Notes under the pieces: model-generated
Databases searched by the model: none
Seen by the model: only the letters and a program-made list of their open reading frames with translations
What the model was told of the DNA's origin: nothing
Source: Lacticaseibacillus camelliae DSM 22697 = JCM 13995
GTDB taxonomy: Bacteria; Bacillota; Bacilli; Lactobacillales; Lactobacillaceae
DNA: 52,439 nucleotides
NCBI RefSeq assembly: GCF_001311195.1
Contig: NZ_BBAJ01000008.1
Location: 1-52,439, forward strand
Direction: 5' to 3'
Made by a program: the position numbers and the translations under genes
Shown: positions 1-52,439 of the stretch, in pieces
Position numbering within the stretch: the first letter of the stretch is position 1
Layout of the letters: each line of letters starts with the position of its first letter

Positions 1-1368
1 CGATGAAGGCGACAATGGCAATGATCAGGACAAAGCCGAAGCCGAGGTGGGCGCCGGTGGTCAAACCGGCAACGCCAGCCTGCTGAGCCGAGCCCAAGGC
101 GAGCATTGACGTGGCAATGGCGGTGGCCACGGCCCCGACGATTTGCTGCAGGGTGTTGAGAATGGCACTGCCATCAGCACTCTCGGACCCAGGCAGGGAG
201 TTCAGACCGTAAGTCTGAGCAGGCGACATGGCGAGCGGTGCGCCAATCATCAAAATGATGTGGCCGGCGATGACTCGGGCCAGGCTGCTGTGCGCGTTAG
301 TTGACATCAGGACCACGACGCCGATCATCGCGACGATGAAGCCAATGCGGGTGAGCCACTTGGCCCCGAAGTGGTCGTAAAGGCGACCGGCAACAGCGGA
401 CACCGCAGCGTTGACGATGCCGCCGGGCAGCATGGCCAAACCGGTCATTGCGACAGGCAGGCCCATGACGTTTTGCAGGTATTGAGGCAGCAGGTACATC
501 GAGGCGAGAATCACGCCGAAGTCCAGCATGACCAGCAAGGTGCCGGTAGTGAAGGCACGGTTTTTGAATGCCTTTAAGTTCAGCATTGGGGCAGTTTGAC
601 TCTGCTGACGGCCGGCGTACATGGCTAATGCGGCGATGCCGACAACCAGCGCCAAGATGACGCGGACGGACAACCAACCAGCGTCACTGGCCATCGAGGT
701 CCCGATGACGATACCACCGAAGCCAATCGTGGATAGCGCAATGGACGCCCAGTCGATGGAAACACTTTTCTGTTCAAAGGCGTTGTCCAGCGCGACGGCA
801 GTCAGGATGAAGCAACCGCCAAGAACGGCACGAGCAGCCAGAAAATGGCGTGCCAGGACGAAACGCCCAGCAGGATCCCAGTGATGGTTGGGCCGATGGC
901 AGGTGCGAACATGATGACCAAAGCGGCCAAGCCCATGACAGTGCCCAGGCGATACGGCGGGAAGATCTGCATCGCGACGGCGAACATCAGCGGCAGCACC
1001 AACCCGGTGCCGATCCCCTGCATCATTCTCCCGAATAACAGGACGGGGAAAGTGGGTGCCAAAGCGGCGATGACGGCGCCAATCAGGAAGGCACCAAGGC
1101 CGAACAGCACGATCTTCTTAGTGGCGAACCGCTTCGTCAGCATGCTGGATAGCGGCATGCAGATCCCGATGACCAGCATGTAGCCTGTGACCAGCCACTG
1201 AACGGTGCCTTGAGTGACATGAAGAGATGCCATCAGGGATGGCAGCGCGATATTCAGTGCGGTTTCTGAGAACATGCCGACGAACGAGCCGATCATGAGG
1301 CCCAGCATCGCAACGGCGGGATGTGCAATTTGCACGCGCGCTTTCGGCAGACTTTGAGACATTTCCAT
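1..1368 (-). CDS. DHA2-family MFS drug efflux permease, 3' end cut by window edge, one frameshift
   Basis: A proton-driven multidrug exporter of the 14-TM DHA2 (EmrB/QacA/LmrB) family is the likely role. The N-terminal 190 residues carry the family pattern: TM1 with ALNIALPSLM, then the motif VQWLVTGYMLVIGICMPLSS and GRMMQGIGTGLVLPL (motif A/C region). At about 805 the frame breaks (one base missing); the continuation runs open to base 1 and reads MLDFGVILASMYLLPQYLQN and later GSESADGSAILNTLQQIVGA, typical for the C-terminal half. Start ATG at 1368 has AAGGAG (1379-1384) 10 nt upstream; an in-frame ATG at 1440 lacks a ribosome site and lies inside a terminator. The substrate is unknown. Confidence 0.85.
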
Positions 1369-1414
1369 AAAATAAAAACTCCTTACCTGAAAAAAATTGC
1401 CCTTACCAAACCAA

Positions 1415-1445
1415 CAAAAAAATCCCCACGGCATTGGCATGGGGA
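1415..1445 (-). terminator. Intrinsic terminator inside the leader of the efflux pump gene (attenuator candidate)
   Basis: On the minus strand TCCCCATG (1438-1445) pairs with CGTGGGGA (1423-1430) across a 7-nt loop and is followed by seven T (1416-1422). It lies about 65 nt after a putative promoter and 47 nt before the pump start codon, with no gene ending upstream of it on this strand, so it can only act on the pump transcript itself. That position suggests transcription attenuation. Confidence 0.6.
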
Positions 1446-1516
1446 CTTGGCAGCACCATAATAGGCGGAATGTTGCTGCGATTTGTTCTTTTCGGGCCGA
1501 GGCCCAACGTCTGGTT

Positions 1517-1546
1517 ATAATACGCGCAAGCGGCCTCCCAAGTCAA
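1517..1546 (-). promoter_or_regulatory. Putative promoter of the efflux pump gene
   Basis: Read on the minus strand: -35 TTGACT (1541-1546), 18-nt spacer, -10 TATTAT (1517-1522). It would give a leader of about 140 nt that contains the terminator hairpin at 1415-1445 and an upstream CAGCA/TGCTG hairpin (1451-1478). The rest of the 460-bp gap to 1830 holds no other gene that I can see. Confidence 0.5.
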
Positions 1547-1760
1547 GCATTTTCTGAAAACGGTGGGGCGACAGGTGGTGCCAGAGCACGCTCTGTAGTA
1601 CAGGTTTCAGGGTCGGAAACTAAAAAAAACTGAGAAATGTTTTAGTAAATATTTTAGTAGTCGAAACGGACCTGCTTCATTTATCAGAATGCCTACATAA
1701 CAGCAACCAGCTTTGGTAACTTGGACTAGCAATATTTTTTGAATCACCTAGAAATATCTA

Positions 1761-1806
1761 CGAAAACGCTGAATGCGCTTTACTTTTTACCGGCATTCAG
1801 TAAAAT
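1761..1806 (+). promoter_or_regulatory. Putative gal operon promoter with a cre/GalR-like operator
   Basis: A -35 TTTACT (1779-1784), 16-nt spacer and -10 TAAAAT (1801-1806) precede the galR start. Just upstream, CGAAAACGCTGAAT (1761-1774) resembles the CcpA cre / LacI-family operator core (AAnCGnT) with about three mismatches. This is a weak but well-placed match, consistent with catabolite or GalR control. Confidence 0.35.
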
Positions 1807-1830
1807 TGGAGAAAGAGAGGAGGCGTGTGC

Positions 1831-2816
1831 ATGGCAACACTCAAAGATGTCGCCGCGGCAGCCCAGGTTTCCATTACCACCGCCAGTCGGGTGCTGAATC
1901 GTGATGAGAGCTTTTCCGTCACGGACCAGACCCGCCAGAACGTCCTGAAGGCCGCTTCGACCTTGGGCTACGCTAGGCCGACGGTGCGCCACAAGAATAG
2001 TGGAACGGTCGTGCTCTATCAGTGGTACCCAGATGCCAAGGGCATGAGCACGGATTACTACAGCACGATCCGCCAAGCGGTGGAACAGGAACTCGCTGCC
2101 GTTGACTTAGGCGTGGTCCGGTTTTTCCCGGGCGATTCGATGCCGGCACTGTCGCGCTACGATGGGGTGCTGGCGCTGGGCAAGTTTAGTCCCGCTCAGT
2201 TGACCAAGCTGACCACCCGCGATCAGCCACTGATCGTCATTGATCAGGACGTGCTTTCCCGTAAACTGTCCTGTGTCGTTCCAGATTTTGAAGGTGGTGT
2301 GGCGCAAGTCGTCGCGCACATGGTGCAAAGTGGTGTGCGGCACCCCCTGTTTCTGGCGGGCCAGGAACACGCTAGTGACGGGTTCGCCCTGGCCGATCCG
2401 CGCACCCACTTCTTCCCCTTGCAGGCGGTAGCGGCCGGGCTGCCCATTGCGACCACGTTGACTTCTGATTTCACGATGAACGGGGCGTACAAGGTGATCT
2501 CGCAGTTTCTCGCCAAGCGTGATCACTGCGCGTTTGACGCCATTTTTTTTCCGCAAACGATGAAATGGGGATCGGCGCGCTGAAGGCCTTGCAGGAGCAC
2601 GGCATCAAGGTCCCGGAGCAGGTCGCGGTATACGGGTTCAACGATCTGAACATGGGGCGGTTTGTCAGCCCCGCGCTGACTTCGGTGCGCGTGCGCAGCG
2701 AGGAACTCGGTGCCGCGGCGGTCCAGCTGTTGCAGGCTAAGCTGGAGGGAACGCTCACTTTTCCGCTGCGCATCACCCCTGAAAGCGAACTGATTGTTCG
2801 CGGCAGTACTAATTAA
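1831..2816 (+). CDS. galR: LacI-family galactose operon repressor, one frameshift
   Basis: A DNA-binding repressor for the adjoining galactose genes is inferred. The N-terminal helix-turn-helix reads MATLKDVAAAAQVSITTASR with VLNRDE following; the remainder is a periplasmic-binding-protein-like sensor domain ending near YGFNDLNMGRFVSPALTSVR. Restored length is 328 residues, normal for the family. ATG at 1831 is chosen over GTG at 1825 because AGGAGG (1817-1822) sits 8 nt before it. The frame breaks in an 8-T run at 2543-2550; nine T would restore ...SANDEMGIGALKAL. It lies 32 bp upstream of galK on the same strand, so it is probably co-transcribed and autoregulated. Confidence 0.85.
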
Positions 2817-2848
2817 TTTGTAGTTTGACCTTAAAGGAGGAAGCAATA

Positions 2849-4013
2849 ATGGATGTAGAGGAACTGAAGACAAAATTTGAAGCGGTGTTTGGTCAGCCAG
2901 CCTCGGCCACTTATTTTGCGCCAGGCCGGATCAACCTGATCGGCGAGCACACCGACTACAACGGTGGGCATGTTTTCCCGTGCGCGATCAGCCTTGGGAC
3001 GTACGCGGCAGTGGCCCAAAATGACGCGGGGGCGCTGCGGCTGTACTCGGGTAATTTTGACCAAGTGGGTATCGTTGAGGTCGCCCTCAGTGACCTCGCA
3101 ACACCGGCCGACAAGAAGTGGACAGATTACTTCAAGGGCATGGCGCAGCTGCTGCAAAAGAATTATCCAGCCTTCACCCAAGGCCTGGATGTTTACATCT
3201 TCGGCAACCTGCCAAACGGCGCCGGCCTGTCGAGCTCGGCTTCCCTCGAGCTGCTGGCAGGGACGATTCTCAAGGATCAGTACGGTTGAAGGAATCCATG
3301 CTTGATCTGATCAAGCTGGGCCAGAAGGTTGAAAATGGCTACATTGGCGTCAACTCCGGGATCATGGATCAGTTCGCGATCGGCATGGGTAAGGCGAATC
3401 ACGCGACTTTGCTGGACACCAACACGCTGGAATACGAATCCGTGCCGCTGGACCTGCAAGACAATGTGATCTTGATCATGAACACCAACAAGCGCCGTGA
3501 GCTGGCCGACTCCAAGTACAACGAGCGCCGCAGCGAGTGCGAGGAGGCGTTGCGCCGCCTGCAGACTAAGCTCGACATCAAGACCCTTGGTGACCTGAAT
3601 GAGGATCAATTCGATCAGGCCAGTTACCTGATTTACGACGGCACCCTGATTCGGCGTGCGCGCCACGCGGTGTTTGAAAACCAGCGGACTATCAAGGCGC
3701 AGCTCAGCTCAAGGCCGGCGACCTGGTCGGCTTCGGCCACTTAGTCTCAGCGTCCGGCGTCAGCCTGGCGTATGATTACGAGGTGACCGGCGTTGAGCTC
3801 GACACGCTGGTCAAAGAGGCCGTTAAGCAGCCTGGCGTGTTGGGCGCTCGCATGACCGGCGCCGGGTTTGGCGGCTGTGCGATCGCGCTGGTGGCCAAGG
3901 ACCACGTTGACGCGGTCAAGGCGGCGGTCGGTGCTAAGTACCAAGAGACGATTGGCTACGCGCCATCGTTCTACGTCGCAGAAATTGCTGACGGCCCCAA
4001 GCGGTTGGATTAA
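2849..4013 (+). CDS. galK: Galactokinase, two frameshifts
   Basis: Phosphorylates alpha-D-galactose to galactose 1-phosphate in the Leloir pathway (GHMP kinase family, cytoplasmic). Visible signatures: the galactokinase motif [17 protein letters not shown] near the N-terminus, the ATP-binding [27 protein letters not shown], and [16 protein letters not shown] near the C-terminus. Single bases are missing at about 3287 and about 3697; restored length is 388 residues, as expected. AAAGGAGG (2833-2840) fixes the start at 2849. It is the second gene of galRKETM, with galE 45 bp downstream. Confidence 0.9.
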
Positions 4014-4058
4014 GGCGCCTGTTCAGGTTTCAGGGAAATAGGAAAGGAAGTTTTGTTG

Positions 4059-5055
4059 ATGACAATTGCAGTTTTAGGTGGGGCCGGTTACATCGGCTCG
4101 CACACCGTGGCGCAGCTGGTCAAGGCCGGCGAGGACGTCGTCGTGCTTGATAACTTGATCACCGGCCATCGCCAGGCGGTGGACCCGAAGGCGCGCTTTT
4201 ACCAAGGCGACATTCGCGACTACAAGTTTCTGAGCAGTGTATTTTCAAAGGAAAAAATTGAGGGCATCATTCACTTCGCGGCTTTTTCCATCGTGCCGGA
4301 GTCGATGAAAGATCCGCTCAAGTACTTTGATAACAACACCGGCGGTTTGATCACGCTGCTGGAGGCCATGCACCAATTCGGCATCAATAAGATCGTCTTT
4401 TCCTCAACGGCGGCCACGTATGGTGAGCCGAAATCGATTCCCATCAAAGAAACCGATCCGCAGGTCCCGACCAATCCCTACGGCGAGTCCAAGCTGGCCA
4501 TGGAAAAAAAATTATGCACTGGAGCGACGTTGCGTACGGCATCAAGTTTGTCGCGCTGCGCTACTTCAACGTCGCCGGTGCCATGCCAGACGGCAGCATT
4601 GGTGAGGACCACCACCCTGAGACGCACCTGATCCCAATTATTTTGCAGGTCGCGGCAGGGACGCGCACCGGACTGCAGATTTTCGGTGATGATTATCCGA
4701 CCAAGGACGGCACCAACGTGCGCGATTACGTCCATGTGGTCGATTTGGCCGATGCCACATTCTCGCGCTGAAGTACCTGCGCGAAGAACACGACTCGAAC
4801 GCCTTTAACCTGGGTTCCGCCACGGGCTTTTCCAACTTGGAGATCCTGAACGCGGCGCGCAAGGTGACCGGCAAGGAAATCCCGGCCACGATTGGGCCGC
4901 GGCGGGCCGGGGATCCCAGCACGCTGATTGCGGCGTCTGATAAAGCTCGCGAGATTCTGGGCTGGAAGCCGCAGTACGATGACGTCGAAAAGGTCATCGA
5001 AACCGCCTGGAACTGGCACGAAAGTCACCCGAAAGGCTACGGTGACCGGGCATGA
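4059..5055 (+). CDS. galE: UDP-glucose 4-epimerase, two frameshifts
   Basis: Interconverts UDP-galactose and UDP-glucose with bound NAD+ (extended short-chain dehydrogenase family). The Rossmann motif [10 protein letters not shown] begins at residue 7, and the catalytic YGESK (YxxxK) follows at about residue 143; [20 protein letters not shown] is characteristic of GalE. The frame breaks in an 8-A run (4504-4511) and again at about 4757, one base missing each time; restored length is 332 residues. Start ATG 4059 follows GGAAAGGAAG. Its stop overlaps the galT start (ATGA), so the two are translationally coupled. Confidence 0.9.
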
Positions 5056-6515
5056 CAGCAGTCGAGCGCCAGGTTGATTACATTCTCCAGCTGAACACGG
5101 CGTACTCCGAGCTGGATCGGACCTTTCTCGTGAATCGAATCCTGAACTTGGTTGGTGATGCCGCCCGCGATTTGCCGGCGCAGGCTGATGCGTTAGCGAA
5201 CCTCGATCAGCTGGTTGAGGCTGGGATCCAAAGCGGTAGGATCGAAGACCGGCTGAGCGCCCGCCAGATTCTGGAGGCCGAGCTGATGGCCTTGGCCACC
5301 CCGACGCCAAGCCAGACCAACGCGGCCTTTTGGCAGAAGTATCAGGCGTCGCCGAAAACGGCCACAGATTGGTTCTACGGTCTGTCACGAGCGAATAACT
5401 ACATTCAAACCCGTGCGATTGCCAAGAACATCGGCTTCACCACGCGCACGGACTATGGCGACCTGGAGATCACCATCAACCTATCCAAACCAGAAAAGGA
5501 CCCGAAGGACATCGCTGCGGCAGCTCATGCCAGCGCCACTGCGACTTACCCGGCCTGCCAGCTGTGCATGGAAAATGAGGGGTACGCCGGCCGCAGCGAT
5601 TATCCGGCGCGGGGCAACCACCGCATCGTTCGTTTCACTTTAGGGGGGCGCACTTGGGGCTTCCAGTACTCGCCGTATGCGTATTTTGGGGAGCACGCGA
5701 TTTTTCTGGACAGTGTGCATGAGCCGATGAAAATCACGCGCACGACCTTCACGAACCTGCTGGAGATCTTGACGCTGTTCCCGGATTACTTTGTCGGCAG
5801 CAATGCCGACCTGCCGATCGTCGGCGGCTCAATGCTGGCGCACGAGCACTATCAGGGCGGCAAGCACGTGTTTGCAATGAACAAAGCTGCCGTGGAGACG
5901 CCGTTTAAGCTGACCCAGTGGCCGCAGGTGTCCGCCGGGATCGTGAAGTGGCCAATGAGTGTGATCCGTCTGGAGTCGGCGGACAAGGAGGCGCTGGTTT
6001 CAGCGGCCGAGCAGGTTCGTGCGACTTGGGCGGCGTACACCGATGAGTCAGTCGATGTCCGGGCCCAAACAGCAGGTGAGCGTCATCACACAGTGACGCC
6101 GATCGCCACGCGCGATGGAGACGTCTTTCGCCTGGATCTAGTGCTGCGGGATAACCAGACCTCGTCTGAATTTCCGGATGGCATTTTTCATCCGCATCAG
6201 GACGTTCAGCACATCAAGCGCGAAAATATCGGTTTGATCGAAGTGATGGGCCTAGCCATTTTGCCGGCACGGCTCAAGACCGAACTGGTCGAGGTCAAAA
6301 AGTATCTGCTGGACCAGCCCAATCAGATTGCCGCCAGTCACAAGCCCTGGGCGGATCACCTCAAGGAGCAGCAGACCTGGACGCCAGCCAATGCCGATGC
6401 CCAGCTTGATGACGCCGTGGGCCACGTGTTTGCGCGGGTGCTGGAAGACGCCGGGGTGTTCAAGCGTGATGCGGCAGGCCGCGCGGCGTTTGGCCGGTTC
6501 GTCAAGGCGCTATGA
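5052..6515 (+). CDS. galT: Galactose-1-phosphate uridylyltransferase, type II
   Basis: Transfers UMP from UDP-glucose to galactose 1-phosphate. At 487 residues and without the HPH of type I enzymes, it belongs to the Firmicutes type II family; the segment [20 protein letters not shown] holds the conserved histidines, and [13 protein letters not shown] is also typical. The reading frame is intact, in contrast to galK and galE. The start overlaps the galE stop by 4 nt and has little ribosome site of its own, so coupling is likely. galM follows 13 bp downstream. Confidence 0.93.
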
Positions 6516-6528
6516 CAGGAGGCATGTC

Positions 6529-7530
6529 ATGAGCATTCAAATGCACAAATACGGCACGCTGCGCGGCGAGCCGTTGTATGAGTTCATCCTGACCAACCAG
6601 GCGGGAATGGCCGTTCATCTGCTTAACTACGGCGCGACCTTGGCGCGCGTGGTGGTGCCGACTGCACACGGGCCGCTGGATCAGATCCTGACCCTGCCCA
6701 GCATTGCCGACTATGCCAAGGAGCGCAACTTCCTGGGCGGGACGGTCGGCCGCGTGGTCGGCCGCTTGCCGGGTCATGTCTGGCACCGTGCGGGTGGGGA
6801 TGTGACCCTGCTGGCCGGCGAAGGCGACAATGCCATCCACGGCGGTCCGGAAGGGTCGGACACGCAGGTGTTCACCGCCCGTTATCAGGAGAGTGAAACC
6901 GGCGACCAGGTGACGTTCACGCTGCTGGATCCGGCCGGCCACAACTGCTTCCCGGGGAATGTCAAAACGACCGTCACCTACACCTTGCATGCGAACAACA
7001 CGCTGACCTTTGCGCTTCACGCCGTCACCGACGAGGAAACGCTGTACAATCCGACCAATCACGTCTACTTCGCACTGGACGGGCTGACGGCCGGGATTGA
7101 CGACGCAACGCTGACTTTGGCGGCGGATCATTACGCACCGCTTGACGACCACCACCTGCCCAGCAGCGGCTGGGCGCCTGTGGCCGGGACCCCGTTTGAT
7201 TTTCGCAGCGGGGCCAAGCTGGGCGACCGAATGCCGCAGGTGCTGGACGAGCAAGGCTTTGACCACCCGTTCCTGATTAAAAAGGCGCAGGCCGTGCTGC
7301 TCACGGGTAAGACCGGTCGCAAAATGGCACTGACCACGACGGCGCCGGCGGTGGTCATGTACACCGCCAATCACTTTGACCACAGCGGCATCGCCCACAA
7401 CATTGGGGCGCACAGCGGCGTGGCGCTGGAGGCGCAGATTGCGCCACCAAGCGGGCAGGACTGGTCCAGCATTACGCTGCTGCCAGGCGAGCCGTATGAT
7501 CTGGAAACCAGTTGGCGCTTCTTTGAATAA
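6529..7530 (+). CDS. galM: Aldose 1-epimerase (galactose mutarotase)
   Basis: Interconverts beta- and alpha-galactose, supplying the alpha anomer that GalK uses. A 333-residue mutarotase with NFLGGTVGRVVGRLPG, GDNAIHGGPEGSD (conserved His), NPTNHVYFALDG (conserved His) and ALEAQIAPPS near the C-terminus (conserved Glu region). Frame is intact. ATG 6529 is preceded by AGGAGG (6517-6522); an upstream in-frame extension overlaps galT and is discarded. It is the last gene of the operon and is followed directly by a terminator. Confidence 0.92.
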   Translation: MSIQMHKYGTLRGEPLYEFILTNQAGMAVHLLNYGATLARVVVPTAHGPLDQILTLPSIADYAKERNFLGGTVGRVVGRLPGHVWHRAGGDVTLLAGEGDNAIHGGPEGSDTQVFTARYQESETGDQVTFTLLDPAGHNCFPGNVKTTVTYTLHANNTLTFALHAVTDEETLYNPTNHVYFALDGLTAGIDDATLTLAADHYAPLDDHHLPSSGWAPVAGTPFDFRSGAKLGDRMPQVLDEQGFDHPFLIKKAQAVLLTGKTGRKMALTTTAPAVVMYTANHFDHSGIAHNIGAHSGVALEAQIAPPSGQDWSSITLLPGEPYDLETSWRFFE

Positions 7531-7537
7531 CACTAAT

Positions 7538-7568
7538 ACCCCTTCGCAGCCGCGAAGGGGTTATTTTT
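7538..7568 (+). terminator. Terminator of the gal operon
   Basis: Stem ACCCCTTCGC (7538-7547) with GCGAAGGGGT (7552-7561), 4-nt loop, followed by TTATTTTTT. It lies 8 nt after the galM stop. Confidence 0.9.
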
Positions 7569-7691
7569 TCATCGCAAAAAAAGTCTTTTCGCAATATGGA
7601 ATCACTGCGAAAAATTCATAATTTACACCTAATTGGCCGATAATCTAATCTCTGTCGTGAAGACGAAATCATTCAGATTGGAGCATCGACC

Positions 7692-9152
7692 ATGAATTTT
7701 ATTAAACGTGCATGGCTTAACCTGATTGCCAGAAAGGGCCGCAGTCTATTGCTGATCTTGGTGACCGGGGCCATCATGCTGTTCGTCATGGCAGGCTTGT
7801 TGATCAAGTCGGCGGCGAGCCAAGCCGTCGCCAACGCCAAAAGCAGCGTGGGTGCCACCATTACCTTGACCGCCAACCGCCAGGCGGCCTTCAAGAAAAT
7901 GCGCAGTGGCAGCAGCGGTACCCCCGGTGGGCAGCCAGGGGGTCAGCCCCCCAGCCTGACGCTGACCCCGGTCAAACTAAGCAGCGCAAAAGAAATCGCT
8001 AAGCTCGACTATGTTTCCGGCTATAGTGTCGCCGTTTCGGCCTCAGCAAACGCCAAGAATTTTGACGCGATCAGTACCTCCTCTGCCAGCAGCCAAGGCC
8101 CAAGCGGCATGACGACCAGCCGTGGTGACATCAGTCTCTCAGGGGTGTCGAGTACCAGCAGTAGTAGCAGCTTTGCTGACGGCACAGATAAGCTCACTAA
8201 AGGGCGCGGCCTGAAGACCAGCGACGTTGGCACTAATAACGTCGTGATCGAAAGCGAACTCGCCACGCAAAACAGCCTTAAGGTCGGCGACACGATCACA
8301 GTCAAGGCGACAAGCGGGACCAAGAAGACGCATGCCCTGAAAATCGTCGGCATCTATAAGGCGAAGAGCACCGCCACGGCAACCATGGGTCCCGGTGCCA
8401 GCGACCCGGCCAACACGATATTTACGAGCTACACGCTGGCCAACACGCTTAAAGGTAGTAAATACCAAGGAACGGCGGATTCGGTGGTCTTCACTGTCAG
8501 CACCCCGAGCCAGGTCGCTGCAGTCAAGAAGCAGGCGAGCAAGCTGGTCTCCAGTAAGTACAGTCTGAGCCTGGATGACCAGAACTACCAGATGGTCAAA
8601 ACCTCAATGAGCAGTGTGACGAGTTTTGCGGACAAGGTCGTTTGGCTGGTCGCAATTGCCGGGACCATCATCCTGGCCTTGATCGTGATTTTGATGATCC
8701 GCGAACGGCGCTACGAAATTGGAATCTTAATGGCGATGGGCGAAAGTCGCTTTAAGATCATTGCCCAGTTCTTCGTTGAACTGTTTGTCGTGCTCCTGGT
8801 CGGCGTTGGCATTGCGGCCGCTGGGGGTACCTTCGTCGGCAACCGGTTGGCCGCGCAAGTGACAGCCAGTGCGTCGAGCACCAGCACCGGCCAAACCGCG
8901 AGCCAAATGCTCGGCGGCAAGGGCGGCGCGCCAAGTGGGCAAGCACCAGCTGGCGGTCCTAGCGGCCAAATGCCTGGGAGCGCACGGACTGGTGCGGCCA
9001 CACAGCAAAAGCAGACCAAACTGGCGGTCAAGGTGACGGCCAAAGACGTCGCGCTGTTGTTCGGGCTAGGGCTTGCCATCATTTTATTGGCGATTCTGGC
9101 TGCGGCTGCGGGCATCTTGCGGCTTCAGCCCAAGATGATTCTGATTCAATAG
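7692..9152 (+). CDS. ABC transporter permease, FtsX/MacB-like
   Basis: A membrane subunit of an exporter-type ABC system paired with the ATPase 15 bp downstream. The N-terminus (NLIARKGRSLLLILVTGAIM) is TM1; a long extracytoplasmic region spans about residues 40-310; three C-terminal TM segments carry the FtsX-like pattern (IRERRYEIGILMAMGESRFK). Two low-complexity stretches rich in Gly, Pro, Gln and Ser stand out: about residues 75-95, and about 405-440 between TM3 and TM4. Frame intact, 486 residues. Start ATG 7692 has only a weak GGAG. Substrate cannot be read from sequence; related pairs in Firmicutes act on peptides or in envelope stress. Confidence 0.8.
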   Translation: MNFIKRAWLNLIARKGRSLLLILVTGAIMLFVMAGLLIKSAASQAVANAKSSVGATITLTANRQAAFKKMRSGSSGTPGGQPGGQPPSLTLTPVKLSSAKEIAKLDYVSGYSVAVSASANAKNFDAISTSSASSQGPSGMTTSRGDISLSGVSSTSSSSSFADGTDKLTKGRGLKTSDVGTNNVVIESELATQNSLKVGDTITVKATSGTKKTHALKIVGIYKAKSTATATMGPGASDPANTIFTSYTLANTLKGSKYQGTADSVVFTVSTPSQVAAVKKQASKLVSSKYSLSLDDQNYQMVKTSMSSVTSFADKVVWLVAIAGTIILALIVILMIRERRYEIGILMAMGESRFKIIAQFFVELFVVLLVGVGIAAAGGTFVGNRLAAQVTASASSTSTGQTASQMLGGKGGAPSGQAPAGGPSGQMPGSARTGAATQQKQTKLAVKVTAKDVALLFGLGLAIILLAILAAAAGILRLQPKMILIQ

Positions 9153-9167
9153 ACTGGAGGGTCAACG

Positions 9168-9845
9168 ATGTTAGAAACTGAGAAGATGACTTACTGGTAT
9201 ACGACCGCATCGGACTACTTGTTCAAGGACGTCGACCTGCGGTTTGAGCCCGGGCGCTCCTATGCTATTGTCGGCCAGTCCGGCACTGGCAAAACCACCA
9301 TGGTGTCGCTGCTGGCGGGGCTAGACGCGCCCAAGGCCGGGAAGATCAAGATTGCCGGGCAGGACATTGCCAAGATGGGTCTGGGCGCTTATCGAAGGCG
9401 GCAAGTCAGTGTCGTTTTTCAAGCGTTCAATCTCTTCACCTACATGTCGGCGCTGGAGAATCTGATGACCGCGATGGCCATCACGAAGTCCAGCCGCCGG
9501 GGCGATCAGGAATTTTCCCGGGACATGCTGCGCAGGCTGGGCCTGACGGATGAGCAGATGACCCAGAATGTCCAGCGTCTCTCGGGCGGTCAGCAGCAGC
9601 GCGTGGCCATCGCCCGCACGATGGTCTGCGACGCGCCGCTGGTGGTCGCCGATGAGCCACTGGGAACCTGGACGAGGCCAACACGGATGAGGTGATTGCC
9701 TTGTTCAACCAAATCGCCCATGAGCAGGGCAAGTGCGTGATCATCGTCACCCATGAACAGCGTGGCCGAGCAGTGCGATGGCGTGCTGCGCCTGGCTCAG
9801 CGGACCTTCAGGTGGGAGAAAACGCCCACCGCCGCAGCAGTGTGA
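9168..9845 (+). CDS. ABC transporter ATP-binding protein, two frame breaks
   Basis: Energises the FtsX/MacB-like permease encoded just upstream. Walker A GQSGTGKTT at about residue 38, Q-loop VVFQAFNLFTYMSALENLMT, ABC signature LSGGQQQRVAIARTMV, Walker B VVADEPLG, then H-loop IIVTHE in the restored frame. One base is missing at about 9669 and one extra is present at about 9757; corrected length is about 225 residues, normal for LolD/MacB ATPases. TGGAGG precedes the start. Confidence 0.82.
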
Positions 9846-9874
9846 GGGGTGAACATAGGAATTAACCTGACAAA

Positions 9875-9906
9875 AAAAAGCTCAACCCGCTGAGGTTGAG
9901 CTTTTT
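9875..9906. terminator. Bidirectional terminator between ABC ATPase and DUF4811 genes
   Basis: AAAAAGCTCAACC (9875-9887) pairs with GGTTGAGCTTTTT (9894-9906) over a 6-nt loop; A-run on one side and T-run on the other serve both convergent genes. Confidence 0.9.
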
Positions 9907-9914
9907 CGCTAGAT

Positions 9915-10418
9915 TTACTTGCGCTCGCTGACGCGCCAGGATTGCGGAATGGCGAAGTCGTAGGTGGTGGTAAGCACCTGGCCATTTTGGCCGGAGCCGG
10001 CGAAGAGGAAGGCGGCAAAGGTGTCCTTGTAACGCAGCTCGGTGCGCTTGATAGTCACGTGCGCTTGCCGTGAATTGGTGCGGTGCAGCTTTACATCAGT
10101 ATTGACGCCGGGCTTTGCCACTGAGACCTTTTTGCTGAGCGGATTCTTGCGGTAGACCACCGCGAGATTTTGCTTGGCGGTGCCGATTGGGACGGTCAGG
10201 ATTGTGTGATCAGCCGCACCGACGATTTCAGTGGTTTGGGTGAACACTTTGGTGGTCATGCCGAAGCGCGAGGCGTCATTGGCCGCAATGGCGCCGACGC
10301 TGGCAATCAGCAAGACGCCGAGCCCCGCGATCCAGATCCGGCGGCGCAGGGAGCGTTGGCCCAGCACCGCGACCAGAAAAAGCGCCAGTGCCGCAACAAT
10401 TAGGATAACCAGAATCAT
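9915..10418 (-). CDS. DUF4811 membrane-anchored protein
   Basis: A 167-residue protein of unknown function with two N-terminal hydrophobic segments (ILVILIVAALALFLVAVLG, then IWIAGLGVLLIASVGAIAA) followed by a mostly beta-type extracytoplasmic domain. It matches my memory of DUF4811 proteins, which in lactobacilli sit next to LmrB-like pumps. Its ATG overlaps the stop of that pump gene (ATGA at 10415-10418), so the two are coupled and probably work together, for example as an accessory subunit; that role is inference. Confidence 0.75.
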   Translation of the reverse strand: MILVILIVAALALFLVAVLGQRSLRRRIWIAGLGVLLIASVGAIAANDASRFGMTTKVFTQTTEIVGAADHTILTVPIGTAKQNLAVVYRKNPLSKKVSVAKPGVNTDVKLHRTNSRQAHVTIKRTELRYKDTFAAFLFAGSGQNGQVLTTTYDFAIPQSWRVSERK

Positions 10419-11874
10419 GAGCGGTCCCCTCCTTGATCAATGGTGTCGTTGGTTAGGCGCAAACTAAGCAGAAACCCGATGGCGGCAAAAATCAGCGACA
10501 CCACGAAGGCTGCGCGGTAGCCGGCCACGGTCGCAGTTTGCATTTGGCGCGCAAAGGCGATCGGGTTGCTTTTGGCTAAGCCGGCGGTCGGCGTCTGGCC
10601 TTTGGTGACCGAGGCCAGTACGGAAACCAGGATCGCGGTGCCAATTGACGCCGCAATCTGGCGCACGGTGTTGTTGACAGCCGTCCCGTGGTTGATCAGG
10701 TTGTCCGGCAGGGCGTTCATGCCGCTGGTGGTGACGGGCATGGTGACCATGGTAATACCGAACATCCGGACCGTGTACAGCACCGTCACGAACAGGATAG
10801 GCGTATCCGGCGTCAGGGTGATCAGCGGGAACGTGCCGACCAGCAGCAGGAACAGGCCGGTCGTGGCCAGCCGCTTGGCGCCCATGCGGTCAAAAATCCG
10901 GCCGGTGATCGGCGACATGATCCCCATCATGATGGCCCCAGGCAGGAGGATCAGCCTGAGTGGAAGGCGCTTTGGCCGCGAATCGTCTGGATGTACATCG
11001 GCAGGACCATTTCCACGCCGACCATCGACATGAAGGCGACGGCCGTCAAGATCACGGACAGGGTGTAGGTTTTGCTGGTGAACACGCGCAGCTCCAGCAG
11101 CGGTTTGTCCAGGTGCAGCTGGCGGTAGACAAAGGCCGCCACGACCACAATGCCGAGGACCAAGCTGCCGATGACGATCGGGGAGCCCCAGCCGGCATCG
11201 CCGACGCTTGAGAAGCCGTACAGCAGCGAGCCAAACCCGATGGTGGACTCAACGACGGATAGCACGTCGATTTTAGGATTCGTCGTGGTCAGCACCTTGC
11301 GCATCGAATAGGATGACAAAATGAGCACCAGCGCGGCGATCGGCAGGATGACGGAAAACAGCGAGCGCCACGAGTGGTTGAGCAGGATCCAGCCAGACAG
11401 GGTTGGCCCGACCGCCGGTGCCAGGCCGATGACGATGCCAGCCAGACCCATGGCGGAACCCCGTTTGTTTGGCGGGAAGACTGAGTACATGACGGTCTGG
11501 AAGGTCGGCGCGGACATGCCGACGCCCATCGCCTGAATCAGCCGGCCTGTCAGCAGCATCGGGAAACTGACCGCGAAGCGCGAGATCAAGGTGCCGACGA
11601 AAAAGATTGAAATGGCGGTCATGTACAGGTACTTCACGTTGAATTTGCTGAGTAACCACGCCGAAACGGGGATCATGATCCCCATCACGAGCATGAACCC
11701 GGTGGTTAACCATTGGACGGCCGACGCGTTGATGTGGAAAGTTTTCATCAGCGTGGGAAAGGCCGTGGTCAGGATCGTCTGCGTCAGGAACGTCGTAAAC
11801 GTCCCAATCAGCATGGTGACAACGAGCAAGTTTCGATTGTAAGGCTTGCCGTTGACGTCTGTGGGCTGAGTCAT
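10415..11874 (-). CDS. DHA2-family multidrug efflux MFS permease (LmrB-like), one frameshift
   Basis: Second DHA2 exporter of the window. TM1 region TTFLTQTILTTAFPTLM, then VQWLTTGFMLVMGIMIPVSA, GRLIQAMGVGMSAPTFQT (motif A/C region) and, after the break, GIMSPITGRIFDRMGAKR and MNALPDNLINHGTAVNNT. One base is missing at about 10955, restoring GLILLPGAIMMG; corrected length 486 residues. Start ATG 11874 has AAGGGA upstream; the longer in-frame start at 11925 is inside the AT-rich promoter region (11880-11940). Overlaps the DUF4811 gene by 4 nt. No regulator gene is adjacent. Confidence 0.85.
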
Positions 11875-12000
11875 GTAATTTTCATTCCCTTCAATAATTA
11901 AAATTGCAATTAATAAGTCTATCACTAATTAATGGTAAGTTACAACTCTTACGTATGGAAAGCTGATTGCCGACCGCACGCGGTCCCTACCTCAGAGGAC

Positions 12001-12028
12001 AAAAAAATAGGCCTGAGCCCAGGTCTAT
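12001..12028 (-). terminator. Terminator after the CorC/HlyC-type gene
   Basis: On the minus strand ATAGaCCTG pairs with CAGGcCTAT (one mismatch) around a GGCT loop, followed by seven T. It is 16 nt past the stop at 12044. Confidence 0.75.
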
Positions 12029-12043
12029 CCGCTTTTCTGAAAC

Positions 12044-13432
12044 TTAAACTGGTAATTCTTCATCTTCACCGTCGCCGTCAACGTCCATGGCCTTCGGAAT
12101 CTCCGGCCCCACTGTGACGTTGAACCAGTTGGCAAAGCCGCGGCTATAATCCGTGACAGTGAGATTGAACCGGTCCAGCACCACTGAATCATTGAGCTTG
12201 AGGTCGGGGTAATCTTCCATCAAAAAGCCCGCGATAGTGACGATGTTGGCATTTTCAAACTGCTTGAGATCAACGTGGAAGAACCGCTCAAAGTCGTACA
12301 GCGTCGTTTTGCCAGACACCTTGAAGACGTTTGCCTGGCCTGTTTTGATGATGTACTCGTCGGACACGTCATCGATCTCGTCCTTGACGGTCCCAAACAG
12401 TTCCTCGTAGATATCCTTATCAGTGACGATGCCGCTGGTGCCGCCGTACTCGTCAACGACCACGACAATTGGGGTCTGTTTTTTTGATCATCTGCTGCAG
12501 GATCGAGTTGATTGGCGTCGCTTCAGGCACCGTGACCATGGCGCGCAGGAGCTTGGACACGTGAACCGTGTCGTCCACTTGCGCTTGTTTGACGAGGTCG
12601 TAGATGTAGACGTACCCGAGCACCTTATCCTTGTCGCCGTCAGCCACGACCGGGAAGCGAGAGTAACCCTCTTGCAGGTAGTCGCGAATGACCTCGTGCA
12701 CGGTCGCGTTGATATCGATCACGACCAGACTGGTGCGATCCACCATAATGTCGTGCGCGGTTTTGTCGTTGAGATCAAAGGCCCGCTGCATATAGGTGAC
12801 ATCGTTTTGCTCCATGTCGCCGTTATCAATGGCGGCCTTGGACAGGTTCAGGATTTCGGCTTGGCTGAAGGCCTCGTTGCTTTCATCGGCCGGTTTCATG
12901 CCCATCAGGCGCACCAGCCCGTTAGCGCTGACGTTCAGCAGCCACACGAACGGGTAGAAGATGCTGTGAAAATAGTGTAGTGGGGTGACGACGATCATCA
13001 GGACCTTGACGGGAATATCGATCGCGATGTTTTTCGGCACGATTTCCGTGATCACGACTTCTAGGTACGTCAGCACAATGACCCCGAGCACGGCGCCAAT
13101 CGCGTGGAGACTCCCGTTAGGCAGTGCCAGATGCGTCATTTTCATGACGTCGATCAGCAAAAAGGTGACAAAATCTTCCCCGATCCAGCCGAGGATGATG
13201 CCGCAGACTGAGGTGCCGACCTGCGTGGTGGATAGATATTCATTCAGTCGCTGGACCATGCGCAGCGCGCGCTGCAATTTTTTTTGCGATTGCCCTGACC
13301 CTTGTCGATCATGTCTTCCAACGCGCTTGGCCGACTTTGGACCAGCGCAAACTCCGCTGCCACGAAAAAAATGGCAAACACAAACGTAATGACTAACACA
13401 ACTAGATTAGAGGCAACTTGGCCACCATCCAT
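12044..13432 (-). CDS. CNNM/CorC-HlyC family membrane protein with CBS pair, two frameshifts
   Basis: A membrane protein of the hemolysin-C/CorC (TlyC) family, thought to act in magnesium or cobalt transport. Order: DUF21 membrane domain (TM at about residues 8-27, then further TMs reading GTSVCGIILGWIGEDF and PKNIAIDIPVKVLMIVVTPL), two CBS repeats (MVDRTSLVVIDINATVHEVI; then VVVVDEYGGTSGIVTDKDIY), and a C-terminal CorC_HlyC domain. The frame breaks in an 8-A run near 13280 (one base short of 9) and a 7-A run near 12480 (one over 6). Corrected length is 462 residues. Start ATG 13432 follows GAGGA. Confidence 0.88.
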
Positions 13433-13527
13433 TGATTCGATTCCTCATTTCTTGGTATTCTTTGAGACTATTGTAGCATTATACACGTACCAGTGAGTTA
13501 TGCTAGCAAAAGAGGGGAGTGATTCTC

Positions 13528-14273
13528 GTGGACCAAATCACCATGGTACGAAAAAGCGTGGCAGCGTATCAGCAGGATCCGGTTAAACCGCAAGGCGAGC
13601 TGATTTCGGAACGGCTGCCGGAAACGCCAGCCAAGGGCAAAACTTCGCCGCAGTGGCAGGTGATCAACGAGGACGTGGTCAAAACCATGGCTCGCCTGAG
13701 CGGTCACATCGGCGTGATGAACTTTGCCAGTCCGACGACGCCCGGCGGTGGGGTCGAGTACGGCGCCCACGCCCAAGAGGAAAGCATCGCCAAGTGCACC
13801 TACCTGCTGCCTGTGCTGCAGCAGTTCGAGCAGTCGTATTACCAGCCAACCGACTAGATGCCAATAGGGGCCTGTTCAGCAGTGCGTTGATTTACGCCGC
13901 CCGCGTGCGGCAGGTGTTTGATGACGCCAGCCGCGAGCTCACTGACCATTATGTCGATGTTGCGACCGTGGCGGCACCAAATCGCAGCGCGTATCCTGGC
14001 TTGACCGACGCGGATACCACCCCGGACATTACCCTTAAAATCAGCCAGACGCTGCGGGCGTTCAAGACGCACGGCGCTGATCACCTGATTTTAGGCGCGT
14101 TTGGCAGTGGGGTATTCGGCAATCCGCTGCCCCAAGTTGCCACGATTTTTCGCCAGCAGCTGCTGCGGCCTGAATTTAATGGGGCCTTTCCAGAAATTGT
14201 TTTCTCGATCTATGACCCGGACGGCGGCCGCGTGCAGGTGTTTGAGGAAACCTTGGCTGGGTGGCACGACTAA
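13528..14273 (+). CDS. Bacterial-type poly(ADP-ribose) glycohydrolase (TIGR02452 / DUF2263), one frameshift
   Basis: Predicted to hydrolyse ADP-ribose polymers or conjugates. The catalytic signature of bacterial-type PARG, GGG-X6-8-QEE, is present as GGGVEYGAHAQEE at about residue 75, preceded by NFASPTTP; the macrodomain-like GAFGSGVFGNP lies in the second half. One base is missing at about 13850, restoring YQPNRLDANRG; corrected length 248 residues. GTG at 13528 is preferred over GTG 13519 because AGAGGGGAG ends at 13519, 8 nt before it; ATG 13543 is another option. It stands alone between two minus-strand genes, and no ADP-ribosyltransferase partner is visible nearby. Confidence 0.85.
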
Positions 14274-14303
14274 AAAAGTGCCTCCCGCGATGCGGAAAGC
14301 ACT
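14272..14303 (-). terminator. Terminator of the methyltransferase-like gene
   Basis: Minus-strand stem of 12 bp with three G-U pairs (14277-14288 with 14292-14303), ATC loop and six T. It overlaps the stop codon of the convergent PARG gene. Confidence 0.8.
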
Positions 14304-14314
14304 GACTGGTTAAA

Positions 14315-14887
14315 CTAGCCACGATTGCGCCGCCACTTAGATGCCGGCGGCGTGATTTTGGCGCGATGGGCGACCACGACAAACAGTTTCGTGCCGGTGG
14401 GCTGCTGACTGGGCGCAAAGCATTCACTGACGGTGATCAAGCTGGATAAGTTTGCCTTGACCTGGCTGGCATCGGCGGCGCCAGTGACGGCGAGGACCAT
14501 CTCGCCGCTTGGCCGCAGCAGCTTGGCCAGGTGATGAGTGCTTTGGCGCAGATCTTCTGCCGGAAAGGCAAAGGGGCCGATAATCACGTCGTAGGGCCCG
14601 GTCAAAAGATCGAAGCGCCGGTCCGGCATGATGCGGTAGCGTAGACGATCAGAGCTCGCAACGGCGCGCGCGGCACTGATTGCATTGCGGTCGCGGTCCA
14701 CACCCAGCACCGCAATCGCACCGGCGTTGATGGCAGCGCGGCAGAAGGCGCCGTCGCCAGAGTGAATCGCAAGGACCCGCTTGCCTTCAAGGTCAGGCGC
14801 TTTTTGCGCAAGCACGGGCCACAGCGGCTGGTTGCTGCTCGTCGGCAAGGCGCCTTCAGCAGGTTTCATGGTGGGATAAGGTTCCAT
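14315..14887 (-). CDS. Class I SAM-dependent methyltransferase-like protein
   Basis: 190 residues. A Rossmann-like motif I is seen as VLAIHSGDGAFCRAAINAGA with an acidic end of strand 2 (VLGVDRD), then PYDVIIGPFAFPA and LLRPSGEMVLAV, the usual spacing for small class I methyltransferases. The glycine motif is not canonical (no GxGxG), so activity is uncertain. Substrate unknown. Start ATG 14887 has AAAGG upstream. It ends 61 bp before lysA's upstream neighbour region begins and has its own terminator. Confidence 0.65.
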   Translation of the reverse strand: MEPYPTMKPAEGALPTSSNQPLWPVLAQKAPDLEGKRVLAIHSGDGAFCRAAINAGAIAVLGVDRDRNAISAARAVASSDRLRYRIMPDRRFDLLTGPYDVIIGPFAFPAEDLRQSTHHLAKLLRPSGEMVLAVTGAADASQVKANLSSLITVSECFAPSQQPTGTKLFVVVAHRAKITPPASKWRRNRG

Positions 14888-14947
14888 ATTTGCACAACCT
14901 TTCGCTACTATTATACGAGAACTGACCTTAGGGTGCCAGGCTGGCAG

Positions 14948-16236
14948 TTAGAGATAGCTGAGGTCGTTTTTCGTCAGGTCGGCGTAGCTTTCGCGGCGCA
15001 CAACGAGTTTGGCCTGGCCATTTTCGGCGAACACGACGGCAGGGCGCGGGTTGCGGTTGTAATTGGAGGCCATTGAGTAGCCGTATGCGCCAGTGGCCAG
15101 CACTGCGACCACGGCGCCAGCTTCTAAGTGGGGCAACTTGGCCTGATCGATCAAAATATCGCCCGACTCGCAGTACTTGCCGACCAGCCGCACCGTTTCT
15201 GTTGCTTCGGCGTGCGGGTCGGCGGCCGGCACCGCCTGGTAGTCGGCCTGGTAAAGCGCCGGGCGAATGTTGTCGCCCATCCCGCCATCCACGGCAACAA
15301 ACGGCTTGAGTCCTGGCACGTCCTTGCGACTGCCAACGGTGTAGAGTTGGTAGCCGGCAGGGCCGACAATCGAACGGCCGGGTTCGATCCAAATCGCCGG
15401 GGTGGCAAACGGCAGGTCGGCCGCTGCAATGGTATCAAGGATGGCGGCAACAAAATCTTCCGCGGGCAGCGGGTCATCACTGTCGGTGTACGCAATCCCA
15501 AAGCCGCCGCCAAGGTTCAGAACCGTAGGCGTGAAATCGAGGGTCTCGTGCCAGTCGGTCAAGATGGCGAGCAGGCGCTTTGCCGCTGCCACAAACCCCT
15601 TGACCGCAAAAATTTGGCTGCCAATGTGGGCGTGGATGCCCAGCAGGTGCAGCTGCGGATCGGCCAGCACGCGGGTGGCTGCGGCCTTGGCCTGGCCGGA
15701 GTCGACATCAAAGCCAAACTTGCTGTCGGTTTGCCCTGTTTGGTCATACGCGTGCGTGTGGGCGGAAATTCCCGGCGTCACGCGCAGCAGGACGTCTTGG
15801 GTCCGGGCCGGCTGCTGCTTGAGCAGATCGGCCAGCAGGTCAAGCTCATGGAAGTTATCGATGATGATGGTGCCGACGTGCGCCGCTAGCGCCTGCTGAA
15901 GTTCTGCTTCGCTTTTGTTGTTGCCGTGAAAAGACACATGGGCCATTGGAAACTGCGCGGCCTGGGCCGTGTACAGTTCACCGCCGGAGACTACGTCCAC
16001 ATGGGCGTGCTCCTGGGCGGCGACTTGGTACATCGCGACTGTGGCGAAAGCTTGCTGGCATAACTGATCGCGTACTTGGCGTGGTGCGCCTTGAAAACCT
16101 TGGCAAACGCGCGAAATTGCGCGCGGATCGCCGCGACGTCGTACACGTAGGCCGGCGTTCCAAATTGCTGGGCCAGCGTCAATGCGTCGCAGCCTCCAAT
16201 CACCAAGTGACCTGCCGCATTCGTTTCAATCTTCAT
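14948..16236 (-). CDS. lysA: Diaminopimelate decarboxylase, one frameshift
   Basis: Last step of lysine synthesis: PLP-dependent decarboxylation of meso-diaminopimelate. Seen: GTPAYVYDVAAIRAQF near residue 37, the PLP-lysine region YAISYASK, HVDVVSGGELYTA, LGIHAHIGSQI, VLNLGGGFGIAY, IEPGRSIVGPAG and YCESGDIL (conserved Cys), ending with YGYSMASNYN. One base is missing at about 16046, restoring SKAFATVAMYQVA; corrected length 429 residues. GGGAGG 7 nt before ATG 16236 decides the start. Divergent from dapF across 124 bp; both act on diaminopimelate. Confidence 0.92.
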
Positions 16237-16302
16237 GACAATGCCTCCCGAAGTCAGTTTAAGCAAAGTCTAGCCTTTGCCAGTCGGCTGGTCAATCATC
16301 GA

Positions 16303-16331
16303 TGGCAAGCCGCATGCGCTTGTGCTACAAT
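16303..16331 (+). promoter_or_regulatory. Putative dapF promoter
   Basis: TGGCAA (16303-16308), 17-nt spacer, TACAAT (16326-16331) with an extended -10 TG at 16323-16324. It lies 29 bp before dapF. Confidence 0.5.
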
Positions 16332-16360
16332 TTAGCCACTTATTATGAGGAGGCTTTCGA

Positions 16361-17356
16361 ATGGCTGAATTGCGCCGCGTCCACGGCTCGGAAAACACTT
16401 TTTTTCTATTGGATCAAACCACGCTTGAGCACCAATTATCACGCGCGGAATTGGTGACGCTGACCAAACGGCTGAGCAGCCGGGAGACCGGACTGCTCGG
16501 TGGGGCGGACGGTATGCTGATCGTCGACGACGCGGCAGGCGCTGTGGGCCGCATGACCGTCATCAACGCGGATGGTAGTCTAGCCAAGATGTGTGGCAAT
16601 GGGCTGCGGACCGTTGCGCGCTACCTCAGTGAGAAGACTGGCCAGCAGCAGTTCACCGTTCAAACCGAAGAGGCGGCGCTGCGGGTGCGCCATGTGGCAG
16701 ATTTTGCTGCCGGCGTGCCAGGCTTTTCGGTGGAGATCTCCCCAGTCAGCTTTGCCTCCAGCGCTTTGCCGTTTGCCGCGTTGGGCACGGATAAAATCGT
16801 TGACCAGGTGCTGCCGGCACTAGACCCAGCGTTGCGCTTCACGGCGGTGGCGGTGCCGAACCCGCACCTGATCGCGTTCGTCTCTGAAGCTGAACTTAAT
16901 GGAGAAAAGATCGGGGCGCTGGGCAAAAAGCTTAACGCGCCCAACCCGTACTTCCCAGAAGGGGTCAACGTCACGTTTGCCGCCATCGAAGGGGCGCACA
17001 CCTTGTTCGCGCGCACGTATGAGCGTGGGGTCGGCTTCACCAATGCGTGCGGTACCGGGATGGCGGCCACCAGCCTCGCCTTTGTGCTGACGCACCCTGA
17101 GGCCGCTGCACTGGATCAACTCAACACGGTTTACAATCCGGGCGGCGTGGTCCAAACCAACGTGCACGGCAGCGGGGCCGATTACTGGATCGAGCTGATC
17201 GGTAACGCGACGACGACCCACCTGATCGATGTGCCGGAAACCGCGTTGCACCAGGGCCGGTTTGGCGGCGCCCAAATCGCCGAAACCGGCGAGGAGGCCG
17301 CCTACCAGCGATTTGTGGCGACCTTGCCTTACCGCGACGTCATCGCCGCAATCTAA
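16361..17356 (+). CDS. dapF: Diaminopimelate epimerase
   Basis: Converts LL- to meso-diaminopimelate, feeding both peptidoglycan and LysA. The two catalytic cysteines are present: KMCGNGLRTVARYL at about residue 75 and TNACGTGMAATSLAF at about residue 230. GSENTFFLLDQ replaces the usual GNDF-type N-terminal motif. Frame intact, 331 residues, slightly longer than the typical 270-330. GAGGAGG sits 8 nt before ATG 16361. Divergent from lysA. Confidence 0.93.
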   Translation: MAELRRVHGSENTFFLLDQTTLEHQLSRAELVTLTKRLSSRETGLLGGADGMLIVDDAAGAVGRMTVINADGSLAKMCGNGLRTVARYLSEKTGQQQFTVQTEEAALRVRHVADFAAGVPGFSVEISPVSFASSALPFAALGTDKIVDQVLPALDPALRFTAVAVPNPHLIAFVSEAELNGEKIGALGKKLNAPNPYFPEGVNVTFAAIEGAHTLFARTYERGVGFTNACGTGMAATSLAFVLTHPEAAALDQLNTVYNPGGVVQTNVHGSGADYWIELIGNATTTHLIDVPETALHQGRFGGAQIAETGEEAAYQRFVATLPYRDVIAAI

Positions 17357-17370
17357 GCTTAGCTAAAAAA

Positions 17371-17407
17371 AACGCCCCGGTTCAGTTTTTCGCTGAACCG
17401 GGGCGTT
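17371..17407. terminator. Bidirectional terminator between dapF and the 17417-17781 gene
   Basis: A perfect 15-bp stem (17371-17385 with 17393-17407), TTTTTCG loop, preceded by eight A. The minus strand has the longer T-run; the plus strand has only TTT. Confidence 0.9.
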
Positions 17408-17416
17408 TGCGTCTGG

Positions 17417-17781
17417 CTAGTCCACAAAGACGAGCTGGAACTCATTGTTCTTAGTATCAATGTTGACGGCCACGTGGCGATTGAGGTCTTGAACCATGTT
17501 GCGCGCGAAGTTCATTTTATCCTCAAAATCCTTGTAGGCCTTAGTTTCCGGAATACTTGTGTAGTCAAAGTTTTCGCCGATAAAGGCGGGGTCCGTGACA
17601 AAGCGCAGGTTGTTCTGGTCGTGGCGACTGCCTGGCTTCAGGACGCTGTCAATGTAGTGGAAAAGCGTCGTCGGCGCAAAGTTCAGCGGCTTGTCGAGCT
17701 CCGTTTGAATCGTGAAGTTCGGCGCGTCATCGACCAGCGAGTCGTTCACCTGCACCTGGTCAATCCTTGGTATAGTTTCAT
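17417..17781 (-). CDS. Conserved hypothetical protein, frame break near the start
   Basis: About 121 residues, not recognised. The body reads RIDQVQVNDSLVDDAPNF ... PLNFAPTTLFHYIDSVL ... NRHVAVNIDTKNNEFQLVFV, a soluble acidic protein. The best start by ribosome site is ATG 17781 (AAGGAG about 9 nt upstream, TATAAT on the minus strand at 17811-17816), but it is out of frame with the body; one missing base at about 17768 would give MKLYQRIDQVQVN. The in-frame ATG at 17824 is upstream of the -10 box and is therefore unlikely. Confidence 0.6.
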
Positions 17782-17845
17782 AAGCGCACACTCCTTTCCG
17801 CTTTGGGTCTATTATAACGCACATGGGTCAAGACAGGTTTGCACA

Positions 17846-18634
17846 TCACTTCAGGTACAAGGCGCGCAAATCGCGACGTTCGGCGTCGCTTAACGTGAGC
17901 TCGTTTTTCAGGTAGTTCGGCAGGTTGCCGTATTCCCGGTTTATGGTGTTAAGCGCGGAGTCCAGGTACTCGTTGGCCACGCCGCCCAGGGACCGGTACG
18001 ACGATTGCAGCGCTGGTGAGCCGCCCGCCTGAATCACCTCGTCCACCATCCGCTGGCCTTCCGCCACTAGGTAAAGATTCGAAGCCAAATAGTCCTGGCG
18101 AATCGTGATGGGATCGACGCCGAGCGCGGTCAGCAGGTACACCGCGCCCATGCCGGTGCGGTCCTTGCCGGCGCTGCAGTGAAACAGGACCGCGCCGTCA
18201 CTGCCTTGGCTTAAAAGCACATCGAAAAACTGGCGGTACGCTTTTTTTGCGCTGGGCTGCACCACGATGCTGGCGTACGTGTTGACCATGCTGCGAAAGC
18301 CGGCGAGCGGGTCCTTGGCCAGCTCGGTGTGGCGCGCTTCTTCCGCCTCTTCGGTGACCTTGGTTTCATCAGTGGGGAAAACCGGATCGAACAGGTCCTG
18401 CGCGCCGGCGGGAACCTGGTCAGGGGCATCGGCGCGTTCCTGGGGCGAGCGGAAGTCGACGATGGCTTGCAGCCCGTAATCCGTCAGATAGGTCAGATCA
18501 GTTGCGGAAAGCTCATTGAGTCGGCCCGACCGCAGCAGGCGGTGGGTGCGCACCGTTTGGCCGGCCTTCGTCTTGTAGCCGCCGAGGTCGCGAAAATTAA
18601 AGCCGTGGTGAATGGGAAGAACGATGGGTGTCAC
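17846..18634 (-). CDS. Tyrosine-protein phosphatase, IphP/DSP-like (Y_phosphatase3)
   Basis: A cysteine-based phosphatase with the signature HCSAGKDRTG (CX5R) at about residue 155 and the family N-terminus NFRDLGGYKT, plus LLRSGRLNEL and VDFRSPQERADAPD (possible general acid region). 262 residues, frame intact. GTG start at 18634 follows AAGGAGG. Such proteins may dephosphorylate phosphotyrosine or phosphoinositides; the host substrate is unknown. It is separated from the upstream XRE gene by a terminator, so it is transcribed on its own. Confidence 0.85.
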   Translation of the reverse strand: MTPIVLPIHHGFNFRDLGGYKTKAGQTVRTHRLLRSGRLNELSATDLTYLTDYGLQAIVDFRSPQERADAPDQVPAGAQDLFDPVFPTDETKVTEEAEEARHTELAKDPLAGFRSMVNTYASIVVQPSAKKAYRQFFDVLLSQGSDGAVLFHCSAGKDRTGMGAVYLLTALGVDPITIRQDYLASNLYLVAEGQRMVDEVIQAGGSPALQSSYRSLGGVANEYLDSALNTINREYGNLPNYLKNELTLSDAERRDLRALYLK

Positions 18635-18685
18635 GATAAAACCTCCTTGATGGATTCGGTTTCAGTATACCGAAGGCGGCCAAAA

Positions 18686-18713
18686 TAAAAAAAGCCGCCT
18701 GGACAGGCGACTT
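18686..18713 (-). terminator. Terminator of the XRE regulator gene
   Basis: Minus-strand AAGTCGCCT (18705-18713) pairs with AGGCGGCTT (18692-18700; one G-U), loop GTCC, followed by seven T. Confidence 0.85.
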
Positions 18714-18723
18714 TGTGACGCGC

Positions 18724-19116
18724 TTAGTCCTGCTCCGCCGCACTGCCGATGATCATACCGGCGGTGAAGGAAGCCACTAAGTCTTTTTTGGTCTGCGGCA
18801 AGCGAGAGCCGTTGTACGTCAGTATCGTGTTGTCTGCAAGCAGATCTTCAACGCGGATCACATTGTACTCATCAAGGTCGATCGCATCGCGATTGGTCGC
18901 GTACTTGTCCGGGTAGGCAAGTGCGAGGATATTGTTCGCGTCCGTGTTGTAGTACTCCGCAAGCTTGCGGATACTGCGTTCACTGGGAATCGTTTGATCG
19001 TTTTCCCACTTGGTAAAGCTGGCCGGGGAGGTGTGCGTGGCCTTAGCGACTTCAACGATGGACTCGCCGCGGCCCTTGCGAATCTGACGCAAGGCACTGC
19101 CAACTGTTTCTGTCAT
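18724..19116 (-). CDS. XRE-family transcriptional regulator
   Basis: 130 residues. Helix-turn-helix at about residues 8-60: LRQIRKGRGESIVEVAKATH, then TSPASFTKWENDQTIPSER and IRKLAEYYNTDANNIL. The C-terminal half (from about 70) has no recognised domain. Frame intact. Target unknown; it faces away from the universal stress gene at 19410 across 293 bp of AT-rich DNA in which I see no other gene, so it might control that intergenic promoter region. Confidence 0.8.
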   Translation of the reverse strand: MTETVGSALRQIRKGRGESIVEVAKATHTSPASFTKWENDQTIPSERSIRKLAEYYNTDANNILALAYPDKYATNRDAIDLDEYNVIRVEDLLADNTILTYNGSRLPQTKKDLVASFTAGMIIGSAAEQD

Positions 19117-19409
19117 ATTTTCACCACATTCCTATAAGTTAGAATCACTAAACCAATTGAAATCGGTTCACCGTTCAATTTAGCTTTTTTACTGGGAAAA
19201 TGCAATTATTCGCGGGCGTTTTTATCGATTTTTTTATTGTCAACATTCAATAGAAACCCTTTGCAAATCTGAAAGCCCCTGTTAGACGATTTTTTTACTC
19301 TTAAAAAAAAGCTTATCTGTGGTCTGCGAAAGCGTCTGCCGCCGTGATGCTTCTGCTTGTTTTTAACGGGCTGATGATTTACGCTTGAAGAAAGAGAGGG
19401 TGTGATCAC

Positions 19410-19858
19410 ATGGATCAAGAATATACCACGATACTGGTTCCAGTTGATGGCTCCGACGAGGCTGAGCTGGCATTCAGCAAGGCGGTCAAGGTCGCACAGA
19501 CCAACCACGCCCACCTGGACATCTTGAACGTCCTTGACACGAAGCAGTTTATTGGCGGTTACGGCGGCATGATTTCAGGCGATGCGATTTATCAGCTGAC
19601 CCAGGATGCGCAAAAGTATCTGGAGGCTTGCAGGAGCGGGCCGAGAAGGCCGGACTGGCCGACGTGGCGATTCACGTGCGCTTCGGCAATCCGAAAAATG
19701 TCATCGCGACTGATTTTCCGCACGATCACAAGACTGATTTGATCATGATCGGCGCCACGGGGCTGAATGCGGTCGAACGCGTGCTGGTGGGCTCGGTCAC
19801 CGAGTACGTCAACCGCACCGCGCCATGTGATGTGCTGATCGTCAAAACTGAAGCTTAG
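19410..19858 (+). CDS. Universal stress protein UspA family, one frameshift
   Basis: A small ATP-binding stress protein. N-terminus ILVPVDGSDEAELAFSKAV; ATP-binding GATGLNAVERVLVGSVTEYV (G-2X-G-9X-G-S/T) near the C-terminus, ending with CDVLIVKT. One base is missing at about 19629, which restores EALQERAEKAGLADVAIHV; corrected length 149 residues. GAGAGGGTG precedes the ATG. Followed by two terminators in a row. Confidence 0.88.
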
Positions 19859-19871
19859 TCAATCACTGAGG

Positions 19872-19936
19872 GTCTCGCTGCGGCGGGGCTTTTTTAGGTG
19901 GGCCAGTCTGTGTTTGACGACAGCTGGCCCTTTTTT
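19872..19936 (+). terminator. Tandem terminators after the usp gene
   Basis: First: GTCTCGC (19872-19878) with GCGGGGC (19883-19889), G-U pairs allowed, then six T. Second: GGGCCAG (19900-19906) with CTGGCCC (19924-19930), then TTTTTT. Two consecutive hairpins should give tight insulation from the tag gene. Confidence 0.8.
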
Positions 19937-19993
19937 GGTCAGGCCTTGGAAAACTGCTTTTTGGCCGCGTAATCTACCTGCGGAGGTGCTAAT

Positions 19994-20526
19994 ATGGAAG
20001 AATCAGTTTGGTGGGCCAAAAGCCCGGTGCTAAAAGACTATCACGATCATGAATGGGGCGTGCCCAAGCACAACGAACGCCAGCTGTTCGAGCTGCTCAG
20101 CCTGGAAAGCCTGCAAATTGGCTGAATTGGGAGCTGGTGCTGAACAAGCGCGCCGCGTTTAACGAGGTGTTTCACGACTTTGATATTGAGGCCGTTGCGC
20201 ATATGACGGATGCAGACATCTTGCCGCTCATGGCAGACGCGCGGCTCATCCGCAATCGGCGCAAGCTCGCGTCGATCCCGCACAACGCCCGCGCGGTTCA
20301 GCAGATCCAACAAGAGTTCGGCAGCTTTGCGGCGTATGTGTGGCACTTTACCGACGGCAAGCAGCTGGTCAATAAGCCGCGCCGCTGGGCCGATGTGCCG
20401 GCGTACACGGACCTGTCGACAGCGGTCGCCAAGGACATGAAAAAACGCGGCATCACCATGATCGGGCCGACCACGGCGTACAGCTTCCTGCAGGGGGCTG
20501 GAGTGATCGACGACCATCTGGCCTGA
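19994..20526 (+). CDS. tag: DNA-3-methyladenine glycosylase I, one frameshift
   Basis: Excises 3-methyladenine in base-excision repair. The family N-terminus (KSPVLKDYHDHEWGVP) and core (NWELVLNKRAAFNEVF, IRNRRKLASIPHNARAVQ, KDMKKRGITMIGPTTAYSFL) are clear. One base is missing at about 20123; corrected length is 177 residues. Of the four zinc ligands known in E. coli Tag (Cys4, His17, His175, Cys179), His17 and the C-terminal DDH histidine are visible, but the N-terminal Cys is replaced (MEESVWW) and the protein stops at DHLA before the last Cys. GGAGG precedes ATG 19994. Confidence 0.85.
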
Positions 20527-20555
20527 CTGAAAAATTAATTTCTGGTAGGACAATC

Positions 20556-21482
20556 ATGCACAATAAACGGTTACTAGGGTTAGGACTGGCGATTTTTGGC
20601 TCGTGCCTGTGGGGCGTGTCAGGGCCGGCCAGTGAAGTGCTATTTCAACAAGGAACGGACGTGGCCTGGCTGATTTCGGCTAAGATGCTGATCGCCGGTA
20701 TTTTAACGATGGCATTTGCCTGGCTGCGTGAGGGCAAGCAAATTTTTGCCCCGTGGCAGAACAAACATGACGCCTGGCAGATGACGATTTTTATCCTGTT
20801 TGGCATGATCACGATGCAGTTCATTTACTTTAAGGCCGTGGAAGTGGCCAACGCACCGACTGCCACCACGCTGCAGTATTTGTCGCCGGTTGTGATCCTT
20901 TTGATCCTGGCCGTGCAGACGCGCCAGCTGCCGCGCCGCATTGACGTGCTGGTGATCGCCATGGCCATGTTTGGCACGCTGCTGGTGGTCACGAAGGGCC
21001 ACCTGACGACACTGGCGATTTCGCCGAGCGCGCTGATGTGGGGCCTGGGGGCAGCGCTGGCCGCGGCACTTTACACGCTGCTGCCGGCGGGGCTGCTTGC
21101 GCACTACTCGCCGCTGGTCGTGGTCGGCTGGGCGCAGCTGATTGGTGGGCTGCTGATGACGCTCTATCGGCCGCTGTGGATCGGCGTCCCGCACCTGAAC
21201 GGCCTGGGCTGGGGTGCGTTCGGGTTTGTCGTCATTTTTGGGACGCTGATCGCGTATCTGGCGTATCTCGCCAGCCTAAGGTACATTTCGGCGACGGCGG
21301 CGGGGCTGCTAGACGCCTTCGAACCCATTGGCGCCACCATCACCTCAGTGCTGTTTTTACACTTGCACCTCGGGTTTGCCGAGCTGCTGGGCACGGCGGT
21401 GATTATCGGGACGGTGTTCTTGATGGCGGCGACAGGCCCCAAGGCACCCAAGACGGTCAAGCCGCGTGACCCCGCGGCATGA
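20556..21482 (+). CDS. EamA/DMT-family transporter
   Basis: A 308-residue integral membrane protein with ten predicted hydrophobic segments in two EamA repeats (first beginning LGLAIFGSCLWGVSGPASEV; second near ALMWGLGAALAAALYTLLPA). ATTLQYLSPVVILLILAVQ and SATAAGLLDAFEPIGATITS are typical for these drug/metabolite exporters. Substrate unknown. Frame intact; 29 bp after tag, so possibly co-transcribed with it. Confidence 0.85.
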   Translation: MHNKRLLGLGLAIFGSCLWGVSGPASEVLFQQGTDVAWLISAKMLIAGILTMAFAWLREGKQIFAPWQNKHDAWQMTIFILFGMITMQFIYFKAVEVANAPTATTLQYLSPVVILLILAVQTRQLPRRIDVLVIAMAMFGTLLVVTKGHLTTLAISPSALMWGLGAALAAALYTLLPAGLLAHYSPLVVVGWAQLIGGLLMTLYRPLWIGVPHLNGLGWGAFGFVVIFGTLIAYLAYLASLRYISATAAGLLDAFEPIGATITSVLFLHLHLGFAELLGTAVIIGTVFLMAATGPKAPKTVKPRDPAA

Positions 21483-21616
21483 TTTTGGCTTTGCGAGTTT
21501 GCGCAAATTGGTTTGGTGCAGTACAGTGGCCGAACTGACTTGCGCTTTTTGCTTGTGAAAAATTTAACGCTTATCTGTTGCACTGCTCGGCCTGGGGGTG
21601 TACAACTGAGTCCATG

Positions 21617-21638
21617 AGGTGTCACGACACCTTTTTTT
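21617..21638 (+). terminator. Terminator between EamA gene and nadB
   Basis: AGGTGT/ACACCT stem with a CACG loop and seven T. It is 135 nt past the EamA stop and 57 nt before nadB. Confidence 0.75.
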
Positions 21639-21694
21639 ATTTAGCAGAATAAAAGTCGATTTGACTAAAAAGCAAAGATTGAGGGCAACGGGTA

Positions 21695-23164
21695 ATGAAG
21701 AAAGTGCTAATTATTGGTGGTGGCCTAGCTGGCTGCTTTGTGGCAACGCGGTTGCAGGACACTTGCGCAGTGACGATCGTGACCAAAGGCGACCGGCGTG
21801 AAAGTAATTCAATGTTGGCTCAAGGCGGTATCGCTGCTTCACTAGACCCTGGCGATTCGCCGCAGTCCCATGAAGAAGACACAATGAAAGCTGGCGTTTA
21901 TCACAATGATGAGGCGGCGGTCAAGCAGTTGGTCACGCTTGGGCCCAAACTGATCAAGGCCTTAATTGCGGCAGGCATGACGTTTGATCGCCATCCGGAT
22001 GGGCCATTGAGCTTCGGCTTGGAAGGCGCGCACAGCCATCACCGGATTTTGCATGCCAATGGGGATCAAACCGGGGAGGCATTGACCAGTTTTGTTCAGC
22101 AGCAACTGCATCATGTCATTTGGCAGACGCAGGTTGAGGCACTGCAACTGGTTGTCCAAAACGGCGCTTGCCAAGGGGTTCTGGTTCGGCATCTCGCCAC
22201 TGGCAAGCAGGAGGTGTTGGTCGCCGATGCCGTTGTCTTGGCCACCGGCGGGCTCGGTAATCTGTTTGATTTTACGACCAATGATCGGACCGTCACTGGG
22301 GATGGCATTGCGCTGGCGGCGCGCGAGGGCGTCAAGCTGACAGATATGGCGTTTGTCCAGTTTCATCCCACGCTGCTTTCAATCGACCATCACTGTTATG
22401 GGCTCATTACTGAAGCAATTCGCGGTGCTGGGGCGATTTTAGTTGACGAAAATGACACCAAGATCATGGCAGGAGTCCCCTGTGCGGACCTGGCGCCGCG
22501 AGATGTGGTGGCCCGCCATCTGACTGCTTGGCAGGCCCAGGGACATCAGCTGTTTCTGGATATTTCTAAGGTGGCTAATTTTGAGCAGCATTTCCCTGGT
22601 GTGACCGCTAATTTGGATAAACACCACGTGCCTTTTCGCCAAACCTCCCGCATTCCCATTCAACCCGGCGCACACTTTATGATGGGCGGCGTCGCGGCGG
22701 ATCTCAATGCCGGCACTTCACTGCCACGGTTGTGGGCGGTCGGTGAAGTCGCTTGCAATCGTGTCCATGGCGCCAACCGGTTAGCCAGCAACTCGCTGCT
22801 GGATTGCTTAGTCAGCGGCCAAAAAGCGGCCGATAGCATCCAGCAGATGCCTGAACAGGCGCTGTCTCCCATGACGGTCACGACACCGCCGGCGCGACCG
22901 ATCCATCTGCCCGCTTTGGCGGCACTTCAAAAGCGAGCGTGGGCAGACCTTGGGGTGGAACGGACCCGCCCCCAGTTGCAAGCATTTTTGCGTTGGCTGC
23001 AGCAGTTTAACTACGCTCAGCTGGCCGCCGCTAACCTGTCTGCCGATGAACTGACACGGGCGAATCTATGCTTATGCAGTCAGCTGATCGCACAGGCCGC
23101 GCTAGCGGAACCGAAGAGCCTTGGCGCACATTACATGAAGGAGGACGCCCATGCTACTGACTGA
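21695..23164 (+). CDS. nadB: L-aspartate oxidase
   Basis: FAD enzyme that oxidises L-aspartate to iminoaspartate, the first step of de novo NAD synthesis. FAD motif VLIIGGGLAGCFVATRL at the N-terminus, SMLAQGGIAASLDPGD, the active-site region GLEGAHSHHRILHANGDQTG, AFVQFHPTLL, and RLWAVGEVACNRVHGANRLA near residue 350. 489 residues, intact. It overlaps nadA by 14 nt. Base composition looks less GC-rich than the flanking genes, and unlike many neighbours it has no frame break. Confidence 0.93.
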   Translation: MKKVLIIGGGLAGCFVATRLQDTCAVTIVTKGDRRESNSMLAQGGIAASLDPGDSPQSHEEDTMKAGVYHNDEAAVKQLVTLGPKLIKALIAAGMTFDRHPDGPLSFGLEGAHSHHRILHANGDQTGEALTSFVQQQLHHVIWQTQVEALQLVVQNGACQGVLVRHLATGKQEVLVADAVVLATGGLGNLFDFTTNDRTVTGDGIALAAREGVKLTDMAFVQFHPTLLSIDHHCYGLITEAIRGAGAILVDENDTKIMAGVPCADLAPRDVVARHLTAWQAQGHQLFLDISKVANFEQHFPGVTANLDKHHVPFRQTSRIPIQPGAHFMMGGVAADLNAGTSLPRLWAVGEVACNRVHGANRLASNSLLDCLVSGQKAADSIQQMPEQALSPMTVTTPPARPIHLPALAALQKRAWADLGVERTRPQLQAFLRWLQQFNYAQLAAANLSADELTRANLCLCSQLIAQAALAEPKSLGAHYMKEDAHATD

Positions 23165-24239
23165 GTTGAAGCAAAAGCAGGACTTTTATCGGTATTACGA
23201 CGAAGCGCCCCAAGCGCAGATTGAGCGGATTTTGGCCATCAAAGCGCGTTTTGGTGACCGGCTGCTGTTAGTGGCGCATCATTATCAAAAAGATGAAGTC
23301 TTCCAGTTTGCTGACGCGACAGGCGACTCGTTAAAACTGGCGCAAATTGCCGCCAGTAATCATACTGCTGAAAAGATCGTTTTTTGTGGGGTGCATTTCA
23401 TGGCCGAAACAGCAGATATTCTGACCAGTGATGATCAAACGGTGATTTTGCCCGATCCCATGGCTGGCTGTTCCATGGCTGACATGGCTAACTCGTATCA
23501 GCTGACGACCGCCTGGCAAGCGCTGACCGCGCAGTATGGCAGCAGTATTATGCCCGTTACTTATGTTAATTCGACAGCGGCCATCAAGGCATTTGTTGGT
23601 GAGCATGGCGGCGTTGTGGTCACATCCGGTAATGCCCCGAAAATTGTTGCCTGGGCCCTTCAGCAGGCCAAACACGTGCTGTTTTTACCGGATCAGTATC
23701 TTGGTCGCAATACGGCGATGGCACTAGGGGTGCCTGACTCGGCAATTGGCCTGTGGAATGCTCAGGATGGCCGCCTCGAAAACCCTGGTGACTATCGGGT
23801 GATCTTGTGGAATGGGTACTGTTCAGTGCACCAGCAGTTCAGTGTGGCCCAAATTGATCAGCTTCGGGCCCAGTATCCGGGGATCAAAATCATTGTGCAC
23901 GCGGAATGCAAGCACGAGGTGGTGACGGCTGCCGATGCTTATGGTTCCACTGGTGATCTCATTCATTACATTCAGCAAGCGCCGAAAAATACTCGAATCG
24001 CAGTTGGCACTGATAACAATCTCGTGGGTCGGCTGATCAAAACCTACCCTGAAAAGCGAGTGATGGCCCTCAACCCGTATTCATGTGCTTGTATTTTGAT
24101 GAACCGCATTGATTTGCCGCACTTGGCCTGGACGATGGACCAGTTAGCTGCTGGCAAACCAGCCAACGTGATCACCGTTGCGCCGCAAACCGCTCAGTGG
24201 GCCAAAAAGGCGCTTGATCGGATGCTGGCGCTTAGTTAG
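23151..24239 (+). CDS. nadA: Quinolinate synthase A
   Basis: A [4Fe-4S] enzyme that condenses iminoaspartate with dihydroxyacetone phosphate to quinolinate. VAHHYQKDEVFQFADATGDS, FCGVHFMAETADILTSDD, HAECKHEVVTAADAYGSTG and NPYSCACILMN supply the conserved cysteines and the family pattern. 362 residues, intact, similar to the Bacillus-type enzyme. AAGGAGG sits 7 nt before ATG 23151, inside the end of nadB. The next gene starts 9 nt after the stop and probably delivers sulfur for the cluster. Confidence 0.94.
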   Translation: MLLTELKQKQDFYRYYDEAPQAQIERILAIKARFGDRLLLVAHHYQKDEVFQFADATGDSLKLAQIAASNHTAEKIVFCGVHFMAETADILTSDDQTVILPDPMAGCSMADMANSYQLTTAWQALTAQYGSSIMPVTYVNSTAAIKAFVGEHGGVVVTSGNAPKIVAWALQQAKHVLFLPDQYLGRNTAMALGVPDSAIGLWNAQDGRLENPGDYRVILWNGYCSVHQQFSVAQIDQLRAQYPGIKIIVHAECKHEVVTAADAYGSTGDLIHYIQQAPKNTRIAVGTDNNLVGRLIKTYPEKRVMALNPYSCACILMNRIDLPHLAWTMDQLAAGKPANVITVAPQTAQWAKKALDRMLALS

Positions 24240-24247
24240 GAGATAAA

Positions 24248-25348
24248 ATGATTTATTTTGATCATGCTGCAACAACGCCGATGAGCAAAGATGCCCTCGC
24301 GGCTTACAATCAGGTTGCCCAGGACTATTACAGCAATCCCGAAAGTCTACACGAACCGGGCACGGCCGCAGGGGGCTTGGTGCAGGAGGCCCGGCAGTCA
24401 ATCGCCGACCGTCTGCATGTCGCTCCGGACAGTTTAATTTTTACGAGTGGCGGTACCGAGGCCAATCAGTTGGGTATTGAGGCGTTGGCGGCGGCAAGTG
24501 CAAGGCGGGAGCTGTTGATCAGCCCACTTGAGCATTCCTCGGTGTACGAAATTGCTAGCAGGTTAGCCAGCACCCAGGGCTTTCGCGTCAAGGAGCTGCC
24601 TGTCGATCACCATGGTCAGGTGACGCCTGCTGGCCTTAACAGTGCGATTTCTGCCGATACAGCACTGATTATTGTCCAGGCGGTGAATGGCATCACGGGA
24701 ATTGTGCAGGAGATCACGGCACTGAACAGGGTGGCGCAGACGCATCAGGTGCCCTTATTTGTGGATGCTGTTCAAGGAATCGCCAAGGTGCCATTGGCGT
24801 TAAGCACAGTGGCGGGCTTTTCTGTGAGTGCCCACAAGTTCAATGGGCCCAAAAGTTGTGGCTTTTTATCTCTGGCGCCGACCGTGCCGTCTAAACCGCG
24901 CTTCAACCACGTTTTTCAACAGAATGGGTACTTGCCAGGGACCATGGATACCGCTGCGATTATCAGTGCTGAGACGGCGTTTGACGAGGCGATGACAGCG
25001 CAGCCGAGACTTTTTGACCATTTAACGACGCTCAAAAGCCAACTGCTGGCCGGGCTTGCACCTTCCATTACGCCGGTCGCACCATGGGCGGCTTATCCCG
25101 GAATCATTGGGTTGATCCTGCCCCACACGCAGGGGCAAGAAGCGGCCACTTGGCTTGGTCAGCACGGCATTTGCCTGTCAACGGTGAGCGCCTGCAGCAT
25201 TAAGGACCCCCGCCCGGACAAGACGCTGCTGGCATTGGGCCTAACCGCGGCATCGGCTTCACGCTTTATTCGCCTTTCACTGGGGATGAGCAATACCGCT
25301 GAAGAAGTGCACACCGTGGTTGCGGCCATCAACTCCGCTTATGCCTGA
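24248..25348 (+). CDS. Cysteine desulfurase (NifS-like) of the nad operon
   Basis: PLP enzyme that moves sulfur from cysteine to Fe-S cluster assembly. N-terminus IYFDHAATTPMS, TSGGTEANQLGIEALA, PLEHSSVYEIAS, PLFVDAVQGIAKV, and the PLP lysine in SVSAHKFNGPKSCGFL; the reactive Cys lies in the loop STVSACSIKDP. 366 residues, intact. Clustering with nadBA matches Bacillus-type NifS, which matures NadA; that role is inferred from context. AGGAGA precedes the start. No nadC follows. Confidence 0.9.
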   Translation: MIYFDHAATTPMSKDALAAYNQVAQDYYSNPESLHEPGTAAGGLVQEARQSIADRLHVAPDSLIFTSGGTEANQLGIEALAAASARRELLISPLEHSSVYEIASRLASTQGFRVKELPVDHHGQVTPAGLNSAISADTALIIVQAVNGITGIVQEITALNRVAQTHQVPLFVDAVQGIAKVPLALSTVAGFSVSAHKFNGPKSCGFLSLAPTVPSKPRFNHVFQQNGYLPGTMDTAAIISAETAFDEAMTAQPRLFDHLTTLKSQLLAGLAPSITPVAPWAAYPGIIGLILPHTQGQEAATWLGQHGICLSTVSACSIKDPRPDKTLLALGLTAASASRFIRLSLGMSNTAEEVHTVVAAINSAYA

Positions 25349-25372
25349 GCGGCAGTCGATGGGGATTGCCGC

Positions 25373-25400
25373 AAAAAATCACGTGGCTTGACCACGTGAT
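25373..25400 (-). terminator. Terminator of the 62-residue small gene
   Basis: Nine-base-pair stem ATCACGTGG/CCACGTGAT (25378-25386 with 25392-25400), loop of five, followed on the minus strand by TTTTTT. Confidence 0.85.
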
Positions 25401-25409
25401 CATCACCCC

Positions 25410-25600
25410 TTATTTGGTGTGGGGATTGTCTTCATGTAAGTTGACGAGATTCGGTAAGCGGGTTTGATGCTGATTGGATGTCAGCGCCAAGATGTAGCCG
25501 TTTTTTTACGCGCAGTTTGTACGTGATCCGCGGTTTTAGACGCAAGGGCCGGCCTTCCGCATCAAACACCGGCAACGGCCGTTTTTTTGATGTCAGGCAT
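25410..25600 (-). CDS. Small basic conserved hypothetical protein, about 62 residues, two frame breaks
   Basis: Not recognised. ATG 25600 has AAGGAGGG 6 nt upstream, and a terminator follows the stop by 9 nt, so a gene is well framed even though the raw sequence has no long frame. Two 7-A runs (minus strand; 25582-25588 and 25501-25507) break it; with six A each it reads MPDIKKRPLPVFDAEGRPLR, then LKPRITYKLRVKNGYILALT and SNQHQTRLPNLVNLHEDNPH, ending TK. The rest of the 387-bp gap between the desulfurase gene and 25737 holds only its terminator and ribosome site. Confidence 0.6.
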
Positions 25601-25736
25601 AATCATCCCTCCTTAACTCTATTATAGCAGGGGTGGCAAGTCACCGAACCTTGGGCTGGGCTGTGGACAATGGTACAATGTTTTTGATGTTTTGACTCGG
25701 CCGGAGCGTTCCGGCACTGAAAGCGTGGAGGACATA

Positions 25737-26230
25737 ATGGATCAATTTGGAATCAGTGAACTGGCTGACTGGCTAGAGGCGCACAATGATCAGTTATTGG
25801 ATAAGGCGGAGATGATGCCGACGGACAAAGTGCTGGCCGGCGTGGACTACCTGAAGTTGCTCGCTCAGCCGGCCGCTGCGTACCTGGTGATGAAACAGGG
25901 CACGTATGACCGCGAAGAATCCGATCACAAGCTCAACTTGATGGCGGATGACCAGGCGCTGGCGCAGGTGGAGGACCGAATCATGGTCAACCATGTGGAT
26001 GGTCCATCACCAAAGATGAGCTCAACTTTACTTACAACCATGAGCCGGTGTTCGAGGACGGCTACGAGGCCAAGAAGGACTTAAACATTGTTAAGTTCGG
26101 CCTGGAGGTCATCGGCGCGGTGGCAACCTCGGGCCATTTGGCGACTGTGACTGCCGCGCTGTCCAAGGATGCGGCAGTGACGTTGATCGTCGCCTCGGCG
26201 CGCTTTCGGCAGTGGCAGGAGGCCAAGTGA
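25737..26230 (+). CDS. Hypothetical protein, one frameshift
   Basis: About 164 residues, not recognised. The N-terminal part is acidic and helical (SELADWLEAHNDQLLDKAEM); the C-terminal part ends in a hydrophobic stretch (FGLEVIGAVATSGHLATVTA). One base missing at about 26002 restores DGSITKDELNFTYNHEPVFE. GGAGG lies before ATG 25737; an in-frame start at 25692 lacks a site. Promoter-like TACAATG is seen at about 25674. No clear operon partner. Confidence 0.65.
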
Positions 26231-26231
26231 T

Positions 26232-26471
26232 TTAGGCTGGGTCTGGCATCAGCCAGTCTGAATCGGTCAACTGATGCAGCCTTGTCGACACTGGAACCCA
26301 CAAGTGAGCTTTGAGAATAGCGCTGATGGCCTGCCAAAACGCGGGGTCATCGCGCTGTTTTTCGTTGGTTTCAATGGTCAGTGACGACCCGTTCTCTGTG
26401 TGGGCAATGATTTTCGGGTATTTGATCGTCTCGAGCTGGGCGGCGACGACATGCTTTTGATTCAGTTCCAT
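26232..26471 (-). CDS. Hypothetical protein, about 79 residues
   Basis: Not recognised; a small soluble protein starting MELNQKHVVAAQLETIKYPK and containing NGSSLTIETNEKQRDDPAFW. ATG 26471 is preferred because AAAGGA lies about 9 nt upstream; in-frame ATGs at 26480 and 26504 overlap or precede that site. It converges on the 25737-26230 gene, with stops two bases apart and no terminator between them. Confidence 0.6.
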   Translation of the reverse strand: MELNQKHVVAAQLETIKYPKIIAHTENGSSLTIETNEKQRDDPAFWQAISAILKAHLWVPVSTRLHQLTDSDWLMPDPA

Positions 26472-26623
26472 AAAACTCATCCTTTCCGCTTTCGATAAAT
26501 TCATCTTAGCGACGGGATGTGCACAATCCTCAGCGAAATTGTGAAGTTTGTGCGCTTTTACACTTAAGAAATCGTGTCGCGGATACGGTATACTTAACGC
26601 ATTAACGATTCAGGGAGGAAACT

Positions 26624-27790
26624 ATGGCTTCAGTTGCTCGGTTGACTGCTTCAGATGAGGCTGCGTACTACGCGCTGGCCCGTTATGCCTTTAACTTACC
26701 GCAAAGCGCAAGTCGGGACCGCGCGTTTGCCAGCCTGTACGCGCATTCCAGCGCTTGGGGCGTCGGTGAGCCGCTCGAAAGTGGGGTGCTAGGTACTCAT
26801 TTTGAGGTCGATTTTGCGGGCACTACGTATCAAATGAGTGGGCTCGGCTACGTGGCCTCCTATCCAGAAACCGCCGGCAACGGCGGGATCAGCGCCATCA
26901 TGAAAGAAGCCTTCAAGGATATGCGGGCAGCAGGCGAAACGCTGTCTTACTTGGCGCCTTTTTCCAGCACTTTCTATCGCCGGTTCGGCTACGAAGGTGC
27001 GTTCGATCAGGTTGAGCACATCCTGCCGGCTGCCGCTTTTCCCAAGGTCCCGCAGCGCAGCGCCGAGATCACGGTGCACCGGGTGCCGTTTCGGGCGGCA
27101 ATCACAGCGATGCAAGAAGTATACGCGCGCAGCTTGGATGCGACCCGTGGCGGCCTGCGGCGGGCCGACTGGTGGTGGCAGAACCTGGCCGACCATTACC
27201 CGGCGCGCGAGGTCGCAGTGGCAACGCTGGGGGACCGGCCCACGGGCTATGTGATTTACCAGCGCGACCCGGACACGTTCCGCATTGTGGAGCAGTTTCA
27301 CGACGACCTGGACACGCTGCTGGCGCTGGCCCGCTTCATTGGCGGCCACCGCACGGCGTATCGGCGTTTCGTTTACACCACTGGCAACCCGGAATCGCTG
27401 CACGATTTGCTGCCGGACCCCAGCCAGCTTCAGACTTCGGTTCACGCGTACATGATGGCACGGATCGTGGACGTGGCCGACTTCATGCAGCGCTATCCGT
27501 ATCAGGTGACGGATCTGGCGCCCACGCTGATTGCGATTACCGACGATTACATTCCCGAAAACGCAGGGGTGTGGTCGCTGGCCCTGGACGATGGTCAGAC
27601 GACGTTCGAAAAGGCGGCCGGCACGCCGCAGATCTCATTGTCGATTCAACAGCTAGTCAAGGCGACGTTTGGCGTCCGGCCACTTCAGGATGCCTATAAC
27701 CTTGGCTTGATCGACGGCGATCCGTTCACCATCACCAGCGTCGGTGCGGCTTTCATCAGCCGTCAAGCGCAGCTGTATGATTACTTCTAA
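26624..27790 (+). CDS. Eis-like GNAT N-acetyltransferase with SCP2-like C-terminal domain
   Basis: 388 residues, the length of Eis-family acetyltransferases (GNAT, GNAT, sterol-carrier-like domains). MSGLGYVASYPETAGNGGIS is the acetyl-CoA-binding region, SYLAPFSSTFYRRFGYEGAF the family hallmark, and the C-terminus (LSIQQLVKATFGVRPLQD ... FISRQAQLYDYF) matches the SCP2-like domain; the terminal carboxylate is catalytic in Eis. Acceptor substrate unknown (Eis relatives modify aminoglycosides or peptides). Frame intact. GGGAGG precedes the ATG; TATACT at about 26588 may be its -10. Confidence 0.85.
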   Translation: MASVARLTASDEAAYYALARYAFNLPQSASRDRAFASLYAHSSAWGVGEPLESGVLGTHFEVDFAGTTYQMSGLGYVASYPETAGNGGISAIMKEAFKDMRAAGETLSYLAPFSSTFYRRFGYEGAFDQVEHILPAAAFPKVPQRSAEITVHRVPFRAAITAMQEVYARSLDATRGGLRRADWWWQNLADHYPAREVAVATLGDRPTGYVIYQRDPDTFRIVEQFHDDLDTLLALARFIGGHRTAYRRFVYTTGNPESLHDLLPDPSQLQTSVHAYMMARIVDVADFMQRYPYQVTDLAPTLIAITDDYIPENAGVWSLALDDGQTTFEKAAGTPQISLSIQQLVKATFGVRPLQDAYNLGLIDGDPFTITSVGAAFISRQAQLYDYF

Positions 27791-27801
27791 GTGAATTCAC
27801 C

Positions 27802-27832
27802 AATACCGCTGATCTTATGGCGGTATTTTTTT
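27802..27832 (+). terminator. Terminator of the Eis-like gene
   Basis: AATACCGC (27802-27809) with GCGGTATT (27820-27827), 10-nt loop, seven T. Confidence 0.85.
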
Positions 27833-27948
27833 GCCCATATTAACCGCTTTCTCATCAGATTTTGACTGCCGGTTCACCGAATCTTCCGGCCCATTCCCGT
27901 ACACTAAACCAGGTTTGTGATTTCAGGTTAAAAGTAGGGGGAATCTTC

Positions 27949-29394
27949 ATGGAAGAAAGCAAAAAGCTGCGCTGGTACAACGTTGCCCTGATCGCCTTCG
28001 TGGCCGTGTGGGGCCTGGGCAACGTCGTCAACAATTACGCCCAGCAGGGTCTTTCCGTGGTCACTTCATGGGTGCTCATCATGCTGCTGTATTTTGTGCC
28101 GTATGCGCTGATCGTCGGCCAGCTGGGATCGGCATTCAAGGACGAAAGCGGCGGTGTGTCCAGCTGGATCAAGCGAACATCGACGAAGCGCCTGGCCTAT
28201 TATGCGGCCTGGACCTACTGGGTGGTGCACGTGCCATATCTGGCGCAAAAGCCGCAGGGTATCCTGATTTCGCTGAGTTGGCTCTTTAAGGGCAACGGTA
28301 AGTTCGTCAACGAGGTATCTTCGATCACAGTGTCGTTGATTTGCCTGGCGCTGTTTCTCGCGTTCCTCTGGTTATCGTCGCGCGGCTTGACCACCCTGAA
28401 TCGCATTGGTTCTGTGGCGGGGACCGCGATGTTCATCATGTCACTGCTGTTCATCATTCTGGCGGTGTCTGCGCCGTTCATGGTGAAAGGGACACCAATC
28501 GCCACGCCGCGCATGGACCGGCTCAGCACATACCTGCCGAACTTCAACCTGAATTACTTCACCACTTTGTCGATGCTGGTGTTTGCCGTTGGCGGCGCGG
28601 AGAAAATTTCGCCATATGTCAACAGCACGAAGCACGCCAGCAAGGAATTTCCGCTGGGGATGCTAGTGCTGGCTGGCATGGTCGCCTTGTGCGCGATCCT
28701 TGGCAGTTTTGGGATGGGCATGCTGTTCAACTCGCGCCACATTCCGCAGGATTTGATGGCCAACGGGGCTTACCTTGCCTTTGCCAAGCTCGGTGGGTAC
28801 TACCACGTCGGCAACTTGTTCGTGATCTTGTACGCGCTGGCCCAAACGATGGCGCAGATATCAGCGCTTGCGTTTTCAATCGATGCGCCGCTGAAAATCT
28901 TGCTGGGCGACGCGGACCCGGCCTTTGTGCCGCGCGGGTTGCGCAAGCTGAACAAGAACGGGACACCGGTGAACGGATACCTGATGACAGGGGTGCTGGT
29001 CAGTTTGCTGATTGTGGTGCCGGCCTTGGGCATCGGCAACATGAATATGTTGTACAACTGGCTGCTGAACCTGAATTCTGTGGTCATGCCGTTGCGGTAC
29101 CTCTGGGTGTTCCTGGCCTACATTCTGCTGAACAAGCACCTTGACCGGTTCAAGTCGGATTACGAGTTCGTCAAAAATCCCCGGCTGGGCATGGTGATCG
29201 GCGGCTGGTGCTTCTTCTTCACCGCGTTTGCCTGCCTGATGGGGATGATGCCGAAAATCAGTTACGCCGCTGACCCGGAGACCTGGTGGTTCCAGATGGG
29301 GTTGAACGTGGTCACCCCGCTCCTGTTCTTGGCGCTTGGCCTGATCCTGCCGGCCATTGCGCGCCGGCAGCAGCCGACTCTTGCAGGTAAATAA
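27949..29394 (+). CDS. APC-superfamily amino acid permease, YjeM-like (glutamate:GABA antiporter family)
   Basis: A 12-TM amino acid transporter of 481 residues. NVALIAFVAVWGLGNVVNNY is TM1, and the rest shows regular hydrophobic spans (LICLALFLAFLWLSSRGL, ALCAILGSFGMGMLFNSR). The whole-protein pattern is like the GABA-antiporter subfamily that includes YjeM; the substrate is not known. ATG 27949 follows AGTAGGGGGAA; the longer frame from 27862 has no site. Frame intact. Confidence 0.85.
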   Translation: MEESKKLRWYNVALIAFVAVWGLGNVVNNYAQQGLSVVTSWVLIMLLYFVPYALIVGQLGSAFKDESGGVSSWIKRTSTKRLAYYAAWTYWVVHVPYLAQKPQGILISLSWLFKGNGKFVNEVSSITVSLICLALFLAFLWLSSRGLTTLNRIGSVAGTAMFIMSLLFIILAVSAPFMVKGTPIATPRMDRLSTYLPNFNLNYFTTLSMLVFAVGGAEKISPYVNSTKHASKEFPLGMLVLAGMVALCAILGSFGMGMLFNSRHIPQDLMANGAYLAFAKLGGYYHVGNLFVILYALAQTMAQISALAFSIDAPLKILLGDADPAFVPRGLRKLNKNGTPVNGYLMTGVLVSLLIVVPALGIGNMNMLYNWLLNLNSVVMPLRYLWVFLAYILLNKHLDRFKSDYEFVKNPRLGMVIGGWCFFFTAFACLMGMMPKISYAADPETWWFQMGLNVVTPLLFLALGLILPAIARRQQPTLAGK

Positions 29395-29401
29395 GTCGAA
29401 A

Positions 29402-29447
29402 AACGCCACCTTGCTTGCAATTGGCAAGGTGGCGTTTCACTTTTTTT
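29402..29447. terminator. Bidirectional terminator between permease and add
   Basis: A 13-bp perfect stem AACGCCACCTTGC / GCAAGGTGGCGTT (29402-29414 with 29424-29436), T-run 29441-29447 on plus and five A upstream for minus. Confidence 0.88.
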
Positions 29448-29456
29448 GGCGCTGAA

Positions 29457-30476
29457 TCATAGGTAACGTTGATAGTCTTTTTCAAGCCGCGCATGCAGCA
29501 CGGCTTTTTGCGCTTCAGAGCAGAAAGCCGCGTCGACGGCGGTGTGGTTGAAGGCGAGCAGGTCCTTCAGCGTCACCCCAAAGTTCTGGGCGAAGAGCCA
29601 GTACTCGCGCGTCAGGGTGGTGTTGGACACCGTGCGGTTGTCGGTGTTGATGGTGATCTTTGCGCAGGCTTCGTGCAAAGCGCGGTACGGAAATTCTTTG
29701 AGACTGCGCGCCGCCTTGGTCTGCAGGTTTGAGGTCAGACAGAGCTCGGCGGTGGCGCCGGCGTTCACAAACTGGTGAATCAGCGCCGGCTGGTCATAAA
29801 TGGCGGTGGCATGGCCGATGCGGCGAAGGCCAAGCTGCAAGGCCTTGGCAATGTTTGCCGGCTCATGGCACTCACCGGCGTGCAGCGTTAACGGGACACT
29901 GAGCTGCTGGGCCTGCTTGATGGCTGGGGCGATGGCGGCGGTAGGGAAGGCGCCTTCGTTACCGGCAAAATCACCGCCGACCAGGCCGTGAGTCAGCAGC
30001 GGGGCGGTCAGCTCGAACATGTGCCCCGTTGTCCCAAGTGGCAGCTGGCGCATTCCGCACACCAAGGCGCGGGCGATGATGTCGAACTGGCTCATCGCGC
30101 GGTGCAGCCCAGCAACGACCGCGGTAGTGGCTTCGGCGACGGACAATCCTTCGTCAGTCGATTGGTTGGGGGCAAAGCGCACCTCAATGTAGCGGACGTT
30201 TTCGGCGGCGGCCTGAGCCACCACGTCATACGCAGCCATCTCGAGGGCTTCTTTGGACTGAAGCAGCGGCCGAATGAAGTCAAAGGTCTTCAGGTAGTCC
30301 ATCAGGTCTTCACTTTCCGGCGGCGCCGTCACCAGCTTGCGCAGGTCGGCGTCGCTTGCTGGTAGCGCCAAATCGATGCGTTTGGCCAGTTTGCGGATCA
30401 TTTCCAGGCTCAGCGAGCCGTCGAGATGACAATGAAGCTCCACTTTACCGATGTCATGTAACACTTTTTCGTCCAT
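29457..30476 (-). CDS. add: Adenosine deaminase
   Basis: Zinc enzyme that converts adenosine and deoxyadenosine to inosine forms in purine salvage. Metal and catalytic residues are present: VELHCHLDGSLS near residue 13, LTLHAGECHEP (His, Glu) and ITINTDNRTVSNT (Asp pair region; usually DDP) with RIGHATAI. 339 residues, intact. AAGGAGGG 5 nt before ATG 30476. Divergent from pdp across 116 bp, so the two nucleoside salvage genes may share control. Confidence 0.92.
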   Translation of the reverse strand: MDEKVLHDIGKVELHCHLDGSLSLEMIRKLAKRIDLALPASDADLRKLVTAPPESEDLMDYLKTFDFIRPLLQSKEALEMAAYDVVAQAAAENVRYIEVRFAPNQSTDEGLSVAEATTAVVAGLHRAMSQFDIIARALVCGMRQLPLGTTGHMFELTAPLLTHGLVGGDFAGNEGAFPTAAIAPAIKQAQQLSVPLTLHAGECHEPANIAKALQLGLRRIGHATAIYDQPALIHQFVNAGATAELCLTSNLQTKAARSLKEFPYRALHEACAKITINTDNRTVSNTTLTREYWLFAQNFGVTLKDLLAFNHTAVDAAFCSEAQKAVLHARLEKDYQRYL

Positions 30477-30555
30477 GTTCGCCCTCCTTAACTACTTGCA
30501 GTGTACCATACTGGCCCGGCTGGTAATCGGTTTCAACACGCTTTTCGGATTCTGC

Positions 30556-30561
30556 TACAAT
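30556..30561 (+). promoter_or_regulatory. Putative -10 element of pdp
   Basis: TACAAT with an extended TG at 30553-30554, 32 nt before the pdp ATG. No good -35 is visible (best TTCAAC, 18 nt upstream). Confidence 0.4.
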
Positions 30562-30592
30562 AGATGTATCACACAGGAAAGCAGGGATCGCG

Positions 30593-31897
30593 ATGCGCAT
30601 GGTGGATCTGATCGCGAAAAAACGCGACGGCCAGACACTGACCAAAGAGGAAATTAACTGGATGATCACAGGCTACGTCAAGGATGAGATTCCTGACTAC
30701 CAAATGAGTGCCTTTCTGATGGCGACATACTTCAAAGGCATGGGGGACGCGGAACAGGCCGAACTGGCGCTGGCGATGCTCAATTCCGGCGACCGGCTGG
30801 ATCTCTCGGACATTCCCGGCATCAAGGTCGACAAGCACTCGACTGGCGGGGTCGGTGATAAGATCAGCATCCCCTTGACGCCGCTGGTGGCGTGCCTCGG
30901 CGTACCGGTGCCCATGATTTCTGGGCGCGGGCTTGGTCACACCGGCGGGACGCTGGACAAGCTGGAAAGTATTCCAGGGTTTCGCGTGGACTTGTCCGAG
31001 CAAGAATTCAAAGCGCAGGTCGCTACCATTCACCAGGCCATCGTCTCCGCTTCCGGCGACCTGGCTCCGGCGGATCGGCGCCTCTACGCGCTGCGGGACG
31101 TCACCGCCACGGTGGAGTCGATTCCGCTGATCGCCAGTTCGATCATGTCCAAGAAAATCGCCTCTGGCACCAATGCGTTGGTTTTCGACGTCAAGGTCGG
31201 CAACGGCGCGTTTATGAAAACCGAGGCGCAGGCGGAAAAGCTGGCGCAAGCGCTGGTGGCTATCGCCAAGCAGGCAGGGGTCAAAAGTGTGGCGCTGCTG
31301 ACGAACATGGACCAGCCGCTGGGGATCACGATCGGCAATTCGCTTGAAATTGCGGAAAGCATCGCGATCCTGAAAAACCGCGGCCCCAGGGATGTCCGTG
31401 ACCTGACCGTGACCTTAGCCGCTCACATGCTGGTGCTTGGCGGCAAGACCCAAAGTCTCGAACAGGCCATTGGCATGGCGGAAGACGCCCTGCGCGACGG
31501 GCGCGCCTTAAATGCCTTTAAACAGCTGATCAAGGCGCAAGGCGGCGACCCGGCGGTGGTGGATGATCCCCGTCTGCTGCCTCAGGCGAAGTACCGCGTG
31601 GACGTCAAGGCGACGCAAGCCGGCGTCGTGACTGGTATTGACACGGATGCGTTGGGGTTGGCCGCGATGCGCTTGGGCGGCGGCCGGGCGCAAAAGGATG
31701 ACCAACTCGATTTGGCGGTGGGCCTGGTGTTACACAAAAAGCTTGGCACCCCTGTCAGCGTTGGGGATACGCTGGCGACACTGCACACCGACAGCCAGGA
31801 CACTTCCGCCATTGAACAGGCGGTGCAGCGGGCTTTCACAATTGGCCAAAGCGCGCCGGCCAAGTTCCAGCTGATCAAAAAAGTGATTCAAGGCTAA
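30593..31897 (+). CDS. pdp: Pyrimidine-nucleoside phosphorylase
   Basis: Phosphorolysis of thymidine and uridine in pyrimidine salvage. The family signature SGRGLGHTGGTLDKLESIPG is clear, with KHSTGGVGDKISIPLTPLVA and a C-terminal PYNP domain (VGDTLATLHTD). 434 residues, intact. MRMVDLIAKK equals the usual family start, so ATG 30593 is kept although its ribosome site is modest. It has its own terminator at 31904, before the cyd operon. Confidence 0.93.
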   Translation: MRMVDLIAKKRDGQTLTKEEINWMITGYVKDEIPDYQMSAFLMATYFKGMGDAEQAELALAMLNSGDRLDLSDIPGIKVDKHSTGGVGDKISIPLTPLVACLGVPVPMISGRGLGHTGGTLDKLESIPGFRVDLSEQEFKAQVATIHQAIVSASGDLAPADRRLYALRDVTATVESIPLIASSIMSKKIASGTNALVFDVKVGNGAFMKTEAQAEKLAQALVAIAKQAGVKSVALLTNMDQPLGITIGNSLEIAESIAILKNRGPRDVRDLTVTLAAHMLVLGGKTQSLEQAIGMAEDALRDGRALNAFKQLIKAQGGDPAVVDDPRLLPQAKYRVDVKATQAGVVTGIDTDALGLAAMRLGGGRAQKDDQLDLAVGLVLHKKLGTPVSVGDTLATLHTDSQDTSAIEQAVQRAFTIGQSAPAKFQLIKKVIQG

Positions 31898-31903
31898 GCA
31901 AGG

Positions 31904-31937
31904 CACGGTTTTCCGGCAGGGAAATCGTGTTTTTTTT
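31904..31937 (+). terminator. Terminator of pdp
   Basis: CACGGTTTTCC (31904-31914) with GGGAAATCGTG (31919-31929), two G-U pairs, GGCA loop, eight T. Confidence 0.85.
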
Positions 31938-31965
31938 ATAGTCCTGGTGCTAAACTGGAACCGTA

Positions 31966-32037
31966 CAAGTGTAAGCACTTTTTTTCGACGTGGGGGACGT
32001 CGCAAATTTCGGTGCCAAATGCGGCACCGCAAGGAGG
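31966..32037 (+). promoter_or_regulatory. Structured leader of the cyd operon
   Basis: Three inverted repeats lie in order before cydA: AAGTG-TAAG-CACTT (31967-31980) followed by a T-run, CGACGT-GGGGG-ACGTCG (31986-32002), and GGTGCC-AAATGC-GGCACC (32011-32028), the last ending 2 nt before the AAGGAGG ribosome site (32031-32037). The first could be an operator or weak terminator; the last could modulate translation or protect the mRNA 5' end. Function is inference. Confidence 0.4.
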
Positions 32038-32045
32038 TTATGGCG

Positions 32046-33469
32046 ATGATTGCAGGGTTGTCTGTACTTAGTCTTGCACGGTTTCAATTTGCCATGACGA
32101 CTGTTTTCCACTTCTTCTTCGTTCCGTTTTCGATTGGGATGGCGCTTGTCACCGCAATTATGGAGACCCGATATGTGCGTACGAAGAACGAAATGTACAA
32201 AAAAATGACGAAGTTTTGGGGCAGGATCTTCCTGTTGAGCTTCGCCGTTGGGGTCGTCACCGGTATTATTCAGGAGTTCCAGTTCGGGATGAACTGGTCG
32301 AATTACTCCCGGTTCATGGGAGATATTTTTGGGGCGCCGCTGGCGATCGAAGCGCTGTTGGCATTTTTCATGGAGTCGACGTTCATCGGCCTGTGGATGT
32401 TCACGTGGGATCGCTTTAAGCCCGCCGCCCACGCCGCGTTGATTTGGTTTGTGTGGCTCGGCACGACGCTGTCGGCAATTTGGATTTTGAGCGCGAACTC
32501 GTTCATGCAGCACCCGACCGGGTTTGCCATTAATCAGGCGACTGGCCGCGTCAAGCTGGTCAACTTCATGGCCGTGATCAGTAATCCCCAGCTGTGGGTC
32601 GAGTTCCCGCACGTGGTGTTTGGCGCCTTTGTCACCGCGGCGTTTGCCGTTTCAGGCATGTCCGCCTGGCGAATCCTCAAGCACGATCACGTTGAGTTCT
32701 ACAAGAAATCCATGCGTATCGGTCTGACCATTGGGCTGGTCGCCTCAATCGGCGTGGTCGCGGTCGGCGACTTGCAGACACGGTTTATGATGAACGATCA
32801 GCCGATGAAGTTTGCGGCCACTGAAGGAATTTACAAGGATACCAAGGATCCGGCGCCATGGGCGGTCGTCGAGTTGATCGACACCAAGAATCACACGGTC
32901 AAGGATAACGTCGATGTGCCCTACCTGCTGAGCCTTTTGTCCTATCACAAAATGAGCGGCAGCGTCAAAGGCATGGACACCGTCAACAAGGAGCTGGAGA
33001 AGAAGTACGGCGCGAACAAGAATTACTACGTGCCGGTCAAGACGCTGTTCTGGTCGTTCCGGGTCATGGCCGGGATCGGCACGGGCCTAATTATCGGGGC
33101 TGCGGCTGTTTTGTGGTTCTCCCGCAAAAAGAAGGACACCATTGAGAACAAGCGGTGGCTCCTCTACCTGACGGGGCTGGCGCTGTGGCTGCCATTTATT
33201 GCCAACACCGCGGCTGGTTCATCACCGAACTGGGTCGTTACCCGTGGGTCGTGTACGGGTTGTACACGATCGCCGATGCGGTATCGCCGACCACTACCGC
33301 TGGCGAGCTGTTGTTTACGAACATTGTTTACTTCCTGATTTTCAGCCTGCTGGGCGGGGTGATGATTTATTACAGTCACCGCGTACTGGTAAAAGGGCCG
33401 GATGGACCGCTGGACACCGATTACGGGGTCGCCAAGGATCCGTTTGCTAAGGAGGCGTTCGCAAAATGA
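32046..33469 (+). CDS. cydA: Cytochrome bd ubiquinol/menaquinol oxidase subunit I, one frameshift
   Basis: Haem-binding subunit of the bd-type terminal oxidase (quinol to oxygen) in the membrane. SLARFQFAMTTVFHFFFVPF (His ligand region), GVVTGIIQEFQFGMNWSNYS, EALLAFFMESTFIGLWMF, MQHPTGFA and, after the break, NTAGWFITELGRYPWVVYG are all diagnostic. One base is missing at about 33213; corrected length 474 residues. ATG 32046 is preferred over ATG 32040 because AAGGAGG ends at 32037. Overlaps cydB by 4 nt (ATGA). Confidence 0.93.
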
Positions 33470-34473
33470 GCGGCTTACAAATTCTCTGGTTTCTGTTGCT
33501 TGCGGTCTTGTTTATTGGCTTCTTCTTCCTGGAAGGGTTTGACTACGGCGTTGGCATGGCCACTAGGCTGCTCGCCCACAACGAGGACGAGCGGACCCAG
33601 TTGGTCGCCACGATCGGTCCGCACTGGGATGGCAACGAGGTGTGGCTGATCACCGCCGGCGGGGCGATGTTCGCATCGTATCCGCTTTGGTACGCCAGCC
33701 TGTTCTCCGGATTTTACATCCTGTTCTTCCTGGTGTTGTTCGGGCTGATCATTCGCGGCGTGTCGTTTGAGTTTGCCGCTCATGCGGAAAGCGCGCGCGG
33801 ACGCAGTATCTGGCGCTGGGCGCTGTTCTGCGGCTCACTGATTCCGCCGTTCATCCTCGGAATGATTTTTACGGCGATCATTCAGCCGCTGCCGATCGAC
33901 GCGCAGGGCAATGTCTTTGCGACGCTGGGCAACCAGATCAACCTGCTGACAATCGTTGGCGGGGTGGCCGTCACGCTGATGTGCTTCATGCACGGGTTGA
34001 ACTTCATCCGGCTGAAGACCACCGGTCCGCTGCGTGCACGCGCCCGTCAGTACAACCAAGTGCTGTCCTGGGTGCTTTACGCTGGTGAGGTCGTCTTCGC
34101 GCTGCTGGTGTTCTTCTTCACGGACTTCTTTGCGAAGCGGCCAATTTCCACCACGCTGATCATTTTGCTGATCGTCTGCGCGGCGGTGATCCAGCATTAC
34201 GGGGTGCTCAAGGACAAGGAACTGGTGTCGTTCATCGGCTCCGGCATGGGGCTCGCCTTGGTGGTCGGCTTGATCTTCAACGGCCTGTTCCCACGGGTGA
34301 TGATTGCGCAAAACGCGGCGCACTCGATCATGATCGCCGACGCGTCGGCCAGTCCGCTGACGCTGGAAATTATGACCGGGGTCACCTGCGTGCTGCTGCC
34401 GATCGCGCTGGCTTACTTCATCTGGAGTTACGTGGTCTTTCACAAGCGCATCGCACCAAAAGGCAATGCCTGA
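33466..34473 (+). CDS. cydB: Cytochrome bd oxidase subunit II
   Basis: Second membrane subunit of cytochrome bd. N-terminus FLLLAVLFIGFFFLEGFDYG, then GPHWDGNEVWLITAGGAMFA and SLFSGFYILFFLVLFGLIIR, the family hallmarks. 335 residues, about nine hydrophobic spans, intact. Coupled to cydA; cydD follows 28 bp on with an AAAGGAG site. Confidence 0.93.
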   Translation: MSGLQILWFLLLAVLFIGFFFLEGFDYGVGMATRLLAHNEDERTQLVATIGPHWDGNEVWLITAGGAMFASYPLWYASLFSGFYILFFLVLFGLIIRGVSFEFAAHAESARGRSIWRWALFCGSLIPPFILGMIFTAIIQPLPIDAQGNVFATLGNQINLLTIVGGVAVTLMCFMHGLNFIRLKTTGPLRARARQYNQVLSWVLYAGEVVFALLVFFFTDFFAKRPISTTLIILLIVCAAVIQHYGVLKDKELVSFIGSGMGLALVVGLIFNGLFPRVMIAQNAAHSIMIADASASPLTLEIMTGVTCVLLPIALAYFIWSYVVFHKRIAPKGNA

Positions 34474-34501
34474 TGTTTAGGTAATCAAAGGAGTTTACAG
34501 T

Positions 34502-36240
34502 ATGATCGACAAACGACTGATGCGTTTGCCGGGCATGCGCACGATTATGACAATGCTTGCCGGGCTGGCGCTCGTGCAAGCATTTGTCATTTTAGGCCAA
34601 GGTCACTTTCTGGCCGCTGGTATCGTGCACGCCTGGCAGCGCAAACCACTGACCGGCATCTGGGTGTTCGTGATCGGGTTCGCGGTCGCCTACACCTTGC
34701 GCCAGTTCATCACCTGGATCCGGAACGTGATCGCCGAGCGGTTCGCTCGCAAGACTGCGGGTAATCTGCAGCGTCAGCTCTTGGCCAAAGTGTACGCCCT
34801 GGGACCGGCCGAAGCGGCCACCGAAGGCACCGGGAACTTGGTGACCATGGCGCTGGACGGCATTCCAGAAACGCAAAATTATATTGAACTGATTTTGAAT
34901 AAAATTCTCAACATGATGATCATTCCCTGGGTGCTGCTTGTTTACATCTTCATGCAGCAGCACCTGACCGGCATCGCGCTGCTCATCATGTTTCCGGTGA
35001 TCATCCTGTTCATGATCATCCTGCTACGCCGCCCGCGATGAATCGCAGAAGCAGTACGCCGGCTTTCAGTCGATGTCCAACCAGTTCATCGACTCGCTGC
35101 GCGGGCTTAAGACCTTGCAGCTGATGGGCATTTCCAAGCAGTACGCGGACAACGTCTACCAAGTGTCCGAGCGCTACCGCAAGCAGACGATGAAGGTGCT
35201 CAAAATTGCGATGTTGTCGAGCTTTGCGATGGACTTTTTCTCGACGCTGTCGATTGCCATCGTTGCGGTGTTCATGGGCATTGACCTCCTGAACGGGACG
35301 CTGGCGCTGTACCGCGCAATGGTCGCGCTGATTCTTGCACCGGAGTACTTCATGCCGATCCGCGAGTTCGGCAACGACTATCACGCCACGCTGAACGGCA
35401 AGAACGCGATGAATGCGGTGCTGACGGTGCTGGCCCAGCCGGTGCCGACGCCCACGCCAGGGCTGCCGGAGCTGACCGGCTGGGACCACGACGCAACGCT
35501 CGCGGCTTCACACCTGAACTTTACCTACTGGGCGGGACACCGGCGTCACCGATGCCAGCTTCTCGCTGCATGGCGGACAAAAGGTCGCCATCATCGGGCC
35601 CAGTGGTTCTGGTAAGTCTACGCTGCTGAACCTGATTGGTGGGTTCCTGCAGCCGGCTGAAGGTTCGACACCCTTTACGCTTAATGGGCACGCGCTGCCC
35701 CATTTGGCCCAGCCGGCCTGGCAGGACCACCTGTCCTACATTCCGCAGGCGCCGTACATTTTTGCGGCCTCCATTGCGGAAAATGTTAAGTTCTATCGCC
35801 CAACCGCCACTGCGGCTGAGGTGGCCGCGGCGGTTGCCCAAGCCGGCCTGACCAGCTGGCTTGAGACGCTGTCTGAGGGGCTGGAAACACGCATTGGCGA
35901 AGGCGGTCGGGGGATTTCCGGCGGTCAGGCCCAACGCATCGCGCTGGCCCGGACGCTGCTGGATACCAAACGACAAGTCTGGCTGTTTGATGAACCCACT
36001 GCCCACTTAGACATTGAAACTGAGGCCGCGCTGAAGGCGACGCTGGTGCCGCTTTTCAAGGACCGGCTGGTGATTTTTGCCACGCATCGGCTCCATTGGC
36101 TCAACCAAATGGACTGGGTGATCGTCATGGCAGAGGGCAAGATCGTGGCCCAGGGGACACCGGCGGACCTGCAAGCCCACTCGCAACCCTATCAAGCCTT
36201 GGTTGCAGAAATGCGAGGTGAGTTCAATGTTCAAAAATGA
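34502..36240 (+). CDS. cydD: ABC transporter CydD (cytochrome bd assembly), two frame breaks
   Basis: One half of the CydDC heterodimeric ABC exporter of glutathione/cysteine needed for cytochrome bd assembly (often called CydC in the cydABCD naming). Membrane half: FIDSLRGLKTLQLMGISKQY and VLKIAMLSSFAMDFFSTLSI, LILAPEYFMPIREFGNDYHA are CydD-like. ATPase half: Walker A GPSGSGKST, signature ISGGQAQRIALARTLL, Walker B VWLFDEPTAHLD, ATHR. Apparent extra bases at about 35022 and about 35535; corrected length 578 residues. It overlaps cydC by 14 nt. Confidence 0.9.
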
Positions 36241-37942
36241 CACTTGGGTCAAACCGGACCTCCGTCGGTACAAGAATCTGTTGTTCTGGTCACTGGCCCT
36301 CGGCGTACTCACCTATTTCTGCGCCGGCGCGTTGATGTTCACCTCGGGTTACCTGATCGATTTTGCGGCCACCATGCCGCTGTTTGCCGCGATTTACGTG
36401 CCGGTCGTGCTGACCCGGGCGTTTGGGATCGGGCGGCCAGTGTTTCAGTACTTGGAGCGGCTGACGTCGCACAATTGTCCTCAAGATCACGAGTCACATG
36501 CGCCGCAAGTTATACCAAGTCCTCGAAACCGACGCCGCGTTTGTGCAGGAGCATCACCAAACCGGTGACATCCTCAGCCTGCTGAGCGACGACATTGGAC
36601 ACATTCAAAACATGTATCTGCGCGCGATTTTTCCAACTGTGGTCGCCGGCACCTTAACGCTGCTGATCACGCTGGGGCTGGGCATCTTTGACTGGCGCTT
36701 TGCGCTTTGGGTCTTGCTGCTGTTGCTGGTGCAAATCGTACTGATCCCGTGGTGGGGACTGCTGATTGAAACCAAACGCAAACTGCGCCAGAAGGAGCTC
36801 ACCCAAAAAGCTTACGTGGATCTGACCGACGCCGTGCTTGGCCTTTCTGACTGGGCCATTACTCACCGCCAGGACACGTTTGTGGCCCAGGCCAGCGCGG
36901 CGACCGCCAAGTTGGCCGTGTCGACTCATCACTCCAAAATGTTTCAGTGGGCCCGCGATTTTGTCTCAGATTTGTTCTTTGGCGCGATTCCAGCAGCTTG
37001 ATGGTCTGGGCGAGCTGGTATTTTGCCGGCACGCAGCTGACCGCGGACTGGATCGGGGCCTTTGTCCTCGTGATGTTCCCGCTGTCCATGGCCTTTTCCA
37101 ACGTGGCCCAAGGGATCGGCGAGTGGCCGACGTACAAGACGGCGCTGGCTCACCTGAACGGCCTGAAGCCCACCACGCGCAGTCTGCCCAAGCAGTTGGC
37201 CGCGCCAAAGAGCGTGGGGGCGCTCAACGTGCAAAATCTGGTCTTCCAGTACGATGCGGACAGCGAGGTCCTGATCGATCAGCTGGCGCTGACGGTGAAG
37301 GCCGGCGAGAAGCTCGCCATTTTGGGCCCCAGCGGCATGGGCAAAACCACGCTGCTTCAGCTGATCTTAGGCGACCTGACGCCGACGCGCGGGGCGGTCA
37401 CGCTGGATGGTGTCAACGTGTTGCAGTACCAGGATCAGCGCACCAAGTTGTTTGCGATCCTGGACCAAAGCCCATTTCTGTTCAATACCTCCATTCTGAA
37501 CAACGTGCGGCTCGGCAACGAGTCCGCCAGCGATGAAGACGTTCAGCGCGTGCTTAAGGAAGTGCAGTTGGATGAGCTGATCGCCGGTCTGCCGAAAGGG
37601 ATGGACACTCCGGTCGAAGAGGCGGGGTTTGGCTTTTCCGGTGGGGAGCGCCAGCGGCTGTCACTGGCTCGGATCCTGCTTCAGGACGCCCCCATTGTGC
37701 TGCTTGATGAGCCAACGGTGGGACTTGATCCCATTACCGAGCAAGCGCTCTTGGATACGATGTTCAGGGTGCTGGCCGGTAAAACCGTGCTGTGGGTGAC
37801 CCATCACCTGCAAGGGGTCAGCCAGTGCGATCAGGTGATCTTCCTGGAAGATGGCAAGTTGACGATGGCCGGCAAGCCGGCGACGCTGATGGCGAATAAC
37901 GAGCGGTACCAGCGCCTGTACGCACTGGATGCCGGTGATTAA
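36227..37942 (+). CDS. cydC: ABC transporter CydC (cytochrome bd assembly), two frame breaks
   Basis: Partner half-transporter of CydD. N-terminus LFWSLALGVLTYFCAGALMF, VLTRAFGIGRPVFQYLERLT; ATPase domain with Walker A GPSGMGKTT, signature FSGGERQRLSLARILL, Walker B IVLLDEPTVGLD, and VTHHL. Frame changes at about 36472 (one extra or two missing bases) and about 36999 (one missing, restoring AIPAALMVWASWYFAG); corrected length about 571 residues. Last gene of cydABDC, followed by a terminator. Confidence 0.9.
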
Positions 37943-37947
37943 GTCAA

Positions 37948-37986
37948 AAAATGACCAGTTGGCGTGAATCGTCAGCTGGTCATTTT
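37948..37986. terminator. Terminator between cydC and the polyprenyl synthase gene
   Basis: AAAATGACCAG (37948-37958) pairs with CTGGTCATTTT (37976-37986); an A/T-rich stem end that serves both convergent genes. Confidence 0.8.
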
Positions 37987-38007
37987 GGCATGCGGGCAGC
38001 GTAAGGT

Positions 38008-38975
38008 TTACTTGGTTCTTGCCAGGAGTCGTTTTGTCAGGTCACGCAGCTCGTCGCGCGCGGCCCCGGCCGGAAATGCCGCCAGTGCCGCCAGTGCCTT
38101 GCTGGTGTAGGCCGTGGCGAGATTTTCTGCGGCGGGGACCCCGGTTTGGGTGATCAGCGTGGCGGCCTGCAGCAAGGCCTGGTCTTCAGTCCCAATCTGA
38201 TCAAGCAGGGCCGCCAGCGTGCCGTCGTCCTGTTGCAAGGCGTACAACACCGGCAGGGTGTAGATGCCGTTTTGCAGGTCTTCCAGCCGCGGTTTTTGCG
38301 TCTGGGTCGGGCGGCCGGTGAGGTCAAGCAGGTCGTCGATCATTTGAAAGGCCATGCCGACGCAGCGACCGTAGCGATATGCGGCGGTTTGCTCGGCGGC
38401 GGAGGCACCAGACAGAGTTGCACCTTGGTAAGCGGCCAGGCCGAACAGCGCCGCCGTTTTGCCGCTGATCTGCCGCAAGTACTGGTGTACCGTCAGTTTG
38501 GTGCCGCGGCTGACGGCGTTTTGGTCAAGCTCGCCCATGAAAATGCGGTGCATGATGCGGGCGTTGGTGCCGACGTTGTCGACGGTAGGTGCGGCTTCTG
38601 CCAGCAGTTCAAAGTAGACCGAGAAAAGAAAGTCGCCGGCGTAAATGGCAGCCTTGTTGCCGGCAGTGGCGGTCAGCGTCGGCATGCCGCGGCGCGTGGC
38701 CGCCGTGTCCAACACGTCATCGTGCTCAAGGGTGGCCAGGTGCAGGGCTTCGATCGCCGCACCGGCCGAAATCAGGGCCGGATTGTCAATGCTATGGAAA
38801 CGCGCTAGCATGAACATGAGCCACTGCGGAGCATTTTGCCGCCGGCTTTCACCTGCGCCTGCACGCGGGCGTTGACCGGCGGCACGCGCAGGCGGGTGCG
38901 GTCTGCCAGGCGGGTCTGCACCAAGGCGAGTTTTTCATAAACTTCGGGATACTGTTGCCACTGCGGCTGGACCAT
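38008..38975 (-). CDS. Trans-isoprenyl (hepta/octaprenyl) diphosphate synthase, one frameshift
   Basis: Builds the isoprenoid chain, most likely the side chain of (demethyl)menaquinone. First Asp-rich motif LEHDDVLDTAATRRG (DDxxD), second MIDDLLDLTG; also GDFLFSVYFELL. One base missing at about 38823 restores KMLR-x-WLMFMLARFHSIDN; corrected length 322 residues, normal. GGAGG sits 8 nt before ATG 38975. Divergent from menA across 86 bp and next to cyd, which supports a quinone role. Whether the product is C35 or C40 cannot be seen. Confidence 0.87.
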
Positions 38976-39061
38976 CACGTTGACCTCCACTTTGTACGTC
39001 AACTCTACCCCAGCCACTTTAACAGTGTCAACGCTAAGACCGAGGATTAGGGGGAAAGAAT

Positions 39062-39977
39062 TTGAAGCCAAAAGTGTTTTTTGAACTGGTTGAGATCAAA
39101 GCAAAAACCGCGTCCGTGTTTCCTTTTCTGATGGGTACGCTGTACGCTTGGTATCATTATCACACCCTGCACCTGCCGGAGCTGATCGTGTTTTTTTATT
39201 GCGATGCTTCTGTTCAATATGGCCGTGGACGCCAACGACAACTACCAAGACTACCGCCGAGCCCAGCGTGAGGAGGCCGAGGCCTTTCGCAAAAAGACCA
39301 ACATCATCGGCCGCGAGCACCTGAATCCAAGTATGATTGGCTGGCTGATCGTGGGCATGATGACAGTCAGTGGGGCGTTGGGACTCTGGATGGTGACCCG
39401 GACCGGATGGCCGCTGCTATGGCTGGGTCTGTTTAGCTTCGCAGTTGGCTATTGCTACGCCGGCGGCCCGCGCCCGATCTCAAGCACCCCGACCGGTGAG
39501 CTTTTCTCCGGTTTTACCATGGGATTTGTGATCTTCCTGATTGCCGTCTACGTGAATGTGTTTTCGGTCGTCACCTTTAACTGGGCGTTTGTCTGGCCGG
39601 TCCTGCTGGCCTCGGGCCTGGCGCAAGGCGCCATCGCCGCGCTACTGCTCGCGAACAACATTGCCGACGAGGAAGAGGACAAACAGTTGAACCGGCGGAC
39701 AATCGTGTACTACCTGGGCCGCAAGCGTAGTCTGACCTTCTTTGCCGGACTCTACACGGTGGGGTACGCGGCTTTGATCATCGCCGTGTGGATGCGGATT
39801 CTGCCGGTGCTGACGTTGCTGACGCTAGTGACCGTGCCCATTGTGGTGCGCAACGTGCGGACCTTTGCTAAGCGGCCGGTGAAAACCGAAACGTTCCCAC
39901 TGGCGATCAAGAGTCTATTTCTGACGACGCTCGCGCAGGTCGTGTTCATGGGGTTGGGCGTGCTGGTGAACTTCTGA
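39062..39977 (+). CDS. menA: 1,4-dihydroxy-2-naphthoate polyprenyltransferase, one frameshift
   Basis: Membrane UbiA-family prenyltransferase that attaches the polyprenyl chain to DHNA, giving demethylmenaquinone. Motifs: NMAVDANDNYQDYRRA (NDxxD first Asp motif), CYAGGPRPISSTPTGE, and LLANNIADEEEDKQLNRRTI (second Asp motif). A 7-T run at 39190-39196 has one base too many; six restore ELIVFFIAMLLFNMAVD. Corrected length 304 residues. The start is TTG 39062, matching the family N-terminus and following GGGGGAAAG. No other men genes are in the window. Confidence 0.9.
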
Positions 39978-40019
39978 TTAAAATGAGTGGCGCCGACGCG
40001 GCGCCGCAAGGAGGACAAG

Positions 40020-41111
40020 ATGAGACTGCTGCCGAATATTTCGATTCGCCGTTTTGCCAAGGCTGATCTGACCCAGTTTGCCGAGTGGGTACGGCCTCAG
40101 TTGCCGGCCTCGGCGCTGAATCTGGCCGTGATCACGGATACCCATGACCGGACCGCCTTTTCGCGCACCTACTATGGGCCAACGGCTACTGGCACGTGCA
40201 GGAGCAGCACTGGCTGGCCGGCGAGCTGCCGGTGAGCTGGCGCATTCACTTGGGGGATCTGGTTGACGGCTCGGAGCCGGCGTTTATGACCATGTGGCGG
40301 CTGCGCAACATCGCCGCGGACTTCAAAGCTGACGATTTGCCGTTTGTGATCGCGAAGGGCAACCATGACGATAATGACAAGTACGCCGAAAAAAAATCGC
40401 CGGTTTGCCGGCAGTTTTCACCCTTGGGTGTTTAACGACACGGTCTTTCGCCCGATGACGCAGCAGGTTGGCGGCCCGGCCGTGACCCGCCATGGCCTGT
40501 CCTTCTTCGACGCCGGCACGGTGCGCGTCATTGTCCTGAACACCTCGGATGTGCCGGTGCGCTGGGTGGGCGGCCGCCGCAACTATGATTTAAAGAAGAC
40601 CCTGGCCGTCACCGCCGAGCAGCTTCAAGAGCTGAGCGACGCGCTGGCTGGGGCTGGCCGCCGCGACGTGCTGATCATGGCACACGCGCCGGCGATGGTG
40701 CGCAGCGGCAAGCCGGGGCTGAAGTTCAACGGTCGCCCGCTGCACGAGTTGTTGCGCGCCTTTAACGCCAAGCTCACCGGCCGGGTCGAATGCGGCACTG
40801 ATCCTGATTTTGGCGGCAGCGCCCGGTTCGATTTCTCGCAGACGAGCGGCAAAATCATTGCCTATCTGGCGGGGCACTGGCACACAGAAGAAGACTACCG
40901 CGTGAACGGCCTGCATTACAGCCTGCTGAACTGCTCGGCGCTGATGGGCCGGCTGCACGGGTTGACGACTAATTACAACCGCAAGTGGAACCGGCTGATC
41001 AACACGCCCAGCGAGTATGCAGGGTACATTGTTTCCATTGACCAGGAGGCGCGAATGCTGCGGGAATTCGGCTACGGCGCGGCCAGCCCGCTCCGCCAAT
41101 TCCGCTACTGA
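40020..41111 (+). CDS. Calcineurin-like metallophosphoesterase, two frame breaks
   Basis: A dinuclear-metal phosphoesterase of unknown substrate. Metal motifs in order: AVITDTHDR, HLGDLVDGSEP, AKGNHDDND, IMAHAPA and AGHWHTEEDY. One base missing at about 40178 (restores YYGANGYWHVQ) and one extra in the 8-A run 40389-40396 (seven restore YAEKNRRFAGSFHPW). Corrected length 363 residues. ATG 40020 has AAGGAGG; a GGCGCC-GACGC-GGCGCC hairpin (39989-40005) ends 2 nt before that site. No signal peptide seen, so probably cytoplasmic. Confidence 0.85.
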
Positions 41112-41155
41112 CGAGCGCTGGAAAGAACGCAATTTTTCTTCAAAAAAAATAACGG

Positions 41156-41193
41156 CGTAAGCGCTTGCACCTTTTCGCGGACCATGGTATATT
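41156..41193 (+). promoter_or_regulatory. Strong promoter overlapped by a cre (CcpA) box, driving the structured RNA
   Basis: -35 TTGCAC (41165-41170), exactly 17 nt, -10 TATATT (41188-41193) with extended TG at 41185-41186. The cre-like CGTAAGCGCTTGCA (41156-41169) is nearly palindromic, differs from TGTAAGCGCTTACA at two positions and covers the -35. Binding there would repress transcription on preferred sugars; that is inference from known CcpA behaviour. Confidence 0.7.
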
Positions 41194-41199
41194 ATAGAT

Positions 41200-41634
41200 G
41201 GAGTTAAGGGATGTCACTCGGAGAGATCCAAGCACTAGCACCATCAAGACCTGCTCGAAAGTGCCGGTTGTCCAACACATGATTAGAGCCAAGACACAGT
41301 TGATTCTGTGCCACCAAGTGAACTACCTGATAGAACCAGAAAGTTGTCAGTTTAATGGAGGTGTGAGTCTGTTAAAGAGGCTCAATAATCCAAGCGGAAT
41401 GGCGACGAGATAAAGGTGCATATCGGTTGAATAAAGTAACAACACACAACGCCAAGTTATCTGGCAGCACCAAAGTACTTCAAGTTGTCGGACCGTACAA
41501 GTGAATAAGAGATATTAGAGGTGTCGCAGTATCCAAGTTTCTAGTAAGCAACTTAGCAGTACCGAGGATCACCTTAACTCTTAAAGGGCTTCGAATCGTG
41601 ATTAGTGCAAGATCCGATTTGAAGCCTATTTTTT
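41200..41634 (+). ncRNA. Structured ~435-nt RNA upstream of DUF2785-usp (possible Lacto-usp RNA)
   Basis: No credible protein frame; AT-richer than all neighbours. 5' GAGTTAAGG (41201-41209) pairs perfectly with CCTTAACTC (41572-41580), and after an internal loop CTCGG (41217-41221) pairs with CCGAG (41562-41566), so the ends close into one long helix as in 6S or RNase P RNAs. Inside are local helices, e.g. CACAG/CTGTG around 41296, CTGATA/TGTCAG around 41328-41350, GGTGC/GCACC enclosing GCCA/TGGC around 41414-41475. A strong terminator follows. The Lacto-usp motif, described by comparative genomics in lactic acid bacteria ahead of operons with a hypothetical gene plus usp, fits this context exactly, but I identify it from context, not by alignment. 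RNase P, tmRNA and SRP RNA hallmarks are absent. Confidence 0.7.
41587..41634 (+). terminator. Terminator of the structured RNA
   Basis: GGCTTCGAATCG (41587-41598) pairs with CGATTTGAAGCC (41615-41626), one G-U, 16-nt loop, then TATTTTTT. Confidence 0.88.
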
Positions 41635-41649
41635 GTGCTTTTTTTCGGA

Positions 41650-41678
41650 TTGCCGAGGGCGCACGGGTCCGTTATCAT
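41650..41678 (+). promoter_or_regulatory. Putative promoter of the DUF2785 gene
   Basis: TTGCCG (41650-41655), 17-nt spacer, TATCAT (41673-41678). A start site near 41684 would exclude ATG 41677 and support ATG 41701 as the gene start. Its presence after the terminator suggests the genes need not depend on read-through from the RNA. Confidence 0.45.
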
Positions 41679-41700
41679 GGAGCCAAAGAAGGCGAGCTGG

Positions 41701-42510
41701 ATGCAGCAGGCGTTGGAAGCAAAATTGAACGAGGCGGATCCGCTGACGTTCACAGGGGCCGACGTGGCGTGGCTCATTGCGCATGTTGGAGATTTGGACG
41801 GGCACATTCGCGACGACCTGACCTTCACGCTGATTGCGCGTGGCGTGTTGGCTGGCGGTTTTACAGCCGCGCAACAACGACGGGTCAACGACGCAATCGT
41901 TGCCTCTAAACAGATTTTCTCCGGCATTGACGCGCCTCAAAACAATGCCGTTTTTCTGCGCAGTTTCACCGCGTTAATCGGGTCCTGCATCTTGCAGGCG
42001 GATGCGCAAAGGCCTTTTTTAACCCGCACTGACCGTGGCCTGTGGTTTCAGTGGGCGTTGGAGTACCTTTACCGCGAGCGTGACTGGCGCGGCTATGTGG
42101 CCGGCCACGGCTTCGCCCACGCGCTGGCGCATGGCAGCGACCTTTTGGCGGCGGCGCTGGCCCATCCGCTTTTTGGGTCTGCCCGACAGGAAGTGGTGCT
42201 GGGCACGGTCCGCGCCGTGCTTGACCGGATCATTCAACCCTTGGCCGAGGATGAGGAGGAGCGCCTGGCCAATGCCTTGAAGCAGGGACTGCAGGCCCAT
42301 ACTTTGAGTCAAGCCACCCTGACCCATTTCTTGACGGCCACGGATCAGGCCCTGTGGCAAGGCGCCGACTCAGAGCGGGCGGCGGGTTATCGCCTCAGTG
42401 CCTGGAAGCGGGTGCTTCAGACACTTTATTTTCTCGCGCCGAGCCTGCAGCAGGCCTGTTTACCTCTGCTCAGGCATTACTACCGCGAAAATGGCTACCT
42501 CGAAAGTTAG
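41701..42510 (+). CDS. DUF2785 family protein
   Basis: About 269 residues of unknown function, helical, intact. DLDGHIRDDLTFTLIARGVL near the N-terminus, RDWRGYVAGHGFAHALAHGS DLL in the middle and AWKRVLQTLYFLAPSLQQ near the end match the DUF2785 pattern as I remember it; the RGYV-HGFAHALAH block has three conserved-looking histidines that could bind metal. ATG 41701 is favoured by AAGGCGAG upstream and by the promoter position; ATG 41677 is the alternative. Followed by usp on the same strand, 138 bp on. Confidence 0.7.
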   Translation: MQQALEAKLNEADPLTFTGADVAWLIAHVGDLDGHIRDDLTFTLIARGVLAGGFTAAQQRRVNDAIVASKQIFSGIDAPQNNAVFLRSFTALIGSCILQADAQRPFLTRTDRGLWFQWALEYLYRERDWRGYVAGHGFAHALAHGSDLLAAALAHPLFGSARQEVVLGTVRAVLDRIIQPLAEDEEERLANALKQGLQAHTLSQATLTHFLTATDQALWQGADSERAAGYRLSAWKRVLQTLYFLAPSLQQACLPLLRHYYRENGYLES

Positions 42511-42611
42511 TGGCTTGACGGACTTTTTCCCTCATCGGCTCGGTGCTTTCGGCGCGAGCGATTAGTCCCTTAATGCCGACTGGTGCGGTATAATCAAGGG
42601 GAAGCTTCAGC

Positions 42612-42627
42612 CCGCGGCTTGCCGCGG
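42612..42627 (+). promoter_or_regulatory. Leader hairpin before usp
   Basis: CCGCGG-CTTG-CCGCGG, a perfect GC hairpin 7 nt upstream of the AAGGAGGAG ribosome site, just after a TATAAT (about 42590). See also the similar hairpins before cydA, the metallophosphoesterase gene and the efp leader. Confidence 0.4.
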
Positions 42628-42648
42628 TCAAACCAAGGAGGAGTGCAC

Positions 42649-43110
42649 ATGGCAACTGAACAGGATTTTGAAGTTGAATCAATGCATTACAACCGGCTGC
42701 TGCTTGCGGTTGATGACGACGATGACGACTCATCACACAAGGCGTTTAACTACGCGGCAACGCTGGCCAAAATCTACAATATCCCGCTTGGCATCGTCTC
42801 GGTCCTGGAAACCGGCGATCTGAACATTTATCAATCGCTTTCCCCGGACTTGTTAGCGGACCGGCGCAGCCAAATGGCCGCCCACCTGAACACCTACGTC
42901 GAAAAGGCGGAGGCGTTCGGCGCGCAAGACGTTCAGCCGCTGATTGGGGAAGGCAAACCAGCCGCCGTCATTCTCGACGAGATCGTGCCGGCCTTCAAGC
43001 CAGACCTGATTGTTTTGGGCTCGCACGAGCGGCGCGGCCGCTCTCGCTTGGGGCATGTCGCCGCGGAAATTGCGCGCGAAGCGGATGCCTCGGTGATTAT
43101 TGTTCGTTAA
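42649..43110 (+). CDS. Universal stress protein UspA family
   Basis: 153 residues, intact. RLLLAVDDDDDDSSHKAFNY at the N-terminus has an unusual run of six Asp where the family has VDGS; C-terminal LIVLGSHERRGRSRLGHVAA takes the place of the G-2X-G-9X-G(S/T) ATP loop but lacks its second glycine spacing, so this is likely a non-canonical, perhaps non-ATP-binding Usp. Ends ADASVIIVR. AAGGAGGAG fixes ATG 42649. Second usp of the window and the one linked to the structured RNA. Confidence 0.88.
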   Translation: MATEQDFEVESMHYNRLLLAVDDDDDDSSHKAFNYAATLAKIYNIPLGIVSVLETGDLNIYQSLSPDLLADRRSQMAAHLNTYVEKAEAFGAQDVQPLIGEGKPAAVILDEIVPAFKPDLIVLGSHERRGRSRLGHVAAEIAREADASVIIVR

Positions 43111-43116
43111 CCGGCT

Positions 43117-43142
43117 GCCGGCAGTGATTGCCGGCTTTTTTT
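43117..43142 (+). terminator. Terminator of usp
   Basis: GCCGGC (43117-43122) with GCCGGC (43130-43135), 7-nt loop, seven T. Confidence 0.85.
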
Positions 43143-43206
43143 GTCAGGTGTGCGAAGCAACCTAGCCATTCGTGCGTTGTGAGTTCGAACTTAGTCGGAG
43201 GTCATG

Positions 43207-43929
43207 GTGAAATATTCAAATGTCGTTATCGGCCGCGTCGTTAAGCGCGTGAGCCGCTTCACGGTCACGGTCGACCTCAAGGGAGAGCACGTGGCAGCAC
43301 ACCTCAGCAACACTGGCCGCAACAAGGAACTCCTGCTTCCCGGCGCGCCAATCAGCGTGCGCAAGGCTGACAATCCTGCGCGCAAAACGCCTTACGACAT
43401 TCTGGCCGTCCAGCGCGCCCAGCGGTGGATCAACATCGATAGTCTGGCCCCGAACCGCGTGGTGAACGCCGCGCTGAATGACGGCAGCTTAGTGCTGCGG
43501 CGTGCGTCGAACCTTATCAGGTGCGGCCGGAAACGACCTACCTGGACAGCCGGCTGGATTTTGCGGGTCAGGATGCAGGCGGTCAGGACTGGTTTGTTGA
43601 GGTCAAAGGCGTGACCTTGGCCAACGGTCCGCGCGCAGCGTTCCCCGATGCGCCGACCGTCCGCGGTCTGAAGCATGTGCACACGCTGACGCATGCGGCC
43701 CAAAGCGGCTACCGCGCCTTTCTTGTGTTTGTGGTGCAGCTGCCTGGCATTACCAGCATGACGATTTTCAAGGCTCGGTTTCCGGAGCTGGCCCCTGCCA
43801 TCACAGCAGCCAAGCGCCGGCGTGCAGTTCATCGCCATGACCTGCCACACGGGGCCGGCTGAGATTACCCTCGACCAGCCAATCTTGTTCGATGAAAACT
43901 TGCCATTTGAAGAAATCAAACTGGATTAA
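43207..43929 (+). CDS. sfsA: SfsA family DNA/RNA nuclease-like protein, two frame breaks
   Basis: Known as sugar fermentation stimulation protein; nucleic-acid binding with a nuclease-like fold. VKRVSRFTVTVDLKGEHVAA, HLSNTGRNKELLLPG and the catalytic-like DWFVEVKGVTLANGPRAAFP DAPT block are diagnostic, with GLKHVHTLTHAAQSGYRAFL. One base missing at about 43515 and one extra at about 43814; corrected length 240 residues, ending FEEIKLD. GTG 43207 (6 nt after GGAGG) is preferred to ATG 43204, only 3 nt after it. Confidence 0.87.
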
Positions 43930-43986
43930 AAAAAGCTCGGCGCCGCTTCCTCAAACTTTTGAGCGAAGCGGTACCGAGCCATTTTT
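43930..43986. terminator. Bidirectional terminator between sfsA and the third efflux pump
   Basis: A long stem (43934-43955 with 43958-43979) GCTCGG..CCGCTTC.CTCAA / TTGAG.GAAGCGG..CCGAGC with a two-base mismatch, A-run on the left and T-run on the right. Confidence 0.85.
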
Positions 43987-45362
43987 TAGTTAGGCAGCTT
44001 GTTTTCCAGCATGGTCAACCCCAGCAGTAGGCCGACCACGCCGACCGCCGCAAAGACGAAGAAGGTGGCCGTGAAGCCGGCATTCTGGCTGCCAGTCGCC
44101 GCCTGGACAGTACTCAGGATCATGGTGGCCACGGCAACGCCGGTGGAGCCGAGCAGCTGGCGAATCGTGGTGGTCACCGCGGTGCCGTCGGAAATCAGCG
44201 ATTTGGGCAGCGCATTGGCGCCAGCGGTCACCGCCGGCATCATGACAAACGCGTTGCCGGCCTCAGTGAACATGGCGCCAATGATTGCGACAATCAGCGG
44301 CATGCGGCCGACGAGCAGCCCCAGCATGATGAACCCGATGACAATCAGGCTCATGCCGATGGTGACCACGCGCCGCGGCCCAATTTTATCCAGCAGCGAC
44401 CCAGCGCGCGGATTCAGCAGGCTAAGCAGGACCGCGGCAGGGACTAGTGACAGCCCGGAGATCAGCGGGGAGACCTTCAGCACGTCCTGGAAGTACAGCG
44501 GCATCACAATGGTCGTGACGATCAACGCAATGTAGGAAATGCCCGTCATCAGCACCGCTTTAGTGAACAGCGAGGTTTTGAACACGCGCAGTTCCAGCAG
44601 CGGCTTTTTCATCTTCAACTGGCGGGCGGTGAACCAGAGCGCGGCCAGCACCGAGACGATCAGGATGGTCCACAGCGCCGCGTTCATGCCGGCGTGGGTG
44701 GCTTCAGACAGTACGTACAGCAGGGCCGGGAAGCTGGCGGCGAGGATCACCGACAGCCAGTCCAGCGTGGACAGGTCCTTGGGCATCACATCGGTGATCG
44801 TGACAGTGGAGGCTGCCAAGACCATCAGCGCAACGATCAGAAACAGGGCGAACAGCGCCTGCCACGGGAAGAAGCTGAGCAGCACCCCGGAAATGATGGG
44901 ACCGACCGCTAGGGCCGAACCCATGACCAGACCGGCGAGGCCCATGGTCCGCCCGCGTGCTTCGCGCGGCGTGATCGTCAGCAGCACGGTTTGGTAACTG
45001 GGAAAAATGATCCCCACGGCCAAGGCCTCCATTAACCGCCCGATCATCAGGACCGTGAAGCTTGGGGCCCAGATGCAAAAGACCGTTCCCACCGCGAACA
45101 GGGCGACAATGCTTTGAAACAGCCGCTTAAACCCAACGTTGTTCAGCAGCCATGGCGAGACTGGAATCATCAGGCTCATCACCAGCATGAAGCCGGTGGT
45201 CAGCCAGGAGACGGTGCTGGCGCTGAGGCCAAAGCTTTTCATGAAGGCTGGATAGGCGGTACTCAGCGATGACTGTGAGATCGACATGGAAAACGTGCCG
45301 GTCAGCAACGTCACGATAAACGCGGTGTGCTTGGTGCCTGAAACCGATTGTGATTGCGACAA
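43986..45362 (-). CDS. DHA2-family multidrug efflux MFS permease
   Basis: Third DHA2 exporter, frame intact, 458 residues. QSSLSTAYPAFMKSFGLSAS, VSWLTTGFMLVMSLMIPVSP, GRLMEALAVGIIFPSYQTVL and GLAGLVMGSALAVGPIISG carry the family motifs. The start is uncertain: the frame opens at TTG 45362, about 7 nt after AGGATGAG, while an ATG 11 nt upstream is out of frame by one base of a 7-T run (six would give MSFLSQSQSVSG). It has its own upstream AT-rich region shared divergently with srtA. Confidence 0.87.
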   Translation of the reverse strand: MSQSQSVSGTKHTAFIVTLLTGTFSMSISQSSLSTAYPAFMKSFGLSASTVSWLTTGFMLVMSLMIPVSPWLLNNVGFKRLFQSIVALFAVGTVFCIWAPSFTVLMIGRLMEALAVGIIFPSYQTVLLTITPREARGRTMGLAGLVMGSALAVGPIISGVLLSFFPWQALFALFLIVALMVLAASTVTITDVMPKDLSTLDWLSVILAASFPALLYVLSEATHAGMNAALWTILIVSVLAALWFTARQLKMKKPLLELRVFKTSLFTKAVLMTGISYIALIVTTIVMPLYFQDVLKVSPLISGLSLVPAAVLLSLLNPRAGSLLDKIGPRRVVTIGMSLIVIGFIMLGLLVGRMPLIVAIIGAMFTEAGNAFVMMPAVTAGANALPKSLISDGTAVTTTIRQLLGSTGVAVATMILSTVQAATGSQNAGFTATFFVFAAVGVVGLLLGLTMLENKLPN

Positions 45363-45461
45363 AAAAACTCATCCTCTCTAAATGCTTTGGGTCACTTATT
45401 AGGCAACCCTTAATCCCGAGTTCAATTATAACTGTTCCAATTTGCAGCGCAAGTGGCTTCG

Positions 45462-45490
45462 TTGTGCTCAATTAATTTACGGGTTATAAT
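45462..45490 (+). promoter_or_regulatory. Putative promoter of the sortase gene
   Basis: TTGTGC (45462-45467), 17-nt spacer, TATAAT (45485-45490). Confidence 0.6.
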
Positions 45491-45533
45491 CAGCACAAGA
45501 GTCAGTTCAAACCAGTCTGTGGGAGGTAGTAGG

Positions 45534-46247
45534 ATGGCAAAAGCGCCAAAGCAGCCGAAGAAAAGTTCGAAAGCCAAGACGTGGGCGTGGCGCGTCTTTT
45601 TGACCCTGGGGCTGTTGCTGGGCCTCGCACTGGTGTTCAACGAGCAGATCAAGTTGTTCGTGGTTGACTGGATGAGCCGCTCGACCTTGAGTGCGGTCGA
45701 CAAGCAGTCAGTTGAAAAGAACAATAAGAAGAAGGCCACGTACGATTTTTCAAAGGTCAATGATCTGGACCTGGGGACCGTTGGCAACGCCGCGATGAAC
45801 ACGAAAAACGCCATCGGGATGATCGCGATTCCCAAGGTTTCGCTGCGCCTGCCAATCATGAAGGGGCTGGCCAATGACAACCTGTCTGTCGGCGCTGCGA
45901 CGATGACCGCAGACCAGAAAATGGGTGAGGGCAACTACGCCTTGGCCGGGCATGACACCTCGCACAAGGGCGTGCTGTTTTCACCGCTGGGTTACGTTAA
46001 AAAAGGCGATAACATTTACCTGACCGACATGAAAAAAGTCTACCGCTACAAGGTGACCCTGAAGAAAAACGTTGATCAGTACGAGGTGCACTGGGTCGAT
46101 CCTGTGCCGAACCAGAAGCTGATTACGCTCATCACCTGTGAGGTCAGCACGGCCAGCCGTGCCGACCGCATTATGGTGCGCGGTGAGCTTAAAAAAGTGT
46201 CGAAGGCGACCAAGAAGCACCTCAAAGTCTTTAAAGCGGATAAGTGA
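45534..46247 (+). CDS. srtA: Class A sortase
   Basis: Membrane-bound transpeptidase that anchors LPXTG proteins to the cell wall. A basic N-terminus is followed by one TM (VFLTLGLLLGLALVFNEQ, residues ~22-40), then the sortase beta-barrel: NAIGMIAIPKVSLRLPIMKG, the catalytic His in YALAGHDTSHKGVLFSPL, the catalytic Cys in KLITLITCEV, and the Arg in SRADRIMVRGEL. 237 residues, intact. GGGAGG precedes ATG 45534. No LPXTG substrate lies in the window. Confidence 0.92.
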   Translation: MAKAPKQPKKSSKAKTWAWRVFLTLGLLLGLALVFNEQIKLFVVDWMSRSTLSAVDKQSVEKNNKKKATYDFSKVNDLDLGTVGNAAMNTKNAIGMIAIPKVSLRLPIMKGLANDNLSVGAATMTADQKMGEGNYALAGHDTSHKGVLFSPLGYVKKGDNIYLTDMKKVYRYKVTLKKNVDQYEVHWVDPVPNQKLITLITCEVSTASRADRIMVRGELKKVSKATKKHLKVFKADK

Positions 46248-46324
46248 CTGCTGCGAAGCGTCGGCAACTGAGCCGGCGCTTTTGTGCTTGCTAGGGTATA
46301 ATAACGGCTGATGGGAGGGGTTTG

Positions 46325-47356
46325 ATGACCAAGTATGAACGGTTTGTGGCGAATGTGAAACTGCGGCGCTGGGTGGTGCTGCTTAGCTTAGTGATTGTTC
46401 TATGGCTGGTGCGCTCGGTGATGAGCACCATTTTGCTGACGTTCATTTTCTCGTTTCTGGTGACCCGCCTGATCCGATTGATTCGCCGGCGCGTGCACTT
46501 GCCCGCCATGGTCGTAGTGGTGCCGCTGTACCTGCTGATCATCGCCGGCATGGCGTACGCGGTGATTCACTACGTCCCGGCAGTGGTGGCGCAGACGATT
46601 CATTTGGTCAACTCCGTCAGCGATTTTTACAACAGCAAGGCCTTTGCGAATAACAAGGCCATGCAGTGGGTCGTGCAGGCCGCCAACCAGATGAACCTGA
46701 ACGAGCAGATCAAGACGTCGGTGACCGCGCTGCTGCAGTACGCCGGGAGCCTGACTGCAATGGGCGTGACGTTGGTGTTATCCCTGATCCTCAGCTTCTT
46801 CTTTTCGATCGAAATCGATGAGCTGATGCGCTTTGGCCGCAATTTCACGAATTCGACGTTTGGCTGGTACTTCCAGGATGTCACCTACTTCGCCAAGAAG
46901 TTTATCGATTCCTTCGGGGTCGTCATCGAGGCGCAGCTGTTCATCGCGCTGGTCAACACGGCCATCACGACGGTCACGTTGATTTTCCTGAAAATGCCCA
47001 ACATTCCCAGCTTGGCGGTCATGGTCCTCCTCCTGTCCCTGATTCCCGTCGCCGGGGCGCTGATCTCGGTGGTTCCACTGGCCATCATTGCCTACACTGT
47101 CAGTGGGTGGCAGGGCGTGCTCACGATTATCATCATGATCATCGTCATCCACCTGCTCGAAACTTACGTGCTGAACCCGAAATTTATGAGCAGCCGCACC
47201 AAACTGCCGGTATTCTTCACGTTCGTCGTGCTGATGGCGGGCGATTGGTTGTTTGGCACCTGGGGCTTGATCGTCGGCATTCCGATCTTCACGTTTATCT
47301 TGGATCTGCTGGGCGTCAAGAAGTTGCCAGACACGAAAAAAAACGCCACCCGCTAA
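46325..47356 (+). CDS. AI-2E family transporter (PerM/TqsA-like)
   Basis: Integral membrane protein of 343 residues. Two N-terminal TMs, a third after LPAMVVVVPLYLLIIAG, a soluble helical region (about 90-150), then a hydrophobic second half with IEAQLFIALVNTAITTVTLI, LSLIPVAGALISVVPLAIIA and HLLETYVLNPKFMSSRTKLP, the family hallmark. Substrate uncertain; relatives export autoinducer-2 or act as Na+/H+ antiporters. GGGAGGGG lies 6 nt before ATG 46325. Frame intact. 77 bp after srtA. Confidence 0.85.
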   Translation: MTKYERFVANVKLRRWVVLLSLVIVLWLVRSVMSTILLTFIFSFLVTRLIRLIRRRVHLPAMVVVVPLYLLIIAGMAYAVIHYVPAVVAQTIHLVNSVSDFYNSKAFANNKAMQWVVQAANQMNLNEQIKTSVTALLQYAGSLTAMGVTLVLSLILSFFFSIEIDELMRFGRNFTNSTFGWYFQDVTYFAKKFIDSFGVVIEAQLFIALVNTAITTVTLIFLKMPNIPSLAVMVLLLSLIPVAGALISVVPLAIIAYTVSGWQGVLTIIIMIIVIHLLETYVLNPKFMSSRTKLPVFFTFVVLMAGDWLFGTWGLIVGIPIFTFILDLLGVKKLPDTKKNATR

Positions 47357-47381
47357 GGCCGCGCCGACTAAATGAGCCATC

Positions 47382-47407
47382 AACCAGCCGCAACGGGCTG
47401 GTTTTTT
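47382..47407 (+). terminator. Terminator of the AI-2E family gene
   Basis: AACCAGCC (47382-47389) with GGCTGGTT (47396-47403), 6-nt loop, T-run. Confidence 0.85.
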
Positions 47408-47615
47408 ACTTGCGATGAAAAATTTTATGCAACAACCCGGCGATGATGGCAATGCCGCCGCCAATCAGCAGCAGGTCCATCAGGCCGTGCAGCATCGACA
47501 AGGCGGTGCTGGCATCGACGGCGGTGCGCAGGGCCGGACTGTTGACGTAGACGAGAAAATAAACAATGCTGAGCAGCCACAGCACGACCACGGTCAGCCA
47601 CCAATATTTACGCAT
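47406..47615 (-). CDS. Small two-TM membrane protein, 69 residues
   Basis: Not recognised. Two hydrophobic helices (WLTVVVLWLLSIVYFLVYV, residues 6-24; LMDLLLIGGGIAIIAGLL, 45-62) and a basic tail HKIFHRK. ATG 47615 follows GGAGGCG on the minus strand. Its stop overlaps the convergent terminator. Confidence 0.65.
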   Translation of the reverse strand: MRKYWWLTVVVLWLLSIVYFLVYVNSPALRTAVDASTALSMLHGLMDLLLIGGGIAIIAGLLHKIFHRK

Positions 47616-47765
47616 AAATTCGCCTCCGCTTAGAGTTTACCAGAAATCTGCCTTGAGGATGCCACGGCGGGTAAAAGGCGTCGCGCTTTTTCTGCAAATG
47701 GTGTATCATTAAGTGTCGAAAACAGCTGTGAATGCAGCAAAATTAAAAAGTGAGGTAATCTCTCG

Positions 47766-48458
47766 ATGGCAAAATTAGTGCTTATCCGTCACGGTCAAAG
47801 TGAATGGAACCTGTCCAACCAGTTTACCGGCTGGGTCGATGTTGACCTGTCCGAAAAAGGAACTGAAGAAGCGAAGGAAGCAGGTCGTCGCATCAAGAAG
47901 GCCGGCCTTGAATTCGATCAGGCGTACACTTCCGTTTTGACTCGTGCGATCAAGACTTTGCACTACGCACTGGAAGAATCCGACCAGCTCTGGATCCCAG
48001 AAACCAAGACCTGGCGCCTGAACGAACGTCACTACGGCGCTTTGCAGGGCCAAAACAAGGCCGAAGCAGCCAAGAAGTGGGGCGATGAGCAGGTTCACAT
48101 CTGGCGTCGTTCGTACGACACTTTGCCACCGCTTTTGAGCGCTGACGACGAAGGCTCTGCTGCTAAGGACCGTCGTTACGCGAACCTCGACCCACGCATC
48201 ATTCCTGGCGGCGAGAACCTCAAGGTCACGCTGGAACGGGTTATCCCATTCTGGGAAGATCACATTGCGCCAGACCTGCTTGACGGTAAGAACGTCATCA
48301 TCGCTGCCCATGGCAACTCACTGCGCGCCTTGACCAAGTACATCGAAAACATTTCCGATGAAGACATCATCAACCTGGAAATGACCACTGGCGAACCTGT
48401 TGTTTACACATTCAACGACAAGCTGGAAGTTACCGACAAGGTTAAGCTCAGCAAGTAA
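47766..48458 (+). CDS. gpmA: 2,3-bisphosphoglycerate-dependent phosphoglycerate mutase
   Basis: Glycolytic interconversion of 3- and 2-phosphoglycerate. [20 protein letters not shown] holds the phospho-accepting His, then [40 protein letters not shown] and [16 protein letters not shown] (second His). 230 residues, intact. Codon choice is strongly biased toward CGT, GAA and AAC compared with its neighbours, as expected for a highly expressed glycolytic gene. GAGGTAA precedes the ATG; TATCAT at 47704-47709 is a plausible -10. Confidence 0.96.
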
Positions 48459-48476
48459 TTTCAGTCTACACCATCA

Positions 48477-48505
48477 GCCGTCTGCTTATGCAGGCGGCTT
48501 TTTGT
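48477..48505 (+). terminator. Terminator of gpmA
   Basis: AGCCGTCTGC (48477-48486) with GCAGGCGGCT (48491-48500), TTAT loop, T-run. Confidence 0.9.
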
Positions 48506-48564
48506 GTTGAGCAAGGCGAGCCGGTAACCCGTGACTGAAATGCGCCGCTGCCGGTTAAATGGCC

Positions 48565-48600
48565 TATAATAAAAGTGCTAGCAATGTGTAAGCGCAAACA
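48565..48600 (+). promoter_or_regulatory. TATAAT element with downstream cre box before the flavodoxin-like gene
   Basis: TATAAT at 48565-48570 (no good -35). TGTAAGCGCAAACA at 48587-48600 matches the cre consensus TGWNANCGNTNWCA at all but one position, lying just after the expected start site, a position where CcpA blocks transcription. Confidence 0.6.
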
Positions 48601-48799
48601 TCAATTGTCCTTGGACCTGGGACGATCAGGCTGATGTCGCAGCTGCCGCGTTCAGGGGTGCAAAGAAACGCAGGTGAAACCGTGGTGCTATGATGAGTTT
48701 AGGAGCGGTCATCCAGCAGTGGCACAAAAATGATTGGCCGGGTCAACGGGGAGCGCCAGGCAACAGATTAAAAAATCACATGATCATGGAGGCAGAAAG
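48601..48799 (+). other. Long untranslated leader of the flavodoxin-like gene
   Basis: About 200 nt with no supported frame between the cre box and the ATG. It can fold: GTCC-TT-GGAC near 48607, and a larger hairpin with TGCT, GATGA paired to TCATC, AGCA at about 48688-48727. No riboswitch class that I know is recognisable. With the promoter and gpmA terminator it fills the 341-bp gap after gpmA. Confidence 0.4.
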
Positions 48800-49204
48800 A
48801 TGAGTATTGCAGTAAGGTATTTTTCTAAGACCGGGAACACGCAAAAGGTCGCTGATGAACTGGCTCAGCACCTGAACGTCGAGGCGCAAACCGTTGACAC
48901 GCCTTTGCCGGAGCACGTTGATCAGCTTTTCTTAGGTGGCGCCATTCACATGGGCAGCATCGACAAGGAGTTGAAGGCGTTTGTCGCCAAGCTGGACCCG
49001 GCGCAAGTCGGCACGGTCACCATGTTCGGGACCTCAGGCGGCGTGATGTCGATCGGCCACGGGCTGGAAAAAGAGCTGAAGGCCCAGCACCTCAACGTTT
49101 CGCAGCACCGGTTGTTCCTGCACGGCATGATGCCAAGCAAAAAGGCGCTCAGTGATGACGAAAAAGAAAAGATTGCCGCCTTTGCGCAGCAATCCTTGAA
49201 ATGA
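48800..49204 (+). CDS. Flavodoxin-like protein
   Basis: 134 residues, intact. FMN-phosphate loop YFSKTGNTQKVAD at residues 8-20 is the flavodoxin pattern (S/T-x-T-G-N-T), followed by DQLFLGGAIHMGSIDKEL and VTMFGTSGGVMSIGHGLEKE, which match flavodoxin-fold domain proteins. It should bind FMN and carry electrons or act as an oxidoreductase; partner unknown. ATG 48800 follows GGAGG (48788-48792). The cre box upstream implies carbon catabolite control. Confidence 0.82.
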   Translation: MSIAVRYFSKTGNTQKVADELAQHLNVEAQTVDTPLPEHVDQLFLGGAIHMGSIDKELKAFVAKLDPAQVGTVTMFGTSGGVMSIGHGLEKELKAQHLNVSQHRLFLHGMMPSKKALSDDEKEKIAAFAQQSLK

Positions 49205-49267
49205 GCATGGATTAAATTTGAATCTCGGTTCAGGCGGTGGGGCAAAAGTCCCATCGCCTATTTGTCA

Positions 49268-49969
49268 TTACCCTTCTGTGTAAGGATGATCCGGGTCGTC
49301 GTGTTTTTCCGGTGCCTCGCTGGCCTGAGAGCCTTTCGGAGTCTCAGGTGCCTTGGGTGCTTGTGGTGCAACACTGGTAGTCGGCGCTGCAAAGACGTTA
49401 GGATCGATCCGCGAATCTAAGTCGGAACGGGTACCGGTGTCATCAGCAGGCAAATTTGGTAATGGTTTGGACGGCAGTAAGGTGAGAATCAGGATCGACA
49501 GGGAGACGGCCCAGGACAGGAGGCTGGCGACTGTCGAGTCCTTCGGCATGAAGTTAGTGGAGGCGTTTATTAACAGTTGGACCAGGTAGATCCACCATGG
49601 AATCCCCGCATCGCGGTAGCGCCGAATGAGCAGGGCCAAGGATGGGACCAGTAGCACCAGTGCTACAAGAATGACCAACAGTAGAAAAATCACAAGGCCG
49701 ATTCCCATGTGGCCAAAGATTTTGGCCGGGCTCATGGTGTCCGGGTCGAGGCCAATCGCAGAGCCAACCACCGCAACGATAAAGCCAATCATGGCGACAA
49801 TGCTTAGGATGGCACCAAACAGAATGACCCACCAGTACTCACTGCGACTGGAGCGTCCCGTAAAGTTGAAGTAGTTACCGAAAAATGCCTTAATTGTTGA
49901 AAAGCCCGTGGCGCGGTAGTACTTGTTGTTCGCGGCGGCCTGCTCCTGTGCACTAGACTTGATTGCCAT
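49268..49969 (-). CDS. DUF805 family membrane protein
   Basis: 233 residues. AFFGNYFNFTGRSSRSEYWW is the DUF805 hallmark, followed by TMs (VILFGAILSIVAMIGFIVAV, IFLLLVILVALVLLVPSLAL), the RRYRDAGIPWW motif, two more TMs, and a Pro/Ala-rich, acidic C-terminal tail of about 55 residues with EAPEKPxxxP-like repeats (PQAPKAPETPKGSQASEAPE). Function unknown. Frame intact. Divergent from the efp unit. Confidence 0.85.
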   Translation of the reverse strand: MAIKSSAQEQAAANNKYYRATGFSTIKAFFGNYFNFTGRSSRSEYWWVILFGAILSIVAMIGFIVAVVGSAIGLDPDTMSPAKIFGHMGIGLVIFLLLVILVALVLLVPSLALLIRRYRDAGIPWWIYLVQLLINASTNFMPKDSTVASLLSWAVSLSILILTLLPSKPLPNLPADDTGTRSDLDSRIDPNVFAAPTTSVAPQAPKAPETPKGSQASEAPEKHDDPDHPYTEG

Positions 49970-50048
49970 TTTTTCTCACTCCTTACCCAATTTTACTGAA
50001 TCGTAGCATAACGCCGTGGTGCACGCAATCGCTTCCGCCTAGAGGTGG

Positions 50049-50078
50049 TTAGTTTTGCGCCGTTATAAATGGTATACT
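50049..50078 (+). promoter_or_regulatory. Putative promoter of the efp leader/efp unit
   Basis: TTAGTT (50049-50054), 18-nt spacer, TATACT (50073-50078) with extended TG at 50070-50071. Start near 50085, which places GGTGC-GCTGAT-GCACC (50088-50103) at the 5' end of the transcript and the small frame at 50123 as its first coding sequence. Confidence 0.55.
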
Positions 50079-50122
50079 GGAACGGATGGTGCGCTGATGC
50101 ACCGCTGATTGGAGGCTGTTGC

Positions 50123-50194
50123 ATGGACATTTTAAAGTGGCGCGTGCTGCCGCCCCCATGGCGCAAGGCCAGTCGGACGCAGCTTAGCTTTTAA
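50123..50194 (+). CDS. Putative 23-residue EF-P-sensing leader peptide with Pro-Pro-Pro-Trp
   Basis: ATG 50123 has GGAGG (50111-50115) 7 nt upstream. The peptide reads MDILKWRVLPPPW and continues RKASRTQLSF; the PPP codons are at 50150-50158 and Trp at 50159-50161. Polyproline, especially PPP and PPW, is the classic EF-P-dependent stall motif. The TAA stop (50192-50194) overlaps the AAGGAG (50193-50198) of efp, so translation of the two is physically linked. The inferred role is a cis-acting sensor of EF-P activity. I know of no described example upstream of efp. A chance frame is possible, so confidence in function is lower than in the observation. Confidence 0.55.
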   Translation: MDILKWRVLPPPWRKASRTQLSF

Positions 50195-50207
50195 GGAGAG
50201 ATAAATA

Positions 50208-50764
50208 ATGACGCAAGCAATCGATTTACGTGCCGGCATGACGTTCGTGAAGGACGGCAAGCTGATCAAGGTTTTGGAAAGCAATCACCACAAGCCGGGC
50301 AAGGGTAACACCTTAATGCAGCTGAAACTCTACGACGTACGGTCCGGCTCCACGGTCCAAACGACCTACCGCCCGACGGAAAAAATCGAGCTGGCCGAGC
50401 TGATCACCAAGCCGGCTCAGTACCTGTACACGCAGGATGACACCGCGATTTTCATGGACCTGGAAACGTACGAGCAGTATGAGATCCCGACGGCTAGCTT
50501 GGAATCGGAGCGCAAGTACCTGCTAGAAAACATGAAGGTCGCTATCGAGTTCTACGGCACCGAGGTCATTGGGGTTACCCTGCCAAGCACGGTAAACTTG
50601 AAGGTGGTTGAGACCCAGCCGTCGCTTAAGGGTGGGTCAGTGACCAACGGCGGCAAGCCGGCTACGATGGAAACTGGATTGGTCGTGAACGTCCCCGACT
50701 TTGTTCAGGCGGGCGAAACAATCGTTGTCAGCACCAGACTGGGAACTACGAGAAGCGTGCATAG
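50208..50764 (+). CDS. efp: Translation elongation factor P, one frameshift near the C-terminus
   Basis: Binds ribosomes stalled at polyproline and promotes peptide bonds. N-terminal KOW-like domain with the tip loop [14 protein letters not shown], whose Lys (KPGKG) is the residue modified in many bacteria; then two OB domains ([50 protein letters not shown]). One base is missing at about 50740, restoring TGNYEKRA, the normal EF-P end; corrected length 185 residues. AAGGAG sits 9 nt before ATG 50208 and overlaps the stop of the upstream small frame. The usual lactobacillus partners amaP and nusB do not follow. Confidence 0.94.
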
Positions 50765-50772
50765 GTTACCGA

Positions 50773-50799
50773 AGCACCGCTGCGGCGGCGCTTTTTTTT
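50773..50799 (+). terminator. Terminator of efp
   Basis: AGCACCGC (50773-50780) with GCGGCGCT (50785-50792), one mismatch, TGCG loop, eight T. Confidence 0.85.
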
Positions 50800-50965
50800 G
50801 TCCCTTCTGAAGGCGTTTAATGGAAAAAACGCACACAATCTTGACAGGCACAACCTACTTATGAGAACCCGCTGAGAGTAATTGGTCTACTTCTAACAGC
50901 ATTGTTAGGTCAAATCACCTCCTTTCCCCTTATACTGAAAAGGTAACAGGGAAGGGCGGAGGATA

Positions 50966-52295
50966 ATGAGAAGGAGACGACGCCGCAACATCAGATGGGG
51001 CCTAGCGTTAGGCGGCGTGGGGGCGCTTTTGGTCGGACTTGGGTTGTGGACGGCCACCAGGGTGAATCACCCGGCGGTGCAGCCCGATTCGCTGAGCCGG
51101 GAAGAAGCCTCGCTGCTCAGACATCACGTAGGCAAGTCGATCAAAGTGACGCTGCCTGAGGGGCGTGCGCGATTTGTGCTCCCTGATAGGCAAAAAACAG
51201 TGGCCCCAGCGCTTAAACAGGCTGCTGCGGCGGTGCTTTCGCAGCTGCCGAAAAAGGCGCGAAACAAGACTGTAATCGTGACGGCTCAATCGCAGCCTGC
51301 ACCGCTGGGGTTGGTGACGTGGAACGCAGATATTGAAAGCCTGTACGCACAGGGCAAGCGTGTCCAGCAGCGGCAACTGACTCGGGAGCTGACGACTACC
51401 GCTCAGGGGACGCTGCGCGCATTGGGGATTTAGTCGCTGATGACAATGCACGACGGGCGGTCAACTACGCGGCACAAACGCACCAGGCTGAAACGCACCG
51501 GCTAGATGAGGCACAGCTGAATCAGTTGATACAGGCCCCGCTACTGGCGTCATTGACCGCAACCAATTTCAAACTGACCGCAGCGGCGTTGACCATCACC
51601 GCGGCAGCCGGCCAGGCGGTCGCGACAGTGCCATACCCGAAACTTGCTCCTTACCTGAAGGGCGCGACGCCCCACGCGCCTGCCGGGAAGCTGATTGCCC
51701 TGACTTTCGATGATGGGCCTAACCCGCAGACGACGCCCAGCATTTTAAAGACGCTGGCCGCGGTCGAGTCAAAGCCACATTTTTCGAGGTGGGGACTGGT
51801 ATTGCCCAATTCCCGGCTCTGGCCAAAAGTGTGAAGGCAGCAGGCCACGAAGTCGGGACCCACACCTATGATCACCCATACCTGCCCAAGCTGGCCCGGC
51901 CTCAGCTGCTGGATGAAGTTTACGGCAAGAATCTTTGGACTTATTACCAGGCGTTCGGGACGCTGCCACCGTTTATCCGGCCGCCGTACGGGGCGATGTC
52001 CAAGGCAAACGCCGCTCTGGTGGGGATGCCCGCCATTCAGTGGTCGGTCGACTCACAGGACTGGCGGTCAAAGAGCAAACCTGCAATCATTGCGCGCGTC
52101 CAGGCGACGGCGCGGCCAGGGGCCATCGTTTTGATGCATGACATCCAGCCGGCCGAGGTTGAGGCGCTGCCGGTCGTGATCACGAAGCTGAAAAGCCAGG
52201 GTTATCAGTTCGTGACGGTCAGCCAGCTGCTGGGTCAGCGGCTGCTGCCGGGCCATCAGTACTTTGGTCAGGGCGACGAGCGGTTGATCAGTTAG
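50966..52295 (+). CDS. Membrane-anchored polysaccharide deacetylase (NodB domain), two frameshifts
   Basis: Likely a peptidoglycan or other cell-wall N-deacetylase. An Arg-rich N-terminus (MRRRRRRNIRWG) and TM (LALGGVGALLVGLGLWTA) anchor it; about residues 40-235 form an extracellular N-terminal domain; the NodB domain then shows TFDDGPNPQT (catalytic Asp, metal Asp), GHEVGTHTYDHPYL (metal HxxxH), RPPYGAM, SVDSQDW and IVLMHD (catalytic His). Bases are missing at about 51428 and about 51772; corrected length 443 residues. GGGCGGAGG precedes the ATG; TATACT at 50931-50936 may be the -10. Confidence 0.87.
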
Positions 52296-52301
52296 GCCCA
52301 G

Positions 52302-52331
52302 AAGCGTTTGCGAGAGCAGACGCTTTTTTTT
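52302..52331 (+). terminator. Terminator of the polysaccharide deacetylase gene
   Basis: AAGCGT/ACGCTT with inner TGC/GCA around a GAGA loop (52302-52325), eight T. Confidence 0.85.
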
Positions 52332-52356
52332 GGTAGAATCACCCCGGAGGCGGCTC

Positions 52357-52439
52357 ATGACAGAGTTTTATTTAGTGCGGCACGGCGAAACGGAAATCAA
52401 TCAAAAAGGGGCCTTTAACGGCGGCCTGGTCGACTCGCC
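52357..52439 (+). CDS. Histidine phosphatase (phosphoglycerate mutase-like) family protein, N-terminal fragment
   Basis: Cut by the window edge after 27 codons. MTEFYLVRHGETEINQKGAF contains the RHGE catalytic motif of the histidine phosphatase superfamily. CGGAGG precedes ATG 52357. Whether it is a mutase, a phosphatase such as CobC/PhoE or another branch cannot be told from this fragment. Confidence 0.8.
   Translation, partial: MTEFYLVRHGETEINQKGAFNGGLVDS

Follow-up and report, generated by a model that had tools for sequence, protein, structure and literature searches.

The window, a stretch of 52,439 nucleotides from Lacticaseibacillus camelliae DSM 22697, carries a gene for elongation factor P (EF-P), hereafter efp2, and directly upstream of it on the same strand a short leader frame with its own ribosome site (Table 1). 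The frame was read and translated directly. It ends 13 nt upstream of efp2, and the last of its consecutive Pro codons begins 52 nt 5' of the efp2 ATG. An in-frame ATG at 50069 would extend it to 41 residues; the start was placed at 50123 because of the GGAGG, the homologous leaders and the position of the upstream ATG, which directly precedes the -10 hexamer. An identical TGGTATACT lies 5' of the leader at three other loci (L032, L033 and L043), and at the remaining loci the best -10-like hexamer 5' of the leader varies from perfect to weak. A 233-aa reading frame on the minus strand (49268-49969) diverges from the leader, so that leader and efp2 probably begin a transcript of their own, which they would have in common and from which the leader would be translated.

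Table 1 Features of the leader and efp2 in the window.
Feature	Position	Strand	Remarks
Extended -10 promoter element TGGTATACT	50070-50078	+	From sequence reading; putative transcription start at about 50085
Leader Shine-Dalgarno, GGAGG	50111-50115	+	7 nt 5' of the ATG at 50123
Leader reading frame, 23 codons, MDILKWRVLPPPWRKASRTQLSF	50123-50194	+	ATG at 50123, stop codon TAA at 50192-50194; read and translated directly; counterparts in relatives
Pro-Pro-Pro-Trp codons, predicted EF-P-dependent stall site	50150-50161	+	PPP 50150-50158, W 50159-50161
Leader C-terminal part, 3' of the stall motif	50162-50194	+	Varies freely in relatives; pN/pS 1.10 after PP
efp2 Shine-Dalgarno, AAGGAG	50193-50198	+	Overlaps the leader stop codon TAA
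efp2, second EF-P paralog	50208-50810	+	ATG at 50208; one-base frameshift near the 3' end compared with two relatives
Intrinsic-terminator-like hairpin and T run 3' of efp2	50778-50799	+	Sequence common to two relatives

An earlier, sequence-only reading of this DNA had described a 23-codon frame with its own GGAGG before efp and a Pro-Pro-Pro-Trp (PPPW) motif inside it, and both are borne out by reading and translation. It had also placed the frame behind a good promoter; the extended -10 element is indeed present, but the -35 element is poor and a strict sigma-70 consensus scan gave no promoter over threshold at the leader. The overlap that it pointed out between the leader TAA and the AAGGAG of efp is real in the window, but in this exact form it occurs only there and in the two closest relatives.

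Lacticaseibacillus has two EF-P paralogs, and the gene in the window is the second of them; efp2 is present in all 30 genomes of the genus. The window's copy is 66-96% identical to the efp2 of 29 congeners (96% for L. hegangensis, the nearest relative among the compared genomes) and 42-46% identical to whole efp1 matches, and it scores 206 bits against the EF-P model TIGR00038 (cut-off 185.8). The loop of efp1 reads HVKPGKGSAFVR. That of efp2 is a Lys loop, HHKPGKGNT, which is invariant in 16 of 16 aligned efp2 sequences (the 10-residue stretch varies at its first residue only) and was also read in the window's own reading frame; it does not correspond to EfpL/YeiP, defined by an Arg at the tip of an extended loop. 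Compared with two relatives, efp2 of the window is frameshifted by one base in its last codons (50730-50810), and the reading frame consequently runs to 50810. Moreover, efp1 is in two pieces both in the window's genome (G000:C22 21314-21867) and in genome G003 (G003:C17 21904-22456). The assembly of the former consists of 161 contigs and is 84.5% complete, that of G003 is also about 85% complete, and the frameshift and the split efp1 may be either sequence errors in a poor assembly or real decay. At least two efp matches were found in each of the 48 leader genomes counted directly, and the leaders of three named Pediococcus records are identical to those of genomes already counted for efp copies.

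Distribution, selection and spacing of the leaders

The DNA 5' of efp2 was read in 108 usable Lactobacillaceae loci (30 + 18 of 19 + 40 + 20), 52 of which have a short frame with consecutive Pro codons (PP leader). These belong to six genera: Lacticaseibacillus (24 of 30 loci, 22 with PPP and two with QPPS), Pediococcus (g5; 5 of 10), g47 (13 of 13), g38 (3 of 3), g39 (4 of 4) and g54 (3 of 14). Examples are MFIFFSGLGHALVMPLPPPVRRAE, MFIYFGYSKRALVVPLPPPRQA, MLHFGFALPLPPPSELF, MVHRGFALSLAPPFLTIH, MTLRGFALPQSPPSFCDN, MSFTLKIMRSIFSIPPN and MNTIYLLLIKKFALPPAC, each followed by a stop codon. The detailed analyses were conducted with 51 leaders, L069 being omitted as its leader peptide is the same as that of L064 and L151. 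The leaders are 14-35 aa long and contain two to six Pro codons each, in runs of two or three and written with different CCN codons; their common feature is a mostly hydrophobic stretch together with PP or PPP. A motif search for AL..PLPPP in 101 genomes of the family gave 6 matches in 6 genomes, and the match in Lacticaseibacillus (G021) is the efp2 leader.

The sequence-only reading had proposed to look across the family for a short frame before efp in which PPP is kept and the other residues vary; such frames are what was found in the six genera, and in them purifying selection gives way to neutral evolution at PP. The full PPPW, which it had taken as the motif, is present in only 5 of the 51 leaders, so that PP or PPP is the shared part and an essential role of the Trp after PPP was rejected. 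It had also counted loss of the frame from relatives that keep efp against itself, and such loss does occur: the PP leader is absent in 6 of the 30 congeners, namely L051-L055 (one group, which includes L. zeae and L. chiayiensis) and L. nasuensis. PP leaders are likewise absent from the other half of Pediococcus and from most g54 loci, and none was seen in the efp2 loci read from Lapidilactobacillus, Loigolactobacillus, Latilactobacillus, Agrilactobacillus, g26 and g48.

Several of these loci show other arrangements. L. nasuensis (L162/L045), which has no PP leader, has a strong GC-rich hairpin, noticed by eye, in the efp2 5' region. In a second Pediococcus subclade (L091, L095, L098 and L099, from genomes G222, G288, G258 and G126) another conserved short frame is located within about 90 nt before efp2 (MSPGARSLNEGSFK, MSPGARSFNEGSCK, MSPGPGARSLNEVNRN and MSPGPARLVNEVVSS, each ending in a stop codon), with a start-proximal SPG or GPG, identified by eye, in place of PP; this frame is possibly another Pro-stall sensor. 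One of the four g6 efp2 loci (L116) has an ATG frame with GPPGG and no Shine-Dalgarno sequence, which was not seen in the other three. Within g54, the leaders of L121, L134 and L136 begin with an ATG a few nucleotides 3' of the -10 element, without a Shine-Dalgarno sequence, and seem to be read from leaderless mRNA, the leader frame of L135 is interrupted early on, and at most of the remaining loci efp2 seems to come straight after another reading frame with no leader in between.

The specificity of the association was assessed with a fixed detector, requiring an ATG, a Shine-Dalgarno sequence, 8-40 aa and a last Pro codon 40-150 nt upstream of the gene. On efp2 it recovered 24 of 30 loci in Lacticaseibacillus, 13 of 13 in g47, 3 of 3 in g38, 3 of 4 in g39 and 0 of 14 in g54; the leaders that it missed are the three of g54, which lack a Shine-Dalgarno sequence, and the fourth of g39, which starts with TTG. 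On control genes in related loci it gave one hit in 244. No frame was detected before 30 efp1-type genes, at 27 Bacillota efp loci (27 of 30 loci, from 119 genomes) or before 44 efp2-like genes outside the Lactobacillaceae, and the notion that PP leaders are a broad habit of efp genes was rejected on these grounds. Two efp1 loci (L024 and L025) do have a PP frame, ending at -41, which failed the Shine-Dalgarno test.

Selection on the peptide was estimated from 17 non-overlapping close pairs of leaders, for which pN/pS was 0.14 before PP (62.3 synonymous and 26.7 nonsynonymous differences) and 1.10 after the second Pro (26.1 and 88.9, respectively; Fisher p 2e-11 on rounded counts). A different set of 27 pairs gave 0.18 before and 1.02 after PP. 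The invariant PP was itself a condition for inclusion in this test and carries no weight as proof. In the three-species clade of the window there are few changes before PP and these are mostly nonsynonymous (0-1 synonymous versus 1-3.5), which means that the purifying signal stems from the wider set. By this comparison of related sequences, the codons up to PP are shown to be under purifying selection and those after it to drift.

The position of PP relative to efp2 is also kept. The last Pro codon, with a median position near -59, is located 49-67 nt 5' of the efp2 ATG in 41 of the 51 leaders. In this subset of 41 the position of PP has a standard deviation of 5.1 nt and that of the stop codon one of 12.4 nt; across the full set of 51, the stop codon falls anywhere from 4 to 118 nt 5' of the ATG. 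The codon number of PP is constant within groups: 10 or 12 in the five loci of the window's group, 17 (16 loci) or 18 (3 loci) in most Lacticaseibacillus, 11-12 in g47, g38 and g39, and 15 in Pediococcus and g54. As judged by comparison of the loci, the distance from PP to efp2 is thus held more tightly than the position of the stop codon. Predicted hairpins absorb some of the long spacers, reducing the effective length from 90 to 54 nt in L038, 139 to 57 in L050, 90 to 54 in L113, 100 to 61 in L057 and 73 to 48 in L036, and with this correction the spread over all 51 leaders drops from 17.5 to 8.7 nt. Exceptions are L136 (74 nt), which has no hairpin, L049, which drops to 44, and L039 and L056, which drop to 32; the mean hairpin z over all 51 leaders is about 0. 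These predictions are only suggestive of hairpins that hold the distance when the spacer is long.

A tree built from 118 EF-P sequences places all 51 leaders within one Lactobacillaceae efp2 clade (78 rows, support 99/89), on which leader presence requires 7 label changes, compared to 38.5 for shuffled labels. No such leader was found at the efp2-like genes of Enterococcus, Vagococcus, Streptococcus and others. The simple reading of the tree would be one gain followed by several losses, and the alternative is that there may have been several gains. Agrilactobacillus (g29, 3 genomes) and g6 (4 genomes), which are placed inside the leader-bearing clade, have a single efp match per genome, which belongs to the efp2 lineage, and lack a leader under the present definition; the loss of efp1 and that of the leader coincide in both lineages. 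Several lineages with two efp genes are also without a leader.

RNA folding and termination

The predicted effect of a stalled ribosome on the efp2 Shine-Dalgarno sequence differs between the genera. For the 27 leaders of genera other than Lacticaseibacillus, a ribosome on PP lifts the predicted accessibility from 0.39 to 0.64 (p 2e-5); the corresponding values for synonymous controls are 0.41 and 0.57, so the gain is 0.25 versus 0.17 (p 0.15). The pairing of the Shine-Dalgarno sequence with the stall footprint is 0.49 in these genera compared to 0.36 in the synonymous controls (p 0.036), and their Pro codons, in DNA that by eye is lower in G+C, often act as an anti-Shine-Dalgarno sequence. 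The modelled release thus only weakly exceeds what synonymous codons would give. For the 24 Lacticaseibacillus leaders, including that of the window, accessibility goes from 0.47 to 0.50 with the stall (p 0.10) and the pairing with the footprint is below that of the synonymous controls (0.03 versus 0.06, p 0.008). As no opening is predicted in this genus, folding does not explain the step from stall to efp2 in the window.

There was no consistent sign that the leaders are more folded than shuffled sequences (mean z of -0.28 in Lacticaseibacillus, 0.83 in Pediococcus, 1.18 in g38, -1.64 in g39, 0.57 in g47 and -0.24 in g54), RNAalifold gave almost no covariation in five subsets (-0.1 to -1.6), and no Rfam match was obtained up to E 1 within 49950-50850. 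In nine g47 loci (L102, L104-L110 and L124) the leader has a Shine-Dalgarno-like GGUGG complementary to Pro codons such as CCACC, which could therefore pair with either the leader or the efp2 Shine-Dalgarno sequence; the covariation value of -0.1 gives this practically no support.

A strict search for terminators with perfect stems matched one of the 51 leaders (L047). None of the 30 Lacticaseibacillus genomes has a Rho over the TIGR00767 cut-off of 509 bits, the best score in the genome of the window being 37 bits. Since a single strict terminator match and no Rho were found, termination is unlikely in the genus of the window. A genome of the genus Pediococcus (G033) does have a Rho, at 610 bits, and a Rho mechanism may operate there.

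Interpretation of the leader

That EF-P relieves stalling at consecutive prolines is well established. According to one study, PP and PPP stall ribosomes, EF-P relieves them and the strength of the stall depends on the residues before PP (PMC4176338). We infer from the sequences a ribosome stall at PP, its relief by EF-P and an induction of efp2 by the stall. A ribosome on the leader would synthesize a short nascent chain of mostly hydrophobic residues before reaching PP or PPP. With sufficient EF-P activity it would pass and terminate harmlessly; with EF-P scarce or unmodified it would stall at a nearly fixed site upstream of efp2, the expression of which would change, most likely upwards, and the outcome would be that a backup EF-P is made when EF-P runs short. 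If its footprint extends about 17 nt past the P site, the stalled ribosome would have its front edge about 40 nt 5' of the efp2 start and leave the efp2 ribosome site uncovered. Folding predicts that the stall exposes the efp2 Shine-Dalgarno sequence in the other genera; in Lacticaseibacillus a possible alternative is that the stalled ribosome shields the 5' region of the mRNA. Protection of the mRNA 5' end by a stalled ribosome is known from other Gram-positive leaders.

We consider it likely that the leader is a translated regulatory leader which stalls on PP and senses EF-P activity, with efp2 most likely induced when EF-P is short. That it senses EF-P is highly likely, and, granted this, induction of efp2 is reasonably probable. 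The sequence-only reading had proposed that EF-P senses itself; an EF-P-related PP leader is supported, but not pure self-sensing. As the gene is the second efp, the sensor would most likely read total EF-P activity, EF-P1 included, and set the backup copy. What counts against stalling is that LPPP was a weak staller in one E. coli reporter (PMC4176338), and that the residue at -1 is L in 26 of the 51 leaders. The hydrophobic residues before PP may hold the peptidyl-tRNA against drop-off, and such residues before Pro do suppress drop-off, as described in a study carried out in vitro with residues before PPP (PMC8934632). Drop-off and reinitiation at PP, considered because PP comes early in the frame, is disfavoured for the same reason, many leaders being hydrophobic there.

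The most specific form of this scheme, which could as easily be wrong as right, is a dedicated EF-P homeostat, with EF-P1 as the housekeeping factor, the hydrophobic PP leader as gauge and a stalled ribosome at a fixed, hairpin-kept distance that would turn on efp2; it would have been gained once in the Lactobacillaceae and lost, among others, in two single-efp lineages.

The sign of the response could also be the opposite, if the leader had to be finished for efp2 to be translated, by translational coupling or reinitiation, and stalling lowered efp2. The overlap of the stop codon with the efp2 Shine-Dalgarno sequence in the window and its two closest relatives would fit this, as would the stop codons even closer to the efp2 ATG in L040 and L060 and the clade of locus 31, in which a ribosome at the stop codon raises the predicted Shine-Dalgarno accessibility more than one at PP. 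However, the stop codon wanders between 4 and 118 nt before efp2 and PP keeps its distance better, the codons between the two are neutral, and the loop would turn EF-P2 off just when EF-P is short. We hold this opposite sign to be unlikely; coupling through the TAA overlap was rejected as a general mechanism because the position of the stop codon is not conserved.

Sensing of proline or Pro-tRNA supply in the manner of an amino-acid attenuator, instead of EF-P, would account for Pro codons being the common element, and slow decoding of Pro would pause ribosomes too. It is nevertheless improbable, considering that there are only two to six Pro codons per leader, with varied CCN codons, that the residues before PP are kept at the amino-acid level, something that a response to codon starvation would not require, that the controlled gene is an EF-P and that a strict terminator match was obtained in one of 51 leaders. 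The conservation of these residues, together with the hydrophobic start of many leaders (MFIFF...), would equally be expected of a small functional protein, such as a small membrane peptide, that is a neighbour of efp2 by chance. Such a protein is very improbable here, as the part after PP is neutral and variable in length (leaders of 14-35 aa), PP keeps its distance to efp2 and none of 30 efp1-type loci gave a detector hit. That six of the 30 congeners and several genera have no leader could suggest that the frame arose by chance in GC-rich DNA or is a functionless, decaying relic, and this is scarcely credible given one detector hit in 244 control genes and a pN/pS of 0.14 before PP.

Relation to known systems

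The sensor of EF-P activity that we favour is similar to SecM/secA, MifM/yidC2, CliM/yidC and ApdA/ApdP, in which a short nascent chain stalls the ribosome and controls the gene directly downstream. A short frame with its own ribosome site lies directly upstream of efp2 (the three g54 leaders being without a Shine-Dalgarno sequence), and amino acids are selected up to PP and not beyond (17 pairs). While SecM, MifM, CliM, ApdA and ApdP monitor protein export or insertion, the efp2 leader would sense the elongation factor itself. RAPP-type arrests are described as refractory to EF-P (PMC12992588). The RAPP/RGPP motif is absent from the efp2 leaders, with Arg at position -2 from PP in none of the 51.

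Pro codons in a short leader also set the expression of the next gene in the case of mgtL, the leader of mgtA in enterobacteria, and expression of mgtA depends on EF-P. In the literature, mgtL is described as stalling on a proline-rich leader and acting via Rho-dependent termination (PMC5021804), and EF-P and EfpL as factors that may assist MgtL synthesis (PMC11611912). The difference is that mgtL controls a Mg transporter, whereas the leader here would control an EF-P in a genus where Rho was not found (0 of 30 Lacticaseibacillus genomes). EfpL (YeiP), the second EF-P of E. coli, resembles efp2 in being a second EF-P paralog, but its loop is longer and carries Arg at the tip, and no evidence of copy-number control is reported for it (PMC11611912); efp2 has the Lys loop HHKPGKGNT. 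In the same paper, Sieber et al. 2024 speculate, without giving a mechanism, that in some lactobacilli translational need governs the second efp (PMC11611912). Features of his- or trp-type amino-acid attenuators are not seen, the Pro runs being of two or three and a terminator-like site occurring in one of 51 leaders. The leader thus fails the tests for mgtL-type Rho control (in the genus of the window), for RAPP peptides, for amino-acid attenuators and for EfpL.

A PP motif in an upstream frame is also known from animals, where the uCC of AZIN1 uses a PPW motif to sense eIF5A, the eukaryotic homologue of EF-P; this system, which is eukaryotic, works by ribosome queuing and start-site choice and does not control eIF5A itself. 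Translation factors that control their own gene through their own activity on the ribosome are RF2 (prfB frameshift) and IF3 (infC AUU start), in which the element is inside the gene itself. They differ from the efp2 leader in being different factors and in having no leader peptide. In its mode of action the efp2 leader would resemble those arrest peptides, such as SecM, whose output acts back on the machinery being monitored.

No published efp leader was found in the part of the open-access literature that was covered; subscription papers and preprints mostly fall outside it, which makes this weak evidence of absence. To our knowledge, EF-P is nearly universal and little is known of how bacteria adjust its amount. 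The leader supplies a concrete and testable mechanism by which the second efp of lactobacilli could respond to need; its many natural variants can be compared with one another, and the lineages that have lost it can serve as controls. If the reading is true, a leader peptide senses an elongation factor, controls a gene for that factor and could be used as it stands to report EF-P activity in Gram-positive bacteria, and an elongation factor paralog would be controlled by the very stall that it resolves.
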